In this document: positions 1 to 47,308 of the stretch, piece by piece
Layout: each line of letters starts with the position of its first letter
Numbering within the stretch: position 1 is the first letter of the stretch
Translations under genes and position numbers: made by a program
Notes under the pieces: generated by a model
Databases searched by the model: none
The model's input: the letters and a program-made list of their open reading frames with translations, nothing else
What the model was told of the DNA's origin: nothing
Source of the DNA: a virus
IMG/VR virus record: IMGVR_UViG_3300045253_000070
Coordinates: 1-47,308 of that record
DNA length: 47,308 nucleotides
Reading direction: 5' to 3' (one strand)

Positions 1-127
1 TCCCGCGCTGTCGATCGTGTAAAGGCTCGTCGCTGACGCCGCTATGAGTTTCTGGCCGTTGGTGTCGCGGGAGCACGCGCTGACGGCGGCGGCGAAGCCT
101 ACGGAGGGGAACGCTTGCGCGAGCCTG
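1..127. repeat. Terminal direct repeat, left copy (assembly overlap)
   Basis: These 127 bases are identical to 47182-47308. The repeat lies inside an open reading frame that continues smoothly from 47181 to 1, which shows a circular or circularly permuted molecule of 47,181 bp. A length of 127 equals a common assembler k-mer, so the repeat is more likely an artefact of closing a circle than a biological terminal repeat. Confidence 0.95.
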
Positions 128-444
128 ACCTGTCCCGGCGTGGATACGTCAACGTTGGAGCCGAGCCAGTAGCGGCCGTCGGTCCCGGTGCGGAAGAACT
201 TTTGTTGTTCGCCGAGCGACCAGTCGCGTTGCCGGTCGTTCAGGAAGAAGTCCTGGGCGTTGTCGCCGTACGCGTTACTGACGTTCGACCGGTCAACGAA
301 CGTGGCGGAATGCGAGTAGACCGCCCGGTGGGTACGGAACGGGAGGCTTGGCTCGAGCGAGGCGAGGAGCATGTACCCGTACCCGTTGACGACGACGTCG
401 TAGGTTCCGGGGCAGTCGGCGGCTGTCGCTGCGCCCTGGGCCAT
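1..444 (-). CDS. Tail nozzle-like protein, N-terminal part (gene continues at 47181)
   Basis: This is the 5' part (148 codons) of a gene starting with ATG at 444 and continuing through the circle junction into 47181-45706, 639 residues in all. The N-terminus reads MAQGAATAADCPGTYDVVVN. Its ATG directly follows the TAA of the adaptor-like gene upstream. Podovirus tail nozzles (P22 gp10, T7 gp12) are of similar or larger size, contain a beta-propeller and follow an adaptor gene; order and repetitive beta-rich composition fit, but sequence identity to those families was not established. It would form the distal tail tube contacting the cell surface. Confidence 0.7.
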   Translation of the reverse strand, partial: MAQGAATAADCPGTYDVVVNGYGYMLLASLEPSLPFRTHRAVYSHSATFVDRSNVSNAYGDNAQDFFLNDRQRDWSLGEQQKFFRTGTDGRYWLGSNVDVSTPGQVRLAQAFPSVGFAAAVSACSRDTNGQKLIAASATSLYTIDSAG

Positions 445-1323
445 TTAGAGCGGCGCCGCGACGTGCTTCGTCAAGGGGGGCATCGCGACTGTGAGGAGTT
501 CACGGTAGAACCGTTGCATCAATGCCTGCCCCGTCGACAGCGAGATCCCCGGCCGGTTCGCCTCCTCCCGCCTATCCGTCGCGCCCGTGTCAGACCGGTC
601 GCGCCCGGATTCGGCCGACATCAGAAGGTGCGCTGCGGCATACAGGATCGGCAGGTTCTGCGCCCTGGGCGGCCACGCCGGGTTCAGCGTCGAAGCGGTC
701 GACGACAGGTGCTCGAACGGGCCAAACCCTGACACGCGAAGCGTCGTCGCGACCGGAGCCGACGACTGCAAATGGATGTAGCGGGTGCCCTCCGGCCCCT
801 GCACGATCCGCCACCGCCGCGTCTCCCGGTACGTGAGCTCGCCCACCTGTAGCGTCTCCACCTTCGTGACTATCGGGATCTGGTACGTCCCCTCCGGGTA
901 GCTACCAGGCAGGTTCGGCACCAAATACTCGTAGGTGTTCGCGACCGTGCTGATGGTGGTGTCGGTGACGGGCTTGTAGATGTACGGCCAGCACGCGTCG
1001 ATACCCATGTTTAATGCGTCGAGGATCTCCTGCGCGTAAAACGCGGGCCGGACAAGGATCCCCGCCGAGGCCGCGTGCGTCGCTGACGTCGACCCAGCCC
1101 ACGCCCGAGTCACCGTCAAACTTGTCCCGGTGGATGGTGCGGTGCGGACCATCATCGTTTCGTAGTCGATCTCGATGGGACGGCGGGCCCGGTAGAACGA
1201 CGTGTCCGCCACAACCACGCTCGTCCCCGTCGAAGCGAGCGACACGGAGAGTGTGTCTTGGTCGGGGATGTCGCGGACGAACCGGCGGACCCGGTCGACC
1301 CAGTTAGCAGCAGAGGTCGCCAC
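445..1323 (-). CDS. Head-tail adaptor / tail tube A-like protein
   Basis: A 292-residue protein with a GTG start whose G overlaps the upstream TAG. It begins MATSAANWVDRVRRFVRDIP and includes an Ig-like beta stretch (about 20-95) followed by a helix (YAQEILDALNMGIDACWPYI) and a C-terminal helical part. Position after the capsid gene and before the nozzle-like gene, with size near 200-300 residues, is what is expected for the ring protein joining portal and tail in podoviruses (T7 gp11 or P22 gp4 role). The function is inferred from order and general composition, not from a diagnostic motif. Confidence 0.6.
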   Translation of the reverse strand: MATSAANWVDRVRRFVRDIPDQDTLSVSLASTGTSVVVADTSFYRARRPIEIDYETMMVRTAPSTGTSLTVTRAWAGSTSATHAASAGILVRPAFYAQEILDALNMGIDACWPYIYKPVTDTTISTVANTYEYLVPNLPGSYPEGTYQIPIVTKVETLQVGELTYRETRRWRIVQGPEGTRYIHLQSSAPVATTLRVSGFGPFEHLSSTASTLNPAWPPRAQNLPILYAAAHLLMSAESGRDRSDTGATDRREEANRPGISLSTGQALMQRFYRELLTVAMPPLTKHVAAPL

Positions 1324-1529
1324 TACGCCTTCTCACTCACCTTCGACAGAGACGTCTGCCCCCACGTCGGCACCCCGGACGGCTTCCACTCCTTGAACCC
1401 TTCCGGTAGCGGCGACACGTAACGCGGGATCACGCGGCCCTTCTCGGCCTGCTCGCGTTCGCTGGCCGCAACCTGGCAGGCGACGAAGTTGAAGTGGGGC
1501 TGCCCGCATTTCTTACAGGTGGGTGCCAC
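1323..1529 (-). CDS. Small zinc-ribbon protein between capsid and adaptor
   Basis: 68 residues. The GTG start at 1529 was chosen because GGAGG lies about 4 bases upstream; a longer frame exists but runs back into the capsid gene. The N-terminus carries CKKCGQPHFNFVAC, a CxxC plus a third cysteine and a histidine, suggesting a metal-binding knuckle, followed by a charged C-terminal half. Such small proteins occur in many actinophage head modules; the role is unknown. The stop overlaps the adaptor GTG by one base. Confidence 0.7.
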   Translation of the reverse strand: MAPTCKKCGQPHFNFVACQVAASEREQAEKGRVIPRYVSPLPEGFKEWKPSGVPTWGQTSLSKVSEKA

Positions 1530-1576
1530 GTTGCCTCCAAAGGATGGTGGGGGGCCGAAGCCCCCCGGTGTTGGTC

Positions 1577-2725
1577 TTACGTCTTGTTGCTGATCCACGC
1601 GTGGACCTGCGGCTGGCGGAACTCGAGGCCCCACTCGCCGAGGATCCGGCGCTTCTTACCGTCGAGCCAGTCCGAGCCGACGATCGTAAACAACGCCCGG
1701 CGCCCGTACGGGCGGGGACGGATGCGGTCCTTACAAAGCAGGAACGCGTCACCGGTGTTCACGCGGTTGTCGACGACGACGTCAACGACGTTCCCCTGTC
1801 CGAGCAGGAGCTTGTTGACGATATAGCCGGCACCGGTGTCGGACTCCAGCATCCGACGGTTTGAAGCGTCGATGCTGTTGACGGAGTCGACGAGGTCTGT
1901 CCCGACGAGCAGCAGGTCCGGGTACGCGCCCAGGTCGACGATCGACTTGTTGACCGAGTTGAGCGTCGTGAGGGAGAGCGCACCGGCGGTGCTGTTCGTC
2001 TGGCCGGAGCTCGAGGAGATCCAGTATTGGAACCCTCCGAGCGACCGGTAGACCGTGTCGGAGCCTGCCGAGACGGGGCGGGAATAGATGAGAGACTTCG
2101 TGAAGTTCTTTTTCCATTCCAGCATCCTGTTCGACAGTTGGTGTGCGACCTGGTCCTGCATCGCGGTCGCGGACATCCTCCGTTCGAGCTGCGAACCGGA
2201 GATCTGGAGGTCGAACTTGCCCGAGATGATCTGGGTGTAGTTCGTCCGGACGGTCGGGTTGACCGACACGTCTGTCCCGATGTCCGAGAACTCCTGCTCT
2301 GCCCGCATGAAGCACACCGTCGCACCCGAAGCGATGGACGCGGTCGATGTTGCGGCGTAGCCGCGGCTCACCGACACGTTGTTCGTCGAGTTGAGCGCCG
2401 TGACCTGCATCACTTCTGACGTGGTGGACTTCGCCGACGTCACCGTCACGAGGTCACCGACGTGCGCCACCGTGTTCGTCGACAACGTCAGAGACGTGTC
2501 AGACGTACCGGCGGAGACAGTCGTGGTCGTGGTGTCTGCGTTGAGGGTGTCCTCAACCCAGTAGTAGGTGATGTCGTCGAGCGGGTTCGCCAAATCCACG
2601 TTCAGGTTGCCGAGAAGGTGGAAGTCGAAGAACAACGCTTCCGAGAGGAAGGGCGAGATGTCGAGGATGTTCGCCTGCGACGCGAGGTCGAAGGTCGAGA
2701 AAGCGGATGAAGATGAAAGAGCCAT
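1577..2725 (-). CDS. Major capsid protein (SU10/HK97-fold type)
   Basis: 382 residues, ATG start preceded by AAGGTGGTG. The N-terminal region (NILDISPFLSEALFFDF) and the central block around VRTNYTQIISGKFDLQISGS followed by a long helical stretch (about 180-215, QVAHQLSNRMLEWKKNF) fit the SU10-like (DUF5309) capsid proteins, where an RTRxxNYTQI-type motif precedes the spine helix. An Ig/beta insertion rich in T and S lies at about 60-125. It follows the scaffold and two small genes, as in most head operons. The long 198-base leader holds a tRNA-like minihelix (2873-2917), unusual for this dense genome. Confidence 0.85.
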   Translation of the reverse strand: MALSSSSAFSTFDLASQANILDISPFLSEALFFDFHLLGNLNVDLANPLDDITYYWVEDTLNADTTTTTVSAGTSDTSLTLSTNTVAHVGDLVTVTSAKSTTSEVMQVTALNSTNNVSVSRGYAATSTASIASGATVCFMRAEQEFSDIGTDVSVNPTVRTNYTQIISGKFDLQISGSQLERRMSATAMQDQVAHQLSNRMLEWKKNFTKSLIYSRPVSAGSDTVYRSLGGFQYWISSSSGQTNSTAGALSLTTLNSVNKSIVDLGAYPDLLLVGTDLVDSVNSIDASNRRMLESDTGAGYIVNKLLLGQGNVVDVVVDNRVNTGDAFLLCKDRIRPRPYGRRALFTIVGSDWLDGKKRRILGEWGLEFRQPQVHAWISNKT

Positions 2726-2872
2726 TTGTGTATCACCACCTTTCGTGGCTGGATTTCTTCAAGCCCTCGTCGTGTCGCGTCAACCCTGCTGGTCGGCTAT
2801 CGCGCGAACCGCTAACTGCGTGCCACGAATCGCCTACAAGGCGGGGTTGGGGCGGTAACGTTTGGAGGGGTA
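2726..2872. other. Capsid gene leader, rest
   Basis: This is the remainder of the untranslated stretch between the minihelix and the capsid start. On the minus strand a TTGACG occurs about 50 bases before the start codon but without a good -10 at the right distance. I see no reading frame with coding character and no clear terminator. Confidence 0.4.
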
Positions 2873-2917
2873 AGCCCGCGCGCCGGACTCGAACCGGCCG
2901 AGGATCCTTCGCGGGCT
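2873..2917 (-). ncRNA. tRNA-like minihelix (acceptor + T arm) in capsid mRNA leader
   Basis: Read on the minus strand, AGCCCGCG pairs perfectly over 8 bp with CGCGGGCT. Enclosed is a perfect 5-bp T stem GCCGG/CCGGC with a canonical 7-base T loop TTCGAGT. An 11-base linker (with the palindrome AGGATCCT) replaces the D and anticodon arms, and one unpaired base separates the T stem from the acceptor 3' strand. No CCA follows and no U-run, so neither a full tRNA nor a classical terminator. It could be a tRNA fragment, a remnant of tRNA-associated attachment, or an RNA-processing signal: an acceptor-T minihelix is the minimal RNase P substrate. Confidence 0.6.
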
Positions 2918-2923
2918 ACTGGG

Positions 2924-3169
2924 TTAGGCGATGGTGATGACGCAGTACGTCGAAGTCACCGACGCGGTAACCGTGAACGATGTCGTCTGCAACGAGTTCG
3001 CGTCGACCTGTAGTGCGCGGCCGGCGTCGATGATCGCTGTTTTCAGGTTGTTGGCGTTGTGCTCGTTGAACCCGGTTGCGGGGCCGAGCAGAGCGGAACC
3101 GGACTTGAACGCGAGGTTGGTGTCCTCACGGATCTTCGCTCCGGTCGTGGAGTAGGTGAGAGAGGCCAT
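2924..3169 (-). CDS. Small virion-module protein, unknown
   Basis: 81 residues, ATG start with an AAGGGGGG ribosome site. Sequence begins MASLTYSTTGAKIREDTNL and ends in a beta-rich stretch with threonines. It lies directly before the capsid gene leader, where head-decoration proteins are often found, but I recognise no family. It is the last gene before the minihelix. Confidence 0.65.
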   Translation of the reverse strand: MASLTYSTTGAKIREDTNLAFKSGSALLGPATGFNEHNANNLKTAIIDAGRALQVDANSLQTTSFTVTASVTSTYCVITIA

Positions 3170-3184
3170 TCTTCACCCCCCTTC

Positions 3185-3382
3185 TCAGTCGATTCCGGGG
3201 TGGAGAACCCAGCCTGCCGGGAGCGGGCTGTCCTGGTCGTTGCCTTCGTCACCGACGCTTCCGACGTTGATGTCGGTGATGTTGTGGTCGGATGAGCCGA
3301 GGTAGACGCCGTCCCGGATCGGGTCCGGGTTAGGGTCGCCGCCCGGCTCGCTGGTGTACGGGATGTCGTTGAGTGTGGCCAT
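3185..3382 (-). CDS. Small acidic protein, unknown
   Basis: 65 residues, beginning MATLNDIPYTSEPGGDPNPD and ending PAGWVLHPGID. Acidic, Pro/Gly/Asp-rich, no helix-forming stretch. It abuts the scaffold stop and sits in the head assembly module. No family recognised. Confidence 0.55.
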   Translation of the reverse strand: MATLNDIPYTSEPGGDPNPDPIRDGVYLGSSDHNITDINVGSVGDEGNDQDSPLPAGWVLHPGID

Positions 3383-4177
3383 CTATTCACCCCCTCGTTT
3401 CTTGTCCTCGATCGCGAGCATCGTCCGGAAATGGTCGGCCAACGACTTCGCGGTCTTCCGTGAGTCGACGATCGCCGCCTCAGCGTCGCCCGTGATGGCG
3501 GCTGCGGCGCCTGGCCCGGTGACTGGTTTCCCGTACGCGATCGCGGCGTCGGATTTCGCTTCGGCGCGGGTCTCGGCGAGGATCTTGTCTCTCGCGGCTT
3601 GCAACGCTTTCAGTTGCGGCTCGAGGATCCGGTACGACTTGTTGTGCGACTCCGCCGCGGCCCGCTCAAACGACCGGCGGCTGGTGGCTTCGATCGAGTC
3701 GATGTCGGCGAGCGGATACATCTCCTTGTACTTCTGACGCCACTTCGCCGTATTGCTGGCGACCCGCTGGGAACGTTCGTTGTCGAGCGCCTTCTGCGCC
3801 TGACGGAGCTGCGCCCGGAGCTTCTGCGTCTCCGGGTCCGCATACTCGTCCGGATCATCCTCGGTCACGGTGACGGAACTCGTGACGGTTTCTTCTTCGT
3901 CGTCGTCGAGGTCGAGCTCGTCTAGGTCGACGGGCTGGTAGTCGGGGAGCGCCGGGATCTCCGGTGCTTCGGGTGCTTCCGTTTGTTGCGTGCTCGCCGT
4001 CTGCTCCACTGGAGCGGCGAACTTGGGGGCGGCTGCTGCGCCAAGAGCCTCGGTGTAAGGTGCCCGAGCTCCCGGTGCCGGTGCTGGCTCGTCAGGCTCA
4101 GGCGCGAGGCCCATCGCTTCGACGAGAACATCGGCTGCCCCACGCCACGCGTCAACCTCGGTCTGAGGCGTCGACAT
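3383..4177 (-). CDS. Scaffold protein
   Basis: 264 residues. An Ala/Pro/Glu-rich N-terminal half, an acidic run (DLDELDLDDDEEE, about 88-100) and a long charged coiled-coil stretch (about 115-200, TQKLRAQLRQAQKALDNERS) with a basic tail (DKKRGGE) are the usual features of capsid scaffolds. Its place a few genes upstream of the capsid gene supports this. It would guide procapsid assembly and then leave the head. No protease motif is seen in it or beside it. Confidence 0.75.
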   Translation of the reverse strand: MSTPQTEVDAWRGAADVLVEAMGLAPEPDEPAPAPGARAPYTEALGAAAAPKFAAPVEQTASTQQTEAPEAPEIPALPDYQPVDLDELDLDDDEEETVTSSVTVTEDDPDEYADPETQKLRAQLRQAQKALDNERSQRVASNTAKWRQKYKEMYPLADIDSIEATSRRSFERAAAESHNKSYRILEPQLKALQAARDKILAETRAEAKSDAAIAYGKPVTGPGAAAAITGDAEAAIVDSRKTAKSLADHFRTMLAIEDKKRGGE

Positions 4178-4194
4178 GAGTGTGGTTCCCTTCG

Positions 4195-5067
4195 TTAGGA
4201 GGCTACGTCAACGCCGCCGGAGCGGCCCACAAGACCCGGACTGTTCAGCCCTTGGGGTCCCAGGTTCAGGGACGACGTAGCGAGCGTCCCCGAGAAAATC
4301 TTCTGTGCGCGCTGCGCGGCAACCTGCAACCGTTTCTGCACGAGCTGGCCGAGCGGCGTATCGATCCCGGCCTGCTCACGGCCGCCAGCCTTTAACTCGC
4401 CCGCGGATAGCTGACCGGTGCCAGCGTCTCCGAAGTTGCCCGCCAAATACTGCCAGTCGTTCGCGTTCGTTTGCGCGATCGCGTCGCCTTGGAACTGGTT
4501 CGCGATCAGTTGCGGGTTCGCCCCCGACGCGAGCGCTGCGGCGGCTTCGCTGCCGGTGACGTCGCGGCCCTGGTACTGCCGGTACACCTGATTCAACGCG
4601 TTCACGTACTGGCGGTAGCCTGACTCGTCCGTGAATAGGCCTGCCCGGACGCCTTCGGCGAAGCCGGGGTAGGTGGCCTTGTACCAGTCGGAGCCGCGGA
4701 TCGTGTTGAGCGCGGACTGGTAGAAGACGTCGGGGTTCGACGTCCCGTACTTCTGGCCGAGCGCCTCGATCTGTCCGCGCAAGTCGGCGGGTAGCCCGTA
4801 GCTACCGAAGTACACGTCGGCCCAGTCGGTCGGCGGCGCGGCCGGGGCACCGTTCGCGCTGGTGTCAGCGGAAGCGCCTGCGCCGTAGTTGTCCTCGATG
4901 CTGCCTGGCCCGAAACCTGCCTGCTGCGCCCCCGTCTGCGACCGCGGCACCGTCGTTGTTACCCCGCCGATCTGGGCGCCGGTCTGCTGCGACCCGTACC
5001 CTTGGTAGAGCGCTGGCGGCGGCGGGATCAACGGCTGCGGAGGCTTAGGTTTGAGGGCTGGGGCCAT
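4195..5067 (-). CDS. Probable virion/ejection protein with helical repeat modules
   Basis: 290 residues. A Pro/Gln/Gly-rich N-terminus (1-85) precedes helical modules at about 85-215, such as SDWYKATYPGFAEGVRAG and YVNALNQVYRQYQGRDVTGS, which resemble the modules in the C-terminal half of the transglycosylase gene just upstream (5045-6268). The start overlaps the end of that gene by 23 bases, so the two are probably translated together. Function unknown; the shared modules suggest both are packaged in the head and ejected. Confidence 0.65.
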   Translation of the reverse strand: MAPALKPKPPQPLIPPPPALYQGYGSQQTGAQIGGVTTTVPRSQTGAQQAGFGPGSIEDNYGAGASADTSANGAPAAPPTDWADVYFGSYGLPADLRGQIEALGQKYGTSNPDVFYQSALNTIRGSDWYKATYPGFAEGVRAGLFTDESGYRQYVNALNQVYRQYQGRDVTGSEAAAALASGANPQLIANQFQGDAIAQTNANDWQYLAGNFGDAGTGQLSAGELKAGGREQAGIDTPLGQLVQKRLQVAAQRAQKIFSGTLATSSLNLGPQGLNSPGLVGRSGGVDVAS

Positions 5068-6268
5068 TTAGCACCGTCTGGTTGCCTTGGATGAGGCCCA
5101 GCCTGTTCGCTAGACCATAGTAGAGCTGCTGCGCCTCCGCCGACGATTTCCACTGCGGCTGCTTCCGCAGGTACGCGGCGAACGTGTTGGCGTCGTACCC
5201 GTTCTTCACCGCCATGTCGATCGTCGGCGCATCAGCCGGCGAGGGTTGCCCGTAGATCTGCCGGTACACGTTCTCGTTCGCAGCGTACGCAGCCTTGTAC
5301 TCGTTCGACGTGTTGTAGTCGGGGCGTTGCCGGAGGACGTCCTGGAACGCGCCGGAGCCGAGGTTGTTCGCGACCGCGTTCCGGATCGCCGCCTGATCCG
5401 GCGTCGAGTTCTGCCCGTACACGGAATGCCAGACCGCGACGTAGCCGGGCGCGTTCTGCTTCCACACCGGCGAGTTCACAAACCCCGGCGTCTGCGCCAA
5501 GTCCTGGCGTAGCTGGAACTGCGACTTCCCTGTCGCGATCAGGTGCGCGGCCTGCGTATAGGACGGCCGCTTCCCAGTCCAGGCGAGGTAGTCGTCGCTG
5601 ATCGACTGGTACTGCGACAAGAACGTCGAGCGGGTGACGGGGATGCCGTACTGTTTGATCGTCCCTTGCGGCGGCGCATCCGAGTTGACGAACTTGAGTT
5701 TGCCGCCCTGCACCACAACCCACGGGTCAGTGAGTGCTCTTTTCGCGGTCGCTGACTCGACAGACGCGACCGCCGTGTCCGTCGGCGACTTCGCCGTCGT
5801 TGTCGGCACATACGTTTTTGGGACGTCCTGGAAGATCTGCGGGCCACCCTGGTTGTAGCCGCCCTGGCCGCGGTACGCCTGGTCGTAGTTGCCGCCCGCC
5901 GCCGACAGCTTTTGCCCGAAATAGTAGGCCGAGTAGCGCAGGTTGAACGCTGGCGTCTTCAAGTCCTGCAACGTCACAGTCGTACCTGGTGCCCACGGGA
6001 CGGCTTCGCCGACGTGTAGCGGCATGATCTGGCCGAGGCCGATCGCTCCCGCGGACGAGACCTCGTTCGGGTTGCCTTTCGATTCTGTGTTGATGAGCGA
6101 TGCGAAGTAGAGTGGGTCGATCCCGTAGTTCAGGGCGTTCCGGTAGATCCCTTGCGCCCACTGTTTCAGCGCGGGATGCTTGTTCACGTAGGCGTCGAAG
6201 ACGGCCCGCTGGCTGGTCCCCGTCTTCGGGGCGGGTGGCGCGATCTTGACTATCGGATTGGGCGCCAT
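5045..6268 (-). CDS. Virion lytic transglycosylase (SLT domain)
   Basis: 407 residues. The SLT/goose-lysozyme-like fold is clear at about 35-140: catalytic Glu62 in LINTESKGNPNEVSSAG, then AIGLGQIMPLHVGEAVPWAP and a late NLRYSAYYFGQKL stretch. The C-terminal half (about 215-395) holds at least three repeats of roughly 65 residues (for example YGQNSTPDQAAIRNAVANNL and YGQPSPADAPTIDMAVKNGY). No signal peptide is present, so it acts from the virion, cutting peptidoglycan during genome entry, as T7 gp16 does, rather than as the lysis enzyme. It lies beside the 1,667-residue ejection-type protein and an M23-like protein. Confidence 0.85.
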   Translation of the reverse strand: MAPNPIVKIAPPAPKTGTSQRAVFDAYVNKHPALKQWAQGIYRNALNYGIDPLYFASLINTESKGNPNEVSSAGAIGLGQIMPLHVGEAVPWAPGTTVTLQDLKTPAFNLRYSAYYFGQKLSAAGGNYDQAYRGQGGYNQGGPQIFQDVPKTYVPTTTAKSPTDTAVASVESATAKRALTDPWVVVQGGKLKFVNSDAPPQGTIKQYGIPVTRSTFLSQYQSISDDYLAWTGKRPSYTQAAHLIATGKSQFQLRQDLAQTPGFVNSPVWKQNAPGYVAVWHSVYGQNSTPDQAAIRNAVANNLGSGAFQDVLRQRPDYNTSNEYKAAYAANENVYRQIYGQPSPADAPTIDMAVKNGYDANTFAAYLRKQPQWKSSAEAQQLYYGLANRLGLIQGNQTVLNGPSPQT

Positions 6269-6275
6269 CTACCGT
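6246..6275 (+). promoter_or_regulatory. Candidate leaderless promoter for plus-strand gene at 6284
   Basis: A -35 TTGACT (6246-6251), an 18-base spacer and a weak -10 TACCGT (6270-6275) lie so that transcription would begin at or one base before the ATG at 6284. The same geometry (18-base spacer, 8 bases from -10 to start codon) occurs before the other plus-strand gene at 15934. The -35 half overlaps the start of the transglycosylase gene on the other strand. Confidence 0.35.
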
Positions 6276-6283
6276 CCTTCGCT

Positions 6284-6379
6284 ATGAAGCTTCGTCTGCA
6301 AGCCGTCGCCCTCATCATCGGGTTCGGCCTCCTCGCGGTCGCCGCTGTCGCGTTCATGGTCGGCACCTTCTGGGACTAG
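6284..6379 (+). CDS. Tiny plus-strand membrane peptide (31 residues)
   Basis: The product is a short basic head (MKLRLQ) followed by one clean hydrophobic segment and the end MVGTFWD. It fills the only gap (6269-6375) between the transglycosylase and the 1,667-residue gene, is antisense to the late operon, and its TAG overlaps the TAG of that gene. About 26 of 30 codons end in G or C, as expected for a coding frame in this genome. No ribosome site is seen; a leaderless-type promoter precedes it. It may be a regulator, a superinfection or lysis-timing peptide, or not expressed. Confidence 0.5.
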   Translation: MKLRLQAVALIIGFGLLAVAAVAFMVGTFWD

Positions 6380-9300
6380 CCGACAAGCTGGTTCAGGAAG
6401 TTCGGGCCGAACGGGGTCAGGTAGTCGCGGAGGTCTTTGTTCTCGGGGAGGTTCAGCCACGGCAAGATCTGTGTCTCCATCGCCTTAGCCCACTCCGCAC
6501 GGTAGTACGACGACTGCCCGTTCGCTTTGATCCCGTCAGCGACCTGCAACGCAGCTTGCCCGATCACCTGGTCGAACTTCTGTTTGGCGGGCATCTCCTG
6601 GTAGAGAGACGTCTTCTCGAACTGGCGGATCCGCGGCTGCGACAACGTGTTCACGTAGTAGCTGTAGCTGCCCCCATACCCCGGCTGCTTGTCCAGGCTC
6701 TTCCAGACGGCCGCGAGCTGCTGCTTCGAGATCGACTGGCCTGGGTAGTCCTTCCGGTACTGCACCTTCGCCGCATCAATCGCAGCCAACGCGGCCGACA
6801 CGTTCGCGGGATGCTTCACACCGAGGAGGTCGAGCTCGTAGTTCGCGAGCGACGTAAACGGCTTAGACGCCAAATAGGCTTCGCGTTCCTGCCGCGTCTT
6901 GGGGTCGAGCATCGCCCACGCCATCCGGACCGGGGAAGGGAACTGGATGCCGTTGATCGTCACCGGGTGGTCTTGCTGGTCGCGCCACGCCCGGAACGCC
7001 GAATCCGCGGCGCTCCGCTTGTCGGACGGCATGGTCTTGATCGCCGTCACCTTCGCGTCATACGCCGCCCAATACTTGTTCACATGGACGGTCTGGTAGG
7101 TGTCGCGGATCTTCCCGAGCGCATCCGTCGGGTACGCCTTGAACACTTCCAGCTTTTGCAGGATCTCCCGTTTGAGGGTCTTGACTTCTTCGGGGGTCTG
7201 CACGTTCGCTTTCACGTACTGCGGGTCGCTCAGCAACGTCAGCTCGTTCTGCAAACTCTTTTGTAGCGGCCCGATGATGTCGCCCTGCTGGCCTTGCAGC
7301 TTCGGGAACGTCGCCGACAAGAAATGGGCCGGGTCGAACTGCGGGTCTTTGTTGACGAGTTTCCCCCACGGCCCGTACGGGATCGTCGTCCCGTTCGGCA
7401 CCCCGCCCTTCGTATCCACCCCGGCAGAGTGCGCGTCATCGACCAGCAGCTTGTTCCGGGTGTTCTGCAACGCCACGTTCAACTCGCGCCGCTTCTGCTC
7501 AAGCGGGATCGACCACTCGCCGGCCTTCTTCGCCTGCGCGTACAAGTCACGCCGCGCAGAGTGGTACGCGTCGAGAGCGTTCGTCCAACGCTGGTAGAAC
7601 TCTTTGTCGTGCAGGAACCGCTTCGGATCCTGATAGACGCCGAAGTGATCCGAGAATCCTGGATGGTCGTCGAGGAACTTCGCGCGGGCTTTCGGGTCGA
7701 TCAGCGCCATGTACTGCGCGAGTAGCTGCTGCTGATCCGTCCTGTCCACGTCAGGGACAACCGGGAGCGGCAGGTTCGCCCGCCAATACTCCTGCCCGAG
7801 CTGGTGCAACAACACCGTCTTGACGGCGGTTGACTCGTTCGCGTAGTGGCCGTGCTCTTTCATGTACTCGAGCTGGTACTCGTTCAGAGCACGGGTGATC
7901 CGGTCGCCGGTCTGTTTGTCGAGGCCCGCGACCGCGTAGCGGTAGGTCGGCGCCTCCATCCCCATGTGGATCTTCAACAGCTTCGTGCCGAGAAACGTCG
8001 CCGTGTCGGAACGGGTGAGGATGTTCCCGGAGGTCCCGGTCGCGCCCTTGATCGCGGCGTCCAACGATCCGCCGGACTTGATGAAGTTGAACACGCCCAC
8101 AGCGAGCGGCGCCGTCTCGTCGTACTCGCGGCCGGGAACCCAGACCAGCCGCTCCAACGGGATCTGCCACTTCTGTCCGAGCACCGTAAACGGGAGACTT
8201 ATCCCGCCGTGCTTGTTGAGGGTGTCGTGGAAGTCAGCGACCGCCGCCGCGTACCTGGGGTTCCGGACGAACGTGGACGCAACCCATTTCCAGTACAGCC
8301 GATGCTTCGTCGCGAAATAGGAGAGCCAGCGTAGATCCTGTTCGACCTGGAGCCGGTTCGCGAAGTCGAGCATGTGGTACTTGACCGTCTTCTCCGCCAC
8401 CTGCGACGCCACATCGAACGCCTCCCGGTCAGGGAAGCCTGCGCCTTTCAGGATCGAGTAGTGTTTCGCGAGCACCGTCTCACCGAAGTTGCTGCGCCAG
8501 AACTTGTTCGGCCGCATGATCACGTTGCCGACCCACCGGCCCGTCAGATCATCGAACGTGCCCCTGGTTTCGACCTGGCCGTGGTCCACCGGGAAGTCCA
8601 ACTCGTTCCGTTTGATCCACTCGCCCAACGCTGGGCCTGCGTCGTGGCCAGCGTTCTCACGGAGCACCGCCGTCGCGTCATCGAACGAGAGTCCCTTGGC
8701 CTGGAACGCTTCCCCGATGGTCTTGTACCGCTGCTCGATCAGCGCCGCGTAATCCTCCGCCGACAGGTCAGGGTTGTTCTTCCGCAGCGACTTCCACAAC
8801 CCGCGGAACTCTTTGTCGTGCAAGATCAGTTGGACGAGCGAACCGTCCTGCGAAGCGAGCAGGGCCTTGGAGTCGAGTTGTCTTCGCAGGAACTCGCCTG
8901 CGGCGGTCATGTGCGATCTGGAGTCCAGCTTCTCGCCGGTGCGGAACGACTCGGTGGTGATGTTCCAGCCGCCCCGGTTGAGCGCCCAGTTCGCCTCGCC
9001 GCCGCGCATCCTGTCCAACAGCGCCCCGTACCGGCGCGCGAGCTCCGGATCTTTCGCGGCCATCCCCGCTAGCTCTTTCTTCGCGGCTCGTACTTCGGGG
9101 GTGAGCGCGTCACCGATGCCGCCAACAACCGCGCGCAACCCGTCACCGATCGAGTGCTTCCAGAACAGCGAGAACCCGCCCAGACCGGTGAGAGGGTTGG
9201 CGCCGGAGAGGATGATTCGGGCGTGAACCTTCGCCGCCTTGTTCAGCCCGGCGTTCACTTTCTGGGTGAACGTCTCGATGCTCTTTAGCGCGTCCTCGGT

Positions 9301-11379
9301 TTTCGGCTCCTGGCCGCCGGGGAACTTGAACACCGACGGAGCCTCAGTCTCCACAAGCGCCGTGAACGGGTCGCCCTGTACCTCGGTGCCTTGCCGCCCG
9401 TACTTCTCATGGTAGAGCTGCTTGATCTGCTGCTCTACCGACTGGATCCCGCGGATGTTCTCCTTCCCCTGAAATCTCACAAGGTCGGACTCAAGTTTGT
9501 TCGCGAGCGCGTAAGTGTCGTCGCCCAGCTTGTGCTTCACCACGAAGTTGAACACGCGCTCCGGCAGGATGTCCTGGAAGTAGCCGAGCCTGCCGCCCTG
9601 CGGAGCCGCATGAGCGACAGCCGAACGCAACGTCGCGACGAAGTCACCTGCGCGCGAGTTCAGGGCGCTGTTGCTGCCGCGCGTCTTGGCGTCGAACGCG
9701 TCAGCCCACTCACGCAGGCCGTTCTTCTGCGCCGTAAGCCACTGGCCGGCCTTCCCCGGTGTCGGCAGCTTCGCGGTACGCAAGCTGGTTAGCGTCGGCC
9801 CTGTCACGGTCGCGACCTTGTCGCCCATCGCGACCTCGGTGCGCCCGGTCGCGTACAGCTCCGCGACATGGTTCGCGAACTGCTCCTGCGACATAAGCCC
9901 CTGCTTCACCAACGGCGCCGCCCGAGCCACCAGGGCGCGTGTCCCTTGGCCGCCCTCGAGCCTCGAGGCCGCCCGCCCGATCCCGTCCGAGCCGTACTTG
10001 ACGAGATCCTGGTACGACCAGCGCGCCGCGGTGTTTAGGTAGGTGGAGTTCTTTGCGACCGCGAGGTCCCCGGCGGCTACGCGTTCCCCGGTGAACGATG
10101 CTTTGCGGAGCAGGATGAGATCGCCTGCGGGGTTGAGCAGGCCTTGGTCGAGGTTGGCGAGGAACCCTTTCTCGTTGACGGGGACGAAGCCGCCGCCGAA
10201 CGCGCGCAACCATGTCGGGTTCGCGTGCAACTGCTCCCGCGCTTTCGACAGTGCTTCGTCGTAGGTGAGGCCTTTCCCGTGCAGCCCGATCATGTACGCG
10301 GCGAACGTGTTACCGGCCGCCATATCCGCTTTCACTTGCGACACTGTCCCACCGACTGTGTCCAACGTCAGGCCGGCCGACCGCGTGAGGCCGTGCAAGC
10401 CGATGTTGAGCGGGTTGCTCGACGAGCCTTTCAGGTAGCCGGGGAGCGACGCGAGGTCCTGCCAGAAGCCGCCGTGCCCGAACAGCGGGAGCGGCATCGC
10501 CTGCATGAACTGGCCCCACAACCCGTGCGATGTCGCGGCCTGCTTCGCGTGCCACGCCTTGATGTACGCCCCAGTGTTAGTACCGAACCCGGATGCTTGG
10601 GCGTCGAAAGCGACTTGTTTCGCGAAGTAGTCCTTCGACCTTGTCCAGTTGGAGAGTGCTTTGACCCAGGTGTCGTTGATCGTCCCCGTCACCGGCAGGC
10701 TAGTGCCCATCTCCTTGTTCAACTCCTGCTGCGCCTGGCTGATGGTTAACACCGCGCGCCGCGCCTGCTGCGTGTCCTGCGTCGTCACCCCCGTGTACTG
10801 CGACAAAGGGTCGATCGCCGCCAGCTTCGCGTTCGACGTCGGAGTCGGGACAGGCGAGTTGAGGAAGCTGATGGCGTGGTAGAACGCGTTAGCGTCCGCG
10901 ATCGGCAAAGATCCCGCCGCCACCATCGGGTACTTCTTCTCGTACTCAGCCGCCGTCAACTGGGCCGGCGCTTTAGGAGCCTGCGGCGGCTGGGGTGCGG
11001 CTAGTTCGGGGTGGAGTAGGTGGAGGAGCGGGTTGTCCGGCTGGACGATCCCGTCGGGGCGGGTGATGAAGTAGTCGTACGGGTTCGCCGCCTTATGCGC
11101 CGCGAGCACGCTCTTGGCTTGGGCTTGCGCGTTCGATGTGACGCTGAAAAGGGCCGGGTACTGGGCCGGGTCAGCGTTCCGTGTGACGGAGAGGACGAGG
11201 GCGGGGGACGGGTCGTAGCCGAGGCCGTGACGGTGCGAGTCAACGACGGCCTGCACGCGGTCGTTGAAGTCGTGGATGTCCCCGGAGAACCCGTTGGCTT
11301 GGAGGACGGGGACTGGCTTCGAGCGCGGGCGGGCGACAGGCGGGGCGGTTGGGAGGGCTACGCCAGGATCGACAGGCAT
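6376..11379 (-). CDS. Giant internal/ejection-type virion protein (1,667 residues)
   Basis: The longest gene in the genome, its ATG overlapping nothing but directly following the TAA of the M23-like gene. It is mostly helical and hydrophilic. A peptidoglycan-binding-like helical block lies at about 190-250 (TISQAQQELNKEMGTSLPVT). A moderately hydrophobic patch is at about 715-760 (IILSGANPLTGLGGFSLFW). Between a transglycosylase and an M23-like protein, it is the likely counterpart of the large ejection proteins of podoviruses (T7 gp15/gp16 type). A tape measure is less likely because the long heptad-repeat and hydrophobic pattern is missing and no tail-tube genes follow. Confidence 0.65.
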   Translation of the reverse strand: MPVDPGVALPTAPPVARPRSKPVPVLQANGFSGDIHDFNDRVQAVVDSHRHGLGYDPSPALVLSVTRNADPAQYPALFSVTSNAQAQAKSVLAAHKAANPYDYFITRPDGIVQPDNPLLHLLHPELAAPQPPQAPKAPAQLTAAEYEKKYPMVAAGSLPIADANAFYHAISFLNSPVPTPTSNAKLAAIDPLSQYTGVTTQDTQQARRAVLTISQAQQELNKEMGTSLPVTGTINDTWVKALSNWTRSKDYFAKQVAFDAQASGFGTNTGAYIKAWHAKQAATSHGLWGQFMQAMPLPLFGHGGFWQDLASLPGYLKGSSSNPLNIGLHGLTRSAGLTLDTVGGTVSQVKADMAAGNTFAAYMIGLHGKGLTYDEALSKAREQLHANPTWLRAFGGGFVPVNEKGFLANLDQGLLNPAGDLILLRKASFTGERVAAGDLAVAKNSTYLNTAARWSYQDLVKYGSDGIGRAASRLEGGQGTRALVARAAPLVKQGLMSQEQFANHVAELYATGRTEVAMGDKVATVTGPTLTSLRTAKLPTPGKAGQWLTAQKNGLREWADAFDAKTRGSNSALNSRAGDFVATLRSAVAHAAPQGGRLGYFQDILPERVFNFVVKHKLGDDTYALANKLESDLVRFQGKENIRGIQSVEQQIKQLYHEKYGRQGTEVQGDPFTALVETEAPSVFKFPGGQEPKTEDALKSIETFTQKVNAGLNKAAKVHARIILSGANPLTGLGGFSLFWKHSIGDGLRAVVGGIGDALTPEVRAAKKELAGMAAKDPELARRYGALLDRMRGGEANWALNRGGWNITTESFRTGEKLDSRSHMTAAGEFLRRQLDSKALLASQDGSLVQLILHDKEFRGLWKSLRKNNPDLSAEDYAALIEQRYKTIGEAFQAKGLSFDDATAVLRENAGHDAGPALGEWIKRNELDFPVDHGQVETRGTFDDLTGRWVGNVIMRPNKFWRSNFGETVLAKHYSILKGAGFPDREAFDVASQVAEKTVKYHMLDFANRLQVEQDLRWLSYFATKHRLYWKWVASTFVRNPRYAAAVADFHDTLNKHGGISLPFTVLGQKWQIPLERLVWVPGREYDETAPLAVGVFNFIKSGGSLDAAIKGATGTSGNILTRSDTATFLGTKLLKIHMGMEAPTYRYAVAGLDKQTGDRITRALNEYQLEYMKEHGHYANESTAVKTVLLHQLGQEYWRANLPLPVVPDVDRTDQQQLLAQYMALIDPKARAKFLDDHPGFSDHFGVYQDPKRFLHDKEFYQRWTNALDAYHSARRDLYAQAKKAGEWSIPLEQKRRELNVALQNTRNKLLVDDAHSAGVDTKGGVPNGTTIPYGPWGKLVNKDPQFDPAHFLSATFPKLQGQQGDIIGPLQKSLQNELTLLSDPQYVKANVQTPEEVKTLKREILQKLEVFKAYPTDALGKIRDTYQTVHVNKYWAAYDAKVTAIKTMPSDKRSAADSAFRAWRDQQDHPVTINGIQFPSPVRMAWAMLDPKTRQEREAYLASKPFTSLANYELDLLGVKHPANVSAALAAIDAAKVQYRKDYPGQSISKQQLAAVWKSLDKQPGYGGSYSYYVNTLSQPRIRQFEKTSLYQEMPAKQKFDQVIGQAALQVADGIKANGQSSYYRAEWAKAMETQILPWLNLPENKDLRDYLTPFGPNFLNQLVG

Positions 11380-12045
11380 TTACCCTCCGGTTGTTGCGGT
11401 CTGCCAGATCTGCGCGAAGTTCGCGGCCTCCGGCGGCGCGGCCGGGTCCGCGGCGATCCGCTGCCACGTCTCAGCGAACAGGCGTGGGTTCGGGCCGTCG
11501 GCGGGGATGGTGCCGGGGTCGTACGCTTGCGGCTGCGCCAGCCCCGGCCCGACCGGTGGCGGCGTCTGGGCGGGTAGGACTGCCGCCCCGCTCCCCTGGG
11601 GGGGCGCGGCCGAGGGCGGGCTCGACGCGCCAGGGGCGGCAGACTGCGAAAGATTCGTGACGAACTGCTGAAAGCTTTTCGCGGACCCCGCCAACGGTGC
11701 GCCCTTGTTCGCGAACCCGATCTCCGTCCACCCCGAAAGGTTCCCCGCGTTCCCCAGGCCGTGCGTCAACAAGGTCGCGACCGAGTCGCCCGCGCCGACG
11801 ATCTCGCCTACATGGACGACAGGCTGGGCGTGGCCGACGTAGATCTGGCGGCCTTTCATCGGTCCGTCAAGGAGGGTGTAGTAGACGGCTTTCCCGAACC
11901 CGCCCGGATCGGATTTGACAGCATCGACTCGGGCACGGCCGATCGCGACGACGGGGTCGCCGGGTTTGCCTTGGTAGTCGATGCCCTGGTCGAGCCTGCG
12001 TACCGCCCCCTGGACGGGAGCTACGTAGCTACTGGGCTGCGCCAT
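11380..12045 (-). CDS. M23 peptidase-like virion protein, degenerate active site
   Basis: 221 residues. The region 15-115 has the M23 (lysostaphin-type) beta pattern: GIDYQGKPGDPVVAIGRARV, then IYVGHAQPVVHVGEIVGAGD and GWTEIGFA. The first zinc ligand position normally HxxxD has DQGID and the HxH site reads GHAQ, so catalytic zinc binding is doubtful. The C-terminal 90 residues are Ala/Pro/Gly-rich. Its TAA abuts the ATG of the 1,667-residue gene. It probably binds or formerly cut peptidoglycan during entry. Confidence 0.65.
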   Translation of the reverse strand: MAQPSSYVAPVQGAVRRLDQGIDYQGKPGDPVVAIGRARVDAVKSDPGGFGKAVYYTLLDGPMKGRQIYVGHAQPVVHVGEIVGAGDSVATLLTHGLGNAGNLSGWTEIGFANKGAPLAGSAKSFQQFVTNLSQSAAPGASSPPSAAPPQGSGAAVLPAQTPPPVGPGLAQPQAYDPGTIPADGPNPRLFAETWQRIAADPAAPPEAANFAQIWQTATTGG

Positions 12046-12382
12046 TGGCTGCCTGCGCCGCGAGCTGCTGCACCAGCGGCGAAGCGCCCGGCACGCGGGC
12101 GACCTGCTGCCAGAACGCCGCCACCGCGGCCGTACCGGTCACCTGGGATGGTGCGCCGGGTGCGACGCCCGGCTGCACAGGGGCAGGCTGCGGTTGTTTC
12201 CCTGCGGACCGTTTCGCACGCCTGGGGGCGTCGATGACGGACGCTGCGGCTGCGCCGCCGGCGAGCGGGGCGGCCTGCTTGTTCGCACCGGTCTGGAGTC
12301 CTTCCCCGTAGGCGGGTTCGGGGGCGAAATGGTCGAAACTGTTGACGCCTGCCGGGTTGTTGACCTGGCCCGGGTTCGGCAT
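12029..12382 (-). CDS. Small virion-module protein, Ala/Pro-rich
   Basis: 117 residues, overlapping the M23-like start by 17 bases. A disordered N-terminal half (SFDHFAPEPAYGEGLQTGAN) and a basic patch (DAPRRAKRSAGKQ) precede a short helical end (AVAAFWQQVARV). No recognised family; it is coupled by overlap to the ejection-type genes. Confidence 0.6.
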   Translation of the reverse strand: MPNPGQVNNPAGVNSFDHFAPEPAYGEGLQTGANKQAAPLAGGAAAASVIDAPRRAKRSAGKQPQPAPVQPGVAPGAPSQVTGTAAVAAFWQQVARVPGASPLVQQLAAQAANGAAQ

Positions 12383-12637
12383 CTACTGGTAGCCGATGGT
12401 GACGTCAGCGTTCGCGACACTGATCGCGGCGAAGATCCCGTTCGGGCACCGGATCCCGTACCAGAAAGACCCCTGGTTCGTGCAAGCGATCGTCGCGACA
12501 CAGTTCGACGCGGTCGCCGAAGTGGTGTCGTTATAGATTTTCAGGATCGCGCCGGAACCACCGGTGTTGACATTCACCGACCAGAGGACGGCACCGCCGT
12601 TGGCGGTCGCGATCGACGCCGTCGTAGACGTCGTCAT
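12383..12637 (-). CDS. Small beta-rich virion protein, unknown
   Basis: 84 residues. I chose the ATG at 12637 (MTTSTTASIATANGGAVLWS) because GGAG lies 5-6 bases upstream; a longer form would add seven residues. Two cysteines flank GSFWYGIRCPNG. The composition (Thr, Ser, Asn, alternating hydrophobics) fits a small beta-sandwich decoration or fibre accessory. No family recognised. Confidence 0.6.
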   Translation of the reverse strand: MTTSTTASIATANGGAVLWSVNVNTGGSGAILKIYNDTTSATASNCVATIACTNQGSFWYGIRCPNGIFAAISVANADVTIGYQ

Positions 12638-12662
12638 GTTCACTCCATTCAAATGCACTTCT

Positions 12663-13658
12663 TCATCCTCCTAGTCCGAGCAGATGGAAGAACGCTGCCG
12701 CCCCGCCACCGGAACCAGCGCCGGTGGAGGCGGCGGCGATGTCGGGGCCGAGCACGTTCGACGGGGTAGCGGAACTCGTGCCGCCGTCGTTGGTCGCTGT
12801 CACGTTGCAGCGCAAGTAGTCGTTCAGTTCCCCGGCCGCGATCAGATAGCTCGAGCTGGTAGCAGAAGCGATGTTCGCCCACCCCGTCGAACCGTCTGCG
12901 GAGTCCTGCCACTGGTACGCGTAACTCGACGGCGTGCTCGTCCACGTCCCCGTCGTGCAGGAGACCGACCGCCCGACCTGCGCTGTCCCCGAAGCGACCG
13001 GGGCAACCGAGTTGGTGGGGATTGCAAGCGTAACGATCGCTGACGCGTTCGAGTTAGCCGACGGCGTCGCCGCATTCGTGTTATGGGCAGTGACGACACA
13101 GCGGACGTGGCAGGTGTCGTCCGCCGTGACAAGCGCGTAGGTGGACGCGGTCGCGGCACCGATGTTTCCGTACGAGCTGTTCCCCGCGACGTCGCGTTGC
13201 CACTGGTAGCTGTAGGTCGGGTTCGACCCGGCCATGTTCGCCCACGTCCCCGTCGTGCAAGACAACGTCTGGCCGACAGTCGTGGTCCCCGACTCGGCTG
13301 GGGCAACCGAGTTTGTCGCGGCGGGCTCGATGATGAGGCCGACCGCGGACGCGGCCACGCTCGTCGCGAAGCTCTCGTCGGTGTCCGTGACAACCGACCG
13401 GACGTGGCAGCCGTCGTCGGCGTCCACTAGCGCATAGGTGGACGCGGTGGCGCCACCGATGTTCGAGAAGACGCTGTTACCGGCTACGTCACGCTGCCAC
13501 TTATACGTATAGACGGGGAAAAGGTCGTCGGTCCACGTACCGTTCGTCGTCGTCAACGTCTGGCCGACACTGATCGTCCCCGACACGACCGGGAGAACAG
13601 TGTTGACGGGGACGACGGCCTGGAGTGGGCCTACTTCAAGGAATGCTGGGGCCGGCAC
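12663..13658 (-). CDS. Virion protein with three Ig-like repeats
   Basis: 331 residues. After a short N-terminus, three Ig-like repeats of about 90 residues each contain the signature GQTL-x-x-x-xGTW ... YxYxWQRDVAGN ... ATASTYALVxADD ... HVRxVVT. The third is the most diverged (YAYQWQDSADGSTGWANIAS). A Gly/Ala-rich end (GAGSGGGAAAFFHLLGLGG) follows. Such Ig-like modules decorate tails and capsids and are thought to bind cell-surface sugars. A closely similar module is in the 432-residue protein (14577-15875), so the module has been duplicated between genes. Confidence 0.7.
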   Translation of the reverse strand: MPAPAFLEVGPLQAVVPVNTVLPVVSGTISVGQTLTTTNGTWTDDLFPVYTYKWQRDVAGNSVFSNIGGATASTYALVDADDGCHVRSVVTDTDESFATSVAASAVGLIIEPAATNSVAPAESGTTTVGQTLSCTTGTWANMAGSNPTYSYQWQRDVAGNSSYGNIGAATASTYALVTADDTCHVRCVVTAHNTNAATPSANSNASAIVTLAIPTNSVAPVASGTAQVGRSVSCTTGTWTSTPSSYAYQWQDSADGSTGWANIASATSSSYLIAAGELNDYLRCNVTATNDGGTSSATPSNVLGPDIAAASTGAGSGGGAAAFFHLLGLGG

Positions 13659-14558
13659 TTACGCGGCCCAGAGCTCGAAGATGAACGCTCCGTCCGCGTT
13701 CGCGCCGGAGTTGTTGTCGGCGCCGCCGTACCGGATCGGCGTGGTAGAACCACCCACGACTTGTACTGCGTACGCGGCGTCGTAGGTGTGTGAGCCGCCG
13801 CTGACGCCGGTGATGACCCCGGACGCTTCCCACGGGACCGCGGACGAGGCGGCGAACGTGTCGGTCTGCGCCTGGATCGGCGCCTGCCTCGCGACGACAG
13901 TGGACGATTCGAGGATGCCGAGGAGGATCTGTCCGGCGGTTGTCGTCCCGCGGGTTTGGCAGCGGATCCGCCACATGACGTTGCCTGACGCGGGGGCGGT
14001 GAACGTGAGCCGCAGGTTCGTCGTGTCCACGGCGGTCATCGCCAAGAGCGACGTGGTAGCCTTCGTTACTGCCCCGGCAGGGTCGTAGGCGGCGCCCCCG
14101 AGAAGGTTTGGGCAGTTCCATACCTCGAACACTGCGCCGCCCCACGCGTCGTTCCCGGCGGTATCGTTTGCGCCGCCGTACACGACGTTCGTGGACGCGA
14201 TCACGACCTGTACCGCGTAGGCGGCGTCCCACGTGTAGCTGTTGCCGGGGGTGAGGCCGGTTACGGGGCCGGAGACTTCCTGGGTGAGCGCCGTCGTCGC
14301 CAACGACTGCGCCCGGTTCCCCATCGGGGAGCCGCGGAACCGGATCGTCGCGCCGTCGAGGACGCCGAGGAGGAGATGCGGGAACGTTGTCGCACCAGCG
14401 ACAGGGACGCGCACCCGGACCCACACGATCCCTGACGCCGGTGCGGTGAACGTGACCCGCAGGTTTGTCGTGTCGAACGCCGTCATCGCCAATAGCGACG
14501 CCGTCGACTTCGTGACCGAGGTTGCGGGGTCGTAGAGTTTGCCTGCGAGGAGAGCCAA
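13659..14558 (-). CDS. Virion protein made of two tandem homologous domains
   Basis: 299 residues that divide into two similar halves (about 1-148 and 149-299). Each has YDPA-x-x-VTK-x-T-x-SLLAMTA-x-DTTNL-R-x-TFTAPASG and ends in a YDAAYAVQVV ... GxA/V-F-E-W type stretch. This is an internal duplication of an all-beta domain, probably a receptor-binding or appendage protein. The DTTNLxVTFTxPxSG core recurs in a 68-residue early protein at 36909-37115. Confidence 0.7.
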   Translation of the reverse strand: MALLAGKLYDPATSVTKSTASLLAMTAFDTTNLRVTFTAPASGIVWVRVRVPVAGATTFPHLLLGVLDGATIRFRGSPMGNRAQSLATTALTQEVSGPVTGLTPGNSYTWDAAYAVQVVIASTNVVYGGANDTAGNDAWGGAVFEVWNCPNLLGGAAYDPAGAVTKATTSLLAMTAVDTTNLRLTFTAPASGNVMWRIRCQTRGTTTAGQILLGILESSTVVARQAPIQAQTDTFAASSAVPWEASGVITGVSGGSHTYDAAYAVQVVGGSTTPIRYGGADNNSGANADGAFIFELWAA

Positions 14559-14576
14559 GGCGAGACCTTTCGTTCG

Positions 14577-15875
14577 TTAGGGCTTGCTGCGGGAGAACAC
14601 GGCGCCGGGGCCGTCAGCGATGACCTGGCCCTCCGCGCTCGCCTCGACCGGGTCAGCCGGGAGCTGGAAGTAGTGGTACGGCCGCTGCCTCGCCTGCGGA
14701 AACTTCGGCTGGTAGCCGTTGTCGGTGATCGGCCCCGGCAGCAGGTTCAGCGTCAACACCGGCGTAAGAGCGGGGGTGCCGCGTACGTCGAGCTTCGCCG
14801 CGTTCAACGTCGGCGAATACGTCTGGAACCCCGGCGTATAAACCGGAAGCGACGTGTTCGCGCAAACATCGACCTTGCCCGCGTTCAGCGACGGCGCATA
14901 CGACGGGCTTATCAGCCCGACCTGGTTCGAGTTCGCCGACGTCGCGCCGATGCCGTCGGTGTCGGTGACGACGCACCGCACCTTGTTCCCGAGATCCGCG
15001 CCAACCGTCGTATAGGTGCTGGCGGTGGCCGACGAGATGTTGGTGAAGGAGCCGTTACCGGCGGTGTCGCGCTGCCACTGGTACGTCTTGACGCCGGAAC
15101 CGTCGTCCGTCCACGTGCCCGCCGTAGACGTGAGGACCTGTCCTTGCCAGGTGTTGCCTGATACGACCGGGGCGCCGGTGTTAGCCGGCGGTGACGCGCC
15201 GGAGTCGGTGTACTTGAACGTCGCGATCAGGCCGCCAGCGGTCTCGGTGGTCCCGAGCGTCGCGGTAGCCGACTGCGTCCCTGTGGAGGAGACGAACTTG
15301 TGGACCGTCGACATCGATATGGACCCGGTCGATGTCGTCTGCTGCGTGGTAGCGGTCTGCGTCCACCCGCCGGGGGCGGTGAATGTTGGCGCGTTCGCGT
15401 ACAGGAACGACGCGAACAGAACCTCGACCGCCTGCGTCGTAGCGGCGGTAGTACCTGTGACGGGATTGGTAGTGGTGGTCTGGTTCGCGGACGAGGCGGT
15501 CTTGTCGAGCGATATCGTGTTCGACCCGGCGAGCTTCTTGACGATGATCGCCTTATGCGAACTGCCGCCCGTCGTGAACTTCACTTTCGACACGCCCGCG
15601 GTCATCGCGGTAGCGCAGACGACGTACCAGAGGCCGTGCCGGTGCGCCGAGTTCTCCGACGCCTGCGCGGCGAGCGTGTACGTGTGCGTCCCGAACGTTG
15701 TCCCGTCAGCCGAGTCGGTAATGGAGCCGTTCGAGAGGGCGTCGGTTGTGTCGCCTTCGGCTTCGACAACGATCAGGTCGCCTACAGCGATCGAGCTGGT
15801 AAGCGTCAACGTGTAGGTGGTTCCTGCCGCGCCGGGGTTGACTCCGGCGGCTACCTCGATGACGTTCGCCGACAA
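14577..15875 (-). CDS. Fibre/appendage protein with Ig-like module
   Basis: 432 residues. The TTG start (TTGTCGGCGAACGTC) is supported by AGGAG upstream. Residues 1-225 are a beta-rich Thr/Ser domain, 230-320 an Ig-like module (GTWTDDGSGVKTYQWQRDTA) closely matching those of 12663-13658, and 325-432 a Pro-rich end (FPQARQRPYHYFQLPADPVE). Likely part of the tail appendage complex. The 161-base gap upstream holds a plus-strand small gene. Confidence 0.65.
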   Translation of the reverse strand: MSANVIEVAAGVNPGAAGTTYTLTLTSSIAVGDLIVVEAEGDTTDALSNGSITDSADGTTFGTHTYTLAAQASENSAHRHGLWYVVCATAMTAGVSKVKFTTGGSSHKAIIVKKLAGSNTISLDKTASSANQTTTTNPVTGTTAATTQAVEVLFASFLYANAPTFTAPGGWTQTATTQQTTSTGSISMSTVHKFVSSTGTQSATATLGTTETAGGLIATFKYTDSGASPPANTGAPVVSGNTWQGQVLTSTAGTWTDDGSGVKTYQWQRDTAGNGSFTNISSATASTYTTVGADLGNKVRCVVTDTDGIGATSANSNQVGLISPSYAPSLNAGKVDVCANTSLPVYTPGFQTYSPTLNAAKLDVRGTPALTPVLTLNLLPGPITDNGYQPKFPQARQRPYHYFQLPADPVEASAEGQVIADGPGAVFSRSKP

Positions 15876-15895
15876 CAGCCTCTCCTAACGGTGGG

Positions 15896-15925
15896 TTGCG
15901 CGAGAGGCCGCAGCCGCGGCATAAT
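15896..15925 (+). promoter_or_regulatory. Leaderless-type promoter for plus-strand gene at 15934
   Basis: TTGCGC (15896-15901), an 18-base spacer and a good -10 CATAAT (15920-15925, 5 of 6) precede the GTG at 15934 by 8 bases, so transcription would start at or next to the start codon. Leaderless mRNAs are common in actinobacteria. The -35 is weak (3 of 6). Confidence 0.45.
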
Positions 15926-15933
15926 CCCGGGAC

Positions 15934-16068
15934 GTGGCTAGCTCAGATCTCTCTGCCTCTCAGAAAGCAGTCATCGACGCGCTCGGGGCCGTGTACGGGC
16001 CGCTTATCGAGGTCCGGCGGCGGAAGCGGCGCGGGCTTATCGCTGGTCTGCTCCGGCGTCTGCGGTAG
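15934..16068 (+). CDS. Tiny plus-strand basic peptide (44 residues)
   Basis: The frame reads from GTG, MASSDLSASQKAVIDALGAV, then a strongly basic end with EVRRRKRRGLIAGLLRRLR. It occupies the 161-base gap (15876-16036) between two late genes and overlaps the last codons of the beta-helix gene on the opposite strand. The promoter in front and the good codon pattern support expression. The C-terminus could form a cationic amphipathic helix. No family recognised; it might be a regulator or toxin-like peptide. Confidence 0.45.
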   Translation: MASSDLSASQKAVIDALGAVYGPLIEVRRRKRRGLIAGLLRRLR

Positions 16069-17881
16069 CCGCGTACGCGTTACCGTCATAGTCGGTCGAC
16101 GGGCACCCGTTACCGATCGTCAGCGACGCGCACGGCACGAAATTGTCGGCGGTCCCCGCACCGCCGGTCTTGTGCATGTCGAGGCCGACCGCTGGCGCGG
16201 CCGAGTTGTTCACCCAGGCTGGGGTGTTCCCGGTCGTGTCGGTCGCGTCACACGTCACTCCGGACGTCCACACGTTGTACTGGAAGTGGATCGTCAGGTT
16301 CGTCGGCGGAGACGCGAAACAGTTCGTAGCCGTCAGACCGCCGCCGGCGGCTTTCGACTGGAAGAACTTAGACTGGTAGTTGCCGTAGATGTTGAGGACA
16401 GTCCCGGCCTGGAAGCCGCCGTCCTGCAACGTCATGTTCAACACCGCGCCCTCGTTGAAACCGACGTTGACCGTCCCGGCCCAGACGGCGTTACCGGAGC
16501 CGAGGCCGTTGAGGCTGATGAAGCCGTTGCACTGGTTCGCGATCTGCGTCCCCGTGTTCCCGATGATGTTGATGTTCTTGTTCACCGGGGCCACCCCGGA
16601 CGTCTCGATGAAGACGTCCTGGCACTGGTCGCCGAGGAACTGGTTGTTCGTGATGTCGACGTTCTGGACGCCCCACATATGGATCGAGTCCATATGGCAG
16701 GTCGACGCGTTCGTGCAACGAGTCGACGGTGACGAACCCCATCCCGAAGAAGGCCAGTAGGCGTCGTTGTTGAGGATGTACTGGAAGGTGTTGTTCGAGA
16801 CCGTGATGAAGCACGCCTCGTTCACGCATGAGTTGCCGTCGCCGCTACCGGGCTTCCCGATCCGGAGTCCTTCCGGGCTCGAGTTCAGGAACAGGCCGCA
16901 GCAGGTCGGCCCCCATATGTTGCCGGTGAGCGTGATGTGCTGCGCGGCGTGGAAAAGGACGATCGCGGTCCCGTTCGAGATCGCGTTCACGTTGATGTCG
17001 TTCCCCTGGAACGTCAGGTTCGTGGCCGGGTTCGTGGTTGATCCGTCGTCGGCTATCGCGCAGCACGCGCCGCCGGTGCCCGCGTTGATGTGGAAGTCTT
17101 TGAACGTGAGGAAGTCAGCGCCGGGGACTTTCAGCGACGCCGACGTTGTCGTCGACTGGATGGTGGCGCACAACGGCGTTTCGGCCTGGATCGTGGTTGT
17201 CCCAGCCTTTGACGCGGTCACGGTCTGCGAGTCGTAGGTTCCGCAGTGGACACGGACCAGGTCGCCCGACGACGACGCGGCAGTAAGCGCCCCGGCGATG
17301 GTGGTGCAAACGTCACCGGCGGTGAGCGCAGCCGAATACGAGATGAGGCTTCCGGAATGTCCGCATGATCCGGCGCCTGCTGCTGATACCCATTCGTTGC
17401 CGGTCGGTGAGCCGCCGCCGCCGCCACCGTTGGACACTGTCACCGTACGGGTGTCGATCGAGGATAGGTTCCCGGCCGTGTCGACGGATTGCGCCGTGAT
17501 GGTGTGCGTCCCGTCGGTGGTGGCGGTCGAGTCCCACGAGACCGAGTACGGGTTCGACGAGTCTGTGCCGATGGTTGTTACGCCGTCGAGTTTGAACGTG
17601 ACGGACGCGACGGAGACGTTGTCGGTCGCGGTCGCGGACACCGTGACGGCGGCGCCGCTGACGGTCGCGTTGTTGGCTGGCGCGGTGAGCGCGACAGTGG
17701 GGGGTGTGACGTCGCCGTAGACGGGGGTGGCGCACGCGCAAATGTGGGGTGCCCGGATGATCCCTATGGTCCCGGTCGCGGCGACAACGATGGTGACGGC
17801 GACTGCTTTCTTCTTGTGTTTCCGCAGCCACGCTTTCGTGCGTGCGCCAAGCGTTTTCGCGGGCTCGATCGGCAGCGTCAC
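16037..17881 (-). CDS. Cys-rich beta-helix protein with N-terminal membrane anchor and Ig domain
   Basis: 614 residues, GTG start overlapping the upstream TAG. Residues 18-25 are basic (WLRKHKKK) and 26-42 hydrophobic (AVAVTIVVAATGTIGII): a signal-anchor pattern. Then an Ig-like domain (about 57-155, PPTVALTAPANNATVSG ... TDNVSVASVTFKLDGV), a Gly linker, and a right-handed beta-helix (about 180-520) with repeated NIT/NNxF turns such as VQNVDITNNQFLGDQC. Roughly twenty cysteines are present, unusual for a cytoplasmically assembled tailspike and suggesting disulphides outside the cell. Tailspike/depolymerase or secreted surface protein are both possible. Confidence 0.65.
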   Translation of the reverse strand: MTLPIEPAKTLGARTKAWLRKHKKKAVAVTIVVAATGTIGIIRAPHICACATPVYGDVTPPTVALTAPANNATVSGAAVTVSATATDNVSVASVTFKLDGVTTIGTDSSNPYSVSWDSTATTDGTHTITAQSVDTAGNLSSIDTRTVTVSNGGGGGGSPTGNEWVSAAGAGSCGHSGSLISYSAALTAGDVCTTIAGALTAASSSGDLVRVHCGTYDSQTVTASKAGTTTIQAETPLCATIQSTTTSASLKVPGADFLTFKDFHINAGTGGACCAIADDGSTTNPATNLTFQGNDINVNAISNGTAIVLFHAAQHITLTGNIWGPTCCGLFLNSSPEGLRIGKPGSGDGNSCVNEACFITVSNNTFQYILNNDAYWPSSGWGSSPSTRCTNASTCHMDSIHMWGVQNVDITNNQFLGDQCQDVFIETSGVAPVNKNINIIGNTGTQIANQCNGFISLNGLGSGNAVWAGTVNVGFNEGAVLNMTLQDGGFQAGTVLNIYGNYQSKFFQSKAAGGGLTATNCFASPPTNLTIHFQYNVWTSGVTCDATDTTGNTPAWVNNSAAPAVGLDMHKTGGAGTADNFVPCASLTIGNGCPSTDYDGNAYAATADAGADQR

Positions 17882-18306
17882 TAGATGCCGCCGGGGTTCT
17901 CGAAGAAGTAGTTGACGGACGGGATCTGGAGGTTCGCGTCCACGACCGACATGTCGTATGGGCCGCCGATCAAGTCCCAGAAGTAGAGGGCGAAACCACC
18001 CGACGCCGCGGACGCGATCCCGACCGCGGACGCCGTCGTATGCCAGTCGACGGCGTTAGCGGGGTTCAGCGTGTACGACGGCACCGACTGGATCCCGTTC
18101 GCGTCCGCGGAAAGGACGAGACTGGTGCGCGCGTACGCGGTCCCGTTCTCCTCGTTCGCCGCGAGCCCGGCCAGAGTGGATGACGATGTGATCGTTCCGG
18201 CCGCGCACGTTTTTCCGAACAGCAGGAACCCGTAGACGGTCGCGCCGTCCATCGCATGCGCTTTCGCGTAATGGAGCCCCTCGGTGGGGGCGAGCTCTGT
18301 CGCCAA
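17881..18306 (-). CDS. Small beta-rich virion protein, unknown
   Basis: 141 residues with a TTG start preceded by GAGG. Sequence begins MATELAPTEGLHYAKAHAMD and ends VNYFFENPGGI. No recognised family, but a position between portal and appendage genes and a beta-rich profile fit a structural role. Its stop overlaps the GTG of the beta-helix gene, so expression of the two is coupled. Confidence 0.6.
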   Translation of the reverse strand: MATELAPTEGLHYAKAHAMDGATVYGFLLFGKTCAAGTITSSSTLAGLAANEENGTAYARTSLVLSADANGIQSVPSYTLNPANAVDWHTTASAVGIASAASGGFALYFWDLIGGPYDMSVVDANLQIPSVNYFFENPGGI

Positions 18307-18330
18307 ACTGGGACCTCGCTTAGAAAGGAG

Positions 18331-20430
18331 TTACTGCTGGAAGACGCCGGCCAAAGCCTCTGGCGTCTGCTTCTCGGCGCCGCCCGGCTGTGCCGGGGCG
18401 CCAGGTGTGACGTCGATGAACCGTTCCTTCGGCTCACCGACTGTCGAGTGGAACACAAGCCGTCCCGCGTACTGCGGCAACCCTTGCGAGAGCGTCTGCC
18501 TGTCAGCGGCCACGGTGAGGAACACTTCGATGTCGCCGCTGGTCTGGCCGCGCACAACGATCTCCCCGGCCAGGTAGACCTTGCCTTGGATGCCTTGGAC
18601 GGCCTGGAACGCCGAGATGGCTTCGGCTACCGAGACGGGTTGCGGGCCGCCTTGTGGACCTGGCGCCTGTTGTGGTGTAGCCTGCGGCGTTGGCGCTCCT
18701 TGCGGCCCCGGTGGCGGCCCGCCAGGGCCGGGGGGAGCACCGGTAGGCGGAGTGCCCGCCTGTGCGCCTGGCCCGGCGGCGAGGAGCGGGTGCGGCGGCC
18801 CGGCCGGGCCGGGCGTAGCCGCTGCAAGATACGCGTTCACCTGCTGCTCGATGTTCTGCTCGTTCTCGGGTGTCGGCTCCGCCTGTAGCTGCTGGATCAG
18901 CATCCCGACGATGCCGTCATCCAACGCTTCCGCGACGATCTCCTCCACCATCGCGTCGTTGTCGGACACGCCGACCTGCTCACGGACGTAGCTCTTCGAG
19001 AACAGGCCCGCACCCAAGCCTTGCAACCCCATGATGAGTTTGTCGTGCTCGTTCATGTACGGTGAGAACACGACCTCGTTCCGTGTCGACCCGACAATCT
19101 TGCTGCCGGTGATCGTCATTGAGAACTCGGAGCCGCGGATGTCCGCCATCGAACGCGGGTACATGCCGTACAAGTAGATTTTGTCTTTCGCGAACTGTCG
19201 CCTGAGGATCGTTAGTGCTTTGTCGTTCCAGTTCGAGAGCGCGGAACCGATCCCGGCGCCCTGCACCATGTCGACCAGCGATCCGGTTCCTGCGCCCTGG
19301 AGTTCGTTGATCGCTTTCCCGGTGATGATGGAAGCGTTGAACTGGCCGAAGTTCACGTCGGGCATCGACGTGTCCTGCTTGATCGACCGCTCGTTCTCGT
19401 GCAGAACCTCCATCCCCGCGTTCAACGCGACGGCGGGAGGCTCCAAAAAGTAGGCGCGTCCGCCAGGGTTCACGCCGATGACGGCGCCGGCGCCGGTGTC
19501 GATCTCCTCCGGGAACTTCATCGGGTCCTCGAGGATCAACCGCGGAAACACGTTCTCCAACATCGCCTGCATCACGAGCGAGTAGACGGCGTTCCCGGCT
19601 TCGACGAGGTTGACGGACTGCTCGACCGCACCGTGGTTCCAAGCTGAGTCGGGGACGTTGATGAACGGGACTTGCTCGAAGAGGTTGAAGCCGAGGTTGT
19701 GTTCGATCCCGTTGACGCGTTGCCCGTTGATGAACCGTGAGAACTCGGTGTCGGACGAGTATTCGACGATCTCGACGTACTTGTCCGACTCGCTGCTTTT
19801 ACGCGCCGACCAGATCGGGAGCGAGCCGCGGCCCGCTGTGGGTGTCGGTGTCCAGTCGGGGAACGCGCGCTTCGCCCTCGCGGTCGGCCATTTCCACGCG
19901 AAAATGTAGGCGTCGGGTCTGTCCGAGACGCCCATCACCGGGAACGCGTACTCCGGCGAACGAACCAGCGGGGTGACGAGGTTCCGGTCGAAGTCGGGCC
20001 ACGCGCCAAGGAAGCAGTCGCCCATCAACGGTAGATACCAGGCGACCCTGTTCAACACTTTCGACATCTCGCCTTGCCACCACAGCCCGTACAGGACGCG
20101 CTCTTTCAACGTCGCCTGCGCGCGTCCGCGCCGGCTGTCGGGCTGATCGACGAACGTGCGGATCATCGGGAGCTGCGACATGAACGTCTGGTATTTCACG
20201 CACACGTCGAACAGCAGGTTCCGGACGAGTTTTAGGTCGGGGCCGACATCCGACCGTTTCGCCGTCGCGTCCCGGAACAACGACGCGATCCCGTGCGTCT
20301 GCGAGTCGATGTCTTTCCAGTAGCGGCCATGCCAGAACTCGCGGAGCTTGTGGTGAGCCTGGTGGCGGAGCGCGTACTCCTGCTCCAGCTCTTTCTTTAG
20401 CGGCTCGAGGTCGTCGAAGTTGATCGCCAA
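18331..20430 (-). CDS. Portal protein with appended C-terminal domain
   Basis: 699 residues, TTG start with AGGAG about 7 bases upstream. The body (about 1-535) has the portal layout next to the terminase gene: an N-terminal helical wing with many Trp/Arg (REFWHGRYWKDIDSQTHGIA), central QVPFINVPDS and QDTSMPDVNFGQFNASIITG regions typical of P22/SU10-type portals. Residues 539-598 are a Pro/Gly/Gln-rich linker, followed by about 100 residues of extra domain (GKVYLAGEIVVRGQTSGDIE) not usual in portals. It forms the DNA gate at the head vertex and binds terminase. Confidence 0.8.
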   Translation of the reverse strand: MAINFDDLEPLKKELEQEYALRHQAHHKLREFWHGRYWKDIDSQTHGIASLFRDATAKRSDVGPDLKLVRNLLFDVCVKYQTFMSQLPMIRTFVDQPDSRRGRAQATLKERVLYGLWWQGEMSKVLNRVAWYLPLMGDCFLGAWPDFDRNLVTPLVRSPEYAFPVMGVSDRPDAYIFAWKWPTARAKRAFPDWTPTPTAGRGSLPIWSARKSSESDKYVEIVEYSSDTEFSRFINGQRVNGIEHNLGFNLFEQVPFINVPDSAWNHGAVEQSVNLVEAGNAVYSLVMQAMLENVFPRLILEDPMKFPEEIDTGAGAVIGVNPGGRAYFLEPPAVALNAGMEVLHENERSIKQDTSMPDVNFGQFNASIITGKAINELQGAGTGSLVDMVQGAGIGSALSNWNDKALTILRRQFAKDKIYLYGMYPRSMADIRGSEFSMTITGSKIVGSTRNEVVFSPYMNEHDKLIMGLQGLGAGLFSKSYVREQVGVSDNDAMVEEIVAEALDDGIVGMLIQQLQAEPTPENEQNIEQQVNAYLAAATPGPAGPPHPLLAAGPGAQAGTPPTGAPPGPGGPPPGPQGAPTPQATPQQAPGPQGGPQPVSVAEAISAFQAVQGIQGKVYLAGEIVVRGQTSGDIEVFLTVAADRQTLSQGLPQYAGRLVFHSTVGEPKERFIDVTPGAPAQPGGAEKQTPEALAGVFQQ

Positions 20431-20439
20431 ACGGTGCTC

Positions 20440-21981
20440 CTAGCTGTAAGCGGGGTTACGGACGACGTGTTTGCCGCCGAACGCGCGTTGCAACCTCGGC
20501 GTCTTCGACAACCGGTTGAAACTCCCGAGCCGATTCTGGCCTTCCTGCGCGCACCGCCACGCGAACCAGAACGCCATCACCGTGTCCGTCGTCCGGCCCG
20601 GATACTGGATCAGTTCGTCAACCAGCACCGTCATCTTCCGCTGAGATTCGGGGTTGCCCCACGGGATGTGGACTTTCCCGTTCTCGAACCACGGCGCCAT
20701 CGCCTGCACACCCGACTCCGGGTCAGGCTTGTTCATCCGGGACGTGTAGTGCGGTCCGATATTGAGGCTGATTCCGAGTTCGTCCTGCTTCAACTTGATC
20801 GCGTCAAGCAAACCGGCCTGGTACGAGTTCGCTTCAACCTTCGAGTACCACGGCATGTACTGCTGGTGCTTCGCAATAATCATGTCGACCTGTTGCGGCT
20901 GCGTCATCTGGTCGCGTTCGAGGTCGACGACCCAGTAGCAGCCTTCCGGATGCTTCGCGCACGACCCTCTAGCTAGCGTGATGTGTGCGCAAAACTTGGC
21001 GCTACGACTGAGCTTGCCGATGGCGGGGTCGAAGCCGCAGTACAGCTTCCAGTTGTCCTGCCAGTCGCCGACGTTGTACGTCGGGTCGATGCAGCCGGGG
21101 TAGCGGATCTTGCCGATGTAGCCGCCGCGGACGTACTCGTCTTTGAACACCATCCGTGACGCGTCAACGGCGACGTTCTGGAACCGTTTGAGGAAGTCGA
21201 GGGTTCCCTGTGACGCTTTCATTTCCATGAGCCACCGCCACGGCCGCTGCTCCGGCCACAACACTTCGTGCTTCTCCCAGTCCGTGACGGCGCGGTACGT
21301 GTTGCCGCGCCACAACGGCTCACCCGAGTCGGGAAGGACCTGGTCGCGTAACTCGTGGTAGAGGTCGTCGGGGTGGAACATCGTCCCGACAACGGTGAGC
21401 TGGCCATTCGCGCCTTCGGCCATCGTTTTCGGCCCCTGCATGAACCACTGCTTCAACTTCGCCCGCTGCTCGGGGGTCTCCGACGTTTTGTCGGTGACGA
21501 CGTCGTCGCAGATCGTCCAGTCGGTCCGGTAGCCGAGCGTGCCGCGCGAACCAGCGCCGAAGCTCGCGAACGTGTTGGATTTACCGGCGCGGGTTCGTTT
21601 GATGACATCGAAGCGGCCGAGCGCCCACGCTTTCGTGGTGTCACCATCGGGTTTGAACGGCCCGAAGTCGCGGATCAGCGCTTCGTTCTGGGAGAGCTCG
21701 TTCTGGATCGAACGGGTGATCGCTTTCGCGTCGTCATCGTTTTTCGCGATCAGCGCGATCCGGATGTTCGGGTCCCGGCAGATCGCCCAGATCGGAAGAA
21801 GCTCCGACACGATCGTGGTTTTGCCGTGCCCTGCCGGGAAGAACTCAAGGCCCAAACGTTCCTGCGTCGCGACACGGATCAGGTCGAGATGGAACTCCTC
21901 GAGCTTCCGGATCCTGTCCGGGAAATAGGTGACGAGGAATAGGGCTGGGTCGTCTAGGACCTGGCGTAGCCGGTCATCCAT
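20440..21981 (-). CDS. terL: Terminase large subunit
   Basis: 513 residues. ATPase: Walker A FPAGHGKTT (48-56), Walker B around TDWTICDDVV (153-162), coupling motif VVGTMF (197-202). Nuclease: Asp318 in YCGFDPAIG, VEANSYQAG and TDTVMAFWFAWR near the end, the usual RNase H-like acid positions. It cuts and pumps DNA into the head through the portal, which is encoded next (9-base gap). The ATG overlaps the stop of a small zinc protein. Walker A has an unusual PAGHGKT instead of the common form but keeps the key Lys and Thr. Confidence 0.95.
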   Translation of the reverse strand: MDDRLRQVLDDPALFLVTYFPDRIRKLEEFHLDLIRVATQERLGLEFFPAGHGKTTIVSELLPIWAICRDPNIRIALIAKNDDDAKAITRSIQNELSQNEALIRDFGPFKPDGDTTKAWALGRFDVIKRTRAGKSNTFASFGAGSRGTLGYRTDWTICDDVVTDKTSETPEQRAKLKQWFMQGPKTMAEGANGQLTVVGTMFHPDDLYHELRDQVLPDSGEPLWRGNTYRAVTDWEKHEVLWPEQRPWRWLMEMKASQGTLDFLKRFQNVAVDASRMVFKDEYVRGGYIGKIRYPGCIDPTYNVGDWQDNWKLYCGFDPAIGKLSRSAKFCAHITLARGSCAKHPEGCYWVVDLERDQMTQPQQVDMIIAKHQQYMPWYSKVEANSYQAGLLDAIKLKQDELGISLNIGPHYTSRMNKPDPESGVQAMAPWFENGKVHIPWGNPESQRKMTVLVDELIQYPGRTTDTVMAFWFAWRCAQEGQNRLGSFNRLSKTPRLQRAFGGKHVVRNPAYS

Positions 21982-22135
21982 GCGTTTTCGCGTGGTGCGC
22001 CTGCGCGAGAAGGTTGTTGCGCCACCGCTGCGACACCAACGCGACGTTGAAGGGGTGCCGTTCGCGGCCGCACGCGTCGCACGCGGCGAGCTTCTTGTCG
22101 TAGAAGTTCCCGCACTGGCACCGCCGCGTGGTCAC
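21974..22135 (-). CDS. Small zinc-ribbon protein before terminase
   Basis: 53 residues from GTG at 22135: MTTRRCQCGNFYDKKLAACD followed by ACGRERHPFNVALVSQRWRN. The CxC ... CxxC arrangement suggests a zinc ribbon. Its TGA overlaps the first bases of the terminase gene, so the two are coupled. No family recognised; it might be a packaging accessory. Confidence 0.65.
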   Translation of the reverse strand: MTTRRCQCGNFYDKKLAACDACGRERHPFNVALVSQRWRNNLLAQAHHAKTHG

Positions 22136-22137
22136 GT

Positions 22138-22275
22138 CTAGCCTCCGCGCCGGACGCGCGCGAGCGGCTTATGGTTCGTAAGCGCGGCGACGATGGCGGC
22201 GGCGTACGCGGTGTAGATGCCGTTCGTGAGCGACCGGTTGAAAGCCGGTGGGATCGGCGTCGCAGGTGCAGCCAA
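22138..22275 (-). CDS. Small protein, unknown (45 residues)
   Basis: TTG start with AGGAGA 6 bases upstream. The product contains PIPPAFNRSLTNGIYTAYAA and a short hydrophobic run, ending in a basic tail (LARVRRGG). It lies between the possible small terminase and the zinc-ribbon gene with gaps of only a few bases. No family recognised. Confidence 0.55.
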   Translation of the reverse strand: MAAPATPIPPAFNRSLTNGIYTAYAAAIVAALTNHKPLARVRRGG

Positions 22276-22284
22276 TGTTGTCTC

Positions 22285-22674
22285 CTAAAGGTTGTCGCGT
22301 GCTTCGACTGTTGCGGCGAGTTCGAGCTCGAGCCGCTGAACTTCGGCGTCTAACAAGCCCCGCGCGTGCGCGGCAGGCAAAGCCTTCACGCGTTGCAGCA
22401 GCGGGACACTGTCGGCGAGGGCTTTCTCCTCGTCCTTCTCCTGCTTGCGCCGTTCGGCGGCTTTGTTTGCTTCGGTGACGAACTTGATGAGGACGTGCGA
22501 GGGGACATCAGAGGGGTCGTCGCGGAGCCGGAGGCCCATCTCTCCTACCGCCATGTCGATGACGTCATCGACTGTCCCGTCAAACGGTTCGATGCTTACG
22601 TCGCCCGCGTTGAGTTTCGCGATGACTTCGTTCGGGTTGACGCGTAACAGGTCTTTGGCGGCATCTTGTCTCAT
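22285..22674 (-). CDS. Possible terminase small subunit
   Basis: 129 residues from ATG (MRQDAAKDLLRVNPNEVIAK), overlapping the upstream TGA as ATGA. It is acidic and helical with a C-terminal coiled coil (about 70-129, ANKAAERRKQEKDEEKALAD ... RLELELAATVEARDNL). Position two small genes before terL and the size fit a small terminase subunit, which recognises the packaging site, but I see no clear helix-turn-helix, so the call rests on context. Confidence 0.4.
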   Translation of the reverse strand: MRQDAAKDLLRVNPNEVIAKLNAGDVSIEPFDGTVDDVIDMAVGEMGLRLRDDPSDVPSHVLIKFVTEANKAAERRKQEKDEEKALADSVPLLQRVKALPAAHARGLLDAEVQRLELELAATVEARDNL

Positions 22675-23306
22675 GCCGCACGTTCCATAATCCGTTGGGA
22701 CGCGTCCGCTTGTCGCTCCATGTTCACGCGCGAGTCGGTCTGGTCGTGGTCGTGGTAGAGGTAGAGGATCTCCGTCAGCCGTTTCGGTTCGACGTGTTCG
22801 GCCATGCGGAGGTAGAGGTCGTAGTCGGCGGCGCCGTCGAAGGTGGGGTCGAAACCCCCTATGTGGTCGGTGAGGGATTTGCGCCAGTAGACGGCGCCGC
22901 CGAGGTAGTAGCCACGCCTGAGCCGGTACAGCTCGAACTCGTCGCCCAAAATCAGGACCGGGTAGCCGTCCCGGATGAACAGTGTGCGCCCGTACAGCCA
23001 GTCCGCGTCGCCGATGTTGTCCGCGACGGTTTCGAGCGCCCACCACGTCAGCCGGTCATCGTCCGATAGCGGATGTACGACGTCACCGGTTGCGAGATCG
23101 AGCGCTGCTTGGAAGTCTTGGGCGGGGCCGCGACATTCGCCGCGTACATACCGGATGCGCGGGTCGTCGGGGACGGTGGCGGGTGTGTCGCCGACGTCGT
23201 AGACGATCTGCTCCCAATCCTCGTACGACTGCGCGAGGGCGGAGGCGATGGTTCGTTGGAGGGTTTCAGGCCGGTCCTTGGTTGGCGTAAGCAGACTGAA
23301 CTTCAC
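22671..23306 (-). CDS. Glycosyltransferase, family 2-like (GT-A)
   Basis: 211 residues with a GTG start. The N-terminus FSLLTPTKDRPETLQRTIAS is the typical GT2 first strand and helix; the acidic metal site is SDDDRL (DDD at 82-84), and the acceptor side reads GAADYDLYLRMAEHV. It would transfer a sugar from a nucleotide-sugar to an unknown acceptor. Shorter than most GT2 proteins and lacking a membrane segment, so cytoplasmic. Overlaps the preceding gene by 41 bases, within the sugar cassette. Confidence 0.75.
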   Translation of the reverse strand: MKFSLLTPTKDRPETLQRTIASALAQSYEDWEQIVYDVGDTPATVPDDPRIRYVRGECRGPAQDFQAALDLATGDVVHPLSDDDRLTWWALETVADNIGDADWLYGRTLFIRDGYPVLILGDEFELYRLRRGYYLGGAVYWRKSLTDHIGGFDPTFDGAADYDLYLRMAEHVEPKRLTEILYLYHDHDQTDSRVNMERQADASQRIMERAA

Positions 23307-24129
23307 GGGCTACCTCCGCCTCGAGCCTTAGCCTGCGTGCCGCCGGGATCCGGGCTATACCGATCGTCTCGTCGAGACTGGAGAGCTGTTTGGTCGCGCC
23401 GGCGCGTGCTAGCTGTAGCGCGGATGCGGCGGATGCTTCGCAGACGCGGTCGATCGCGTCGCGGAACCGGGTTGATGCGTACCAGTCGCGGTGGGCGACG
23501 ATGTCGCGGTCGATGTAGGCGTCGCCTTTACGCGTCCATTCGTCGCCGCTGTCTTTGGGGCGTTTCCCGGTCCGCCAGTTCCAGTGCTCGACGAGGACGT
23601 CGGGGAGGTACTGGTGGAGTCCGAGCGGGCGGGCGATGTCGAGCCACGCGAGGTCGATCCCGGCCTGCCTACATTCCGGGGGGATGCTCCATGCTTCGAC
23701 GGCGCGGACGAGTTCGCCGCCCCAGCAGAGTCCGGAGCTCATGTTGTTGCCTTCGATGAGTTGTTGGAGTTCGCCGGTGTTGCTGAACCAGCCGTCGGCG
23801 CAGTAGGAGAGCCGCCAATCCCCGGTCGCCCGTTCGACGATCTTGTCCCATCCGTGTGTGCGGGGGTAGGTGTCGTCGGCGAGCCACCCGTACTGCGACG
23901 CGTCCGGGTACTCGCCGTAGCACCACTGGAGCGACGCCTGCAACGATCCCCATTCGGGCTCGTAGTGGATCCGCCAGTTCGCGGGCAAACGGATGTCGCG
24001 GTACTGGTCGACGGTTTCGTCTACATAGACGACGCCTTGGGAGGTCATCCCGGTTTCCGCACATGCGTCGAGGACTGCTTGGCAGGCGTCTGGCCTCCCC
24101 CTTGTCGAGAGAAGCCAGACTGCGGACAC
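23266..24129 (-). CDS. Glycosyltransferase-like protein
   Basis: 287 residues, GTG start overlapping the TAG of the small gene upstream. AVWLLSTRGRPDACQAVLDA resembles the GT2 N-terminal fold; a possible metal site is WLADDTYPRTHGWD (ADD at about 83-85). A fairly conserved middle (MSSGLCWGGELVRAVEAW) and a helical charged C-terminus (about 215-287) follow. Probably transfers a sugar; less certain than its neighbours because the acidic motif is atypical. Confidence 0.55.
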   Translation of the reverse strand: MSAVWLLSTRGRPDACQAVLDACAETGMTSQGVVYVDETVDQYRDIRLPANWRIHYEPEWGSLQASLQWCYGEYPDASQYGWLADDTYPRTHGWDKIVERATGDWRLSYCADGWFSNTGELQQLIEGNNMSSGLCWGGELVRAVEAWSIPPECRQAGIDLAWLDIARPLGLHQYLPDVLVEHWNWRTGKRPKDSGDEWTRKGDAYIDRDIVAHRDWYASTRFRDAIDRVCEASAASALQLARAGATKQLSSLDETIGIARIPAARRLRLEAEVAREVQSAYANQGPA

Positions 24130-24323
24130 TACGCGGCGGTCGTGGTGGCGCTGTCCGCCTCGGACGGTGCCGCTTCCGGCGCAGGCGCGGGGTCAGCGGC
24201 AGGTGCAGGATCGGCCGCTGGTGCGGGATCCGGCGCGGGGGTTTCTGCGTCTGCTTCGGCGTTCAAGTCGTCGGCGACGGCTTGGAAGTCGCGGGCGAGG
24301 ATACGTGCTGCGGGCTCACTCAT
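24129..24323 (-). CDS. Small acidic protein with DPAPAA repeats
   Basis: 64 residues, ATG with AAGGAG upstream. A short helical head (MSEPAARILARDFQAVADDL) is followed by tandem repeats of DPAPAA and an Ala/Thr/Ser end. Disordered; perhaps a linker or partner for the flanking enzymes. No family recognised. Confidence 0.55.
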   Translation of the reverse strand: MSEPAARILARDFQAVADDLNAEADAETPAPDPAPAADPAPAADPAPAPEAAPSEADSATTTAA

Positions 24324-24335
24324 AGTTTTTCTCCT

Positions 24336-25196
24336 TTAGGCTGCGATGGACGCTGGGGCGGCGGCGTTTAAGAGGTCGTGCCAGAACGTGCGGTCCCACG
24401 GCTTGCCGGGGTCGGGGGTGTAGCCGATCCTGTCGTGGACCCAGTCGCGTAGCGGGCCTTGCGCCCACTTGTTCAACGGGATCGGAAACCCCATGTTGTC
24501 GGTACGGTCGATGATCCTGTCCGGGACGACGCCGCGTACTGCTTCGCGTAGCAGCCGTTTCGCGACACGGTCGCGTGCGGGGAGGCCGAGGACGTAGTCG
24601 ACGATGCGGTTGTCGGTGAACGGTGCGCGGGCTTCGACGTTGTGGGCGGCCATGCATTGGTCGTCTACGGCGAGGAGGTCGGGGAGCCGGTCGTAGTCGT
24701 AGGCGAGGGCGTCCTCGAGCGTGGTGGGGTAGCCGGCCGGGGTGTTGGCGGTCGGGTAGTTGTCCGGTAGCTTCTCGCCCGCGACTGCGAGTAGGCGGGG
24801 GTAGCCGCCGAACAACTCGTCCGACCCTTCGCCCGAAAGGGCGACCTTGATGCCGCATTCGGCCAAATGTTTCCCGACCATGTACTGGCCGAACGTCCCC
24901 ATCCCCTGGTACGGCGGCGCGAGGCTCGGGACCATGTCGTCGAAGTAGTCGATGACGTCTTGCGGGACGATCAGGATCTCATGGTGCTCACCGGCACCAA
25001 CAAGGCGCGAGTATTGGAGCTCTGAGAAGCCTGGCTCGTTGTAGTAGCCCGTGAACGTCGGCGTGTCCCCGGCGAGCGCGGCGACTGTGGAACTGTCGAC
25101 GCCGCCGGACAACACGACGCCGACAGGCTCGTTGGTGTCGAGTGATGTTTCGACTGCTTCCCGGATGAGGCCGAGTAGGTGCTTAGGGTCCGCCAT
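24336..25196 (-). CDS. Asparagine synthase-like amidotransferase domain (no glutaminase half)
   Basis: 286 residues from MADPKHLLGLIREAVETSLD. PP-loop SGGVDSS at 30-36, then LSGEGSDELFGGYPR and VEARAPFTDNRIVDYVLGLP, and LLREAVRGVVP ... MGFPIPLNKW are hallmark asparagine-synthase C-domain motifs. The N-terminal glutamine amidotransferase half is absent, so it would use free ammonia or another donor, or adenylate a carboxylate only. The canonical RxKxGF stretch reads RTDNMGF, with the Lys missing. Within a sugar cassette it may amidate a sugar acid or an amino-acid substituent. Confidence 0.8.
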   Translation of the reverse strand: MADPKHLLGLIREAVETSLDTNEPVGVVLSGGVDSSTVAALAGDTPTFTGYYNEPGFSELQYSRLVGAGEHHEILIVPQDVIDYFDDMVPSLAPPYQGMGTFGQYMVGKHLAECGIKVALSGEGSDELFGGYPRLLAVAGEKLPDNYPTANTPAGYPTTLEDALAYDYDRLPDLLAVDDQCMAAHNVEARAPFTDNRIVDYVLGLPARDRVAKRLLREAVRGVVPDRIIDRTDNMGFPIPLNKWAQGPLRDWVHDRIGYTPDPGKPWDRTFWHDLLNAAAPASIAA

Positions 25197-25198
25197 TC

Positions 25199-26068
25199 CT
25201 AGCCTTTCAGTGTGAGATGGGTGTACGTGTCGGTGACGCCGCGTTCGCGGTACCAGTCGACGGCCGCCTTCACGCCGACGTCGAGCCCTGTCTCTGGTTT
25301 CCAGCCGAAGAAGAGTTCTGTGACGAACCCTTCGAGTTCCATCTGTTTGACGTCGTCTTCGGGGGCGGCCACGATTTCGGGGGGTGGCCCCGTCGAGAAT
25401 CCGCCGGCTACGACGACGGCCCTGTACAGGTCTTCGATCAGGTACGGGGCGCCGGTGCAGACGTCGAACTTGCCTTCGGCGCCGGTGTAGATCGCGGCCG
25501 TTACGAGGTCGACGAGGTCGCCGATGTACACCATTTCGCGGCGCGTGTCGACGACAGTGCATGGGTCGCCGTTGGTGAGCCGTTTGTAGAACGTCGGGAT
25601 CGGGCCGCTGAGATTCCTGGGGCCGTAGATGTTGGCGAGCCGGAAGATCAACGCCGAGACGCCGCTAAGCGCGATGTACTGCTCCCCGGCGATCTTGCTG
25701 ATCGCGTACGACGAGATGGGGGGTAACGCGGTCTGGAAGTAGATGAGCCGCGCCCCGTGATGCTTCGCGACGTTGATCGCGTTGATGGTCCCCGCGATGT
25801 TGGTGTCGGTGTCGCGGTGCCACAGGTTCGGGTCCGAGTAGGACGCGGCGCAGTGGATGACGAGTTCTGGTTCGAGCTCGTTCGCGATTGTGTAGAACGA
25901 GCGACGGTCTGTGATGTCGGCTTCGGCGAGCGCGTCGCCTGGCTGGACGTTGTCGCGGCGGCCTGTCAGGTAGTTGTCGACGCCCCAGACTGTGTGGCCG
26001 TGCGCGAGGAGCCTGTCGGTTAGGTGCGAGCCGATGAACCCGGCCGCGCCGGTGACTAGTACACGCAT
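25199..26068 (-). CDS. NAD-dependent nucleotide-sugar epimerase/dehydratase
   Basis: 289 residues, short-chain extended family. Rossmann motif GAAGFIG (7-13), and the catalytic Tyr121/Lys125 in YAISK, with SS at 119-120. Later RLANIYGPRN and REMVYIGDLVDLV are typical of UDP- or dTDP-sugar epimerases and dehydratases. It would make the sugar donor for the glycosyltransferases next to it. The stop is 2 bases before the asparagine-synthase-like ATG. Confidence 0.88.
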   Translation of the reverse strand: MRVLVTGAAGFIGSHLTDRLLAHGHTVWGVDNYLTGRRDNVQPGDALAEADITDRRSFYTIANELEPELVIHCAASYSDPNLWHRDTDTNIAGTINAINVAKHHGARLIYFQTALPPISSYAISKIAGEQYIALSGVSALIFRLANIYGPRNLSGPIPTFYKRLTNGDPCTVVDTRREMVYIGDLVDLVTAAIYTGAEGKFDVCTGAPYLIEDLYRAVVVAGGFSTGPPPEIVAAPEDDVKQMELEGFVTELFFGWKPETGLDVGVKAAVDWYRERGVTDTYTHLTLKG

Positions 26069-26090
26069 GAGAATCCCGCCCTTCGGTTGG

Positions 26091-26642
26091 TTAGGCTGCT
26101 ACGGCCCAGCGGTTACGTGAATCGCCCGCCGCGTTTATGCGGTAGGTCCAGACGACTTCGGGGCAGCAGACGAACCGTGCCCCATGCGCCAACAGCCGGC
26201 GCCAGAGGTCGAGGTCTTCCATGACGTCGAGGTCTTCCCGGAACCCGCCGACCTCCAGAAACATGGCCCGCCGTACGAGGCAGGTGACGGGGATGAAGCC
26301 TTTGGCGCGCAATAGCGCGTCGGGCCGGTAGAGCCGGTTGGGTGTCCAGGTGTTGTTGCCGGTGACGCGGCACCACGGGTACACCACATCCGCCCGGTCG
26401 GCGTAGCGGAGGATGGTTTCTACGGCGTCAGCGTCGAGGAGGTCGTCGTCGTCGAGAAACAGCACCCACTCGGCGCGGGTTTTACGCGCGAGTCGGTTGC
26501 GTATGTGTGCGGGGCCGCTTCTTCGGTCGTCGGTGGCGACCAGGTGCCGCACTGGAACCGTTTGCTCCCGGACGGACTGTGTGCATTCCGCTAACAGGTC
26601 TTCCCGGCCTTGGACGGTCGGGGTGATGATGGACACGCTCAT
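26091..26642 (-). CDS. Glycosyltransferase, family 2-like, short
   Basis: 183 residues. MSVSIITPTVQGREDLLAEC is a classic GT2 start; metal motif FLDDDDLLD (62-70), then TCLVRRAMFLEVGGFREDLD and EDLDLWRRLL, the conserved acceptor-side motif. No transmembrane segment. The first 161 bases overlap the upstream gene in another frame. A second cytoplasmic sugar transferase of the cassette. Confidence 0.8.
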   Translation of the reverse strand: MSVSIITPTVQGREDLLAECTQSVREQTVPVRHLVATDDRRSGPAHIRNRLARKTRAEWVLFLDDDDLLDADAVETILRYADRADVVYPWCRVTGNNTWTPNRLYRPDALLRAKGFIPVTCLVRRAMFLEVGGFREDLDVMEDLDLWRRLLAHGARFVCCPEVVWTYRINAAGDSRNRWAVAA

Positions 26643-27741
26643 AGAAGTCCGCCCATTCCTTTTTGTGCCTGTCGAGGCTGTACTCGCGTGCTTTCGCGCG
26701 TGCGGCTTCGCCCATCCGTCGGCGGAGCTCGGGGTCGAGGAGCGCGTCGAGCGCCCGGACCCACTGGGCCGGTTTCGCTGCGAGGAACCCGTCGATACCG
26801 TCGTTGATGAACTCGCGGTACTGCTGCGTCGGGGTGGCGACGGGAACGATCCCGCACGCGCTGTACTCGAGGCCTTTCAGCCAGCTTTTGCATTCGTTGA
26901 AGCCGCCGGACGCTAACGGGACAAGCCCGATGTCCATGACAGCGGCAATGTCTGCGAGGTCGCCGTGGCGGAACTCGACGGCCTGCGTAGACACCCTTTG
27001 CGCGACAGGGATCCCGAGGAGATCATGGGCCGTGGGGTCGCCGGCGCAGACGAACTCGACGTGCGGGTTGCGTTCGAGCCAGGGGCCGATGACGCCGCGC
27101 AGCACTTGCAGGTCGCCGGTCCGCCATTTGGATGCGCCCATCCAGCCCACCCGTAGCCGCCGCCGGTTAGCCTCCCAGGGCGGGACGACGTTCTCCCACA
27201 TCGGCCAGTGGAGGTAGTTCGGGATCACCGTGACGTCCGTCTGCAACCCCTCGTACATGTCCTTGAGCGCAGGCGTCGCGACCGTCAACGCGTCAGCCAA
27301 CTTGAATGTTTCGTGTAGGTGGTCGCGGTTCCGGTCCGGATGCAACCTAGGATCGGTCCCCTCGAGAGCGGGGTTCCACGCCGGGATCCCGTGGTGGGCG
27401 TCGTCGCACTCCGCCACCACGGTGATCCCACGCTGCTTCCAATCCTTGATAAGCGGCGGCAGCACACTGTCAAGCTGCATCTGGACGACAACCACGTCCG
27501 GCTCCAACGCCGGGATCAGCCTGTCCACGCCCACGACCTGCACGAGCCGGTGGCCGTCACCATCCACGACATCCGTCTCAACGACCTGGCGGAAGTTGAT
27601 GAGGAGCTGGTCGCCGTCCTCGTGCGCCGTAAACGGACACAAGAACGCGTCCCAACCCCTCGCCCGCAAATACTGGGCGGGGAACAGGCACCGGTACATG
27701 CCGGCCCCATCAACGTTCGCCGTCAAATAGACGATCCTCAA
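26482..27741 (-). CDS. Glycosyltransferase, GT4/GT-B-like, with read-through tail
   Basis: 419 residues; the TTG start overlaps the previous TGA as TTGA. MRIVYLTANVDGAGMYRCLF and the C-terminal motif KGLEYSACGIVPVATPT (normally E-x7-E in GT4) with YREFINDGIDGFL fit a GT-B enzyme. After about residue 367 (ADFYERV) the frame continues in a Pro/Arg/His-rich tail over 161 bases that overlap the next GT2 gene, so the tail is probably read-through after loss of a natural stop. It would add a sugar from a nucleotide donor. Confidence 0.75.
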   Translation of the reverse strand: MRIVYLTANVDGAGMYRCLFPAQYLRARGWDAFLCPFTAHEDGDQLLINFRQVVETDVVDGDGHRLVQVVGVDRLIPALEPDVVVVQMQLDSVLPPLIKDWKQRGITVVAECDDAHHGIPAWNPALEGTDPRLHPDRNRDHLHETFKLADALTVATPALKDMYEGLQTDVTVIPNYLHWPMWENVVPPWEANRRRLRVGWMGASKWRTGDLQVLRGVIGPWLERNPHVEFVCAGDPTAHDLLGIPVAQRVSTQAVEFRHGDLADIAAVMDIGLVPLASGGFNECKSWLKGLEYSACGIVPVATPTQQYREFINDGIDGFLAAKPAQWVRALDALLDPELRRRMGEAARAKAREYSLDRHKKEWADFYERVHHHPDRPRPGRPVSGMHTVRPGANGSSAAPGRHRRPKKRPRTHTQPTRA

Positions 27742-28013
27742 GAACCGTCACCCTCCGGCCAGTGGTACGCGACCTCATGGCAGAACCCGCGCTCATGCCA
27801 CTGCGGCAACCCCTGAGAACCCAAAGCGTTCGCCGACAGCTTCGACAGCCACCGGTGACCGTCATCGCCCTGCCACTCCGCCACCAGCACCCAGCCCGTC
27901 AACACCCCAGCATCCGGAACCTCAGAATCCTCGTCCGACGACTCCGACCGCCACGGCGTCGACTCGCTAATCGCCCTGTGCAGAACCTCCCTGGTCGTCT
28001 CCTCGTCCGCCAT
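27738..28013 (-). CDS. Conserved phage protein, unknown
   Basis: 91 residues from MADEETTREVLHRAISESTP. The C-terminal part (TGWVLVAEWQGDDGHRWLSK ... LPQWHERGFCHEV) resembles small proteins found widely in actinobacterial phages; function unknown. An acidic stretch (SSDEDSEVPD) is in the middle. Overlaps the ribbon-helix-helix gene by 47 bases and the glycosyltransferase by 4. Confidence 0.65.
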   Translation of the reverse strand: MADEETTREVLHRAISESTPWRSESSDEDSEVPDAGVLTGWVLVAEWQGDDGHRWLSKLSANALGSQGLPQWHERGFCHEVAYHWPEGDGS

Positions 28014-28164
28014 CAGAAGCCTCCAAAAGTCGCTCAAGATCAGCCGTCTCATTCAAAGCCCGGCGCACCCACGCGTTCAACGACAAACCCGCAGCGTCAG
28101 CACGAACCCGCCACGCGGCCCACTCAAAAGACAAAGCCCTAATCGACCTAGTAATGCTCGCCAC
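27967..28164 (-). CDS. Ribbon-helix-helix protein at head of late operon
   Basis: About 65 residues from GTG at 28164 (an ATG at 28203 would add 13). The core ITRSIRALSFEWAAWRVRAD-AAGLSLNAWVRRAL has the RHH pattern: a beta strand, then two helices with the G-S/N-hydrophobic turn. It probably binds DNA as a dimer and may regulate the late operon, because it is first in the block and palindromes lie just upstream. The Gly/Asp-rich end is likely disordered. Confidence 0.6.
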   Translation of the reverse strand: MASITRSIRALSFEWAAWRVRADAAGLSLNAWVRRALNETADLERLLEASDGGRGDDQGGSAQGD

Positions 28165-28416
28165 CCGCAACACCCCCACCCAAAACCGGGGAACCCTTGC
28201 CATTTCCAGCAAAAAAATGAGACGGCTGGATAGCCCTACCTGTGGGAGACGGGGTTTAACATCCCCAGCCTAACCCGCCCGCCGGCGCATGGAACACAGG
28301 AAACAGGCATCCGCATTAGGCTTTGTTAAGCCAAGTAGTAGCCTGGTATGCGTTACAACTAGGTATTAGAGCTGCTTGTGACACCAAAAGAGCCCGGTTT
28401 ACAGTGTAAGACGCCG
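28165..28416. promoter_or_regulatory. Late operon upstream region with palindromes
   Basis: No convincing gene. It holds GGCTT-TGTT-AAGCC (28319-28332), an 11-base palindrome TTACA-G-TGTAA (28399-28409), and GGGG-8-CCCC (28251-28266). These could be operators or hairpins. The late promoter should lie here or upstream of 28650, but no clear -35/-10 pair was found on the minus strand. Confidence 0.4.
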
Positions 28417-28650
28417 CTACAGCGGGCTGGTGCGACCACGGCCTGGCTTGGTTTGCTTGCGTGTCGGCTGGTGGTTGGTGGCCCAGGTCAGCAAGCAGCC
28501 GGCGCTACAGAGCTCGAGCGTGTCGGTAGGCGTATCCAGTACGTACCACTTGGCTTGTCTCAGCTGGTCTAGCTGCTCATCGTCCGGGTGCGTCGACAGC
28601 GTCAGGCTTGTCTCGCAGGAGTCGCAGGTTACGAACGCCTTACGAGCCAT
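28417..28650 (-). CDS. Small zinc-binding protein
   Basis: 77 residues, ATG with AGGAGC upstream. CDSCE at 9-13 and CSAGC at about 48-52 give a CxxC-x-CxxxC zinc site, with a basic C-terminal tail (TRKQTKPGRGRTSPL). Such small zinc proteins are common in actinophages. Its own transcript may run into the late block downstream. Confidence 0.65.
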   Translation of the reverse strand: MARKAFVTCDSCETSLTLSTHPDDEQLDQLRQAKWYVLDTPTDTLELCSAGCLLTWATNHQPTRKQTKPGRGRTSPL

Positions 28651-28738
28651 GCCAGCGCTCCTAGAGTTGTGAGGGTGTACGGTTGCGCACCCTTCGGGAT
28701 GCGCCTAGAGCCGCTTTGTAAAGTCTGTGGCGGATCGC

Positions 28739-28767
28739 TTGACAGCGTGGCCGCAAGGGTGTAGACC
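28739..28767 (+). promoter_or_regulatory. Promoter for plus-strand gene 28807
   Basis: TTGACA (28739-28744, perfect -35), a 17-base spacer and TAGACC (28762-28767, partial -10) precede the AAGGAGG ribosome site and ATG at 28807. It reads opposite to the neighbouring small zinc gene. Confidence 0.6.
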
Positions 28768-28806
28768 TCCGCTCGTCTAGTTCCCGATTGGCAAGGAGGC
28801 TACGAG

Positions 28807-29175
28807 ATGGACGCAGAGACAGACACCACGTACAACGGTTGGAGCAACTATCCGACCTGGGCCGTAAACCTTTGGCTCTCCAATGATCGCGGCCTCTATG
28901 AGGCCACCGCAGAACTCGTCGAGATCACCGCTCGGGCTGGCGCGCATCACGACAACATCGGCTCGGGCATCTGGACGGAGGAGCAGGCGATCCTTTTCAC
29001 GGTCGAGGACGCGCTCAAAGCGTGGGTCTCGGATGATCTGGTGCCCGCCGAGTACGACAAGGCCACGATGCTGGCTGACCTGATCGGTTACGCGCTAGGC
29101 GAAGTCAACTGGTCAGAGATCGCGACAGCGTGGCTCGAGACCGTAAACGATTCCGTGGTGACGCCGGGGAACTAG
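28807..29175 (+). CDS. Phage protein of the YNGWSNYxTW family, only plus-strand standard gene
   Basis: 122 residues, AAGGAGG 6-7 bases before ATG. The motif YNGWSNYPTWAVNLWLSND at 9-27 belongs to a family seen in many phages and plasmids, of unknown function; the remainder is acidic and helical (ARAGAHHDNIGSGIWTEEQA, VEDALKAWVSDDLVPAEYDK). It has its own promoter and a probable terminator, standing between the two minus-strand blocks, so it may be expressed independently, for example in lysogeny. Confidence 0.8.
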   Translation: MDAETDTTYNGWSNYPTWAVNLWLSNDRGLYEATAELVEITARAGAHHDNIGSGIWTEEQAILFTVEDALKAWVSDDLVPAEYDKATMLADLIGYALGEVNWSEIATAWLETVNDSVVTPGN

Positions 29176-29198
29176 ACAACCTCGACCTCTGTCCACGG

Positions 29199-29238
29199 AA
29201 CGAGAGCGCCTCCAGCAATGGGGGCGTTCCTCGTTTGC
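29199..29238. terminator. Probable bidirectional terminator
   Basis: AACGAG-AG-CGCC (29199-29210) pairs with GGCG-TTC-CTCGTT (29223-29235) around a 12-base loop, followed by TTT on the plus strand and preceded by AA runs on the minus side. It lies between the plus-strand gene and the end of the early block, where both transcripts should stop. The internal loop and short U-run make it weaker than a classic terminator. Confidence 0.45.
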
Positions 29239-29363
29239 GCGTCCGGCGGGGCGCGCGCTAGAACGTCAAGGGGGTGCGGAGAGCGCACTACTCCCTGAGT
29301 CGCGCCTGATGGTCGCAGACCCATCGGACGGCACGCCCTACCGGTCGCGGCGAGCGCCAAACA
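29236..29363. other. Non-coding spacer at end of early block
   Basis: Past the hairpin I see no coding frame with a ribosome site and no repeat. It separates convergent transcription units. Confidence 0.4.
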
Positions 29364-29834
29364 TCACGCCGCGCGGAGCATCTCCTGGGGTAAGTACGGC
29401 TCGCCTTTGAACAACGCTTCGATCCTGTCCAGCGCCGACTCGACCAGCGGCGTCCGCACCCACCGAGGCCACGACGCGAGAACCACGTCCCATTCGTTCG
29501 CTGCGCGGTCGCTGTCCGGGAGTTTGGCGTAGCTCAGGACCTCCGAGTGTGTGGGCACGTCCTTGAACGTCACCGCCTCGTCCTTGCCGCGCTTCCCGAT
29601 GAGCCTGCGCCGGCTGATCTGCGGATCAACGTACCGGGCCAACAGCTGCCGCGCCTGCTTAGGGCGCTCACCCGACAGGACGTGCAAACAGCGCTCGAGC
29701 TCGCGGAACGACTCGTTCCAGCAGGCAGGCATGAGCGGCGCCGCGCCGTCCCCTGTCCCCGTCGACCGCTCAAGGGTGCATTCAGCGTCTCGGTACCGTC
29801 TCAACAGTTCGATGATCGTGTCACGCTTCGTCAC
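29364..29834 (-). CDS. Conserved hypothetical early protein (156 residues)
   Basis: GTG start (GTGACGAAGCGTGAC) overlapping the TGA of the gene upstream. MTKRDTIIELLRRYRDAECT begins a helical N-terminal part, followed by SFRELERCLHVLSGERPKQA and a basic strip QISRRRLIGKRGKDEA. Two cysteines only. No family recognised. It is the last gene of the early operon. Confidence 0.65.
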   Translation of the reverse strand: MTKRDTIIELLRRYRDAECTLERSTGTGDGAAPLMPACWNESFRELERCLHVLSGERPKQARQLLARYVDPQISRRRLIGKRGKDEAVTFKDVPTHSEVLSYAKLPDSDRAANEWDVVLASWPRWVRTPLVESALDRIEALFKGEPYLPQEMLRAA

Positions 29835-30118
29835 GTCGTTTCCTCCTCAATCACGGCCGCCAGAATCGGATCCGCCTCAGTTAGCGCCGCTGACGCAGCG
29901 CCTAGAACGTCTATGTCATGCATGACCCGGTAGTGATCCTCAAGGCTGGTTGTTGGCGGTAGGTGCAGCGCGCCGCAGCCGTGGACACACACCGGGAGCG
30001 TCACCGGGGCGAAATCCTCGGCGGCCAGGTGGGCGCGGAGCGCCTGGAACCGCGCGTTGGCGCGTTCAAGGTCGGATTGGATCTCCCCGACGAGCTTCAC
30101 GATCGGATGCACCGTCAA
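29831..30118 (-). CDS. Small protein with C2H2-like motif
   Basis: 95 residues from TTG at 30118 (TTGA overlap). Helix-rich first part (KLVGEIQSDLERANARFQAL) followed by VCVHGCGALHLPPTTSLEDHYRVMH, which has C-x3-C-x12-H-x4-H spacing like a zinc finger. It may bind nucleic acid. Lies next to a possible replication protein. Confidence 0.6.
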   Translation of the reverse strand: MTVHPIVKLVGEIQSDLERANARFQALRAHLAAEDFAPVTLPVCVHGCGALHLPPTTSLEDHYRVMHDIDVLGAASAALTEADPILAAVIEEETT

Positions 30119-30366
30119 GGCTTGCCTTCCCACTCGTACGGGGCGGGTTCTTGGCATGTGACGCAGAAGTGTTTCCACGTCCAGGCCGCGTGCTCACCGT
30201 TTGCGCCGCCCGGAAAGTTGTGACCGTGGCGAGCGCAAGAGCGCGCTCTCAGCCACCACTCAATCCGTTGAAGCCAGCGCCATTTTTGCGCGTACGGGTA
30301 GGTGCCGTACCAGCCGCTCCCGCGCCGCCAATCCCTGAGCGCGTGCTTGAACTCGTACCAGCTCAC
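30115..30366 (-). CDS. Small Trp-rich, Cys/His protein
   Basis: 83 residues, GTG overlapping the upstream TGA. Basic, with many Trp (MSWYEFKHALRDWRRGSGWY) and a possible zinc site CARHGHNFPGG ... KHFCVTC. No family recognised. Part of the run of short zinc-type genes. Confidence 0.55.
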   Translation of the reverse strand: MSWYEFKHALRDWRRGSGWYGTYPYAQKWRWLQRIEWWLRARSCARHGHNFPGGANGEHAAWTWKHFCVTCQEPAPYEWEGKP

Positions 30367-30932
30367 GATGCGACTCGCAGGACGGTGGGACAGTCAGCGA
30401 CGTGGAGGTTCCCGCCTATCCCGCATTCTTGACAAACCCGGCCGCTTTTCCGCGTACGCGGTTCAAGCTCGGATTCGTATTCACCTTCAACTTCACCTTC
30501 AACTTCACTAGCCGGATCGCCGCCACGTTTTAGCGGCTCCGTAGCGTTAGAATCGTCGGGTTTGCTGGGGTTTCGTTCACTATCCTGCTGGTTCTTCCAC
30601 TGCTTGTTCCATTGTTTCCAGCCTGTTATTTCGACGTAGGTGATGCGTCCCGAGCGTCTCTTACGCGTCTGTTTGTTGCGTCCGCAAAACGTTGTGAACG
30701 CGTCAAACGTGAATGCGGTAGCTGTCGCCCCCAGCTTCGTCCACGCCTCAGCCTCGGACGTGTGCGTGAAGATCCCCTGCGCCGGTTCGCGCTTAGCGGC
30801 GGCTAACAGAAGGACCCAGGTGCAGAGTCCTTCCATGCCCCATTTGTCGTACAGACGCGTCCCGAACGGGGTGAAAGCGACCAAAACATCGACGGGGACG
30901 TAGCGCCTACGGCGCGCGTCAGGTGTGCTCAT
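30363..30932 (-). CDS. Possible replication initiation / replisome organiser protein
   Basis: 189 residues from ATG at 30932, GGAG upstream. The N-terminal ~110 residues (RYVPVDVLVAFTPFGTRLYD ... WGMEGLCTWVLLLAAAKREP ... YVEITGWKQWNKQWKNQQDS) look like the N-terminal domain of phage replisome organisers, and the acidic end (SEVEGEVEGEYESELEPRTR) carries a CQECG ... CP metal site. Just upstream are inverted repeats that could be an origin or operator. No polymerase or helicase is encoded, so it would recruit host machinery. Confidence 0.45.
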   Translation of the reverse strand: MSTPDARRRRYVPVDVLVAFTPFGTRLYDKWGMEGLCTWVLLLAAAKREPAQGIFTHTSEAEAWTKLGATATAFTFDAFTTFCGRNKQTRKRRSGRITYVEITGWKQWNKQWKNQQDSERNPSKPDDSNATEPLKRGGDPASEVEGEVEGEYESELEPRTRKSGRVCQECGIGGNLHVADCPTVLRVAS

Positions 30933-31095
30933 TGCAAGCTCCAATCGTGGACTGTGACTACCACGAATCTACCTGCAATACCGGACAGAAAAGCCGGGGC
31001 GACGGAGCGTGTACCGTCACAGTCCACGACGCCGCCCCAGCAGCTTGCGAGCCTACACACCGAGCCTGCCCGCGCGACCCAAAGGGCGCGCAACC
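30933..31095. promoter_or_regulatory. Non-coding region with large inverted repeats (origin or operator candidate)
   Basis: TCGTGGACTGTGAC (30945-30958) is repeated as its exact complement GTCACAGTCCACGA (31016-31029), 14 bp each, 57 bases apart. Inside, TCGTGG (30945-30950) and CCACGA (30961-30966) form a second, 6-bp inverted pair. The gap contains no gene. Directly before the likely replication gene, this is the best candidate for replication origin or a regulatory site in the early block. Confidence 0.55.
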
Positions 31096-31599
31096 TCAAG
31101 CCGCCACACCCATCGCGTCGGCTCGCCTGTCCCCCACCCACAAAGACGCAGGGACGAACGGGCGAATCTCACGCGGGATCGAGTTCATGCAGAAGTCCTC
31201 GCTGTCGACCAGGACAGGTTGGCCCGATTCGCGGCCTGCTTGGGTTGCGCGGTTCCCGCGCGGCAGGTAACGCCAACGGCGGGACAGGATCCGCTGGATC
31301 TCCTCGAGATCGGATGGACGCCAAAGGTAGATTTCGGCGCCTGCTTTCGCGAGGGCGTCGAGCCACGTCACCTGCTCCGGCCGCAGCTTCCCCTTCGCGG
31401 TCTTCAACTCCGCCCAGATCGCTCTTTCGCGTACGAGGATCAGGTCGGGTATTCCGGCGGCGAGTTTGTCGCCGACGAACACGCCAGGCCGCACCTGCCG
31501 GCGCGAATCGTGGTGGTGGCCGGGAAGCCAGCCGTACAGGGTCGCGAGCTCGATCACCTGCGCTTGGAACTCAGCTTCGGTCATAGCGCCCTTGGTCAC
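31096..31599 (-). CDS. VRR-NUC domain nuclease
   Basis: 167 residues from GTG at 31599 (GTGA overlap; leader VTKGAMTEAEF). The VRR-NUC core is seen: TEAEFQAQVIELATLYGWLP, then the metal site GIPDLILVRERAIWAELKTA (D52, E64, K66) and a Q in PEQVTWLDAL. These enzymes cut branched DNA such as Holliday junctions and occur in phage recombination and replication modules. The C-terminal 65 residues (PRGNRATQAGRESGQPVLVD) are an extension. Confidence 0.85.
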   Translation of the reverse strand: MTKGAMTEAEFQAQVIELATLYGWLPGHHHDSRRQVRPGVFVGDKLAAGIPDLILVRERAIWAELKTAKGKLRPEQVTWLDALAKAGAEIYLWRPSDLEEIQRILSRRWRYLPRGNRATQAGRESGQPVLVDSEDFCMNSIPREIRPFVPASLWVGDRRADAMGVAA

Positions 31600-31880
31600 G
31601 CTGACCACCGCCCGCACACGTCCCACCACTTCGCCCGGTACGTCTTGCGATCCGTGAACAGCCGCCCCCACATCAGACCGACGTGGAGAACGCGCCGGGT
31701 GCGTCCCTGGTGAACCTCGTAGCCCCACTGAGCGACGTGGAGCGCGACGTAGGGGCGGCGGCGGTTGAACCACGGCAGATGAATGGCGAACTCGAACGGG
31801 TGCAGTTCGTCCACGAACCACCACGACCGCCGGGGGGCATCGCCCTGCGCCGTAGCGCCCTTGGGGTGATCAGCAGTCAT
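31596..31880 (-). CDS. Small Trp/Arg-rich protein, unknown
   Basis: 94 residues from MTADHPKGATAQGDAPRRSW. Rich in W, R and H (HLPWFNRRRPYVALHVAQWG). Its first codons carry the AAGGGCGCT leader element shared with several neighbouring genes. No family recognised. Confidence 0.55.
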   Translation of the reverse strand: MTADHPKGATAQGDAPRRSWWFVDELHPFEFAIHLPWFNRRRPYVALHVAQWGYEVHQGRTRRVLHVGLMWGRLFTDRKTYRAKWWDVCGRWSA

Positions 31881-32109
31881 AGCCCCTCTTCTCACCGATC
31901 AACGCGAGAATGCCGCCACCGAGCGCGGCCACGATGAACAAAACGTCCGCGACCGGGACGGCAAACCAGATCGACCAATGCTCGGCACTCGCTAGAGCAA
32001 TCCAAAGCACTGTCGGGACTATGCCGCCCACGATCATCGCCAGCGTGAGAAGCCAGTCGGGACGTTTCCGCTGCCACCAGGCGCCCTCTCGTGTGTCGCG
32101 GTCAGCCAC
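31870..32109 (-). CDS. Small two-helix membrane protein
   Basis: 79 residues from GTG at 32109 (a GTG 15 bases upstream is possible). After a basic head (VADRDTREGAWWQRKRPDWL) two hydrophobic stretches (about 20-43 and 50-72) separated by AEHWS give a helical hairpin, with a short charged tail (EKRGYDC). Its start shares the GGGCGCCTGGTGG sequence with the 34.77 kb junction. Early membrane protein; possibly superinfection exclusion. Confidence 0.65.
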   Translation of the reverse strand: MADRDTREGAWWQRKRPDWLLTLAMIVGGIVPTVLWIALASAEHWSIWFAVPVADVLFIVAALGGGILALIGEKRGYDC

Positions 32110-32368
32110 GAGGACGGCCTCCACCGTTGTCGAGTTCTTCTATCCAGGCGACCGCGACGGCGGCGGTCTGTACGAGCTCCTCACGAAGCGCTGCCACGTC
32201 GCGTTGCAGCCAAGCTTGGCAGCACTCGCCGTACTCCTCACCGAGCACGGCCGCATAGGTGTGATCGTCCCGACGGTCGAGGCCAGGGATGCCTCCCCAC
32301 TTCACGTCCTGGCGGTCACGCTCCGCGCTTACGGAGGCCAGGATCCGCTCACGAGCGCCCTTGGTCAT
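32102..32368 (-). CDS. MazG-like small early protein
   Basis: 88 residues. SAERDRQDVKWGG ... DHTYAAVLGEEYGECCQAWL ... LREELVQTAAVAVAWIEELD has the spaced Glu pattern of MazG-type nucleotide pyrophosphohydrolases (ExxE in EEYGE, EELVQ). Such proteins hydrolyse dNTPs or (p)ppGpp; the second half of the usual fold is not evident. N-terminus MTKGA is shared by neighbours. Confidence 0.5.
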   Translation of the reverse strand: MTKGARERILASVSAERDRQDVKWGGIPGLDRRDDHTYAAVLGEEYGECCQAWLQRDVAALREELVQTAAVAVAWIEELDNGGGRPRG

Positions 32369-32465
32369 TCGACGCTGTAGTCGGGAGTGCGGAAGTCGAT
32401 GTCCGTGCCCTGCGGCCCGACGATCGTGCCGTCCCTGTGACGAGAACGAGAGCGCCCTTGGTCAT
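32365..32465 (-). pseudogene. Small gene with an apparent frameshift
   Basis: From ATG at 32465 (ATGA overlap) the frame begins MTKGALVLVTG and then loses coding character. In another frame the downstream sequence reads DGTIVGPQGTDIDFRTPDYS with strongly GC-ended codons to a TGA at 32365. A one-base change near the GGG at about 32435 would join them. Either a sequencing error, a real frameshift mutation or programmed slippage. Confidence 0.4.
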
Positions 32466-33229
32466 GCGGCAGCATCCATGAGCGAAAGCCATTCCTCGTT
32501 TGCTCGCACAGCGCGATTGCCGATGCCGCCCTTAGCTCGACCGGCGCTGAGTTGAACAGCGGTCGAGCTAAGCGGCCGCCCCTCCGACACGAACACATCG
32601 GAATGGGTGGCTAGCCGCCGTCCAACTGGAACTGCATCGAGGACGTGGCCGTAGGCCGTAGTTCCGTCGTAGGGCGGGTCGATGTAGACGAGGCTTTCTG
32701 GCTCGATCATTGACTCGATGTGAACGACATCAGCGCAACGTCCCCACACTCCGCGCATGAGGGAAGCCGTCCGCTCCAAACGAGTTAGGAGCGTTCCCGG
32801 CATCGGCATCATCGGATTCACTGGAGAGCGACGGCTTGACGTAGCCGTAGGCTCCCAGTACGCCCGGAACGAAGTGTTCCGCCACTTGTTGTCCTCGATC
32901 CAGATGGCCTTGCCACCGAACGACGACGCTTGCAAGAGAACGAACACTTCAGCCGTGTCGATGCTCGCGGGCTGCTTAGACAGTTCCTCCATGAAGCCCC
33001 GGAAGTGCCTGAGATCGCTCGGCATCTGCTCGACGTAATCGGAGACGATTTTGGTAGAGAAGGTTCCGTCCCCGATGGCGTTCCAGAACAGACCCCACGG
33101 GCCAGCGTCCACCATCCGAATATCGCTCGGCGAATAGCCTCGGTTGACCATTTCAACAGAGACGGCTCCGCAGCCGCAGCACAGTTCCCAGAAAGGTTTG
33201 GTCGTGGACCGAGGCCGACTCGCAGCCAA
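32462..33229 (-). CDS. D12-class adenine DNA methyltransferase (start uncertain)
   Basis: About 255 residues from a TTG at 33229. KPFWELCCGCGAVSVEMVNR is the SAM-binding motif I (FxGxG-type) and SLVYIDPPYDGTTAYGH the catalytic DPPY motif of Dam/D12 enzymes, which methylate adenine N6. The usual motif X region preceding the start is short. No good ribosome site is seen for the TTG; the preceding frame overlaps 33153-33229, so a frameshift with the small gene upstream is possible. Confidence 0.75.
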   Translation of the reverse strand: MAASRPRSTTKPFWELCCGCGAVSVEMVNRGYSPSDIRMVDAGPWGLFWNAIGDGTFSTKIVSDYVEQMPSDLRHFRGFMEELSKQPASIDTAEVFVLLQASSFGGKAIWIEDNKWRNTSFRAYWEPTATSSRRSPVNPMMPMPGTLLTRLERTASLMRGVWGRCADVVHIESMIEPESLVYIDPPYDGTTAYGHVLDAVPVGRRLATHSDVFVSEGRPLSSTAVQLSAGRAKGGIGNRAVRANEEWLSLMDAAA

Positions 33230-33350
33230 GCAGAAAGCCCGAGGGGTCTTCGTCAAGCGCAGTCGCGATGCCCGACTCGACCCATTCGCGCACCGCTTCG
33301 AGCTTCTCAAGCGGTGTCACGGCCAACGAGGCGCTGTCCTCGGTGTTCAC
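33153..33350 (-). CDS. Small protein preceding D12 methylase, unknown
   Basis: 65 residues from GTG at 33350 (GTGA overlap). Charged and helical (LEKLEAVREWVESGIATALD), then a stretch that in the +1 frame is the methylase N-terminus. It could be separate or the real start of the methylase gene joined by a frameshift. Confidence 0.45.
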   Translation of the reverse strand: MNTEDSASLAVTPLEKLEAVREWVESGIATALDEDPSGFLLGCESASVHDQTFLGTVLRLRSRLC

Positions 33351-33940
33351 GACGCGATCTCCACATGATTGAGGGCCTGGTCGCCCCACGTGTCCCAGCC
33401 GAGCCGCTGGCGGCGCGCGAACATCTCCAGGCGCGGAGTCGGGCTCGTCTCCTCGACCATGTCAAGAAACGCTTCGGGTTTGCGGCTATGCGCCTTCCCC
33501 ATCCTCGGCCAGGTCTGCCATGACGAGTCGAACCGCTTCAGGTTCCGAAGCGAGGCGAGCCGCGCGGCTAGGACATACTCGGTCGTCTGCGCCCACGCAC
33601 CGCCAGGGCCGATCCCCATCGGAGCCTTGCACCAGACGAGCACTTGGCCGAATCTGAATCCCCATGTCTCGACTACATCGAAGGCGTCGCGCAAGTAGCG
33701 ATTGGTCGTCCAGAGGTAGAGGTGGCATCCGGCGGGGTCGGCGAGGTTTCGGACGGGGAGAGCCGCGATCTCTGTCACGCTGAGCTGCTCGTACTTCAAG
33801 GGCGAGCGCCTGCCAGCCTCGAACTGGATGCCTCGACGGGCCGCGTGATGTGACACTTGCCCGTTTTCCGAACCGACCGGCCATCCTTCGGGGTAGGCCC
33901 ACGGCGGATCGACAACAATCGTCCGGTAGACGGTGCTCAT
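33347..33940 (-). CDS. MT-A70 family adenine methyltransferase
   Basis: 197 residues from MSTVYRTIVVDPPWAYPEGW; the catalytic DPPW is at residues 11-14, followed by YLWTTNRYLRDAFDVVETWG, HSRKPEAFLDMVEETSPTPR and ELFARRxRxGW-type end (EMFARRQRLGW). These are the hallmark motifs of MT-A70 phage enzymes that methylate adenine N6, usually to avoid restriction. ATGA overlap with the small membrane gene. No paired endonuclease nearby. Confidence 0.9.
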   Translation of the reverse strand: MSTVYRTIVVDPPWAYPEGWPVGSENGQVSHHAARRGIQFEAGRRSPLKYEQLSVTEIAALPVRNLADPAGCHLYLWTTNRYLRDAFDVVETWGFRFGQVLVWCKAPMGIGPGGAWAQTTEYVLAARLASLRNLKRFDSSWQTWPRMGKAHSRKPEAFLDMVEETSPTPRLEMFARRQRLGWDTWGDQALNHVEIAS

Positions 33941-34050
33941 GCGATGGTCAGCGCGTAGATGAGCAGGCCGTAGATCGAGAGCATGACCAGACACCACACG
34001 CCGAAAAAGAAACCGTCCCAATCGCGGGAAGTCCTCTTGTCAGTGTCCAA
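33937..34050 (-). CDS. Small membrane peptide (37 residues)
   Basis: TTG at 34050 with GGGAGG about 8 bases upstream. Short charged head (MDTDKRTSRDWDG) then one long hydrophobic helix (FFFGVWCLVMLSIYGLLIYA). It overlaps the gene before it and the MT-A70 start. No family recognised. Confidence 0.6.
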   Translation of the reverse strand: MDTDKRTSRDWDGFFFGVWCLVMLSIYGLLIYALTIA

Positions 34051-34249
34051 GGCTCAGACCTCCCGGCGCGTAGTTGGCGTTGCTTGGATTGAACGAGCCG
34101 AACGCGATCAGCTCAACCTCCGGGCCACGCTTCCACGAAAACGGCCTGCCGCTGTGCGTGATGCCTGAAACGCGCTGCGAGTCGATGCGTAGCACGTCAC
34201 CGAGGACGCCCTTACGTCGTGCGTAACCAACGCGAGCGCCCTTGGTCAT
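34040..34249 (-). CDS. Small basic protein, unknown (69 residues)
   Basis: MTKGARVGYARRKGVLGDVL starts with the shared MTKGA leader and continues basic and beta-rich (SGRPFSWKRGPEVELIAFGS) with a Gly end. ATGA overlap with the methylase upstream. No family recognised. Confidence 0.55.
   Translation of the reverse strand: MTKGARVGYARRKGVLGDVLRIDSQRVSGITHSGRPFSWKRGPEVELIAFGSFNPSNANYAPGGLSLGH
34235..34249 (-). repeat. Gene-junction repeat (15 bp), one of several
   Basis: ATGACCAAGGGCGCT occurs exactly at 34235-34249, 32451-32465 and 32354-32368, each time as the start (MTKGA) of the next gene; 31585-31598 has a 14-base version beginning GTGACCAAGGG. Shorter relatives with AAGGGCGC occur at 31854-31864, 34770-34790 and 34979-34998. 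Confidence 0.85.
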
Positions 34250-34758
34250 GCGGCCACTTCCTCGGCCCGGCGGTAGACCGCCAAGATGGACGGAGCCTTG
34301 GGCGAGCCGATCGGCGTACCTTCCCAGCCGATGAAGCGCACCCGCCCCCGGACGAACTGCACATCAGCGAACGGCAGCACGAGGTCGTGGAACCAGCCCG
34401 TATCGACCGACGCGGGCAAGAGCATCACGACCGACTCGGCCTCGCCCGTCGACGTCGCCTGCCGCGCGCGATCGCACCACGGGCCGGGCTTCGAGTACGG
34501 CGGGTTGCAGAACACCCGCCCGGACGGTTGAGTCAGCCCGTCCTGCTCGATCGTGTAGAAGGCCGGAGCCTTCGCCGTGTGTTCCTGGGCGGCGGGGTCG
34601 AGGTCGAACGGGCCGAACCGCTGCTCAAGCTCGCGGATGAGCGACCACGGCGTAGCCCATTGGTCGGAGGTCCACCCGTCGGGCTTCTCGCGCGGGATGA
34701 GGGCCAACGTCGCGTCCTCCGGCTCGCGCTTCGGCCTGCGATGCCAGGTCGTCGTCAC
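34246..34758 (-). CDS. Phage Dam-type adenine methyltransferase
   Basis: 170 residues from GTG at 34758. The pattern WTSDQWATPWSLIRELEQRF ... FDLDPAAQEH ... FYTIEQDGLT and the catalytic VFCNPPYSKPGPW (NPPY at 85-88) match the phage DNA N-6-adenine methyltransferase family (PF05869 type). It differs in family from the D12 and MT-A70 enzymes nearby, so three families of adenine methylase lie within 2.3 kb. GTGA overlap with an 11-codon leader. Confidence 0.88.
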   Translation of the reverse strand: MTTTWHRRPKREPEDATLALIPREKPDGWTSDQWATPWSLIRELEQRFGPFDLDPAAQEHTAKAPAFYTIEQDGLTQPSGRVFCNPPYSKPGPWCDRARQATSTGEAESVVMLLPASVDTGWFHDLVLPFADVQFVRGRVRFIGWEGTPIGSPKAPSILAVYRRAEEVAA

Positions 34759-34790
34759 GCAGACCACCAGGCGCCCTTGTCAGTCGGCAT
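34755..34790 (-). CDS. Mini-gene MPTDKGAWWSA
   Basis: An 11-codon frame (ATG at 34790) whose TGA overlaps the GTG of the Dam-type gene as GTGA. The leader MPTDKGA is almost the same as the N-terminus of the next gene upstream (MPTEKGA). Either a translated leader that couples the methylase gene to upstream translation or a remnant of a lost gene. Confidence 0.4.
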   Translation of the reverse strand: MPTDKGAWWSA

Positions 34791-34998
34791 CGAGCATCGC
34801 CTCCGCTTGCGCGACAGCAGCCTCGTTCTCGGCACACTCAGCGAGCCACGCCGCGATCTGTGACCGCTTCTGCTCGATCTCGCGCTCGGCCTTCTCGATC
34901 TCTTTCGTCAGGTGTTCGACGTTGCGCTTAGCGGTGTTGAGCGCGTCCTCTAGCCCGTTCCGCACCTGATAGGTCAATGCGCCCTTCTCAGTCGGCAT
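34780..34998 (-). CDS. Small coiled-coil protein
   Basis: 72 residues from MPTEKGALTYQVRNGLEDAL, then a highly charged heptad-like helix (KRNVEHLTKEIEKAEREIEQ) to MLDAD. Its ATG overlaps the previous gene's last codons. Probably a dimeric coiled coil; function unknown. Confidence 0.6.
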   Translation of the reverse strand: MPTEKGALTYQVRNGLEDALNTAKRNVEHLTKEIEKAEREIEQKRSQIAAWLAECAENEAAVAQAEAMLDAD

Positions 34999-35209
34999 CC
35001 TTGACCAACTCCTCTCGCATCTGCCAGCGCAGATCGGGCGCGTCCGGCTGCACGAGGACGGCACCACGAATCTCCGGGTGAACGCCGACGACGACCCCCT
35101 TTACTCCATCGGGGCAGACGACGCGATCTCCGACCTTCTCGGGAGTGATCGAGGCGCCCGACTTTTCGCCGCTGTCGCTAACGATCCGCCCTGCGGATTC
35201 GTCACTCAT
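34988..35209 (-). CDS. Small KOW-like beta protein, unknown
   Basis: 73 residues. The acidic N-terminus (MSDESAGRIVSDSGEKSGA) is followed by VGDRVVCPDGVKGVVVGVHP, a short beta-barrel pattern like KOW/SH3 modules, and REELVKDAD. ATGA overlap with the integrase stop. Function unknown. Confidence 0.55.
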   Translation of the reverse strand: MSDESAGRIVSDSGEKSGASITPEKVGDRVVCPDGVKGVVVGVHPEIRGAVLVQPDAPDLRWQMREELVKDAD

Positions 35210-36273
35210 CGAGCGCCTCCATTCTGCGGCGTACGTCCATCACCGTTTTCGAATCCCTCCTTCTCCGCTAACACGGATGCATCGAACGTAGATTCCACTC
35301 CCCAGTCGAGATCAACCACGACACCCATGTTCCGCTGCCTGTCCCGCCGGCGCAGATAGATCAACGTCGTCGCCATATCCACGTGCCCCATCAGGTCCTT
35401 GAGCGCGAGGGTCTGGTCGGGCTTGTTGTCAATGAAATAGACCGCGAACGCGGCCCGCAAAGCGTGAACATGCGAGATCACCTTCGCGTCGGCGGCGACG
35501 TCTTTGACGACCTTGTAGATGATCCGGGCGTCCCGCTCCGCCTTACGCGGGGACGCCTTCGAAGGGATCAGGTAGTCGTCGGGGTCGCCCCACACGCCGC
35601 CGAGGGCTGCCTGCCGGATGATCTCCGCGAGTCTCGTTGCGACCGGCTTCCGGATCGGCTTCCCGCCCTTCTCCTGGAACGTGAGTGTGGGAGGGTCAGC
35701 GAAACCGTCGTAGGCGCTGATCCGGAGCTGCGAGACCGCGCCACGCCTACCCCCCGTATACGCGAGCACCCCCAGGCAGAGCAAGGGACGCCACCTGTCC
35801 TGCGGTGTCAGCTTCAACCCAACGTCGCGGCCTGCCACAGCCAGCATCCTTTGGACCTCCTCAGATGTGACGGTGACGATGTTGTCGTTCTCGAGCGGGT
35901 TCTTACGCCTGGGCGCGACGACCCGGACGGTCGGATCCGTCGGGATCATGTTCTCGTCATGCAACCAGCCGAAGAACGCCTTCACGATCCCGACCCTCTG
36001 CGAAACCGTGTCCCTATCCAACGGGACGGAGCTGCCGACGCGGACGGTGATCCGGTCCAGGAAACGGCGGACCATGTCGACCGTGACCTCGTCAACGTCA
36101 TGGTGCGGGTACATGTCCGCGAGCCGGTCGAGGAAGGACCGGTAACGGATGATCGACCTCGGCTTCAAGCCTTGCCGGGCGAGCTCTCCGAGGTAGCGGT
36201 CTGTTGCGTAGGAGATAGTCATGGTGCGCAGTCTGTCGGCCCGGACGCCGTCTGTCATCTCGATAGCAGTCAC
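35206..36273 (-). CDS. int: Tyrosine integrase
   Basis: 355 residues, GTG start overlapping the upstream TGA. A SAM-like N-terminal core-binding domain (about 20-115) and the catalytic domain with R176 (TGGRRGAVSQLR), K202, H270-A-L-R273, H297 (LMGHVDMATT) and Tyr306 (TTLIYLRR). All five catalytic positions are intact, so it should be active and the phage temperate. It lies in the middle of the early operon, with no attP-like repeat found directly beside it. Confidence 0.93.
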   Translation of the reverse strand: MTAIEMTDGVRADRLRTMTISYATDRYLGELARQGLKPRSIIRYRSFLDRLADMYPHHDVDEVTVDMVRRFLDRITVRVGSSVPLDRDTVSQRVGIVKAFFGWLHDENMIPTDPTVRVVAPRRKNPLENDNIVTVTSEEVQRMLAVAGRDVGLKLTPQDRWRPLLCLGVLAYTGGRRGAVSQLRISAYDGFADPPTLTFQEKGGKPIRKPVATRLAEIIRQAALGGVWGDPDDYLIPSKASPRKAERDARIIYKVVKDVAADAKVISHVHALRAAFAVYFIDNKPDQTLALKDLMGHVDMATTLIYLRRRDRQRNMGVVVDLDWGVESTFDASVLAEKEGFENGDGRTPQNGGAR

Positions 36274-36608
36274 GCAGCCGAAGCCTCGTTTTGGGATGCG
36301 GTGCTCGCTTCGCTGCGCTCCGCGTACATGCGCATCGCTACTGCGAGATCTACGTCTGTCTCGACGCGAAGCCGCGCCTCGGCGCCGTGACCCCCGAAGG
36401 GGCCGAGGAAGTCGCGCAACTCGTCTTGCAGCATCGAGAATCGGAGCGTCTTGGACTCGCCCGGCATCTCGAAATACAGGTCAATAAACGACCCGTTCTT
36501 GCAGGCGGTCAAAGTCCCGGAAACGCGCTGCCACGAAGCGCCACCGAAGGAACCTCCGAACCCGGTCACACCCCAAGTCGCCTTGCGCGTCCCGTAGGGC
36601 GCGCTCAC
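36270..36608 (-). CDS. Early protein, unknown (112 residues)
   Basis: GTG at 36608 overlapping the upstream TGA. MSAPYGTRKATWGVTGFGGS ... WQRVSGTLTACKNGSFIDLY ... LRFSMLQDELRDFLGPFGG. Beta-rich first half, helical second, Ala/Ser/Glu end. No family recognised. Confidence 0.55.
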   Translation of the reverse strand: MSAPYGTRKATWGVTGFGGSFGGASWQRVSGTLTACKNGSFIDLYFEMPGESKTLRFSMLQDELRDFLGPFGGHGAEARLRVETDVDLAVAMRMYAERSEASTASQNEASAA

Positions 36609-36727
36609 GCTGGCTTCTCCCTGACCAACGGGGCCGGGAACGCACTCCCGCCGCAGGTGCAATCGTTCACGCGGCCCGTTTTGACGGCTTCGCACTTCGG
36701 GTGGTGAAAAGTTACGCGACCGATCAC
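36605..36727 (-). CDS. Tiny zinc-type protein (40 residues)
   Basis: GTG at 36727 (GTGA overlap). VIGRVTFHHPKCEAVKTGRV then NDCTCGGS: two His and three Cys in a short span suggest a metal knuckle. Possibly a DNA-binding adaptor or excisionase-like partner, given its place before the integrase; this is inference only. Confidence 0.5.
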   Translation of the reverse strand: MIGRVTFHHPKCEAVKTGRVNDCTCGGSAFPAPLVREKPA

Positions 36728-36912
36728 GCCGCCTCCTCGCGTTCCTGGTCGTACGGCCTGGACTGCGCGACAAGCCACGACCGCCGCCACGGATTCCGGT
36801 TGCGCCATTTCATGGCGCCCCACTTCGCTAGCTCGTAGCAGGCCACCCCAACACACACCGCCGCGACCGGGATGCCGACCCAGTTGGCGAAGATCGCCTC
36901 GAACGGGGTCAC
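36724..36912 (-). CDS. Small single-helix membrane protein
   Basis: 62 residues from GTG at 36912. Hydrophobic NWVGIPVAAVCVGVACYELA followed by a basic tail (KWGAMKWRNRNPWRRS). An N-terminal transmembrane helix with a positively charged inside tail. Function unknown. Confidence 0.6.
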   Translation of the reverse strand: MTPFEAIFANWVGIPVAAVCVGVACYELAKWGAMKWRNRNPWRRSWLVAQSRPYDQEREEAA

Positions 36913-37115
36913 GCTTCGACCCAGTCCCAGTCGCGAACCCAGAGGATGCCGTCCCAGAGTTCAAGGACGCGCCCGTCACAACGGAACGCCACCATGCCAG
37001 AACGCGGCACGGTGAATGTAACGCTCAGGTTCGTAGTGTCCATCGCGTACATCGACGGCTCGCTCGACGGACCCACTGGCGACCGCTTCGGTCGCCTCCA
37101 AAATCTCCACTTCAC
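36909..37115 (-). CDS. Small beta protein sharing the DTTNL fibre motif
   Basis: 68 residues from GTG at 37115. After a basic head (VKWRFWRRPKRSP) comes YAMDTTNLSVTFTVPRSGMV, matching the core of both repeats of the virion protein at 13659-14558 (DTTNLRVTFTAPASG). The end is Trp-rich (ELWDGILWVRDWDWVEA). An early-operon protein with a piece of a virion domain. Confidence 0.6.
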   Translation of the reverse strand: MKWRFWRRPKRSPVGPSSEPSMYAMDTTNLSVTFTVPRSGMVAFRCDGRVLELWDGILWVRDWDWVEA

Positions 37116-37210
37116 GGCAGCATCCGCTCCGCGAGCTTCAACGCGCACCACACGGATAGGGAAGCCCCGGCGAGGAACGCTGTACCGACCACAAGGAACC
37201 GGGCGATCAC
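37112..37210 (-). CDS. Tiny membrane peptide (32 residues)
   Basis: GTG at 37210, GTGA overlap. MIARFLVVGTAFLAGASLSV followed by WCALKLAERMLP: one hydrophobic helix and a short basic end. No family recognised. Confidence 0.55.
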   Translation of the reverse strand: MIARFLVVGTAFLAGASLSVWCALKLAERMLP

Positions 37211-37566
37211 GCGACGCCCTCGTGGAGTTTCTTGCGCGCGTCACGCCCGTACTCCGCGCGCACCGGTTTCGCGGCGACCATCCGGCACATGAAGCACTCG
37301 CCGCCACGCGTCGTCACCGGGGCACGCCGGTACAACACGAACTCGCCCTCCGCGCCGCACATCGGCGGCCACGAATACGGGATCCAGCCGTTACCGAGCC
37401 GGATCTTCTCCTCGAACGTCTGCGTCCGGAAGTCGCCGCGCTGCCGCGGCATCTGGCCCTTCATCCCGGACTTGTCGAACACGATCCGCCGCTCCCTTGC
37501 GGGCAGATGCGCCGGGCCAGCGCACCGGTCGCCCTCCACCGCGAGCAGGATCAGATCCTCGGTCAC
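37207..37566 (-). CDS. Early zinc-type protein (119 residues)
   Basis: GTG at 37566. [20 protein letters not shown] ... WPPMCGAEGEFVLYRR ... GGECFMCRMVAAKPVRAEYG. Four cysteines in two pairs (one CxxC) suggest a zinc fold; the end is basic. Coupled by a GTGA overlap to an 11-codon leader. No family recognised. Confidence 0.55.
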   Translation of the reverse strand: MTEDLILLAVEGDRCAGPAHLPARERRIVFDKSGMKGQMPRQRGDFRTQTFEEKIRLGNGWIPYSWPPMCGAEGEFVLYRRAPVTTRGGECFMCRMVAAKPVRAEYGRDARKKLHEGVA

Positions 37567-37575
37567 GAGACTTTC
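37562..37575 (-). repeat. Gene-junction repeat GAAAGTCTCGTGAC, second copy at 38133-38146
   Basis: The 14-bp sequence occurs at the ends of two genes that terminate with similar peptides (RKVS and KKVS) and overlap the next GTG. Gives evidence of a duplicated gene boundary. Confidence 0.8.
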
Positions 37576-37598
37576 CGGTACTCGACGGGGTAGCTCAT
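37563..37598 (-). CDS. Mini-gene [11 protein letters not shown], copy of HNH C-terminus
   Basis: 11 codons from ATG at 37598 (ATGA overlap) ending with TGA inside GTGA. Its end, YPVEYRKVS, resembles FPVDWKKVS, the C-terminus of the HNH protein at 38134-38517, and the DNA shares GAAAGTCTCGTGAC exactly. Probably a remnant of a duplicated gene end, possibly used for translational coupling. Confidence 0.45.
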
Positions 37599-38137
37599 GC
37601 GGCAACCTTTCGGCTTCGATCGCGGATGCAAGTGCGGCACTCGCGGTGCCCGGTGGATGGCTTCCGGTACGTGTTCTCGGGCGTGTACTCGTGCCCGCGC
37701 GGACAATGCGTCTTCTCGCCGTTATGCGGCCCAGCCGTTTTTGACCGCGCTAGCTCGTTCTTGCATTCGCGACATGAGCGGTAACCGGCCAGAGTGATGT
37801 ACGTGTTCTCTGCGGTGCGCGGGTGACCCCGCCGACACTCGGTGGCAAAGATGCGGCTCATGTTCTCCGCAGCCGTGACGGCCTCGAGGTGGGCGGGATT
37901 GACGCAAGCGCGGTTCCGACAAAGGTGATCTAGTTGCAGTCCCTCAGGGACGGCCCCGACCCAATGCTTGTAGGCCACCCTGTATGCCTTCGATGGCTGT
38001 CTTCCGGGTCGCCGCCGGCCATCGAGCATGAAGTGCCCGTACCCGCGCCCGTCGTGCGCTCCGCGCCAGAACCAACAAGTTGAGCCCGGTTCGTAGCCGA
38101 CCTTCCCCATGAACCGCTCGAGCTGGGCAGCCGTCAC
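37595..38137 (-). CDS. HNH endonuclease with zinc-finger tail
   Basis: 180 residues, GTG start. HNH core: [20 protein letters not shown] (His-Asn-His arrangement), preceded by a GYGHFM-type strand. The C-terminal part has two CxRGH...ENTY...CRxC elements ([13 protein letters not shown] and [13 protein letters not shown]), each with CxxC, likely DNA-binding zinc repeats. Probably a homing endonuclease; free-standing. Confidence 0.85.
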
Positions 38138-38517
38138 GAGACTTTCTTCCAGTCGACAGGAAATCTAGACTCAAACCGGGCCTCACCCAAAGTCTCGACG
38201 CAGTACGCGTATTCGGCGTCGGTGAGGGAGCGCCGCAACGCGGCGCAGGCAGCCTTATCCCCCGCGCTCACCAGCGCGTGACAGTCGCGGCACAAGGGCG
38301 CGATACACGATTCGGTATCTGAACCGCCGATCGCACGGGGCACCAAGTGGTGAAGCTCGTTCGGCGGCGGGGCGTTGCATACGCGGCACGGGCCTTGCTT
38401 CGCGTCCGCGATAGCGGCCCAACGTTTCGGACTCGCGACCTTCCGCGTGTAACGACGTTCGGCGCGGGCGAGTTGCATTTCCTTCGTGTAAACCTTGGCC
38501 TCGTCGCTAGGCGGCAT
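38134..38517 (-). CDS. HNH endonuclease, second type
   Basis: 127 residues. [20 protein letters not shown] ... [13 protein letters not shown] gives the HNH with two CxxC zinc sites. Basic N-terminus ([17 protein letters not shown]). Different subfamily from the neighbours; could act in packaging or recombination rather than homing. Overlaps the next HNH gene by 11 bases. Confidence 0.8.
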
Positions 38518-39022
38518 AACGCCTCTCCAGCGCGCGGCGCGTGTTTTCGCCGCGGGTTACAACGGCAAGGTGTGCGGGATTTTGGCAGGCACGATTGAAG
38601 CAGAGGTGGTCGATAGTGAGTCCGTCAGGAATCGGCCCTGTCCAAAACTCGTAGGCGTAGCGGTGCGCCCAAGTGTGTGTGCCGTCTACACGCAGCGCGC
38701 CATACCCGGACCCCTTCGTGGATCCAAGCCAAGGCCAGCACTCATCGAGTGGCCCCATTGCTACACGGCTGAAATACCGTGCCTGGTGGTCGCCGCTAAA
38801 GAATCCCGTCCTCGCAAAAAGTTCGGGGGGGCGTTCAATACCATGAGTTCGCAGGTACCAAGCGCAAGCCGGGCATCGACCAAGGGCTAGTCGCGAGGTT
38901 GGGAACTTTCGAGAGCACACGCCGCAAGGAACCGACACGTCTGTTCCCGGATTTCGGATGAAGGTGTTGCCACTACTAAGCGGCCGCAGCCGCTTCCGAA
39001 GACGGGTCGCTTCGCCGCTCAT
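38507..39022 (-). CDS. HNH homing endonuclease, third type
   Basis: 171 residues from ATG at 39022 (MSGEATRLRKRLRPLSSGNT). A CGVCSRKFPTS ... CPACAW zinc domain (about 35-60) and the HNH core LTIDHLCFNRACQNPAHLAV near the end, similar to the core of 37595-38137, with GYGALRVDG before. Likely a homing enzyme related to its neighbour by duplication. Confidence 0.82.
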   Translation of the reverse strand: MSGEATRLRKRLRPLSSGNTFIRNPGTDVSVPCGVCSRKFPTSRLALGRCPACAWYLRTHGIERPPELFARTGFFSGDHQARYFSRVAMGPLDECWPWLGSTKGSGYGALRVDGTHTWAHRYAYEFWTGPIPDGLTIDHLCFNRACQNPAHLAVVTRGENTRRALERRYAA

Positions 39023-39216
39023 GGCTCGACCCACTCCATGACCCTGCCGTTCAACGTCGGCCCCTGCTCGCACTCGCAGTCCCACGGCGCGTACCGGCAC
39101 ACATCACAATCCGGGATGCTCACCTGCGTGGTCGTGCAGCCGTTCGCGTGGTACGCCTCGCCGTCCAACGGGTTCCCCGCGTAGGGTGGCCGGCCACACT
39201 CACGACAGACGCTCAT
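39019..39216 (-). CDS. Small Cys-rich protein (65 residues)
   Basis: MSVCRECGRPPYAG then DCDVCRYAPWDCECEQ: CxxC, CxxC and CxC give two probable zinc sites. ATGA overlaps on both sides. No family recognised. Confidence 0.6.
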   Translation of the reverse strand: MSVCRECGRPPYAGNPLDGEAYHANGCTTTQVSIPDCDVCRYAPWDCECEQGPTLNGRVMEWVEP

Positions 39217-39743
39217 GGACGCCACGGGTCGAAGTGGATGCCGAACTCGCGAGCGAATCCGTCAGCCCAAAGGAACGGGATGTCCTCCTCAGCGCCAGCA
39301 GCGGGACGGTTAAAGATGTCGCCTTCCGCGCCGCGCACGAGGCCGATCCCCGTCGTGATTGCCTGGCTCTCAGGCATCCCCGCGAGCGTGTTCCCCGAGA
39401 ACAACGCCGCCCACAACGCACACCGCGTCTTATGGAGTCCAACCAAATCCCAGTTGACTTCGCCGTTCGGCTTCGCCGTCGACTGGACGGGTTGCACGAC
39501 TGGCGGCGCGCTTTCGTCGATGACGAGCGACTTCAAGTTGTCGCCCTTCTCCGTCGTCTCATAGGTGATGTTCGCCCGCCTACCAACCGCGGCACCCGCC
39601 TGCTGGCCCAGCCCGCTATCGAACGTCGCGTACTTGCCGCCCTCCTGCGCGATCACCCGGTACATCGTCCACGGCTTACCAGTGGTGGCCGCGACGCCTT
39701 CTTTGCGTTCGATCGACGCCACAGTGATCGTCGCCGAGTTCAT
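39213..39743 (-). CDS. OB-fold-like, possible single-strand DNA-binding protein
   Basis: 176 residues from MNSATITVASIERKEGVAAT. The N-terminal 85 residues (GKPWTMYRVIAQEGGKYATF ... RANITYETTEKGDNLKSLVI) have the strand pattern of small OB-fold phage proteins. The second half contains LVGLHKTRCALWAALFSGNT, a conserved tract of unknown role, and an acidic/aromatic end. Function (protecting single strands) is inferred. Confidence 0.5.
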   Translation of the reverse strand: MNSATITVASIERKEGVAATTGKPWTMYRVIAQEGGKYATFDSGLGQQAGAAVGRRANITYETTEKGDNLKSLVIDESAPPVVQPVQSTAKPNGEVNWDLVGLHKTRCALWAALFSGNTLAGMPESQAITTGIGLVRGAEGDIFNRPAAGAEEDIPFLWADGFAREFGIHFDPWRP

Positions 39744-40264
39744 GCGCTCTCCTTCGCGTCGATTTGGAACACGTTGTCGCCGTCGAACGGCCACGGCTCC
39801 GAAACCACGTGGCCTCTCGCAGCCTGCTCAGCCGCCCACTTCTCGCAAGCCGCCACACTCGTCCCGACATATCGGACCGTCGTCAGCCCATACGTCGCCG
39901 TCACCGCGAAATGGCTGGGGAACCTCTCGGCGTGCTGTCGCCATGACGCTCCTTTTTTGGGTGCTTCCTCACGGGCGACCGCTCTGCGGTCGTCTCCAAG
40001 ATCCAGTTGAAACGGTTGTTCTGCGGGGCGTCCCGGTGTTTCACGCACGACAGCTACGTTCGGAGCCGCAGAGTCGCCGGGACGCCCCACGCCTGGGGGA
40101 GCCGCAAACCTGAGTGTGGGTTCTGTTTGGGGTTGCGCCGCTTCCGCGGCGCGGGCCAACTGCTCGACACGGCGCAACGTCTCGCGCTGCCACCGGCCGC
40201 TCACGCCACGTTCTTCTAGGCGCTCTACCTCTTGCCGCCAGAAATCTGCGTGGAGCGCGACCAT
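39740..40264 (-). CDS. Early protein, unknown (174 residues)
   Basis: ATG overlapping the upstream TAA by one base. Charged helical start (MVALHADFWRQEVERLEERG), Pro-rich middle, and a compact end with SHFAVTATYGLTTVRYVGTS and ACEKWAAEQAARGHVVSEPW. No family recognised. Confidence 0.55.
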   Translation of the reverse strand: MVALHADFWRQEVERLEERGVSGRWQRETLRRVEQLARAAEAAQPQTEPTLRFAAPPGVGRPGDSAAPNVAVVRETPGRPAEQPFQLDLGDDRRAVAREEAPKKGASWRQHAERFPSHFAVTATYGLTTVRYVGTSVAACEKWAAEQAARGHVVSEPWPFDGDNVFQIDAKESA

Positions 40265-40482
40265 TAGCCTGCGAGCTCGGCTTTGAGGTACTGCCGGAGC
40301 AGCCGGCCGTCGTGGCAGTGCTCCCTGACGGTGATCGCGTGCGCTTCGATCAGCTCTGCGGGTGCGCCGTCCACGATCAGCCGCGTCAAATGTTCCGCCG
40401 CTGCCTCCAACGCGAGCGCGTTCTCCCGGATCGCGGACTGCAACAGATCCGTGTCGCTGTCGAGGAGGCGCAGGGAGGTCAC
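40264..40482 (-). CDS. Small helical early protein (72 residues)
   Basis: GTG at 40482 (GTGA overlap). VTSLRLLDSDTDLLQSAIRE ... LALEAAAEHLTRLIVDGAPA ... REHCHDGRLLRQYLKAELAG. Fully helical, acidic first half. No family recognised. Confidence 0.55.
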   Translation of the reverse strand: MTSLRLLDSDTDLLQSAIRENALALEAAAEHLTRLIVDGAPAELIEAHAITVREHCHDGRLLRQYLKAELAG

Positions 40483-41396
40483 GCGAGCGGATCCCCGTGG
40501 ATGTCGCACTCGCACACCACAGTCAGGGCGGGCGCTTTCACCTTGTCGTCGATCACGACGACGTCCGCGAGTTTTGCTTTCACCTGGACGTACCGTGTCG
40601 CATCCGGGTTGTAGGAACGCGAGAGCACAGGGGCGGCGCAGGCGTGGAGGCCGTTCCCGCAAGCCTTGGTCGGCTTCCAGTCGTCGGCTTTCACCTTCGC
40701 ACCAACGGTGTAAGCGATCTCGCGCTGGCGTGCTTGAGGTGTCGAGTAGTCGTCGTCCACCGCCTTGTAAAGCAGAACGTTCCCGCGCGATACTTTCGCG
40801 CCGTAGTAGTCGGCCCACTCGGCGGGCGTCATCTTCGACACGTCGGGAACCTCGATCACCACGCCGCCGTTGATCCGGCCTCGATGCGACGATCGCTTAT
40901 GAATCGCTACGAACTTTGACGCTACGACGTGGGCAGACTCCCACGCTTCGACGTGGGCAGACTCCCACGCTTCGACGTGGGCAGACTCCCACGCTTCGAC
41001 GTGGGCAGACTCCCACGCTTCGACGTGGGCAGACTCCCACGCTTCGACGTGGGCAGACCCCCACGCTACGACGTGGGCAGACCCCCACGCTACGACGTGG
41101 GCAGACTCCCACGCTTCGACGTGGGCAGACTCCCGCGCTACGACGTGGGCAGACCCCCGCGCTTCGACGTGGGCAGACCCCCGCGCTTCGACGTGGGCAG
41201 ACTCCCACGCTTCGACGTGGGCAGACTCCCACGCTTCGACGTGGGCAGACTCCCGCGCTACGACGTGGGCAGACCCCCGGACGATGAGGCGGTTGTATGG
41301 TGTCCCGCCGACGCAGGCGATGTAGTCGCCGGGTGAAAGCTTCTTTTTGAGGGCCTCGTCGAGCTGCGCTTGGGTGGTGACTTCGATGGCGCTCAC
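40479..41396 (-). CDS. SAHVEAWE-repeat protein
   Basis: 305 residues, GTG start with AAGGAG upstream. Residues 42-161 are fifteen perfect-length 8-residue repeats, consensus SAHVEAWE (variants VVARE, EARG, VVAWG), probably a beta-solenoid. The C-terminal domain (162-305) has YKAVDDDYSTPQARQREIAY, and PTKACGNGLHACAAPV, a KACxxGxHAC motif typical of a phage family (DUF7666-like). Role unknown; repeats may form a binding surface or mimic DNA or polymer. The DNA repeats are described separately. Confidence 0.75.
   Translation of the reverse strand: MSAIEVTTQAQLDEALKKKLSPGDYIACVGGTPYNRLIVRGSAHVVARESAHVEAWESAHVEAWESAHVEARGSAHVEARGSAHVVARESAHVEAWESAHVVAWGSAHVVAWGSAHVEAWESAHVEAWESAHVEAWESAHVEAWESAHVEAWESAHVVASKFVAIHKRSSHRGRINGGVVIEVPDVSKMTPAEWADYYGAKVSRGNVLLYKAVDDDYSTPQARQREIAYTVGAKVKADDWKPTKACGNGLHACAAPVLSRSYNPDATRYVQVKAKLADVVVIDDKVKAPALTVVCECDIHGDPLA
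40914..41273 (-). repeat. 15 tandem 24-bp coding repeats, each partly palindromic
   Basis: The unit (plus strand) is ACGTGGGCAGACTCCCACGC plus four bases; inside it GTGGG-CAGACT-CCCAC is an inverted repeat. Units differ by a few bases, mostly at the TTC/TAC and CTC/CCC positions. All three plus-strand frames also stay open across it because the period is a multiple of three. Unit copy number could change by slippage. Confidence 0.9.
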
Positions 41397-41457
41397 GTGG
41401 CGCTCCTTTCGCGCGTCTCACCGGAGGTGAGCGCGCTACCGAATGCGGCCACTGCGC

Positions 41458-41808
41458 TCATGCGGCCTCGAATAGGGCGGGCTGCAACGGGTGAACGAGC
41501 GGCCCGCCGTCCAGTTCCGGCTCGGTGAACGCTGGTGCGTCTGCGTGAGGCTGGTTAGACAGGCCGCTCGACGCTTCTTCCGCGACATCGCCCAGGAAGG
41601 AGGAGGCGTCCGAACTTGAAGCGTCCAACGAGACGAGCTGGTATGTGTCCACGCCGTCGCGGCGGCGGTGCTGCACGTCGTAGCCGCGCGCCCTAAGCTC
41701 GGAGGCGGCGTTGTTGGTGAGCATGAACCCGTACGCGTGGAACACGTCGCCGCGGCTGTGCTCGCGGCCGTCTTGGAGGACGACTAGGAGCTTGTCGGCG
41801 CGGTTCAT
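41458..41808 (-). CDS. Winged-helix DNA-binding protein
   Basis: 116 residues from ATG at 41808. ADKLLVVLQDGREHSRGDVF ... NNAASELRARGYDVQHRRRD ... VDTYQLVSLDA fits a winged helix with recognition helix NAASELRARG. The acidic, Ser-rich C-terminal half is probably disordered. Early regulator candidate, third gene behind the RHH repressor candidate. Confidence 0.65.
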   Translation of the reverse strand: MNRADKLLVVLQDGREHSRGDVFHAYGFMLTNNAASELRARGYDVQHRRRDGVDTYQLVSLDASSSDASSFLGDVAEEASSGLSNQPHADAPAFTEPELDGGPLVHPLQPALFEAA

Positions 41809-41972
41809 CGTAAAATTCTCCGACGCGCCCGACGTGAACACGCGTCTATGTCGCAGCAGTACCGCAGATGGGTGTGCGCGCTCCGGATCATCTGATCCAG
41901 GCGCAGCTTCTTCTCACAGCGCGCGCACGGGTAACGGCGCGTCCCGGTAGGGCGCGCAACCAAAGCGCTCAC
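41805..41972 (-). CDS. Small zinc-ribbon protein (55 residues)
   Basis: GTG at 41972. VSALVARPTGTRRYPCARCE followed by KKLRLDQMIRSAHTHLRYCC and DIDAC: CxxC ... CC-x4-C metal site and a very basic tail (SRRARRRILR). TGA overlaps the winged-helix ATG. No family recognised. Confidence 0.55.
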   Translation of the reverse strand: MSALVARPTGTRRYPCARCEKKLRLDQMIRSAHTHLRYCCDIDACSRRARRRILR

Positions 41973-42049
41973 GACTCGAACCAGCCGAGGAGGAGGAAGC
42001 AGAGGCCAAAGCTGGCTGCGAGCTCGAGGATCCAGACGAGAGCGGTCAC
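41969..42049 (-). CDS. Tiny membrane peptide (26 residues)
   Basis: GTG at 42049, GTGA overlap. MTALVWILELAASFGLCFLL then LGWFES. Almost all hydrophobic. Second gene of the early operon; membrane role or toxin-like peptide possible. Confidence 0.5.
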   Translation of the reverse strand: MTALVWILELAASFGLCFLLLGWFES

Positions 42050-42219
42050 GCGGCCTTCTCCAGGTGCTGCCGGAGAGCTATCCGGATCTCCCCCGAGAGT
42101 GTCCGCTCGTTCTTCCGGGCGAGCTTCTCGAGCTGCCGGCGGGTGGGGAGGTCGAGCCGGAGGCTTACAAACTCCGCGTTTCCGCCTGTGCCACTTGACT
42201 TATCCACAACTGCACACAT
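42046..42219 (-). CDS. Ribbon-helix-helix protein, likely autoregulator of early operon
   Basis: 57 residues from ATG at 42219. AEFVSLRLDLPTRRQLEKLA-RKNERTLSGEIRIALRQH has the Arc/CopG pattern: beta strand VSLRLDL, helix, turn, helix. First gene after the early promoter, whose -10 sits in a perfect palindrome. RHH proteins bind such sites as dimers of dimers and often repress their own promoters. It may be the lysogeny repressor, or an early-shutoff factor; no separate CI-like repressor was found. Confidence 0.75.
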   Translation of the reverse strand: MCAVVDKSSGTGGNAEFVSLRLDLPTRRQLEKLARKNERTLSGEIRIALRQHLEKAA

Positions 42220-42222
42220 ATT

Positions 42223-42249
42223 CTCTGTGTGTGATTGAAGCACACAGAG
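42223..42249. promoter_or_regulatory. Operator: perfect 9-bp inverted repeat over early -10 box
   Basis: CTCTGTGTG (42223-42231), nine bases, CACACAGAG (42241-42249). The -10 (42234-42239) lies in the spacer. Symmetry and place fit a repressor operator for the RHH protein encoded 4 bases downstream. Confidence 0.7.
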
Positions 42250-42262
42250 CGGACACAGTCAA
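42234..42262 (-). promoter_or_regulatory. Early promoter
   Basis: On the minus strand -35 TTGACT (42257-42262, 5 of 6), a 17-base spacer and -10 TTCAAT (42234-42239, 4 of 6). It would start transcription at about 42226-42228, a few bases before the RHH gene, giving a very short leader with a weak GAGA ribosome site. This is the clearest sigma-70-type promoter in the genome and heads the early block. Confidence 0.75.
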
Positions 42263-42305
42263 GGAAGGTTTCAAAAGCAGGTATTTGGGAGGGGTCCGGA
42301 CGCAC

Positions 42306-42336
42306 AAAAACGGCTCCCAGCCGAAGCCAGGAGCCG
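42306..42336 (-). terminator. Intrinsic terminator of late operon
   Basis: Minus strand CGGCTCC-TGGC-TTCG-GCTG-GGAGCCG followed by TTTTTG. Seven perfect and four further base pairs (two of them G-U) close a UUCG tetraloop, a very stable hairpin, with a 5-T tail. It lies right after the last late gene and 44 bases before the early -35, separating the two blocks. Confidence 0.88.
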
Positions 42337-42346
42337 GACTCGAAAC

Positions 42347-42559
42347 CTAGGTTGTTGAGGCCGCAACGTTCCGGTAGAGCGTGCCAGCCCGGTCCCGGTA
42401 CTCCAAACGCCCATCCACCCGGACGATCACCCGGTGCGCAGGCTTCCAGAACCCTGTCTGCCACGCCCACCGTGTCTCCCGGCACTGGCGGCACGACTCC
42501 ACCCAGTCGAGCCTCACCCTGGCCGTGTGCGGGTGGAAGCACGCCATGCTGCTACTCAT
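42347..42559 (-). CDS. Small Arg/Trp-rich protein, last late gene
   Basis: 70 residues from ATG at 42559. MSSSMACFHPHTARVRLDWV then ESCRQCRETRWAWQTGFWKP and VDGRLEYRDRAGTLYRNVAA. Cys/His cluster C-F-H...C-R-Q-C might bind metal. Ends at a TAG directly before the terminator. No family recognised. Confidence 0.6.
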   Translation of the reverse strand: MSSSMACFHPHTARVRLDWVESCRQCRETRWAWQTGFWKPAHRVIVRVDGRLEYRDRAGTLYRNVAASTT

Positions 42560-42723
42560 TCGGTCTTGTCGTGGTCGATGCCTTTCTGCCAGAGCAGCGA
42601 CAGCCAGACGAGGCAGGCGAATATGAGGAGCACGCACACGCAGAGGACGACGGCCCCTGGCACCGGCACGAGCACGAGCTGGGAGCCGCCCGTCTGGGGC
42701 GGCGGACGGAGAAGCGGAGCCAT
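42556..42723 (-). CDS. Small single-pass membrane protein
   Basis: 55 residues from ATG at 42723. A proline-rich head (MAPLLRPPPQTGG) precedes one long hydrophobic helix (GAVVLCVCVLLIFACLVWLS) and an acidic/basic tail (GIDHDKTE). Could be a holin-like or spanin-like accessory; it lies far down the lysis region. ATGA overlap with the next gene. Confidence 0.55.
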   Translation of the reverse strand: MAPLLRPPPQTGGSQLVLVPVPGAVVLCVCVLLIFACLVWLSLLWQKGIDHDKTE

Positions 42724-42724
42724 G

Positions 42725-43315
42725 TCACTTCCAGACCCGTGGCGCGGCGAGGAGGCCGAGCTCGAGGAGCCGGCCGCGCAACGCTTCCTGTAGCAGCACG
42801 TCAGACGTGACGCGCCGGCGGGCGAGCGCGATCCCGTCAGAGGTGAGCTTGTTCGCGGCTTCCCACATCGGCTGGCTCATCGTGTACTTCTCCCCCTCCA
42901 AGCCGTACATGGCCGCCAGGTTCTCCAGTGACGCGGAGAGGCCGTTCCGTTTCGGGTAGTCGCGGAGCGTGTCGCACGTCAGCAGCGGCCCCGGGAGCGG
43001 CATCGACCGGCGTAGCAGCCCCGACTTGAAGATCGGGAGGTCGTGGCGGCGGATGTTGTGACCGACCACCAGGCCGGCCTCCTGGAGGACCCCGGAGAAC
43101 CGTTCGTACGCGGCCCTGTCCTTCACCTTCCGCCCGTCACTGTCGAAGCTGCCGTCTGCCCGGAGTAGGAGGGTGTGGACGTCGGGTTCGTCTGTCCATT
43201 TCCAGCCGAACGCGGTGATCTCTGACGTTGTCTGCCCGTCGTACCAGTAAGCCGAGGGCCTATTCTCAAGGTCGAAAACTAGGACTCGGCGTTGCTCTAC
43301 TTCACGCAGCCTCAT
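42725..43315 (-). CDS. RNase H-like 3'-5' exonuclease-type protein
   Basis: 196 residues from ATG at 43315. The DEDD-like motifs are VLVFDLENRPSAYW (Asp15, Glu17), LVVGHNIRRHDLPIFKSGLL and the later TCDTLRDYPKRNG and ITSD-type end (NKLTSDGIALARRRVTSDVL). This is the pattern of phage RNase H-like exonucleases that trim DNA or RNA. In the late block, it might process DNA before packaging. The start overlaps the previous gene by 14 bases. Confidence 0.65.
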   Translation of the reverse strand: MRLREVEQRRVLVFDLENRPSAYWYDGQTTSEITAFGWKWTDEPDVHTLLLRADGSFDSDGRKVKDRAAYERFSGVLQEAGLVVGHNIRRHDLPIFKSGLLRRSMPLPGPLLTCDTLRDYPKRNGLSASLENLAAMYGLEGEKYTMSQPMWEAANKLTSDGIALARRRVTSDVLLQEALRGRLLELGLLAAPRVWK

Positions 43316-43502
43316 CGTCGACCCTGACGACAACCACATCGTCGAGCACGTCCGAAACGAACTTCGTCTCGTACTTCTCCTCCAACTCGAGGAGCCTGCC
43401 GGTGCTGATCGCTTCCGCGTACCGCTCCCACGCGGACGACAGGAGCCGGTTCAACGCGTCCTCGCGCCAGTCAGCGATCTGCGTATCCAACTCGCGTGTC
43501 AA
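43302..43502 (-). CDS. Small acidic helical protein (start may be CTG at 43571)
   Basis: 66 residues from TTG at 43502: LTRELDTQIADWREDALNRL. The frame stays open and coding-like upstream (ARYRGKDEVDLRWNKIRRR) back to a CTG at 43571 that overlaps the TGA of the next gene as CTGA, which would give 89 residues. TTGA/GTGA overlaps are the rule here, so a CTG start is plausible. Function unknown. Confidence 0.5.
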   Translation of the reverse strand: MTRELDTQIADWREDALNRLLSSAWERYAEAISTGRLLELEEKYETKFVSDVLDDVVVVRVDDEAA

Positions 43503-43567
43503 GCGGCGCCGGATCTTGTTCCAGCGCAGGTCTACTTCGTCCTTGCCTCTGTAGCGTGCCAGTGTCC

Positions 43568-43837
43568 TCAGCCCCTTCTGGTCACGGCCAGGAGTTCAGC
43601 CATTTTCGGATTCGCTGGGGCGTGTTTCGCCCTGCGTACGTCGCCGTAGAAGCGACGCTCGTTCCGGCGGTTCCGGACGCTCGCGCGTCCCCGATAGAGC
43701 GGGTCGGTCGCGTATTTATCGCGCTGGTAGGCGATGCCCTTGACGGAGCATTTCCAGAAGCCACCCGCCGTATACCGCGGGTCCTTGTTCCAGCGTTGCG
43801 GTACGTCGTGGCAGCCGCAGACGGGGTTAGCCGCCAA
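43568..43837 (-). CDS. Basic small protein with Cys/His motif, unknown
   Basis: 89 residues, TTG start overlapping the gene before it. NPVCGCHDVPQRWNKDPRYT ... FWKCSVKGIAYQRDKYATDP then LYRGRASVRNRRNERRFYGD. The arrangement C-x-CH ... C and the D-x2-Y-R-x-R helix remind of small endonuclease-like zinc proteins, not enough to name. Part of the downstream late region. Confidence 0.5.
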   Translation of the reverse strand: MAANPVCGCHDVPQRWNKDPRYTAGGFWKCSVKGIAYQRDKYATDPLYRGRASVRNRRNERRFYGDVRRAKHAPANPKMAELLAVTRRG

Positions 43838-44072
43838 CGATCTTCACAACCACCTGCTCCACCCCATACGACGCCCCAGCAGCGAGCAGAACGCGGCCGA
43901 TAAGGAACGCTGCCAGCGAACGCTCCTGCTGGACAGCGGTCGGGGACGTGACAGCGGCGGCGAGGCCGTGCCACACCTTCCCCAGAAGCGACGGCCCTTT
44001 CGGCGCGGCCGGGGGTGCGGGCGGTGCGGGAACTACCGGCGCGGGGGCCGGGACAGGCTCAGGTGTAGCCAA
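43827..44072 (-). CDS. Pro-rich protein with hydrophobic C-terminus, holin candidate
   Basis: 81 residues, TTG start with AAGGAG. A proline/alanine-rich N-terminus (1-28, PAPAPVVPAPPAPPAAPKGP) and a C-terminal half with two weakly hydrophobic stretches (GLAAAVTSPTAV, AAFLIGRVLLAAGASYGVEQ). Near the lysin; could be a holin or anchor. No clear family. Confidence 0.5.
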   Translation of the reverse strand: MATPEPVPAPAPVVPAPPAPPAAPKGPSLLGKVWHGLAAAVTSPTAVQQERSLAAFLIGRVLLAAGASYGVEQVVVKIVGG

Positions 44073-44086
44073 CGTGTCTCCTTCTG

Positions 44087-44380
44087 TTAGGCGGCGTTTA
44101 CTAGCTGGCCGCGCTGTTTACGCCACAAGTCGTAACCATCACGGATCGCCACGATCGCGTCCTGGCCGACAAGCTCCATGTACTTCGTCGCGGTACGCGG
44201 CCCGTAATCGACGAGCTCCGGGTAGATACGTTCCGCTGCCGCCAGAAACGACGACGGCGGATCCGCCATGCTGTCGCACAACAACGCAACCAAACCGGGC
44301 TGGTAGACGGGGTCGACTTCTTCTTCGTCGTCGCCGACGAACAGTTCACGCAGCGACGAGAACGCGGCCGGGACAGTCAC
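44087..44380 (-). CDS. Small acidic protein, unknown (97 residues)
   Basis: GTG at 44380 overlapping the lysin TGA. MTVPAAFSSLRELFVGDDEE then DPVYQPGLVALLCDSMADPP and ELVDYGPRTATKYMELVGQD. Helical. No family recognised. Confidence 0.55.
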   Translation of the reverse strand: MTVPAAFSSLRELFVGDDEEEVDPVYQPGLVALLCDSMADPPSSFLAAAERIYPELVDYGPRTATKYMELVGQDAIVAIRDGYDLWRKQRGQLVNAA

Positions 44381-44946
44381 GGCAGGAAGGTGAGGAACCT
44401 GATCGGCTGCCGGTTATCCTGCGACACGTACACGTAGTCGGGTGCGGCCTCGTCACCATCCGATACCGTCAACGGGTCGAAGCCGCCCTTCACGATGACC
44501 GCGGTATGAACACCGGTTCCTGGCCCGTACACGACGATGTCGCCCGGCCGTAGGAACTGCCGGTTCACCGGCTTCCCGTAGTCGAGGAGCGTCCCGGTGT
44601 AACCCAGCGTCTTGTACTCCCGGCCGTTCGGGTCCGGCAGCCCCGACCACTTGTAGCAGGCCGTCACGAAACCGGAGCAGTCGGTGAACAACGGGAGCGC
44701 GCCCGGCCGCCGTTGCAGGAACGCGGAGCGGCCGGCGCCTTCGGTGTAGTGGATCTGCTGCTTGTTCCGGACACCCCACCGCGCCCACGCCACAACACGA
44801 TCCCTCGGCTTCGCACGGATCACGAACGCGACCACGCGCACATGGCCGAACCTTCTCCGCAGCCCAGGCAGGATCGCTTTGACGCGAGCGGCGGTGGCTT
44901 TGCGCACGATGAGGCGCCCTTTCGGGCCGAAGATCCGGTAACGCAA
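44377..44946 (-). CDS. Endolysin, NlpC/P60 type
   Basis: About 189 residues; a GTG 3 bases upstream or a TTG at 44946 are possible starts, both near GGGAGG; the TTG has the better spacing. A basic N-terminus (RIFGPKGRLIVRKATAARVK) and the peptidase domain with catalytic Cys in TDCSGFVTACYKWSG (Cys at about 90) and His in GVHTAVIVKGG (His at about 147). NlpC/P60 enzymes cut the stem peptide of peptidoglycan. No signal peptide, so a holin is needed. Lies in the lysis block after an XhlA-like gene. Confidence 0.82.
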   Translation of the reverse strand: MRYRIFGPKGRLIVRKATAARVKAILPGLRRRFGHVRVVAFVIRAKPRDRVVAWARWGVRNKQQIHYTEGAGRSAFLQRRPGALPLFTDCSGFVTACYKWSGLPDPNGREYKTLGYTGTLLDYGKPVNRQFLRPGDIVVYGPGTGVHTAVIVKGGFDPLTVSDGDEAAPDYVYVSQDNRQPIRFLTFLP

Positions 44947-44955
44947 CACGCCTCC

Positions 44956-45291
44956 CTAGAAAAGGTGCGGGAACGAGGAATGGAAGGACGCGACCACGAT
45001 CAAGCCGCCGCCGACCCACCCGACTTTCCCGCGCTGCCGCTCCCACCACGTACGGTCGGCTTCTTCTTTCTCAGCCAGCGTCAACGCGACCTGCTTCGCG
45101 GTCTGCTGCTGCGCCTCAAAGTTCGTGGACGCCTCCTCCAGCTTCTCTACCCGCCCCGAGAGATGGTCGACGTCGTGTTTGTCGGCTTTCTGCCCGATCG
45201 TGATGATGACGCCGTCGAGTTTCCCCTCGATTTTCGCGAGGAGCTCTTTCACGGTGTACGTGACGCCGCTGCTGGCCGAGTCGACAGCCAT
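44956..45291 (-). CDS. XhlA-like coiled-coil membrane protein, holin-associated
   Basis: 111 residues. Long coiled coil (about 12-90, KELLAKIEGKLDGVIITIGQ ... RVEKLEEASTNFEAQQQTAK) and one C-terminal hydrophobic helix (WVGGGLIVVASFHSSF). XhlA-type proteins pair a coiled coil with a single membrane helix and occur next to endolysins. Translation is 9 bases before the lysin. Holin partner or holin. Confidence 0.65.
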   Translation of the reverse strand: MAVDSASSGVTYTVKELLAKIEGKLDGVIITIGQKADKHDVDHLSGRVEKLEEASTNFEAQQQTAKQVALTLAEKEEADRTWWERQRGKVGWVGGGLIVVASFHSSFPHLF

Positions 45292-45294
45292 ACG

Positions 45295-45369
45295 CTAGTG
45301 GGCGAAGAAGACTGCGTAGACGAGGACGGCCGCTATCGCGGCGAGGCCGTAGCCGAGCCATTCTGGCAT
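45295..45369 (-). CDS. Tiny membrane peptide (24 residues), holin-type candidate
   Basis: ATG at 45369 with a strong AAGGAG 7-8 bases upstream. The product is MPEWLGYGLAAIAAVLVYAV then FFAH: one transmembrane helix with almost no other sequence. Between a virion gene and the XhlA-like gene, it is a good lysis-cassette candidate despite its size. Confidence 0.6.
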   Translation of the reverse strand: MPEWLGYGLAAIAAVLVYAVFFAH

Positions 45370-45381
45370 CTGTGTTCTCCT

Positions 45382-45702
45382 TTAGGTGAGGGTTACGCGT
45401 TTGATGGTGGTGCTGTCGTGCTGCACACAGATCTGCGCCGTGTCGCTGCGATACCAGATCGCGCCCACCTTCGCGCCCGACGGGTCCGCCGTGAACACGC
45501 TGATGAGTGTCGCGGCGACGGCGAGTTTCCCCGCCGAATCCAACGCGACGCCGCCACCGGGGCCGGGGGTGGACGACACAGTCGGTGCGCCGCCGAGTGT
45601 CGCTACGGCTGTCGGCGGCGGCGGCGCGCCCGGCGGGATACCGAACGCCTGCTCGAACCCTCCCGCCACCGGCGTCGTCTGCGCGTCCGGGATCCGCGCC
45701 AC
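45382..45702 (-). CDS. Small virion-associated protein, unknown (106 residues)
   Basis: GTG at 45702, 3 bases after the nozzle-like stop. MARIPDAQTTPVAGGFEQAF then a Pro/Ala linker and a beta-rich end (GAIWYRSDTAQICVQHDSTT). The C-terminal pattern resembles short domains at the ends of tail appendage proteins. No family recognised. Confidence 0.5.
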   Translation of the reverse strand: MARIPDAQTTPVAGGFEQAFGIPPGAPPPPTAVATLGGAPTVSSTPGPGGGVALDSAGKLAVAATLISVFTADPSGAKVGAIWYRSDTAQICVQHDSTTIKRVTLT

Positions 45703-45705
45703 TCC

Positions 45706-47308
45706 TTAGACTTCCCTCAAAACGATTTTCGCGACATACCCGCCGGGTGATTGCGGGTTGTCCCAGCCTTCCGCGACCTCGTAGATCTCGCAGCTCGCCG
45801 GGACACACAACGCCGTAAACGACGTAGTCGTCGTTGTCCCATTCACGCTGGTTTGGGTGTTGATGAAACGGTCGGACACCTGGAACGGCGTCGTGGTCGT
45901 GACCGCGGCCTCGAGGTTGTCGGCCTGCTGGTGCCCCGCCAGCGGGTGGAACGTGCCGTCGGCGAGCCTTACGGTGTCGTCGCGTAACCCGATACCTGAC
46001 AGGTCGAGCGTGTACTCACGCAGCTTGTACGTCGGAAGCACCGGCGCCGCCCGAACCGTGCAACTCTTAAGCGTCGGACCTGCTGTCGATGTGCCTTTGT
46101 TCAGCGTGATTTTCACCGAGACGGCGTGCCCGGTCCCGATCGACGTTCCGTCACCCGGATACTCCGTACCCGACACCGCCCCCGTCTTGAGCGTTGTGAA
46201 CGCGCCGGTGAGCGAGTCGATCTGGTAGGCGACATCCACTGAGCCACCGTCGCCGTCGGTTGCGGGATCCCACTCGACCTTGACCCCGCGGAACAGCTTC
46301 GTCAGCGACGACTCGAAATCTATGAGCGACGAGATCACGTACCCTGACGTCTGATAGGAGACGTTGCCTGACCGGTACGCCGTCGTCGCGTTGCGGGTGT
46401 GGAGGAGCGCGTATCCGGTCGCGGCGAGCCGGGTGTCGGTGCCGCCGGCGGTGTAGGAGCCGATCGTGGAGACGCCGCCGAGGGCGGGGTTGTAGGCGAG
46501 GAGGGTCGCCATCGTGTCGTCGGTGAACACGAGCCTGCCACCTGACGCGACGATGGCGGGGTGGGGGCCACCGAATGTGTCCGATGACGCTGTCGCGTTG
46601 TAGTCGTTGGCTTGCCATAGCAGCCCGACTTGGGAGCCGTCGAAGAAGTGGATTGCGGGACGGTTGTACTGCGACGACGTGGTGGCGGCCCGGAAGAACG
46701 CCCCGGAGACGTAGGCGACGCCGTAGAGGACTTCGAGGTCGGAGCCGATGTAGTTCGGCGGGAAAATATGGAGGAGGCTGACACCGGTCCCGTCGTAGAT
46801 CCAGAGCTCGCACGCGATCTGCCCGTAGTTCAACAGGATGAGCAGCTTCCCGCCGAACGCTTCCAGGACCGCGGTATTTGGGGCGCCGGTGTTGGCTGTG
46901 CCTGACGCGCCTTTCCAGGTGTTCAGCGACGTCGCTGTCCCAGCGGTGTCATACCGGACGAGGTCCCCGGACGCGGCCCGGTATCCGAACAGGGTGTTGT
47001 TGAGGAAGCAAAGGCTGTCTGCCGCCGACGCCGCGAATGTGGAGTAGGAGGACCCGTTCCATTTCCGGACGCCCACCGTGCCGCCGCTGGTGGTGGACAG
47101 GTAGTTCGCGCCGCCGTCGCTCACCAAGCCGAACTTGGATGGTGCTGCGCCGAGGCCGTGGGCGCCGTTGTCGGTGATCGTTCCCGCGCTGTCGATCGTG
47201 TAAAGGCTCGTCGCTGACGCCGCTATGAGTTTCTGGCCGTTGGTGTCGCGGGAGCACGCGCTGACGGCGGCGGCGAAGCCTACGGAGGGGAACGCTTGCG
47301 CGAGCCTG
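45706..47308 (-). CDS. Tail nozzle-like protein, C-terminal part (gene starts at 444)
   Basis: This is the 3' part (492 codons, 45706-47181, plus the repeated end) of the 639-residue protein starting at 444. It contains several similar beta stretches, for example VRKWNGSSYSTFAASAADSL, LYGVAYVSGAFFRAATT and LVFTDDTMATLLAYNP, which look like blades of a beta-propeller, and a C-terminal beta part (RLADGTFHPLAGHQQADNLE). The TAA at 45706 is followed by the small gene 45382-45702. In a linear reading this gene would appear truncated; in the circle it is complete. Confidence 0.7.
   Translation of the reverse strand, partial: RLAQAFPSVGFAAAVSACSRDTNGQKLIAASATSLYTIDSAGTITDNGAHGLGAAPSKFGLVSDGGANYLSTTSGGTVGVRKWNGSSYSTFAASAADSLCFLNNTLFGYRAASGDLVRYDTAGTATSLNTWKGASGTANTGAPNTAVLEAFGGKLLILLNYGQIACELWIYDGTGVSLLHIFPPNYIGSDLEVLYGVAYVSGAFFRAATTSSQYNRPAIHFFDGSQVGLLWQANDYNATASSDTFGGPHPAIVASGGRLVFTDDTMATLLAYNPALGGVSTIGSYTAGGTDTRLAATGYALLHTRNATTAYRSGNVSYQTSGYVISSLIDFESSLTKLFRGVKVEWDPATDGDGGSVDVAYQIDSLTGAFTTLKTGAVSGTEYPGDGTSIGTGHAVSVKITLNKGTSTAGPTLKSCTVRAAPVLPTYKLREYTLDLSGIGLRDDTVRLADGTFHPLAGHQQADNLEAAVTTTTPFQVSDRFINTQTSVNGTTTTTSFTALCVPASCEIYEVAEGWDNPQSPGGYVAKIVLREV
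47182..47308. repeat. Terminal direct repeat, right copy (assembly overlap)
   Basis: Identical to 1-127; see that entry. The last base of unique sequence is 47181, and the reading frame of the nozzle-like gene is continuous from 47181 to 1 in the circular order. Confidence 0.95.

What the first reader, a model, noticed from the sequence alone, without database searches (positions are those of the whole stretch)
2873..2917. tRNA acceptor/T-arm minihelix in the major capsid mRNA leader
The longest non-coding gap in the head operon holds an 8-bp acceptor-like stem and a perfect T arm with loop TTCGAGT, no D or anticodon arm, no CCA and no U-run. Known biochemistry: an acceptor-T minihelix is the minimal RNase P substrate. 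Inference: it may be cut to leave a protected 5' end on the capsid mRNA, raising its stability, or mimic tRNA to attract tRNA-binding proteins. It may also be a tRNA fragment left by integration or capture.
Basis: partly seen in the sequence, partly recalled or inferred. Interest (0 to 1): 0.72.

Follow-up and report, generated by a model that had tools for sequence, protein, structure and literature searches.

The report
tRNA-like hairpin before phage capsid gene
A little-known group of viruses of bacteria keeps a small folded RNA, shaped in half of the lineages like the end of a transfer RNA, just before its main shell-protein gene, probably to mark where that gene's message is trimmed or protected; it is real and conserved, but its job is untested.

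Summary
On the minus strand 2917-2873 reads AGCCCGCG-11 nt-GCCGG[TTCGAGT]CCGGC-G-CGCGGGCT, 6 nt after the stop of an 81-aa ORF and 147 nt before the major capsid gene (DUF5309 type, 1577-2725). Within the window alone it is only mildly unusual. Relatives settle it. Six other IMG/VR phages (capsid 46-63% identical to this one) all carry a hairpin at the same place. In two other lineages it again has a tRNA T-loop with a G-C closing pair; the rate is 0.2% or less in matched shuffles and 1 in 3,332 other segments of these genomes. In the remaining lineages the loop is GUCGAA or GUCACA. Stems differ in sequence but keep pairing. In five of six lineages the two helices total 12-13 bp, near the 12 bp of a tRNA acceptor/T stack. 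A second conserved structured stretch lies at 2795-2834. It is not a tRNA gene, a U-run terminator or, as far as could be tested, an attachment-site fragment. Most likely it is an RNA processing or protection boundary for the capsid mRNA. RNase P is the best single candidate for the T-loop versions, but unproven: no RCCA sits at the stem end, and half of the lineages lack the T-loop.

The parts
2873..2917 (-). Two-helix hairpin (tRNA acceptor/T-arm-like minihelix): outer stem 2910-2917 with 2873-2880 (8 bp), linker 2899-2909, T-type stem 2894-2898 with 2882-2886 (5 bp), T-loop 2887-2893
   Evidence: Sequence; outer stem probability 0.94, T arm 0.22; same place in six lineages
2838..2872 (-). 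C-rich, G-poor tract directly after the hairpin (19 C, 3 G of 35)
   Evidence: Top 0.05% of same-strand windows here; weaker (1.8-11%) in the other lineages
2795..2834 (-). Second conserved leader domain (GATTCGTGGCRCGCA...GCGCGA), predicted stem-loop
   Evidence: 14-pair consensus in four lineages with 2 compensatory pairs; single copy in the window
2735..2741 (-). Ribosome-binding site AGGTGGT (AGGAGGT or GGGAGGT in the relatives)
   Evidence: Sequence comparison
1577..2725 (-). Major capsid protein gene (DUF5309 type) served by this leader
   Evidence: phrog_1328, E 9.5e-21; relatives of the family hit annotated capsid/DUF5309 proteins; six relatives
2924..3169 (-). Upstream 81-aa ORF whose stop codon lies 6 nt before the hairpin
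   Evidence: ORF list; no PHROG match; not found in the first seven relatives

Best explanation
A conserved structured RNA element forms the upstream edge of the capsid mRNA leader in this phage group. Shown by sequence: a two-helix hairpin with a nearly continuous 3' strand, placed 2-9 nt after the preceding stop codon where that gene is present, then a C-rich tract, a second structured domain in most lineages, and a strong ribosome-binding site. Inferred: it acts as a processing and protection boundary. The late polycistronic RNA is cut at or next to the hairpin, or exonucleases stop there, so the capsid message becomes a separate, longer-lived molecule whose 5' end starts in a stable stem. 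In the T-loop lineages (window, L013, L031) the stack imitates a tRNA acceptor/T arm, and the likeliest cutter is host RNase P, at 2917/2918 in the window. Likelihoods: conserved functional RNA about 0.9; processing or stability boundary about 0.4-0.45; RNase P as the enzyme about 0.25.
For: A hairpin sits at the same place in all six lineages despite 46-63% capsid identity. T-loop with G-C closing pair in three of six, against a rate of 0.2% or less in matched shuffles and 1 in 3,332 other segments; the capsid leaders of L013 and L031 give the only descriptor hits in the relatives' DNA scanned. Stems change with pairing kept: L012 GAG/CTC against L045 GACA/TGTC, L010 against L011. Stack of 12-13 bp in five of six lineages, close to the 12-bp measure used by RNase P (PMC11143913). 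U at -1 in four of six. L013's leader best matches mascRNA-menRNA, an RNase P product (25.5 bits, E 0.0024 on the leader, below gathering score; PMC4919922). In L045 the upstream gene is replaced by an opposite-strand HNH gene, yet the hairpin stays with the capsid gene.
Against: Three of six lineages lack the T-loop, in both capsid groups. No RCCA directly after the stem; an RCC follows 1-7 nt later in five lineages and none in L045. The window's T arm is not the lowest-energy inner pairing, and in L031 the tRNA-like outer stem has probability 0.01. No transcript data, no known host, no experiment.
Confidence: 0.4

Rival explanations
1. A generic stabilising hairpin at the end of the upstream cistron (protection against 3' exonucleases). 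The T-loop is only one of several stable caps, and the likeness to tRNA is incidental.
For: Hairpin 2-9 nt after the upstream stop in five of five lineages with that gene; loops differ (TTCGANN, GTCGAA, GTCACA); generic two-helix hairpins are fairly common (3.3% of natural segments reach 13 pairs).
Against: The T-loop recurs far above chance; in L045 the hairpin is kept without the upstream gene; it is followed by a conserved leader domain of the capsid gene.
Confidence: 0.25
2. A protein-binding leader: hairpin and second domain together form a site for the capsid protein, another phage protein or a host factor that controls translation or assembly.
For: The second domain has high sequence conservation and a consensus fold with two compensatory pairs; the leader is long (about 170-240 nt) where distant DUF5309 phages have 1-15 nt.
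Against: The second domain is not recognisable in L010/L011, and the hairpin differs in loop and sequence between lineages.
Confidence: 0.18
3. A transcription boundary: the hairpin and C-rich tract end the upstream transcript (Rho-type or without U-run), and a promoter of unknown type in the leader starts the capsid mRNA.
For: C-rich, G-poor tract after the hairpin; opposite-strand gene upstream in L045.
Against: No U-run and no sigma-70-type promoter; C-richness is weak in L013 and L031.
Confidence: 0.1
4. A tRNA fragment left by capture, or the core of an attachment site.
For: T arm plus 3' acceptor strand is the usual tRNA attachment core; all six genomes tested carry a phrog_1 integrase.
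Against: The 5' acceptor strand is present in every lineage and stems differ with pairing kept; capsid and integrase genes more than 12 kb apart in contig coordinates; no viral contig has the 25-mer.
Confidence: 0.03
5. A chance hairpin in GC-rich DNA.
For: 0.45 elements per shuffled window, folding z-score -1.3.
Against: Same-place recurrence in six lineages and pair-keeping stem changes.
Confidence: 0.04

Closest known systems
RNase P model hairpins: acceptor stem + T stem + T-loop (McClain and Altman, reviewed in PMC11143913)
   Same: Same anatomy: two stacked helices of about 12 bp with a T-loop, no D or anticodon arm
   Different: Model substrates are described with a 3' RCCA interaction; here no RCCA at the stem end, and an 11-17-nt linker in two of the three T-loop versions (1 nt in the preferred L013 fold)
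mascRNA and menRNA (MALAT1 and MEN beta; Rfam RF01684)
   Same: tRNA-like element lacking full tRNA arms inside a longer transcript; the L013 leader is a sub-threshold match
   Different: Mammalian, at the 3' end of long non-coding RNAs; the window and L031 elements do not match the model
t-elements of plant mitochondria (PMC8003010, PMC4919922)
   Same: tRNA-like structures between genes that set mRNA ends by endonuclease cleavage
   Different: Organellar, cut by the protein-only enzyme PRORP; not phage
Phage and operon RNAs cut by RNase P (C4 antisense RNA of P1/P7, M3 RNA, T4 gene 32 mRNA, his and lac operon mRNAs; PMC11143913, PMC4919922)
   Same: Precedent for RNase P acting on phage RNA and on polycistronic mRNA
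   Different: Those rest on experiments; the passages read describe no T-loop minihelix in a capsid leader

Membership tests
tRNA gene | Cloverleaf with D and anticodon arms, found by a tRNA model | tested here: not met
   ARAGORN finds none in the window or the relatives' loci; Rfam tRNA-Sec only 14.5 bits
RNase P minihelix substrate | Stacked acceptor/T helix of about 12 bp with nearly continuous 3' strand | tested here: met
   12-13 bp in five of six lineages; L031 has 10 bp and a competing fold
RNase P minihelix substrate | T-loop (TTCRANN) closed by G-C | tested here: inconclusive
   Present in the window, L013 and L031; absent in L010/L011, L012 and L045
RNase P minihelix substrate | RCCA directly after the acceptor stem | tested here: not met
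   Tails read TACCCC, TTACCACC, CTTACCCC, CTCGCCC, CCTCTTCGCC, TTCCTTCCC
RNase P minihelix substrate | Cleavage at the 5' end of the acceptor stem | not testable with these tools
   Needs an in vitro assay or 5'-end mapping
mascRNA-menRNA (RF01684) | Covariance model match at or above the gathering score (42.5 bits) | tested here: not met
   L013 25.5 bits; no match for the window or L031 leaders
Intrinsic terminator | GC-rich hairpin followed by a U-run | tested here: not met
   Scan finds none at this hairpin
tRNA-derived attachment core | tRNA 3' half without its 5' acceptor strand, near the integrase gene | tested here: not met
   5' acceptor strand present; capsid and integrase genes more than 12 kb apart in contig coordinates
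tRNA-derived attachment core | Identity with a host tRNA 3' end | not tested

The most novel reading that the evidence does not exclude
A family of double-stranded DNA phages uses a tRNA acceptor/T-arm mimic as 'tRNA punctuation' inside its late operon: host RNase P cuts at the minihelix and releases a capsid mRNA with a structured, protected 5' end, while other lineages have swapped the T-loop for other loops on a stack of similar length.
Probability: 0.22. Interest if true: 0.78.

Novelty: new variant of a known kind. Interest (0 to 1): 0.52.

Why it matters
Phages must make far more capsid protein than the neighbouring products of the same operon (general knowledge). A conserved tRNA-like boundary in front of the capsid gene would be a simple way to do this with a host enzyme that nearly every bacterium keeps, and would give a natural set of minihelices, with and without the T-loop, for asking which non-tRNA RNAs RNase P cuts. 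Even if RNase P is not involved, the leader (hairpin plus second domain) is a candidate RNA family with no Rfam match at gathering score in the window.

Tried and rejected
Blastn of window 1-8000 and tblastn of its capsid protein in phage records: nothing. Capsid search from the single sequence in viral contigs: nothing; relatives came through the terminase and a capsid sub-alignment. Genome contigs with capsid or terminase alignments: nothing, so the host stays unknown. Exact 25-mer of the T arm and acceptor strand in viral contigs: nothing. DNA pattern scans for the second domain gave, as true members, only phages already known; the other matches had no related capsid gene. MAFFT misaligns the hairpins across loop types, so pairing was judged hairpin by hairpin. 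A first alignment of the L012/L045 hairpins used wrong coordinates and was redone. Rejected or disfavoured: tRNA gene, U-run terminator, attachment core, chance. Distant DUF5309 phages have no leader to compare. Literature searches turned up no T-loop minihelix in a phage capsid leader, judged from titles, abstracts and the passages read in the open library.

Full report
WHAT WAS CLAIMED. A tRNA acceptor/T-arm minihelix at 2873-2917 in the leader of the major capsid mRNA, perhaps an RNase P substrate, a tRNA mimic or a tRNA scar.

THE OBSERVATION. The window is a virus record with a 127-bp terminal repeat, as in a complete genome, and 64% GC. The head genes lie on the minus strand. The gene at 1577-2725 is a major capsid protein (phrog_1328, E 9.5e-21); relatives of the family hit capsid proteins called DUF5309. 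On the minus strand 2917-2873 reads AGCCCGCG AAGGATCCTCG GCCGG TTCGAGT CCGGC G CGCGGGCT: an 8-bp outer stem, an 11-nt linker, a 5-bp T-type stem with a T-loop and G-C closing pair, and 1 nt back to the outer stem. It starts 6 nt after the stop of an 81-aa ORF. No tRNA, no Rfam hit at gathering score, no U-run terminator here. The description is accurate. The isolated strand is only moderately stable for its composition (z -1.3), and the T arm competes with another inner pairing (probability 0.22; outer stem 0.94). Tertiary stabilisation of a T-loop is not in the energy model.

CHANCE WITHIN THE WINDOW. A descriptor (T-loop, closing stem of at least 4 pairs, outer stem of at least 6, at most 1 nt on the 3' side, 10 or more pairs) finds two places in the window: this one with 13 pairs, and one at 32538-32578 inside an ORF. 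Shuffled windows give 0.45 places, and 0.06 with 13 or more pairs. Alone, this would be a weak finding.

RELATIVES. The terminase led to seven contigs and then more. Four of the first set and one of the second hold the capsid gene, and a capsid sub-alignment added one more contig, L045. Capsid identity to the window is 46-63%. The tree has two well-supported groups: window, L031, L045; and L012, L013, L010/L011. L010 and L011 are near-identical, so there are six lineages.

THE SAME PLACE IN RELATIVES. L013: GAGCCTG G CGGGG[TTCGACT]CCCCG CAGGTTC. L031: CCCGGC, 17 nt, GCGG[TTCGAGA]CCGC A GCCGGG. L010/L011: AACCCCG T TGGCGG[GTCGAA]CTGCCA CGGGGTT, with TGGTGG and CCGCCA in L011. L012: GAGTCCGCC CA GCC[GTCACA]GGC GGCGGGCTC. 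L045: GACATCCGCC CT GCC[GTCACA]GGC GGCGGGTGTC. Every one has an outer and an inner helix with 0-1 nt between them on the 3' strand and the interruption on the 5' strand, as in the acceptor/T stack of tRNA. The stack is 12-13 bp in five lineages, with the share of outer and inner helix varying. The hairpin starts 2-9 nt after the upstream stop in the five lineages that have that gene. In L031 the tRNA-like outer helix is out-competed by a longer alternative in the energy model (probability 0.01), although the T arm itself is certain (1.00).

SIGNIFICANCE. In matched shuffles of the 80-nt segments, T-loop elements appear at 0 to 0.2%; in 3,332 other segments of these genomes, once. Three of six lineages have one at the homologous spot. 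The generic two-helix hairpin reaches the observed size in 0.1-12% of shuffles, depending on the lineage, and 3.3% of natural segments reach 13 pairs, so the T-loop and the position carry most of the weight. The descriptor was fixed after seeing the window, so the window itself should not be counted; the other lineages are the test. Pairing is kept through change: between L012 and L045 the stem differences are GAG/CTC against GACA/TGTC, both fully paired, and both stem differences between L010 and L011 keep the pair. The stems of the three T-loop versions differ in sequence and all pair.

SURROUNDINGS. After the hairpin comes a C-rich tract (19 C, 3 G of 35 in the window; weaker in the others). 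At 2834-2795 lies a second domain, GATTCGTGGCRCGCA...GCGCGA, alignable in four lineages with a 14-pair consensus fold and two compensatory pairs; a related GTGGCACGCA stretch is visible in L031, and it is not recognisable in L010/L011. It is single-copy in the window. Then comes a strong ribosome-binding site. More distant DUF5309 phages have 1-15 nt between the preceding gene and the capsid gene, so the long leader belongs to this group. In L045 the upstream ORF runs on the other strand and reads like an HNH endonuclease (by eye, not by a library search), and the leader with its hairpin stays with the capsid gene.

HOW IT MAY WORK. Shown: conserved place, pairing and stack length. Inferred: a boundary element of the capsid mRNA. 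[quoted passage not shown] the 12-bp stack is thought to act as its measure, it contacts the T-loop region, and it cuts less well and at shifted sites when the T-loop is replaced by a tetraloop (PMC11143913). The D-loop appears dispensable, but a T-loop or similar loop is needed (PMC4919913). The element meets the length rule in five lineages and the loop rule in three; four lineages have U at -1. It misses RCCA at the stem end. The best Rfam match of the L013 leader is mascRNA-menRNA (E 0.0024 on the leader, 25.5 bits, below threshold), an RNA released by RNase P and RNase Z (PMC4919922). This makes RNase P the best single candidate, but not a shown one. The other loops (GUCGAA, GUCACA), spread over both capsid groups, argue that a stable stack of one length matters more than the T-loop, which also fits a general stability or processing hairpin.

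RIVALS. A 3'-protecting hairpin of the upstream cistron; a protein-binding leader; a termination/initiation boundary with a C-rich Rho-type tract; a tRNA or attachment remnant; chance. The remnant reading is disfavoured because the 5' acceptor strand is present, stems differ with pairing kept, and in each phage with both genes the capsid and integrase genes lie more than 12 kb apart in contig coordinates. Identity with a host tRNA could not be tested, because no host was found.

VERDICT. A real, conserved RNA element and a candidate new family; tRNA-like in half of the lineages; function inferred. New variant of a known kind (tRNA-like and structured mRNA processing elements), interest 0.52.

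Noticed in passing
window 2795-2834 (-); also L012, L013, L045 leaders: A second conserved, probably structured leader domain (GATTCGTGGCRCGCA...GCGCGA) about 70-130 nt before the capsid start; more conserved in sequence than the hairpin.
   Followed up: partly
window 2838-2872 (-): Very C-rich, G-poor tract after the hairpin (top 0.05% of same-strand windows), possibly a Rho-type site or an unstructured spacer.
   Followed up: partly
L045 1-513 (-): An HNH-endonuclease-like ORF on the opposite strand sits directly upstream of the capsid leader in place of the usual small gene.
   Followed up: partly
L012 1332-1363 and L045 516-549: Nearly identical hairpin cores (CCGCCC[A/T]GCCGTCACAGGCGGCGGG) in phages from different capsid groups (capsids 48% identical), suggesting exchange of the leader or strong sequence constraint.
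   Followed up: no
window 32538-32578 (-): A second tRNA-like T-loop two-helix match (TTCAACT loop) inside an ORF with a DNA methyltransferase match; probably chance.
   Followed up: no
window 35206-36273 (-): Tyrosine integrase gene, with phrog_1 matches in all five relatives searched; the L013 phage's copy (G007:7983-9038) holds an in-frame TGA.
   Followed up: partly
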